Shown piece by piece: positions 1-15,700 of a stretch of 15,700 nt of DNA. Position 1 is the first letter of the stretch. Each line of letters starts with the position of its first letter. A model generated the notes under the pieces. It had not been told where the DNA came from, ran no database searches, and worked only from the letters and a program-made list of their open reading frames with translations. The DNA is from Pseudomonadota bacterium (GTDB lineage: Bacteria > Myxococcota > Bradymonadia > UBA4248), in the NCBI GenBank assembly GCA_017613855.1, contig JAGACY010000362.1:1-15700 (forward strand), in the 5' to 3' direction. The position numbers were made by a program, and so were the translations under genes.

Positions 1-2
1 GT

Positions 3-962
3 GCATGCAGCCTGTCACACACCTGTCCCGATACACACATCTGCCACAACGGACAATGCCAGGATGAGCCGCATGACGCCTGCAGCAAAACGAATCCTTG
101 TGCCGATGCATCACAAATCTGCATTCAGGGAAAGTGCATCACATGCAGCTGCACCGGCGAAAATGAGACCTGCGATGCAGAGGGAAATTGTGTTTCGACC
201 GTACATTCAGAACTTAAAGACATTACTGAAGGCGACGTCTGCGAATATACGCCCGACTTTAGCTTTTGTGAGGGCAATATTCGGTTTTCGTGTACCCAGT
301 CCGTCAATGAAACTGAACACCACGTCCACGCAAACGACTGCGGTGCCAACATTTGTACCGAATCGCTGACCGAAGACCTCGGATGTCACGAAGCATGCAC
401 GGTCAAAGGCGACTTTTACGGTGAATGCCTGCAACAATACTACGAAATCACCAATACGTTTATCAACTATGCCTTTAAAACAGAATGTACAGAATCTGCC
501 GACGGACGCTTAATCTGGACATTTACCGAGGGTTACGAGACCTGTGCCGCCGGCTGTACCAACGGAAGCTGCGACTTCGTACCAAAAGATTATGGCACAT
601 CCTGCCAGGACACCTCTTACCCAGATCGCTGTATCGACCAATGGGCCATGTCCTGCGCGATGGACGAAACGACTTCGCAAGGTATGGTATGGGGTGAAGA
701 TTGTGCTCATTATTCTGAAGACGACCTGCAATACAGCTGTGCACTCGATGCCGAAGACGGACTTGCCGACTGCGTGCTCGACTGTTCAAAAGAAGGGGAT
801 ACCATCCACGTCTGTCACAAATATCCCAATTATCTTACTGTATACAGCGATGAACGCATTTGCGCTCCAAAAGCCGATGGCGGCTTCGGGTACTTCCTGA
901 GTAGCTATACCGAATGCGGTGAATCCGGATGTGATGAAACGACTGGGCTTTGTAAAGATTAG
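3..962 (+). CDS. Cys-rich secreted protein, 5'-truncated by window edge
   Basis: The frame is open from base 3 to the TAG at 960-962, giving 319 residues with no start codon needed; the true start lies left of the window. Residues 1-63 are a run of short Cys motifs of the C-x-x-G-x-C type seen in Myxococcota surface proteins. Two homologous modules follow, about residues 77-190 and 198-317, each with 12 cysteines in nearly the same register (first spacings 9, 8 and 16, and later 4 and 10, are identical). The density of cysteines implies disulfide bonding outside the cytoplasm. The first in-frame ATG is at 648, so a caller needing a start codon would report only the last 104 residues; the conserved Cys pattern upstream shows this is wrong. 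No enzymatic domain is recognised and the function is unknown. Two hairpins, the second a terminator, follow at once. Confidence 0.85.
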   Translation, partial: ACSLSHTCPDTHICHNGQCQDEPHDACSKTNPCADASQICIQGKCITCSCTGENETCDAEGNCVSTVHSELKDITEGDVCEYTPDFSFCEGNIRFSCTQSVNETEHHVHANDCGANICTESLTEDLGCHEACTVKGDFYGECLQQYYEITNTFINYAFKTECTESADGRLIWTFTEGYETCAAGCTNGSCDFVPKDYGTSCQDTSYPDRCIDQWAMSCAMDETTSQGMVWGEDCAHYSEDDLQYSCALDAEDGLADCVLDCSKEGDTIHVCHKYPNYLTVYSDERICAPKADGGFGYFLSSYTECGESGCDETTGLCKD

Positions 963-968
963 GCACGC

Positions 969-998
969 GAGCTATCGGCGTTTTACGCCGATACGCTC
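969..998 (+). repeat. Two-tier hairpin, first of a pair after the Cys-rich gene
   Basis: Outer stem GAGC (969-972) with GCTC (995-998), 5' internal loop TA, inner stem TCGGCG (975-980) with CGCCGA (986-991), loop TTTTA, 3' internal loop TAC. It starts six bases after the stop codon. It belongs to the TA/TAC hairpin family described in the findings. There is no T-run behind it; the next hairpin supplies the terminator. Confidence 0.7.
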
Positions 999-1002
999 TG
1001 CG

Positions 1003-1049
1003 AAATCCGGCTATTCCGGCTTACACCGGAATACGCCGGATTTTTTTTT
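1003..1049 (+). terminator. Strong intrinsic terminator with two-tier stem
   Basis: Outer stem AATCCGGC (1004-1011) with GCCGGATT (1035-1042), inner stem TTCCGG (1014-1019) with CCGGAA (1026-1031), internal loops TA and TAC, apical loop 1020-1025. Nine T follow (1041-1049). This is a rho-independent terminator for the Cys-rich gene and the best-formed member of the TA/TAC hairpin family. Confidence 0.9.
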
Positions 1050-1096
1050 AAAAAAAAGCTCCGCAAAATGTAACAATGACATTCTCGATGGCATCA

Positions 1097-1125
1097 TTAT
1101 CATGAGGGAATTGTCCTTCTATACT
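1097..1125 (+). promoter_or_regulatory. Sigma70-like promoter for candidate RNA
   Basis: TTATCA (1097-1102) and TATACT (1120-1125) are separated by exactly 17 bases. The -10 matches the consensus at five of six positions and the -35 at four of six. The predicted transcription start near 1131-1133 coincides with the 5' strand of the first helix of the candidate RNA. It was found by eye only. Confidence 0.5.
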
Positions 1126-1130
1126 AAGCC

Positions 1131-1440
1131 AGGAGGCAGCGGATGTATCCATCGGGATTTGTCTGACGACAGAAATACCTCCCCGACATAATGTACGGTC
1201 AACCGAGGGGCGGTTTATCAGCATCTTCCCCTGGACGCAGGAGAAATGCTGAAAGTACAGTACATGCCACGCACATCATGCTTTATTACGACTTTTCAAG
1301 TCGGAAAGGGAGTAGTGTGCAAACTCGCTGTAATTCAGGGTTGGACGGCGAGTCGGCGGGTGGGAATGGGAGAGAGGTAACCCTTTAGGTTACCTGAATA
1401 GAGATTGGTCGTATGTGCGTTCAACAACCACACATAACCA
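1131..1440 (+). ncRNA. Candidate structured non-coding RNA, unknown class
   Basis: No gene fits here, yet the sequence folds into consecutive closed helices. 1132-1136 pairs with 1178-1182, enclosing hairpins 1142-1153 and 1162-1173. 1191-1196 pairs with 1260-1265, enclosing 1201-1215 and 1218-1224/1246-1252. 1271-1276 pairs with 1315-1320, enclosing CTTT/AAAG and the perfect hairpin 1289-1303. 1323-1331 pairs with 1345-1353 (nine pairs), 1376-1382 with 1388-1394 (seven pairs), and 1406-1409 plus 1412-1417 with 1431-1440. Several pairs are G.T on this strand (1329/1348, 1276/1315, 1227/1243), which would be A.C if the minus strand were the RNA, so + is favoured. A promoter sits just upstream. 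No T-run terminator was found; another perfect hairpin at 1504-1521 may belong to it. Hallmarks of RNase P, tmRNA, SRP, 6S, T-box and group II domain V were sought by eye and not seen. The rest of 1441-1566 holds nothing else I can support. Confidence 0.5.
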
Positions 1441-1566
1441 CACTAAACCGCGCAATATAATTTGCTCATTCTTGTTGTTTCTGCTGATCTCTTTGAGGTT
1501 AAATGAATGCCTGGACATTCAGTGGCAAATCAATTCGCCGAGCAGCCAACATCAAAAGCAAGGGAA

Positions 1567-2292
1567 TTACTTCTTCATAATCCCAAGTATTATCAAAGCA
1601 ACAGCGACCAGTACCAGTACAATCGTCGCAATAAGATAGTTTCTTGCACTTTTGGAAACCGTAACACTCTCATTATCAATTGGCTCACTGGAAACGACGA
1701 TGCGCTTTAGTTGGCGATTCATTTCTATATATGGCTCGCCATTTCGGCAATAGACAGCACCTGCCACTGTGAGCTCCCCCGGTTTCATAATACTTTCAGT
1801 ATAAGTGAGGTGACCTTTGAAATCAGTCTCTGTTGACAAGCCTATATAACTAGCTTCGTATGTGTCATTATCCTCACTGGGAATGACATGAATGGAAGCC
1901 GATTTGTCGGTGAGATCAAAAGGCGCGGCTTTGATTTTCAGATCTTTGGTCGTACCTTTTGTGATGCCATGATGCACTTCGTTCTCATCGCGTTTGTCTG
2001 AAACTTCTTCATAGCGATAGAAAACACACGGTGTATGTGTATAGCAGCTTTCTAATGAAGCTTCGGCCGTTCCAGAAAGTATATAATCACCGAGGAACGT
2101 TTCATTCTCTTTGTTATCGGCATTTGCTGATAATTCTTTACATCGCTTTACAATATCTTCGATGGTTGCATTTTTGGCTTTTCTAATAAACCGAATGCTT
2201 TTCCAATTATCATACCAAAACATCAGCGTACCAATCGAGAAGAACAGAACGAAAGCTGCGCCCAATATACAAACGCCAAAAACATCAGACAT
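1567..2292 (-). CDS. GIDE-domain-like two-span membrane protein
   Basis: 241 residues. A membrane span at about residues 5-26 and a second at about 218-238 bracket a soluble region. That region resembles the GIDE domain shared by mitochondrial MUL1-type proteins and many uncharacterised bacterial membrane proteins: a G-T-A-E-A segment at 74-78 leading to P-C-V-F-Y-R-Y at 88-94, a P-F-D-L-T-D strand at 124-129, and P-G-E-L-T-V-A-G at 171-178. There is no RING domain, so ubiquitin-ligase names sometimes given to such bacterial proteins do not apply. AAGGAA lies nine bases before the ATG. Nothing is established about the role of bacterial GIDE proteins beyond a likely envelope location. No clear terminator was seen downstream; the gene runs convergently toward the candidate RNA. 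Confidence 0.75.
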   Translation of the reverse strand: MSDVFGVCILGAAFVLFFSIGTLMFWYDNWKSIRFIRKAKNATIEDIVKRCKELSANADNKENETFLGDYILSGTAEASLESCYTHTPCVFYRYEEVSDKRDENEVHHGITKGTTKDLKIKAAPFDLTDKSASIHVIPSEDNDTYEASYIGLSTETDFKGHLTYTESIMKPGELTVAGAVYCRNGEPYIEMNRQLKRIVVSSEPIDNESVTVSKSARNYLIATIVLVLVAVALIILGIMKK

Positions 2293-2427
2293 GAGTCTAA
2301 TTTCCTTTTAGTATGCCATTACCATATCACCCAAAGAGATGCGGCAATCCAGTTCAATAACAGGGGGATTTTCAGGGTTGCGCAATTGCTTCACCCCAAG
2401 GCATATTCTACTCGCCCTTTTGATGCT

Positions 2428-2676
2428 TTACCAAGAAATTATATAATTAATGAGCCGCAGCAATCCTTTTGCTGCACCATATATAGAATGTGATGATTCT
2501 GCATTGCACATTCTTGAATAATTATCAGATATATGTTTAACCAATTGGGTCGCTGACGATTCTGCAGCAAAGGAGTTGGATGTATTTTCAACCGGCATGG
2601 AGGAGGGTGAGTGTTTGCATGCGACAACACTCAATATTATACAAATGAAGATTCCCGATCGCAGATGATATATCAT
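2428..2676 (-). CDS. Small putative lipoprotein
   Basis: 82 residues from the ATG at 2676. The N-terminus has a basic, then strongly hydrophobic segment ending in V-V-A-C (Cys20), an acceptable lipobox, so a lipid anchor is likely. The mature part is short, polar and Ser-rich, with a weakly hydrophobic end. The frame extends upstream to a GTG at 2727, but that start would put 17 polar residues ahead of the signal peptide, so the inner ATG is preferred although its ribosome binding site is poor. No family is recognised. It lies 78 bases after the next lipoprotein gene on the same strand and could be cotranscribed with it. It may be a decayed gene; the evidence is the signal peptide alone. Confidence 0.5.
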   Translation of the reverse strand: MIYHLRSGIFICIILSVVACKHSPSSMPVENTSNSFAAESSATQLVKHISDNYSRMCNAESSHSIYGAAKGLLRLINYIISW

Positions 2677-2736
2677 TTTTCTGTAATCAGGAATCTCTTT
2701 GCCATCTGACACGAAAAGTGAAGTCACAGATGAGCC

Positions 2737-2755
2737 ATCCGAAACATCTTCGGAT
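2737..2755 (-). terminator. Possible hairpin at stop of lipoprotein gene
   Basis: A perfect seven-pair stem, ATCCGAA (2737-2743) with TTCGGAT (2749-2755), overlaps the stop codon of the 3285-2755 gene. No T-run follows on the minus strand, so termination is uncertain. Confidence 0.3.
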
Positions 2756-3285
2756 TACTCGGCATGTACATCTTCCTCGTTTTTAGGAGCGTCAGCCGGG
2801 GCTTCTTCGGCTTTATCCTCTTTTGCAGGTGCTGCTTTGAGCTCACCTTTCTTGTATTTATTATACTCGCTCACATTGCCTTCATCATCCGGGAAGGTGA
2901 GCATGTCACCCGAAAGGCTGATAGCGCTTTTGGTATAGTATTGTTCATTATCGCCGGATGCAGGGAAATCGACGGTAAGAATATTAAAACGGCCGCCATA
3001 TTCTGCAGGTGTCTTAATTTTAAATGTACAATCTTTGAGGTCTTTATCCGTCAATCCCTTCGCCTTGCATTTGCCGTCTTCCATAAAAACATAGATACTG
3101 GGGTCATCGTCGACGGTCTGTATCCATGTGCCGGCTAAATCTTTAGGGGTTATGGCAGGATCGGCTGGGACTGCCTGTGCAGCTTCGGTATTGTCTGTTT
3201 TGGCAGGTTCTTCTGCTTTTTTGTTGCATGCGCCCAAAGATATGAGCATGAATGAAGCGGCTGCAATAATAATGATTTTTTTCAT
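2755..3285 (-). CDS. Lipocalin-like lipoprotein
   Basis: 176 residues from the ATG at 3285, which has AAGGAA six bases upstream; a longer frame to 3354 exists but would place 23 residues before an obvious signal peptide. The signal is M-K-K followed by isoleucines and alanines, ending in L-G-A-C (Cys20), a clear lipobox. A Pro/Ala/Glu linker leads to a domain (about 48-145) starting L-A-G-T-W, the pattern that opens small lipocalin-like beta-barrels in bacterial lipoproteins; Cys73 and Cys86 may form a disulfide. The C-terminal 30 residues are Ala/Lys/Glu/Pro-rich and probably disordered. The ligand is unknown. A two-hairpin 3' element of the preceding operon separates it from that operon, so it probably has its own promoter, which I could not place. 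Confidence 0.8.
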   Translation of the reverse strand: MKKIIIIAAASFMLISLGACNKKAEEPAKTDNTEAAQAVPADPAITPKDLAGTWIQTVDDDPSIYVFMEDGKCKAKGLTDKDLKDCTFKIKTPAEYGGRFNILTVDFPASGDNEQYYTKSAISLSGDMLTFPDDEGNVSEYNKYKKGELKAAPAKEDKAEEAPADAPKNEEDVHAE

Positions 3286-3325
3286 TTGTAATTCCTTGTT
3301 GAAATAGAGAGACGCCATGCGCCCC

Positions 3326-3399
3326 AAAAAAGCGAGCCGTATTGCCACAGGCAATAGGCGAGCAAGCGAGCTGTAGGGACGCGGCCTCAGGCCCGCCCC
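3326..3399 (-). terminator. Paired hairpins at 3' end of DUF4139 operon
   Basis: Read on the minus strand, the first unit (3399-3376) has outer stem GGG/CCC and inner stem GCG-GCC with GGC-CGC around loop TGA. The second (3359-3336) has outer stem GCC/GGC, internal loops TA and TAC, inner stem TTGCC/GGCAA and loop TGT. T6 follows at 3331-3326. The short motif AAGCGAGC occurs three times around them (about 3330, 3364 and 3401). The second unit shares its flanks with the hairpin at 14658-14696. Confidence 0.65.
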
Positions 3400-3419
3400 A
3401 AAGCGAGCACCAATAATAA

Positions 3420-5642
3420 TTATCCTTGTCTTACGTACTCGAGAGTACGGGCATATTCTTTCATACGAAGTTCAATTTCGCCTTTTTTTACCTGGAGTTC
3501 ATAGAGTTCGCCGGTAATTTCGACGAGCGTCTGTTCGTTCGATTTTTGGCGTGCCATGAGCTGATTGCGCAGCGAATCTGCATTGGATGTCTTGATATCC
3601 TTGAGTCCGGCGAGTGTCTGAGACAATGAGTTTTGATCCTGCTGGATTTCGTTGCGTCGTGTCTGCAGCGAATTGAGTTTGACGTTTATTGTGTCGAGTG
3701 TCTGGGCGTCCTCGTTGAATTGCCTGAAGTTTTCGGCCAGTTCTGCCGGGATTTGGTTGTTCTGAAGTGCCGTTTGAATCGCCTGCTGGCATTCACTGAG
3801 ATCCGCGCCACCTCTTGCCATCGGCCGAGAATTCGGGAAATCGCGCTTCATCGTGAGTGCCATCGGCGTCTTGGCATTGGCTTTGGCTAACACAGGAATG
3901 ATGAAGTGCTCGCTGGTATCGGCGGTATCCTGCGGGAAATTGACGGCATTCCAGCCGGGGAATTTCTGCATTTGGATGAGCGCGGTCGTATCGTTGCCAA
4001 TATGGCTATCGACCTCGAAATTGTTGGTCATCGTCTGTTCGACGGTATAGGCGCAGCGACCATTTTGAATCGAATCGAGGCGATAATTCTGAGTTGAGTT
4101 CTGATCGACCACGGCGACCGAGATTCTGCCTTCATTGGCAAACGTGATATAGGCCATGGCGTTTGACTCGGTTCTGGACAAATAGCCCTCACCAATGACG
4201 GCACTGTCTCGGTAAATCGTGATTGGCCCCGAATCGAGTGCGCTCCCGTTTGAATTCTTAAGTTCGATGGTCTGGAAGGATTTGGAGGTTTTCCAGCCTT
4301 TATAGAAGCCATCAAATCCATAGATGCCATCCGCTTTGATGAGGCGTGTATCGCGTGCAGACATGTCCTCGTTGATGATATTGACGAGCGCGGTACTGCC
4401 ATCGGGAATGGTCAGCTTGGATTTGGTTTCGTATACGTCAAAAGAGCCGATCTGTGCTTTGGAAGCGAGTTCAGTGAAGCTGTTTGCCATTTCGGAAGTC
4501 GTGATAGCCTGGGGAACAGCATAGCCGGCTTCGACATCATCCATTGAATCCTTATATTCATATTCGGCCTCTTCATCCATTGCAGCTTCGGCAGCCATAT
4601 CCATCATCATTGAATTGGCGGCTCTTCCACCGGCGGCTTTGGATTTTTGGGCTGCACGCATGCTTTCTTTAGCCATGGGTGCTGCAGCGGGCATTGGCGC
4701 TTCCCTATTCGCACCGTATGCAGAGGCGACGACTTCGGGGGCTGCAGCGCGCTGTGCCGCGAGTCCGGAGAGATCGGGACGTGCAAGGAACTGTGGTGTA
4801 TAGAGGTCATAGGTAAAGCTCATTGGCTGTCCGGAGACGAGCGAGAATGAAATGTTGTTCCAGTCGGCGCCCGAGACATTGCTGATGACGGCCCACCCCT
4901 GAAGAATGCCTTTTTCGTTGTCCGTCAAAACGAGTCGATAAGCGGGTTTCCATGTGGGCATGGCCACGAGGTAACTCATGGCGAGTTCCCGTTTCTTGTC
5001 AGAATCCATGCGGATTCGGAGTTCGAGCTGTTTCCAGTTGCCTTCGTTCAGGCTGATATTGAGGCTTTTGTCGAGCCCATCGGCAAGGCCCTTGTCGTAG
5101 AGAGTGACGGATTTGATATCGGCCAGGGAGAGGACCTCGAGTACATCGTTATTCGTCTTGATGGTAACTTTGGTGAGGTCTTTTTGTTCTTCGGTGATAG
5201 AGAGCTCACTGATTCGGGTGGGCTCATCAATGCCAACGATGCGGCCTTCATAGGTACCGTTTCTCGTTTTGATTTTGACATTGGCCCCGCGGAAAGCCCC
5301 AAGCAGTGCGCGAATGCCGCCACTACGAACCTGTTCGGGAATTTGTGCAAGACTGTCGAGGGTATCGCGATCGACGGGAAGGGAAATCGAGACAGGACTG
5401 CCCTTTCCGCGATCAATGACCGTGAGTGATTTGAGGATATCATTAATTTGATCGGGGCGAATGCGCAAAACGAGTTCATTGCCTGAAACAGTGGCTGCGC
5501 GTTCGACATACCCGATACCGCTCTGGTACATGACGACACGGGAAACCGGCAATTCGACCCCCGCAGACGGATGTTGAATATTCTGCTGACATCCCATTCC
5601 GAATAAAGCCATACAACAAAGAGGCAGCCAGAATTTTTTCAT
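3420..5642 (-). CDS. DUF4139-family lipoprotein with coiled-coil end
   Basis: 740 residues. A hydrophobic signal ends in G-M-G-C (Cys18), probably a lipid anchor though position -3 is unusual. The central part matches DUF4139: P-T-W-K-P-A-Y-R-L at 229-237, then W-A-V-I-S-N-V-S-G at 250-258, W-N-N at 261-263 and S-L-V-S-G-Q-P at 267-273. An Ala/Met-rich insert of about 90 residues (295-385) with an acidic patch interrupts the family domain. The C-terminus (about 640-735) is a long predicted coiled coil rich in Gln, Asn and Leu. Family members are envelope proteins of unknown biochemical role, sometimes labelled mucoidy inhibitor-like. AAGGAG lies eight bases before the ATG. The upstream phosphoesterase-like gene ends only 12 bases away, so the two are very probably one operon. 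Confidence 0.8.
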   Translation of the reverse strand: MKKFWLPLCCMALFGMGCQQNIQHPSAGVELPVSRVVMYQSGIGYVERAATVSGNELVLRIRPDQINDILKSLTVIDRGKGSPVSISLPVDRDTLDSLAQIPEQVRSGGIRALLGAFRGANVKIKTRNGTYEGRIVGIDEPTRISELSITEEQKDLTKVTIKTNNDVLEVLSLADIKSVTLYDKGLADGLDKSLNISLNEGNWKQLELRIRMDSDKKRELAMSYLVAMPTWKPAYRLVLTDNEKGILQGWAVISNVSGADWNNISFSLVSGQPMSFTYDLYTPQFLARPDLSGLAAQRAAAPEVVASAYGANREAPMPAAAPMAKESMRAAQKSKAAGGRAANSMMMDMAAEAAMDEEAEYEYKDSMDDVEAGYAVPQAITTSEMANSFTELASKAQIGSFDVYETKSKLTIPDGSTALVNIINEDMSARDTRLIKADGIYGFDGFYKGWKTSKSFQTIELKNSNGSALDSGPITIYRDSAVIGEGYLSRTESNAMAYITFANEGRISVAVVDQNSTQNYRLDSIQNGRCAYTVEQTMTNNFEVDSHIGNDTTALIQMQKFPGWNAVNFPQDTADTSEHFIIPVLAKANAKTPMALTMKRDFPNSRPMARGGADLSECQQAIQTALQNNQIPAELAENFRQFNEDAQTLDTINVKLNSLQTRRNEIQQDQNSLSQTLAGLKDIKTSNADSLRNQLMARQKSNEQTLVEITGELYELQVKKGEIELRMKEYARTLEYVRQG

Positions 5643-5654
5643 AGAATAAGCTCC

Positions 5655-7763
5655 TTAAAATTCGACGACTTCAATCGAAATATCATCCGGATTCGGGTTT
5701 GTATAAGCGTTTGGTATTTCGACATACAACCAGTGATTTTTTTTGTCGGAAAACGAGGCCATTTCTCCCCCGCCACCGCCTGTAATATACATGGGAATTC
5801 CTCCCATCGAATAGCTGCTGAATTCGTGTGAGCGACCGGAAAACACAGCAGAGACATTGGCTTTTATCAGTGCAGACAGGAGAGAAGCGGCACTATCTTT
5901 TGATGTAAAGGCATTTCCTCGGGAACCGTACCGATCGAACAGCGGTGTATAGCTGAATACGAGTCGAATCGGCTGAATGCACATTCCATCCTCACCACAA
6001 GTGCCTCCATTGCCGCAATCTTCATCGCGCGTGCAAATGCAAGTACTGTCCGTCCCATCCATTTTTTGGCATGTGAAATTATTTCTGCATATTTTGGATG
6101 ATTCCGGGACACAAACACAATTTTCGGGTCCGAGTGTATAATCGGATCTCCCGGCATCCGGAGGAATGCAATATGCTTCGGTTTGAATACACTCTCGGCA
6201 TGTAACATTTTCCCCGGCAGAACGTCCAAGGATGCTGCGGCATTCGGCGAGTGTCGGCCATTCAGCATAGAGCGTTGGAGCAGGAATATTGCATTTGGCA
6301 TGTTCTGGGGAATCGAGCACCTTCTGAAGCCATGCTCTTTGACCGGAAGCGATCGAGGCATCGGCCGTATCCAAAACGACAAGCTGTACTTTTCCTATGG
6401 TTGAAGCGCTATTGGAAGGTCCGAACAAAGCAGTAAACTCGTCCAGGCCCGAACCATTAAACTCATCTTCCCCGAGACTGGCCAAAAAAGATTTTTTATA
6501 AAAGACGGCATTGCAGATGTTATCAAAAACACGAGTCCGTTTATCTGAGCAGCAAACATTATTTTCAATTACACTGCAGCAATTGACATTTATTTCCTCA
6601 ACTTCTTCCGGAGTAAATGCATCGGATAAATCCGTTTCATCCAAACAGAGTGAGCCATCTGCCACAACGAACTCATCATCGATGAGCTCACGCATGGCTT
6701 TAAATTGCGATGCGGATCCATCTTTTGTGAGATTGCCCATACTGATGATGACATCCACTCCCTTTTCGAACATGAGTTCAAACATATTGGAGAGCGCATC
6801 CACTCCATTTACATTCGCCAGAATATTGGCAGTGTCCTTATCGAGTATGCTTTCCAAAAGATCGAATAATTTGCCTTTTTGATTTTCGACATTCGAGAAG
6901 ACAGCAATTCGAAGCGTATTGTCAAAAAGGACATCACTGTTTTGATTGCCATCGGGTGAAGGCACAAGGACTTCGCTTTTTGGAACAATTTTTACGGTGA
7001 GTTTGCGGCACCCACAGGGTTTAAAGCAGAAATCGAAAGATCCGCCGGTATCGGAAATATCACAGCAAGCGTTCATTGTCGTTTCCGGGGTACCGTTATT
7101 GTACTTGGTGGTCAGAATTTTCAGCGGCGGATTTCCCCGGAAAGCAGCAGCCAACGGGATGGGTGAAAAAGCATCGCATGCGTATGCAGCGGAAGGGACA
7201 GAAGAAGTATAGGGCGAACGATCAACTTCTTCGGCAAAACAGTTTTCGTCGTCGAGCATTTCAGCAGAAATGACGAGCTGATACATGCCCTCATAGATCT
7301 GCTCACAAAATTTTCCTTCCCCCGATGCCTCGCTACAGCTTTCGACAACCGTCCCCCCTTCGCATGTGGTGCTCAACCGCTCATAAGAAGTGGAATTGCA
7401 CCTTTCATAAAGATCGAAAAGCGTCGTCTGCAAATTATGCAGTGAGATACCGATAGCGCCATCCGTATCGCCACGTATGCCCTGAATGGTTTCGAGCGTA
7501 AAATGTGGAAATGGTGCATTTGCCTGTGCATTAAAGACCGTCAGATTATTTTCGCCGCTCATTTCGGAAACAGCAGGGCAGCGAAAGACATCGAGCGAAT
7601 CATCCTCTATCTGACTTGCACCATAAGCGATGAGTTTAGAAGAAGTCGATTCAAAGGTATAGGCATCCTCCTGGGTACTAAATCGTTCGCCATCGGAAGA
7701 ATTGCACGCCGCGTTAATACAAAGCATCGCGGAAAGCGTTATAGCAAGCGTATTTCGAGACAT
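5655..7763 (-). CDS. Calcineurin-like phosphoesterase relative, probably inactive, Cys-rich
   Basis: 702 residues. The signal peptide ends A-A-C at Cys20, possibly lipidated (Asn at -3 is atypical). The fold is suggested by the order of motifs: strand I-A-V-F-S-N at 286-291, D-V-I-I-S-M-G-N-L-T at 337-346, L-V-V-L-D-T at 461-466 with G-Q-R-A-W-L at 474-479, L-V-F-S-Y-T-P-L-F at 601-609, and V-F-S-G-R-S-H at 640-646 before a glycine run at 662-666. Each metal-ligand motif is altered: D-x-H reads N-x-E, G-D reads G-N, no G-N-H-D/E is found, the H of H-x-P is Y, and G-H-x-H is G-R-x-H. A Cys-rich insert with a C-x(5)-C-x(5)-C block lies at 491-595. I infer an exported pseudoenzyme or binding protein. 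An in-frame TAA directly precedes the ATG; no good ribosome binding site is visible. Confidence 0.75.
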   Translation of the reverse strand: MSRNTLAITLSAMLCINAACNSSDGERFSTQEDAYTFESTSSKLIAYGASQIEDDSLDVFRCPAVSEMSGENNLTVFNAQANAPFPHFTLETIQGIRGDTDGAIGISLHNLQTTLFDLYERCNSTSYERLSTTCEGGTVVESCSEASGEGKFCEQIYEGMYQLVISAEMLDDENCFAEEVDRSPYTSSVPSAAYACDAFSPIPLAAAFRGNPPLKILTTKYNNGTPETTMNACCDISDTGGSFDFCFKPCGCRKLTVKIVPKSEVLVPSPDGNQNSDVLFDNTLRIAVFSNVENQKGKLFDLLESILDKDTANILANVNGVDALSNMFELMFEKGVDVIISMGNLTKDGSASQFKAMRELIDDEFVVADGSLCLDETDLSDAFTPEEVEEINVNCCSVIENNVCCSDKRTRVFDNICNAVFYKKSFLASLGEDEFNGSGLDEFTALFGPSNSASTIGKVQLVVLDTADASIASGQRAWLQKVLDSPEHAKCNIPAPTLYAEWPTLAECRSILGRSAGENVTCRECIQTEAYCIPPDAGRSDYTLGPENCVCVPESSKICRNNFTCQKMDGTDSTCICTRDEDCGNGGTCGEDGMCIQPIRLVFSYTPLFDRYGSRGNAFTSKDSAASLLSALIKANVSAVFSGRSHEFSSYSMGGIPMYITGGGGGEMASFSDKKNHWLYVEIPNAYTNPNPDDISIEVVEF

Positions 7764-7860
7764 TTATCAAAACAGGAAGGCAGAAGACCCTTTCGTCATC
7801 CGTCCATTGAATTCCGGACAGAAGACAAACAGGTAAAATGCGCATGATCTTCGGAATTGC

Positions 7861-7889
7861 AGAATAGAAGCGGCAGCCGCAGTCCCCAA
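7861..7889 (-). promoter_or_regulatory. Possible promoter of the two-gene operon
   Basis: On the minus strand TTGGGG (7889-7884) and TATTCT (7866-7861) are 17 bases apart, giving a leader of about 90 bases to the ATG at 7763. Both boxes are weak matches. Confidence 0.3.
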
Positions 7890-7927
7890 ATGTGTTTTCA
7901 CGAGAGGAGAGATACCACAAAATGAAA

Positions 7928-7995
7928 GCACATCCGTATTCGCGAAGCGAACAGGATGTGCAAGCCGTGCGTATTGCCGAAGGCAAAAGCACGGC
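7928..7995 (-). repeat. Paired two-tier hairpins after the kinase gene
   Basis: Unit 7964-7995: outer stem GCCGTGC/GCACGGC, inner stem TTGCC/GGCAA. Unit 7928-7961: outer stem GCACATCC/GGATGTGC, inner stem TTCGC/GCGAA. Read in the kinase sense (minus), the internal loops are TT and TAC in the first and TG and TAC in the second, with loop TTC in both. The T-rich stretch after the second unit suggests termination. The outer stems are perfect but unrelated in sequence, so the shape is kept rather than the bases. Confidence 0.75.
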
Positions 7996-8044
7996 AGCCA
8001 CCGCATCTTATCGAAAAACCATCATTCCTGACAGCACAAAAGCA

Positions 8045-9673
8045 CTAGAACGGCAAATCAATCTGCGAGTCTTTTGGACGCGGATCTGCTCCGCCAGAGG
8101 TCGGAGGCTGGCCGCCAGGTTTTGTGGGCTTAGTCTTTCTGCTTCTGACGACATCTAATTTATAGGCATCCTGCGTTGCTTCAGAAACACTCTTAGAAGC
8201 ATTCTCAATTGCCATTTTCAGCAGTTTAACTTCCAGTTCGTTAACTTTTGCGGCATTGTCATCGCCGGCATCGGGCACCGGTTCGGGTTTAGGAACCTCT
8301 TCCACCACCGGAGCGGGTTCCGGTTCAGCCGCAACAGGTTCAGTCGGCTGATTCTTCGCATCATTGAGATAATTCAGGTAAAGATAAAGCCCGACCATGG
8401 CCCCGATAACGATAATCACGCCGATAACGATATACTTAACCTGTCCGCCGCCAACTTTTTTGCTGGGATTGGTAATCAGTATGGTTTTGGATGCTGCATA
8501 TTTTGCCCTTACAACATCCTTATTCTTTTCCCAATCACGATGGCATTTATCTTCCTGTTCAAGCGCCTTATCGATATGCGCGCGAATATCGTCTAGAACG
8601 ACCTGCGCTGAATGATATCGGTTTTCAGCTTTTTTCGCGCATAGTTTTCGAATAATGGTGGCGATATCAGGCGGAATACTCCCCGGAATAAAGAGTTCCT
8701 CATTGACCTGTTTATAGGCCACGCGCATGAAGGATTTATCATTGACGGCGATTTCGCCGGTAAGACATTCGAGATAAACGAGACCGACAGCGTAGAGATC
8801 GCTTTCGATACTGGCATGTGTATCGCCGGTAAAAAGTTCGGGTGCCATATAAGAAGGCGTACCTCGAACATTTCCCTGCTGTGTCATGAGTGTCTGGCTC
8901 TGCAGACCGTCGAGAACGCTGGAAATACCGAAATCGAGCACGCGGATTTCAAAATTGGGGGGTGTATCAAACACCATAATATTGCTGGGTTTGATATCAC
9001 GGTGAATAATTTTCCGACTGTGTGTCTCGACGAGTGCGTTGAGGAGCTGAATGATAATATTGGTCGACTGTGCGAGCGGGAGAGCGCCGTAATTTTCCAG
9101 TATTTTGTCGAGTGAAAGTCCGTCAATGAACTCCAGGACCATGCAAGGCGTTCCCTGATAGCACCCATAGTCGACGCACTGGACGATATGTTCCTCATGC
9201 AGCGAAGCAATCAGTTTAGCTTCCCGCATGAAACGTGCAATTGCGGTTTTGGCTTCTTTTTCATCGAGCCCGCCGGAGACCTGCAGGACTTTGATGACAA
9301 CATGCATGTTGTCCATCTTTCGCCATGCTTCGAGAACGACAGCACAACCGCCGCGTCCGATGGGTTCTCCTACATTATAGTCATTAGAAATCTCACGATA
9401 TTCTTCGGCAACAGCAGCGAACATCGACTCAACGGCGGAGCCGGGCATCTGAAAAGCGCCCGAAATCTGGCTCAGAGCAGGCTGATCTGCTGACGAGGGA
9501 CGATGGACATATTCAGGCACAGGCTTATCGTAGCCATCCTGAGCATAGGGCGCATTATAGCTTGCCGTACTGAGGATATCCTCTATGGCTTCATCAGACT
9601 CAGTTTGAGCTTCATATAATTGAGTTCTTTCGCCCAGGTCATCCATTGGTTTATCCGAAAAATCTCCAAGCAT
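8045..9673 (-). CDS. Hanks-type Ser/Thr protein kinase, one membrane span
   Basis: 542 residues from the ATG at 9673. All core kinase motifs are present: glycine loop G-R-G-G at 106-109, V-V-I-K with Lys128, Glu151 of helix C, H-R-D-I-K-P-S-N at 224-231, D-F-G at 247-249, A-P-E at 277-279. The kinase should therefore be active toward Ser/Thr and sits in the cytoplasm. A basic stretch leads to a membrane span at about 413-433, then a Pro/Glu/Val-rich linker (442-468) and a short helical, then Pro/Gly-rich outer segment without a known sensor domain. The frame opens at 9754, but a promoter overlaps that codon and GGAG lies seven bases before 9673, so the inner ATG is chosen; a competing ATG at 9679 is too close to the GGAG. 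It is divergent from the giant surface protein gene, about 400 bases away. Its targets are unknown. Confidence 0.93.
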   Translation of the reverse strand: MLGDFSDKPMDDLGERTQLYEAQTESDEAIEDILSTASYNAPYAQDGYDKPVPEYVHRPSSADQPALSQISGAFQMPGSAVESMFAAVAEEYREISNDYNVGEPIGRGGCAVVLEAWRKMDNMHVVIKVLQVSGGLDEKEAKTAIARFMREAKLIASLHEEHIVQCVDYGCYQGTPCMVLEFIDGLSLDKILENYGALPLAQSTNIIIQLLNALVETHSRKIIHRDIKPSNIMVFDTPPNFEIRVLDFGISSVLDGLQSQTLMTQQGNVRGTPSYMAPELFTGDTHASIESDLYAVGLVYLECLTGEIAVNDKSFMRVAYKQVNEELFIPGSIPPDIATIIRKLCAKKAENRYHSAQVVLDDIRAHIDKALEQEDKCHRDWEKNKDVVRAKYAASKTILITNPSKKVGGGQVKYIVIGVIIVIGAMVGLYLYLNYLNDAKNQPTEPVAAEPEPAPVVEEVPKPEPVPDAGDDNAAKVNELEVKLLKMAIENASKSVSEATQDAYKLDVVRSRKTKPTKPGGQPPTSGGADPRPKDSQIDLPF

Positions 9674-9740
9674 TCGCATACTCCGGAAATCGAAACTACT
9701 GATTATGGCCGCCGCTGTCAAGAGGCACTTCCATCTTACG

Positions 9741-9768
9741 AAGATACGTTCCATGCATAAAAGGTCAA
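9741..9768 (-). promoter_or_regulatory. Promoter for the kinase gene
   Basis: Minus-strand TTGACC (9768-9763) and TATCTT (9746-9741) are 16 bases apart, with a predicted start near 9735 and a leader of about 60 bases to the ATG at 9673. This excludes the longer frame start at 9754. Confidence 0.45.
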
Positions 9769-10070
9769 ATTTTCAGCCTCCCGTTTATTTTGGTTTTCAC
9801 CAACCTGTCAAAAAAAAAAGGTTCTGATGTCCGAGAGTGGATATGTTGTTCGCCGATAATTGGCATTCCGGCTTGGAGCTTGGAGATGGTTTCTTGCACG
9901 CAAGGCTCTGAGTTCCAGGCTCTGAGTTTATCAATACGCTTGTCATACAGTGTCCCCCCAAAGCCCTGTTCTTGGGGATTTCTCAGTTCCTTTTCCGAAA
10001 TTATTTTTAATAATTGAGCGAATGTGCTATCATTTAAAGGCTTTTTATTTTCCGTGATGGAGATTATGTC
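9769..10070. other. Divergent intergenic region, no gene
   Basis: About 300 bases without a credible gene. It holds an A-run (9812-9820), two sets of direct repeats (9871-9928), a hairpin CCCCAA (9956-9961) with TTGGGG (9972-9977), and an AT-rich block. A -10-like TATCAT at 10028-10033 has no good -35 at 16 to 18 bases. GGAG at 10059-10062 serves the gene at 10071. The leader of the giant protein gene is therefore uncertain. Confidence 0.5.
9871..9928. repeat. Short direct repeats upstream of the giant protein gene
   Basis: GCTTGGA occurs twice in tandem (9871-9877, 9878-9884), and GGCTCTGAGTT occurs twice at 9904-9914 and 9918-9928, a period of 14. They may be protein-binding sites or slippage products. 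Confidence 0.75.
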
Positions 10071-13000
10071 ATGAAAAAAGAAATTACAATTACCGCATTA
10101 TGCGTCGCACTTGCAGCCCTGAGTGGCTGTTCCGGCTCCGATAACCAGGCACAATCCAATGAAGACATTGCCACCCATAGTCAGGCACTGTTTGGTGAAA
10201 CAGGCGGACTTCCCTATGGCAGTGCAGAAGCAGCTTTTATCGTGGACAGCGCTCCGGCCAATGAAGCCTATTTCGGGCGTGCCCTGGCTGTGGGCCATAT
10301 CAACCCAAACAAATCGATTGATATCGTGACTTCGACCGGCAGTACGAAAACTCATGGCAGAGTCATCGTTGCGTGGGACAACAATTCCTCACAAAGCGTT
10401 TTTGAAATCAGCCCCAAAGGCAAGGATGATTTCGGAGCAGCCATCGCTGTTGGCAAATTCTGCCCGAACCTCACCAGTGATGATATCATTATTGCCTCTG
10501 CCCCCAGCTACAGCAGCTACAAGGGTGCCTTTGGTTTTATCTACAAAGACAGTACACGTTACCGCGTTGCAAAAAAGATCATCTATGGCGGAACCAATAA
10601 GGAAATCGCAGGCGGTGCCTTTGCCATAGGCGATGTGGATGGTGACGGCAACAATGATATTGTCTTCCGTTCATCCCCTATAGACGATGACGACAACTGG
10701 GAAAAGACAAAAGTCAACGTGATGCTGGATATCTGTAATGCCGGCACCAATATGGTCATTGCAGACAGCGTAGAAGCAGAATCCGAAGATTTCATGCTGG
10801 GTTCCGCCATTTATATTGCAGACCTGGACGGTACAGGAACCAATGAGATTGTCGTCGTAGACAACCTCTTCCGCGCGGATGACAATGCAGAATATTCCCC
10901 CAACGGTGCCATATTTTTCTACAAATTCTCGGGCGGCAAACTGGTGGAGTCCAGAACGCCCATCATTGGCGATCTCGACAAAGCTGGCGCTTCGATCGAG
11001 GCGGTCGCATTTTCAGACATCAATCACGATGGCAAACTCGACCTGATTGTTGGCGAGCCCATGTGGAACAATGTTGCAAAACGGGAAGGACGCGTACGCA
11101 CCTATACGAACCTTGGTGCATCCGCAGGTTTTGATGATACCTCCCTCTGGACGAAGACCTCCGGACGCAGCAATGCACGCTTTGGTTCAAGTGTCACCAT
11201 TGCCGATCTGAATCATGACGGCGTGGATGATCTCATCGTAGGCGCACCGGGAATCCGCCCCTCTGATACAGACAAGGCCCAGGGTGATGTCTACATTTAC
11301 ATGGGTACCAAAGACGGAACCATTTTCTCAAAAGAAGCCTTCTGGACCTATAATTCAAATGTCCCGACTTCACTCAATGACGATTTCGGCCGCAATGTCG
11401 TTGTTACGGATGTGGATTCTGCCGGTTGGGATGATCTGGTTGTCGCAGCCCCCAATTACAGTCCGGACAGTTCCAATCCCGATCAGGGACGTCTTTCGGT
11501 ATTTAGTGAAAAGGATGATTTTTGTTATGCCGCATCCCGTTGCCTCGTAGATGGCGTTTGCTTCGAAGCGGGAGAAACACTTGACGGCGACAAATGCCAG
11601 TTCTGCGATCCCTCACAGCATAATTTTGAATGGAGTGAGGTTTCGTGTTCCGGCGCTGAAACAGAATGCCAGAGTGCAGCCACATGTGATCCCTCCGCCG
11701 GATGTACCATGATCAACAAACCGGATGGTACGGCATGCGGAAGCCCAAGCTGTGACAAAGATAACAATTATGTGACCAATGCTTGTACCAGCGGCGTCTG
11801 CAAACCTACGACGACGACATGCAGCGGATATGGATGTGACGCCTCTTCGGGTTGTCTGACCGGCTGCTCAACAAACGAGGATTGCCAGGACGGATTTACC
11901 TGCCAATCAGGACAATGTGTCAACCTTCCCCCCACCATAACGCTCGCTGCCAATTACACCCTCATGCTGGGCGAAACCATTACCATCAAACCCACAATCA
12001 AAGACCCGGAAGGAGACAAATTTACCTTTAGCTGGACAGTCTCTCCCACCACAAATGTTACCGCAAACTATACAGATACCCTCAATCCCCGTGTTCACGC
12101 AGGCAACAATGCCATTGCCGGCGACAAAATGACACTCACGCTCGATGTCACGGATGCGGCAGGCAATACCGTTTCTGCAACGACCACAGTGACCATCAAG
12201 GGCATCGATTTGGTCATGACATCACCACAGAATCATGCAGCCCTCGAAGATTATACGGTCGTCTTTTCGGGAACAACGTCCCTGGGCTCGGGCAAGGGCT
12301 CCATCATTGTCACCAGCGAAGAAGGTGAACCTGCTCTGTGCACAGCCACCATCCAGGCGGATGGTTCCTGGTCATGCTCGTATACTTATGACACCCCGGG
12401 CAATCAGGGAGCCTTTGCCTACTGGAGCCGAAATTCCAAAGAGAGAACCGACGAAGTCATCTTCTCCTTTGTTGATCCCAAATCCTCTTTGAGTATTACC
12501 AGCCCAACCGATGGCCAAATTCTGACAGATCCCAAGGTCACCATCGCCGGAAAAATCGATTCCTATATTACCTATATAAATGGCGGTGTCCTCGTAGAAA
12601 CTACCAATGGCCAAAACATTTGTAAGGCGACCATTTCCTACAATTCATGGTCCTGCACCACGAACCTGGAACCGGGCTCCTATCAAATTGTTGCCTATAA
12701 AGATGATAATGTCGCATTGAAATCCTCTGTGGTCAACTTCACCATTCAGGATCCGATTTCGGCAAACAATCCCCCGATTATCCTCGTTAACCCCTCATTT
12801 AATGTCGAACCGGGTGGAAGCGTCCGCCTCAATGCCAGCAAATCCTATGACCCCGATGGCGATCCGATTACCTTCTCATGGTCGGGTGCCGATGTCTCGC
12901 GACTTTCGAATGCTACGAGCAAATATCCAATGTTCTATGCGCCGGAGGATGCTGTCCCCGGAACAGAATACCACGTCACGGTGACAGTTGCAGACGACAA

Positions 13001-14609
13001 GAAAGCAACGGCCTCATCCAATATAACGATCTACGTCATCAGTCCGGACTACAATATCGAGATTACATCCCCAACCGAAGGGGAAGTCATCAATACCGAA
13101 ACGTTTGCTGTTTCGGGAACGACCGATATGCCCAATGGCCAAAAAATCATCGTTACAAATGTCGACACAAACGCAGTCATCTGTACGGCAGAAGTGGTCG
13201 ACAAAGCCTGGAGCTGCGAGTCCTCATTAAGTCCGGATCAGTACACCATCGTAGCAACATGGGCAGGCGATTCCAAAGTTGCCTCAAGTCCGGTTCATTT
13301 CGAAATCGCTTCCTCTATCCCCTTCAATCAGCCGCCTGTCATTATCCTCCAGGATCATTATGAGGCCCAACCTTATGATGTCTTTGTTCTGGATGCCTCC
13401 AGCTCATACGACCCGGATGGAGATACCATTTCCTTCGAGTGGAGCGGCGAATATATCAGCATGCTCTCTGGAACACATGACAGTACCCCAATCGTCAGTA
13501 TCCCAGATTCCGTCGAAGATGGAGATGAATTGACGTTTACCCTGACTGTCACGGACGATAAAGGCGCCTCCGCTGAGGCAGAGACAACCGTCTTCATTAC
13601 AAAACAGGCAAGCACTTATTTCGTCGAAATTACGGATCCTGCTCAAAATGTCAGTGAATCGGTTGAACGCTCCAACCCCATTACCATTACAGGTAAAGCA
13701 ACTCCTGATGTCGATATTTGGGTGCTCGATACAGAAACTAACGCTCTGATCTGTCAAGCCAATTCAGATCCCATTGATGGTAACTGGAATTGCACCACGA
13801 CGCTCAACACGGGAGACTATGCCGCACAGGCATTCGCCGTTGTCGATAGTGTCGAAGTCGCCCATTCCGGCATTTCCAAATTCACCATCCTCGACAACAT
13901 GTCCTTCAGCACACCTGTCATTCTGACACCGGCCAACGGTGAGATCACCTCCATTCGCCCAACGGCATCCGGTACCGTCAACGCGACAGATGGCAAGGTT
14001 TATGTCTGGATCGTCGAAGGCAATGTTTCTACTTTGTTCTGCGAATCTGAAATTGTGGATAACAAATGGATTTGCACCGTCGGATACAACCTCGAGAACG
14101 CTACCGAATACACCATCCGTGCAAACTGGTCAGATGGCGTTGATCAAAGCAGCACCATGTCAGAACCCGTCACCTTCACAACCCAGGGCGCGGAAGTCTC
14201 CCAGATTTCGATTAAATCACCTGCCGACGGATCCGTTCTCAGCGCCAGTAAACCCGTTATCTTTACAGGCACAGCCGATCCCGATACACAAGTCGATGTT
14301 TATGTAGACGGCATGCTCGCTTGCACCGCAGTTGCAAACGAAAATAAATACTGGGCATGCACCGATATTTACATTGGTGTGGGGTTACACGAAGCTTATG
14401 CGGATGACGGCAGCGACGACAAGATCATCCCATCCAAATCCGTATTCTTCACCATTGAAGTGAGCAAAATTTCAGCTCAATCCGAATACAATAACGCCAG
14501 CGGCGGCTCCTGCAGCATTTCGACACCTTCGAATGCCGGTCATTTCGGATGGCTCTTCCTGCTCGCTGGTTTTGCAGGCCTGGGAATCGTAAGACGCCGA
14601 AAAGCCTAA
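10071..14609 (+). CDS. Giant FG-GAP/PKD/Ig-like surface lipoprotein with MYXO-CTERM-like tail
   Basis: 1512 residues; GGAG lies eight bases before the ATG. The signal peptide ends L-S-G-C (Cys20), a good lipobox. Seven FG-GAP/VCBS-type repeats lie at about 67-90, 119-145, 178-203, 239-265, 305-330, 367-394 and 437-462, matching a seven-bladed integrin-alpha-like propeller; several carry calcium loops such as D-V-D-G-D-G at 188-193. A Cys-rich block spans 485-617. Three PKD-like domains (about 619-710, 898-990, 1085-1178, the last two with D-P-D-G-D) alternate with six Ig-like modules (about 711-803, 805-893, 993-1080, 1182-1274, 1278-1371, 1376-1463), each with a Cys followed 9 to 13 residues later by a W-x-C pair. 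The end is Cys1481, a hydrophobic span (1492-1507) and R-R-R-K, as in MYXO-CTERM sorting signals. It is probably an adhesin or surface binding protein. A terminator follows. Confidence 0.92.
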   Translation: MKKEITITALCVALAALSGCSGSDNQAQSNEDIATHSQALFGETGGLPYGSAEAAFIVDSAPANEAYFGRALAVGHINPNKSIDIVTSTGSTKTHGRVIVAWDNNSSQSVFEISPKGKDDFGAAIAVGKFCPNLTSDDIIIASAPSYSSYKGAFGFIYKDSTRYRVAKKIIYGGTNKEIAGGAFAIGDVDGDGNNDIVFRSSPIDDDDNWEKTKVNVMLDICNAGTNMVIADSVEAESEDFMLGSAIYIADLDGTGTNEIVVVDNLFRADDNAEYSPNGAIFFYKFSGGKLVESRTPIIGDLDKAGASIEAVAFSDINHDGKLDLIVGEPMWNNVAKREGRVRTYTNLGASAGFDDTSLWTKTSGRSNARFGSSVTIADLNHDGVDDLIVGAPGIRPSDTDKAQGDVYIYMGTKDGTIFSKEAFWTYNSNVPTSLNDDFGRNVVVTDVDSAGWDDLVVAAPNYSPDSSNPDQGRLSVFSEKDDFCYAASRCLVDGVCFEAGETLDGDKCQFCDPSQHNFEWSEVSCSGAETECQSAATCDPSAGCTMINKPDGTACGSPSCDKDNNYVTNACTSGVCKPTTTTCSGYGCDASSGCLTGCSTNEDCQDGFTCQSGQCVNLPPTITLAANYTLMLGETITIKPTIKDPEGDKFTFSWTVSPTTNVTANYTDTLNPRVHAGNNAIAGDKMTLTLDVTDAAGNTVSATTTVTIKGIDLVMTSPQNHAALEDYTVVFSGTTSLGSGKGSIIVTSEEGEPALCTATIQADGSWSCSYTYDTPGNQGAFAYWSRNSKERTDEVIFSFVDPKSSLSITSPTDGQILTDPKVTIAGKIDSYITYINGGVLVETTNGQNICKATISYNSWSCTTNLEPGSYQIVAYKDDNVALKSSVVNFTIQDPISANNPPIILVNPSFNVEPGGSVRLNASKSYDPDGDPITFSWSGADVSRLSNATSKYPMFYAPEDAVPGTEYHVTVTVADDKKATASSNITIYVISPDYNIEITSPTEGEVINTETFAVSGTTDMPNGQKIIVTNVDTNAVICTAEVVDKAWSCESSLSPDQYTIVATWAGDSKVASSPVHFEIASSIPFNQPPVIILQDHYEAQPYDVFVLDASSSYDPDGDTISFEWSGEYISMLSGTHDSTPIVSIPDSVEDGDELTFTLTVTDDKGASAEAETTVFITKQASTYFVEITDPAQNVSESVERSNPITITGKATPDVDIWVLDTETNALICQANSDPIDGNWNCTTTLNTGDYAAQAFAVVDSVEVAHSGISKFTILDNMSFSTPVILTPANGEITSIRPTASGTVNATDGKVYVWIVEGNVSTLFCESEIVDNKWICTVGYNLENATEYTIRANWSDGVDQSSTMSEPVTFTTQGAEVSQISIKSPADGSVLSASKPVIFTGTADPDTQVDVYVDGMLACTAVANENKYWACTDIYIGVGLHEAYADDGSDDKIIPSKSVFFTIEVSKISAQSEYNNASGGSCSISTPSNAGHFGWLFLLAGFAGLGIVRRRKA

Positions 14610-14621
14610 TACCTCAAACAT

Positions 14622-14650
14622 AAGCCGCTCTTTTGGGGCGGCTTTTTTTT
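14622..14650 (+). terminator. Intrinsic terminator of the giant protein gene
   Basis: AAGCCGC (14622-14628) pairs with GCGGCTT (14638-14644), followed by eight T (14643-14650). It starts 12 bases after the stop codon. Confidence 0.9.
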
Positions 14651-14657
14651 GGCACTC

Positions 14658-14734
14658 GCCTATGCAGGGTACGCTGAAGCGCACCCTGCATACGGCTCGC
14701 AAAGCCGCTATTTGCACGCAAATACGCGGCTTTT
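14658..14734 (+). repeat. Paired two-tier hairpins after the giant protein gene
   Basis: Unit one: GCC (14658-14660), TA, a long stem TGCAGGGT (14663-14670) with ACCCTGCA (14683-14690), TAC, GGC (14694-14696); inside, CGC/GCG closes loop TGAA. Unit two: AAGCCGC (14702-14708), TA, TTTG/CAAA core (14711-14722), TAC, GCGGCTT (14726-14732), then a short T-run. Both show the TA/TAC internal loop in gene sense. They lie beyond a separate ordinary terminator, so termination is probably not their only reason to exist. Confidence 0.75.
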
Positions 14735-14753
14735 AATTTATTTGCAAAAAAAA

Positions 14754-14782
14754 TTGGATTTTTAGCCACATGTGGTTATTAT
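14754..14782 (+). promoter_or_regulatory. Promoter with embedded palindrome
   Basis: TTGGAT (14754-14759) and TATTAT (14777-14782) are 17 bases apart; the -10 matches at five of six positions. The spacer holds the perfect ten-base palindrome CCACATGTGG (14766-14775), placed where a repressor would block RNA polymerase. It drives the 60-residue gene at 14835. Confidence 0.5.
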
Positions 14783-14834
14783 ACATCCTCGGTGGGTAAC
14801 AGGGGGATTCCTTGCCACTCATGGAGAAGAGCAA

Positions 14835-15017
14835 ATGTCAGAACTAGACACAAAAAAATATGTCAAAAAAGATGAGCCGCAACCTTTGCTCAGTTTGAAT
14901 CCGAATGGTTCGAATTCAAGCAAGTCAAAAAAAGACGATGCAAACGAAGAACAACAGGAAGCACTCTGGAGCCGTTCTCTCAAATTTTTTGAGCACATGA
15001 ACGCTGTAAATAGCTAA
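14835..15017 (+). CDS. Small hydrophilic protein, unknown function
   Basis: 60 residues, starting M-S-E-L-D, with GGAG eight bases upstream of the ATG. A longer frame begins at 14772, but that codon lies just ahead of the -10 box of the predicted promoter, so it cannot be the start if that promoter is used. The protein is highly charged: a Lys/Asp/Ser-rich first half (about 1-38) likely disordered, and a C-terminal part (about 42-56) with W-S-R-S-L-K-F-F that could form an amphipathic helix. It has no signal peptide or Cys, unlike most neighbours, so it is probably cytoplasmic. No family is recognised. Its own promoter, ribosome binding site and terminator make it a believable gene. Confidence 0.65.
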   Translation: MSELDTKKYVKKDEPQPLLSLNPNGSNSSKSKKDDANEEQQEALWSRSLKFFEHMNAVNS

Positions 15018-15028
15018 AACCCAAGCAC

Positions 15029-15062
15029 AAAAAAAGCTGCCATTTCGGCAGCTTTTTTTTTT
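15029..15062. terminator. Bidirectional intrinsic terminator
   Basis: GCTGCC (15036-15041) pairs with GGCAGC (15047-15052), with seven A before and ten T after, so it can stop transcription from both the small + gene and the convergent HesB-like gene. Confidence 0.9.
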
Positions 15063-15064
15063 AA

Positions 15065-15502
15065 CTATTCCTCATCATCCCAATCCGAACAACCATCACA
15101 CGATTCACACGAATGGCAGCCACTACAGCCATTCTCACCATGGCACCCGTGGCAACTGCCACAACCGCAGCCGCAGCCACCGCCGCCAAACAATTCCCTC
15201 AACTCAGGATCGAGCGCTGTAATCAAAAATCCACCGCCCTCTTCCATGGCTTCATACTGTATATCCAGCCCCCCCACTGAATTGAGCAAATCCCGTTCGA
15301 CAATGACCTTGAGTTCATCGAACTCACAGCATTCATCTGTTTCTCGGGAATAATCATCGAGTGTCAGACTCCATTCAGGCCCATAGCCGCTCAACCCCGA
15401 GATATAAATGCGAATACCCTGCCCGGGACGCGCATTGGCCTCTCTGGCGAGCAATTCTTTAAGGTGAATGACGGATTCTTCTGAAATTGTAAAAGGTACC
15501 AT
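15065..15502 (-). CDS. HesB/IscA-like protein with Cys-rich C-terminal tail
   Basis: 145 residues from the ATG at 15502, which has AAGGA about eight bases upstream; the frame also opens at a TTG at 15526 with no support. Residues 1-100 match the A-type Fe-S carrier/HesB fold: I-S-E-E-S start, G-I-R-I-Y-I-S-G at 29-36, L-T-L-D-D at 46-50, a G-G-L-D-I-Q-Y strand at 77-83 and G-G-G-F at 89-92. The first cluster Cys of IscA, within its G-x-C-x-G turn, is absent: here the turn reads S-G-L-S-G. C-G-C-G does occur at 110-115, in the place of the usual C-terminal Cys pair, but leads into a tail with ten cysteines (110-138) mostly in C-x-x-C steps with interspersed His, ending in an acidic stretch. 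The domain suggests iron-sulfur or metal handling in the cytoplasm; the tail looks metal-binding. Symbol withheld because the missing Cys makes IscA function doubtful. Confidence 0.82.
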   Translation of the reverse strand: MVPFTISEESVIHLKELLAREANARPGQGIRIYISGLSGYGPEWSLTLDDYSRETDECCEFDELKVIVERDLLNSVGGLDIQYEAMEEGGGFLITALDPELRELFGGGGCGCGCGSCHGCHGENGCSGCHSCESCDGCSDWDDEE

Positions 15503-15571
15503 TGGGTGTTCCTTGTGAATATGCAAAACTAAAGTGTGACTCTAAAGCTAAGGGTGAAGAGCATTTCAAAT

Positions 15572-15690
15572 GCGTAATGCGTAATTGGAATGCAAAACCA
15601 GCAGGCTATGCTGAAATTCATTGTGAATGGTATACAAAATGAGCAATGAGCAGTGAGCAGTGAGCAATTGGAATGCAAACCCAGAGGGCG
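15572..15690. repeat. Tandem heptamers with shared downstream box, two copies
   Basis: Copy one: GCGTAAT twice (15572-15585) running into AATTGGAATGCAAA (15583-15596). Copy two: four heptamers, GAGCAAT, GAGCAGT, GAGCAGT and GAGCAAT (15641-15668), running into the same AATTGGAATGCAAA (15666-15679). Each box continues as a similar C/A/G-rich stretch ending GGC. The copies are 83 bases apart. A small hairpin ATTCA/TGAAT lies between (15616-15628). No gene is seen in 15503-15700. Confidence 0.85.
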
Positions 15691-15700
15691 ACTCTTATTA

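What the first reader, a model, noticed from the sequence alone, without database searches (positions are those of the whole stretch)
969..14734. Family of paired two-tier hairpins at gene 3' ends with TA/TAC internal loop
At four places (969-1042, 3336-3399, 7928-7995, 14658-14732) a gene is followed by two adjacent hairpins. Seven of the eight units have an outer stem, a 5' loop of TA, TG or TT, an inner stem usually starting TT, and a 3' loop of TAC; the unit at 3376-3399 is the looser one. Orientation always follows the upstream gene, on both strands. Stem bases differ while pairing is perfect, as if covarying. This resembles REP/palindromic units in spirit, but the loop signature and sense orientation are distinct. 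At least two pairs end in a T-run; the last lies beyond a separate terminator.
Basis: partly seen in the sequence, partly recalled or inferred. Interest (0 to 1): 0.8.

Follow-up and report, generated by a model that had tools for sequence, protein, structure and literature searches.

The report
Shape-conserved tandem DNA hairpin repeats
A family of gut Myxococcota carries many copies of a tiny double-hairpin DNA repeat, mostly between its genes, whose stem letters differ in nearly every copy while the fold and one small internal loop stay the same, so the repeat seems to be recognised by shape rather than by sequence.

Summary
The window has exactly seven strict two-tier hairpins (60 dinucleotide shuffles: none) plus a looser eighth. 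The core is C-T[A>T>G]-T...stem...A-TAC-G. In orthologs of the near relative UBA4248, the 71 stem pairs that both species form show 6 double and 0 single changes.

It is a clade-wide repeat: 8 of 8 held genomes of the bacterial family, 8 of 57 of the class, 2 of 140 across the phylum. In 744,772 bases of seven relatives I counted 206 units (2 in one shuffled control), mostly intergenic. All 54 two-unit clusters are direct repeats.

'Orientation always follows the gene' does not generalise: 57 co-directional, 38 opposite. Gene 3' ends are preferred, not exclusive. Wobble pairs are rarer than in local terminators, pointing to DNA-level or both-strand folding. Longer forms keep near-identical flanks around a tip that differs in 42 of 42 copies read; one lies among phage tail genes.

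Best reading: REP-like dispersed palindromic DNA elements recognised through the TA/TAC loop, arms kept matched by template switching plus selection. REP tag, inverted pairing and linked RAYT are missing. The recogniser is unknown.

The parts
969..998 (+). unit 1a: GAGC-TA-inner-TAC-GCTC
   Evidence: ortholog in L001 16237-16265 with one double change and two tip pairs lost
1003..1043 (+). unit 1b: 9-bp outer stem, TA/TAC loop, followed by T-run
   Evidence: ortholog L001 16194-16232 with one double change and one outermost pair lost
3336..3359 (-). unit 2b: GCC-TA-TTGCC-TGT-GGCAA-TAC-GGC, followed by T-run
   Evidence: no alignable ortholog in L001
3370..3404 (-). unit 2a, the looser one: GCT-TT-inner-TAC-AGC (closing T:A, inner G:C)
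   Evidence: perfect relative in L005 3892-3924
7928..7961 (-). unit 3b: TG/TAC loop, 8-bp outer stem
   Evidence: ortholog L001 7074-7107 with one double change
7964..7995 (-). unit 3a: TT/TAC loop, 7-bp outer stem
   Evidence: ortholog L001 7040-7071, stems unchanged
14658..14696 (+). unit 4a: short outer stem GCC/GGC, long inner stem
   Evidence: ortholog L001 284-322 with three double changes
14701..14733 (+). unit 4b: 8-bp outer stem, TA/TAC loop
   Evidence: ortholog L001 246-279, shared stem pairs unchanged
14622..14644 (+). ordinary intrinsic-terminator-like hairpin with T-run, just upstream of the fourth pair; not a unit

Best explanation
The units belong to a clade-specific superfamily of REP-like dispersed palindromic DNA elements in gut Myxococcota related to UBA4248. 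SHOWN: the commonest multi-unit form is a direct tandem of two imperfect hairpins, usually no more than 10 nt apart, T-rich and A-poor on both sides of its own strand; each hairpin keeps the asymmetric internal loop C-T[A]-T / A-TAC-G, while outer stem, inner stem and tip vary. Longer forms (families A and B) wrap a unit in near-identical G/C hairpins; B is scattered in tens to hundreds of copies per genome, and one copy is in a phage contig. INFERRED: the hairpin acts as folded DNA (single-stranded, or extruded), read mainly through the loop by a host or mobile-element protein, so stems are free to change as long as they pair. INFERRED: copies spread as non-autonomous elements into T-rich intergenic DNA, best tolerated near gene 3' ends. 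INFERRED: arms stay matched because replication template switching copies one arm from the other and selection keeps the loop. The recogniser is not identified.
For: A count over all 1024 loop types ranks TA/TAC first (110, mean 0.66; the next three ranks are other registers of the same motif by their letters). 206 relaxed units in 744,772 bases against 2 in one block-shuffled control. 54 of 54 two-unit clusters are direct. Flanks: TTTT within 12 nt downstream 31 against AAAA 2, upstream 23 against 3, of 118 clusters. 28 of 206 unit centres fall in called genes although 84% of bases are coding. G-T 24 and A-C 18 of 2002 stem pairs, against 21 and 4 of 416 in 42 terminator-like hairpins of the same stretches. 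Window against L001: 6 double, 0 single changes in the 71 pairs formed in both species, 0.51 doubles expected if arms were independent. Family B 5' half (up to 2 mismatches): 22 to 171 matches in each of 7 genomes, 0 for the reversed pattern; 42 of 42 G006 copies read (of 167 matches) have different tips inside near-constant flanks; one copy among phage baseplate genes. 8 of 8 family genomes.
Against: No transposase is tied to the units: Y1_Tnp in 5 of 7 genomes, with unit clusters at 5 of 10 such loci, about what the background density gives. No insertion with an empty site was shown. Basic units are nearly all different (206 relaxed units; within each of six genomes all full sequences distinct, in G007 30 of 31), which is unlike recent copying. 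The ortholog count leaves out five end pairs formed in one species only, where changes were one-sided or indels. Family-B tips do show one-sided changes (60 one-sided, 65 two-sided pair changes in 19 non-independent comparisons), so coupling is strong, not absolute; of those one-sided changes 35 give A-C and 10 G-T, a hint that the opposite strand may be the one that folds. The commonest stem mismatch in units is C-T (42 of 2002), unexplained. The wobble contrast is modest (p 0.03 for the G-T to A-C ratio). Weak co-direction with genes (57 to 38) leaves room for an RNA role.
Confidence: 0.5

Rival explanations
1. RNA elements at transcript 3' ends: double-hairpin terminators or stabilisers bound by an RNA-binding protein through the internal loop.
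For: 3'-end preference (46 of 63 nearer the stop); the second hairpin has the longer outer stem in 42 of 54 pairs and TTTT follows 31 of 118 clusters, 12 of 36 of the co-directional but 2 of 24 of the opposite ones; all four window clusters are in sense.
Against: Orientation to genes near random (57 to 38); 16 clusters lie between divergent genes; opposite-strand clusters are as often nearer the stop as co-directional ones (19 of 26 and 27 of 37); wobble pairs rarer than in local terminators; T-runs also lie upstream (23 of 118).
Confidence: 0.2
2. Classical REP/BIME elements spread by a RAYT (TnpA-REP) transposase.
For: Intergenic, many copies, two-tier hairpin with an internal mismatch as in E. 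coli REP (PMC8266576 passages); NF047646 over cut-off in 2 of 7 genomes.
Against: GTAG/CTAC in the 6-nt feet of 3 of 206 units, CGTC/GACG in 15; pairs are direct, while head-head dimers predominate among REPs (PMC3733652 passages); both NF047646 hits over cut-off lie inside MmeI-type ORFs; none over cut-off in the other 5 of 7 genomes.
Confidence: 0.12
3. Nested MITE insertion: an inner palindrome inserted at TA in the TAC loop of an older hairpin, TA/TA(C) being the target duplication.
For: Tips contain recurrent palindromes (GGGACGTTCCATGGAACGTCCC and kin) found in family A, family B and other contexts.
Against: No empty family-B site among the places listed for 7 genomes at up to 2 mismatches: they read as 3' halves of full elements, and the one 1-mismatch place (G002, L202) also has an inner hairpin. 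Inner stems share no common terminal repeat beyond the T:A pair.
Confidence: 0.06
4. Integron attC-like recombination sites folded as single strands.
For: Variable stems and tips with conserved unpaired bases are what attC sites show (recalled).
Against: No integron integrase over cut-off, 0 of 7 genomes; no constant outer-stem sequence that could be an R box (R box recalled); scattered among ordinary genes in the stretches seen.
Confidence: 0.02

Closest known systems
REP / BIME / REPIN elements (E. coli, Pseudomonas)
   Same: Short intergenic palindromes in hundreds of copies, two-tier hairpin with an internal mismatch, often paired (PMC8266576 and PMC3733652 passages)
   Different: No GTAG or CGTC tag, direct instead of inverted pairs, stems different in nearly every copy, no linked RAYT
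IS200/IS605 end hairpins and their solo derivatives
   Same: Imperfect ssDNA hairpins read through unpaired bases (PMC8266576 passages); direct orientation of the two ends is recalled
   Different: IS ends are sequence-conserved (recalled); no transposase gene was found bounded by units in the 10 Y1_Tnp loci looked at
Double-hairpin elements of fungal and algal mitochondria
   Same: Double hairpins scattered in organelle intergenic DNA and thought mobile (search listing; passages of PMC2800124 citing the Allomyces work)
   Different: Bacterial host, constant TA/TAC loop; sequence details of those elements were not read here
Integron attC sites
   Same: Structure kept while stem and tip sequence vary (recalled)
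   Different: No integrase over cut-off, no R/L boxes seen
Intrinsic terminators
   Same: Stem-loops at gene 3' ends, some followed by T-runs
   Different: Nearly orientation-free, two-tier, little wobble

Membership tests
REP (GTAG/CGTC superfamilies) | Tetranucleotide GTAG or CGTC at one foot | tested here: not met
   3 of 206 and 15 of 206 units have these or their complements in 6-nt feet
REP (GTAG/CGTC superfamilies) | Dimers predominantly inverted (HH, also TT) | tested here: not met
   54 of 54 two-unit clusters direct; definition from PMC3733652 passages
REP (GTAG/CGTC superfamilies) | High-copy intergenic palindromes | tested here: met
   206 units in 744,772 bases, 28 centred in called genes
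REP (GTAG/CGTC superfamilies) | Stem sequence conserved within a family of one genome | tested here: not met
   206 relaxed units; full sequences distinct within each genome except one repeat in G007; conservation holds only for the flanks of families A and B
REP (GTAG/CGTC superfamilies) | Cognate RAYT flanked by the elements | tested here: not met
   NF047646 over cut-off in 2 of 7 genomes, both inside MmeI-type ORFs; no excess of units near 10 Y1_Tnp loci; MAGs, so a missing gene is possible
Intrinsic terminators | Hairpin plus T-run in the sense of the upstream gene | tested here: not met
   Orientation 57 to 38, TTTT after 31 of 118 clusters
Integron attC | Integron integrase in the genome | tested here: not met
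   TIGR02249 over cut-off 0 of 7
Known RNA families (Rfam 15) | Match to a covariance model | tested here: not met
   Window: two sub-threshold hits, neither at a unit; 5 loci with long forms: 0 at E up to 0.5
TA-target MITE | Empty site with single TA | tested here: inconclusive
   None seen for family B in 7 genomes at up to 2 mismatches; strain-level comparison not possible
IS200/IS605-derived element | Binding or cleavage by a TnpA | not testable with these tools
   needs protein

The most novel reading that the evidence does not exclude
A shape-coded DNA repeat: probably several hundred to over a thousand sites per genome recognised only by an asymmetric TA/TAC internal loop in a hairpin of almost arbitrary sequence, with stem arms and tips continually rewritten by template switching, serving an unknown hairpin-reading protein (mobiliser, recombinase or chromosome organiser) confined to one family of gut Myxococcota.
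Probability: 0.3. Interest if true: 0.82.

Novelty: new variant of a known kind. Interest (0 to 1): 0.62.

Why it matters
The palindromic repeats of bacteria that I know of are recognised at least partly by sequence. Here the sequence is nearly free and the fold is fixed, copy after copy and genome after genome. That offers a natural experiment with hundreds of replicates per genome on how perfect stems are kept (template switching against selection), and points to an uncharacterised protein that reads DNA (or RNA) shape. It also warns that covariation alone, the usual proof of a structural RNA, can arise in what looks like a DNA element.

Tried and rejected
Own-genome scan: no whole genome is held for the window, so relatives were used. 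First alignment of units was unusable, second had shifted outer stems; the gap-free A4 was used. RAYT/Y1_Tnp link: not supported. Missing SbcCD as the reason for palindrome abundance: SbcD is over cut-off in 7 of 7 clade genomes. Integron: no integrase over cut-off. TA-target nested MITE: no empty sites seen. Rfam: nothing. Plasmid tblastn of the DUF4139 protein: only distant partial hits. Family-B core in the window: none. Literature: 'UBA4248' with Myxococcota 0 papers; REP with compensatory/hypervariable/internal loop gave 11 papers, none on REPs by title; REP with Myxococc gave 3 papers, unrelated by title and abstract start. Whether anything like this is in print is judged only from these searches and those.

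Limits: gene calls are from my own hexamer caller, not a standard tool. The 60 stretches (L043-L102) were mostly taken by contig number, but 7 of 60 (G001 C17 and C301, G005 C62 twice and C160, G004 C5 and C9) were picked from hit lists for length. Covariation counts on A4 use units found by requiring pairing and are therefore biased. The ortholog count covers only pairs formed in both species, so one-sided changes at stem ends are not in it (five pairs formed in one species only: two in 1a, one each in 1b, 4a, 4b). One search dropped 2 of 36 scan hits lacking the C and T core before its counts. flank counts leave out mixed-orientation clusters and those near contig ends (118 of 124 kept). The Fisher test treated clusters as regions and is not used; the length-based test is. 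The shuffled control is one block shuffle. Infernal counts are lower bounds: only 150 of 1982-3250 first-look candidates were scored per clade genome, and searches used stricter filters that can lose weak matches.
Full report
OBSERVATION. The window is a gut-type Myxococcota contig: its DUF4139 protein is 90% identical to one in Myxococcales bacterium UBA4248 (L001) and 51-66% to proteins of rumen and gut MAGs. The seven strict units are real and are the only ones in the window; 60 shuffles gave none. The eighth is a looser relative at 3370-3404. In all seven the closing pair is C:G, the 5' loop T plus A/G/T, the first inner pair T:A and the 3' loop TAC.

HOW COMMON. A covariance model of 15 units gave 201-244 matches at E up to 1 in each of seven related genomes, although only 150 first-look candidates per genome were scored, and 0 and 1 (E 0.129) in two distant deltaproteobacterial genomes. 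At E up to 0.001 it matches 8 of 8 genomes of the family, 8 of 57 of the class and 2 of 140 drawn across the phylum, both among the eight; the last two searches used stricter filters. A count of all 2/3 loop types in 744,772 bases puts TA/TAC first with 110, the mean over 1024 types being 0.66; CT/ACG (107), GC/CGC (76) and CC/CGG (20) come next and look like other registers of the same hairpins. A relaxed scan finds 206 units (186 TA, 17 TT, 2 TG, 1 TC), against 2 in a block-shuffled control. Density is 13 to 34 units per 100 kb by genome, which would be roughly 500 to 1500 per genome if the sampled stretches are typical (extrapolation).

ARRANGEMENT. The 206 units form 124 clusters: 57 single, 54 double, 11 triple, 2 quadruple. 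All 54 doubles are direct repeats, 49 of them with a gap of at most 10 nt; 5 larger clusters hold both orientations. The second hairpin has the longer outer stem in 42 of 54. The unit strand is T-rich and A-poor for about 12 nt on both sides: TTTT 31 times downstream and 23 times upstream, AAAA 2 and 3 times, of 118 clusters. Units avoid genes: 28 of 206 centres in called genes with 84% of bases coding. By gene arrangement there are 27 clusters between convergent, 63 between same-strand and 16 between divergent genes, where intergenic length predicts 17.8, 60.6 and 27.6 (p 0.012). Between same-strand genes 46 of 63 lie nearer the stop. Orientation to genes is near random: 37 to 26, family B 20 to 12, together 57 to 38, p 0.064. 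A T-run downstream is commoner in co-directional (12 of 36) than in opposite clusters (2 of 24), which is the best point for a transcript-end role.

STEMS. Stems are mostly G-C and nearly all Watson-Crick. G-T makes 24 of 2002 pairs, A-C 18 and C-T 42; terminator-like hairpins in the same stretches have 21 G-T and 4 A-C of 416. An RNA read in one sense should tolerate G-U and not A-C; the weak asymmetry points to DNA-level or both-strand folding, or to arms being copied from one another. Between the window and L001 three of the four clusters are orthologous. In the 71 stem pairs that both species form, 6 changed on both sides and none on one side; 0.51 double changes are expected if arms were independent, and all loops are unchanged. 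Five further end pairs are formed in one species only, through one-sided changes or indels. Replication template switching is known to make one-step paired changes (PMC8794818, abstract and start of the introduction seen).

LONGER FORMS. Comparing clusters revealed dispersed repeats in which the unit is embedded. Family B reads GGGGG-AAGT-CTCCCCCT-[A/G]CGCGGC-TA-T...tip...A-TAC-GCCGCTACCCCCT; family A is similar and ends in a further hairpin, TGCGGGG-loop-CCCCGCAACGCCCC, which some B copies also have. The 5' half of B occurs 22, 57, 104, 171, 115, 167 and 39 times in G001-G007 (up to 2 mismatches; reversed control 0). In the 42 G006 copies read in full (of 167 matches) the flanks are almost constant and all 42 tips differ, 8 to 142 nt long; of the outermost tip pairs (up to 8 each) 275 of 306 are Watson-Crick. 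Tips are modular: GGGACGTTCCATGGAACGTCCC and kin recur in B, in A and in other outer stems, and sometimes alone. Among tips of equal length and at least 60% identity, 65 pairs changed on both sides where 22 are expected, with 60 one-sided changes, 35 of them to A-C and 10 to G-T (19 overlapping comparisons). One full family-B element (L183 2209-2293) lies between the end of one baseplate gene and the part of the next that matches its family, overlapping that ORF's 5' end as called from the most upstream start, in a 43-kb viral contig; this suggests that it moves.

MECHANISM. I take these to be REP-like dispersed palindromic DNA elements recognised as hairpins through the asymmetric loop. Shown: repeat nature, clade restriction among the genomes searched, direct pairing, loop constancy, coupled arm changes. 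Inferred: folded DNA as the active form, mobility, template switching, the protein. In E. coli the REP mismatch is contacted by TnpA-REP and repairing it impairs activity (PMC8266576 passages), so loop-reading of a hairpin has a precedent. But defining REP features fail: no GTAG/CGTC tag, direct not inverted pairs (PMC3733652 passages), no linked RAYT. I therefore call it a new variant of a known kind, not a REP.

RIVALS. An mRNA 3' element is still possible, given the 3'-end preference and T-runs, but orientation and wobble data speak against it. Integron attC sites are made very unlikely by the missing integrase. Nested TA insertion lacks an empty site. Loss of SbcCD is not the cause, SbcD being present. 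No Rfam family matches.

Noticed in passing
L111 (G001:C245) ORF 1-2346 and L112 (G005:C16) ORF 166-1821: A REP-type Y1 transposase domain lies inside MmeI-type restriction-modification ORFs (between the target recognition and C-terminal domains in L111), in one open frame.
   Followed up: partly
L183 2209-2293 (IMGVR_UViG_3300020112_001123): A complete family-B element sits among baseplate genes of a 43-kb viral contig.
   Followed up: partly
G006 family-B tips, L143-L182: Long palindromic tips (up to 142 nt) built of recurrent modules such as GAGACGTGTCACGACACGTCTC and GGGACGTTCCATGGAACGTCCC; L182 has an internal tandem array.
   Followed up: partly
L165 about 3700-3800: Tandem array of GTAGGTACGTTCCAAAT ending in a related palindrome outside any unit.
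   Followed up: no
units of L043-L102: C-T mismatches are the commonest irregularity of the stems (42 of 2002 pairs), often just below a 3-4 bp outer stem as if a second small internal loop were part of the first hairpin.
   Followed up: partly
window 15065-15526 (-): 153-aa protein with a Cys/His/Gly-rich C-terminal tail, no Pfam match.
   Followed up: no
window 10071-14609 (+): 1512-aa FG-GAP/PKD repeat protein with a C-terminal hydrophobic segment and RRRKA end, like a sorting tag (inference).
   Followed up: no
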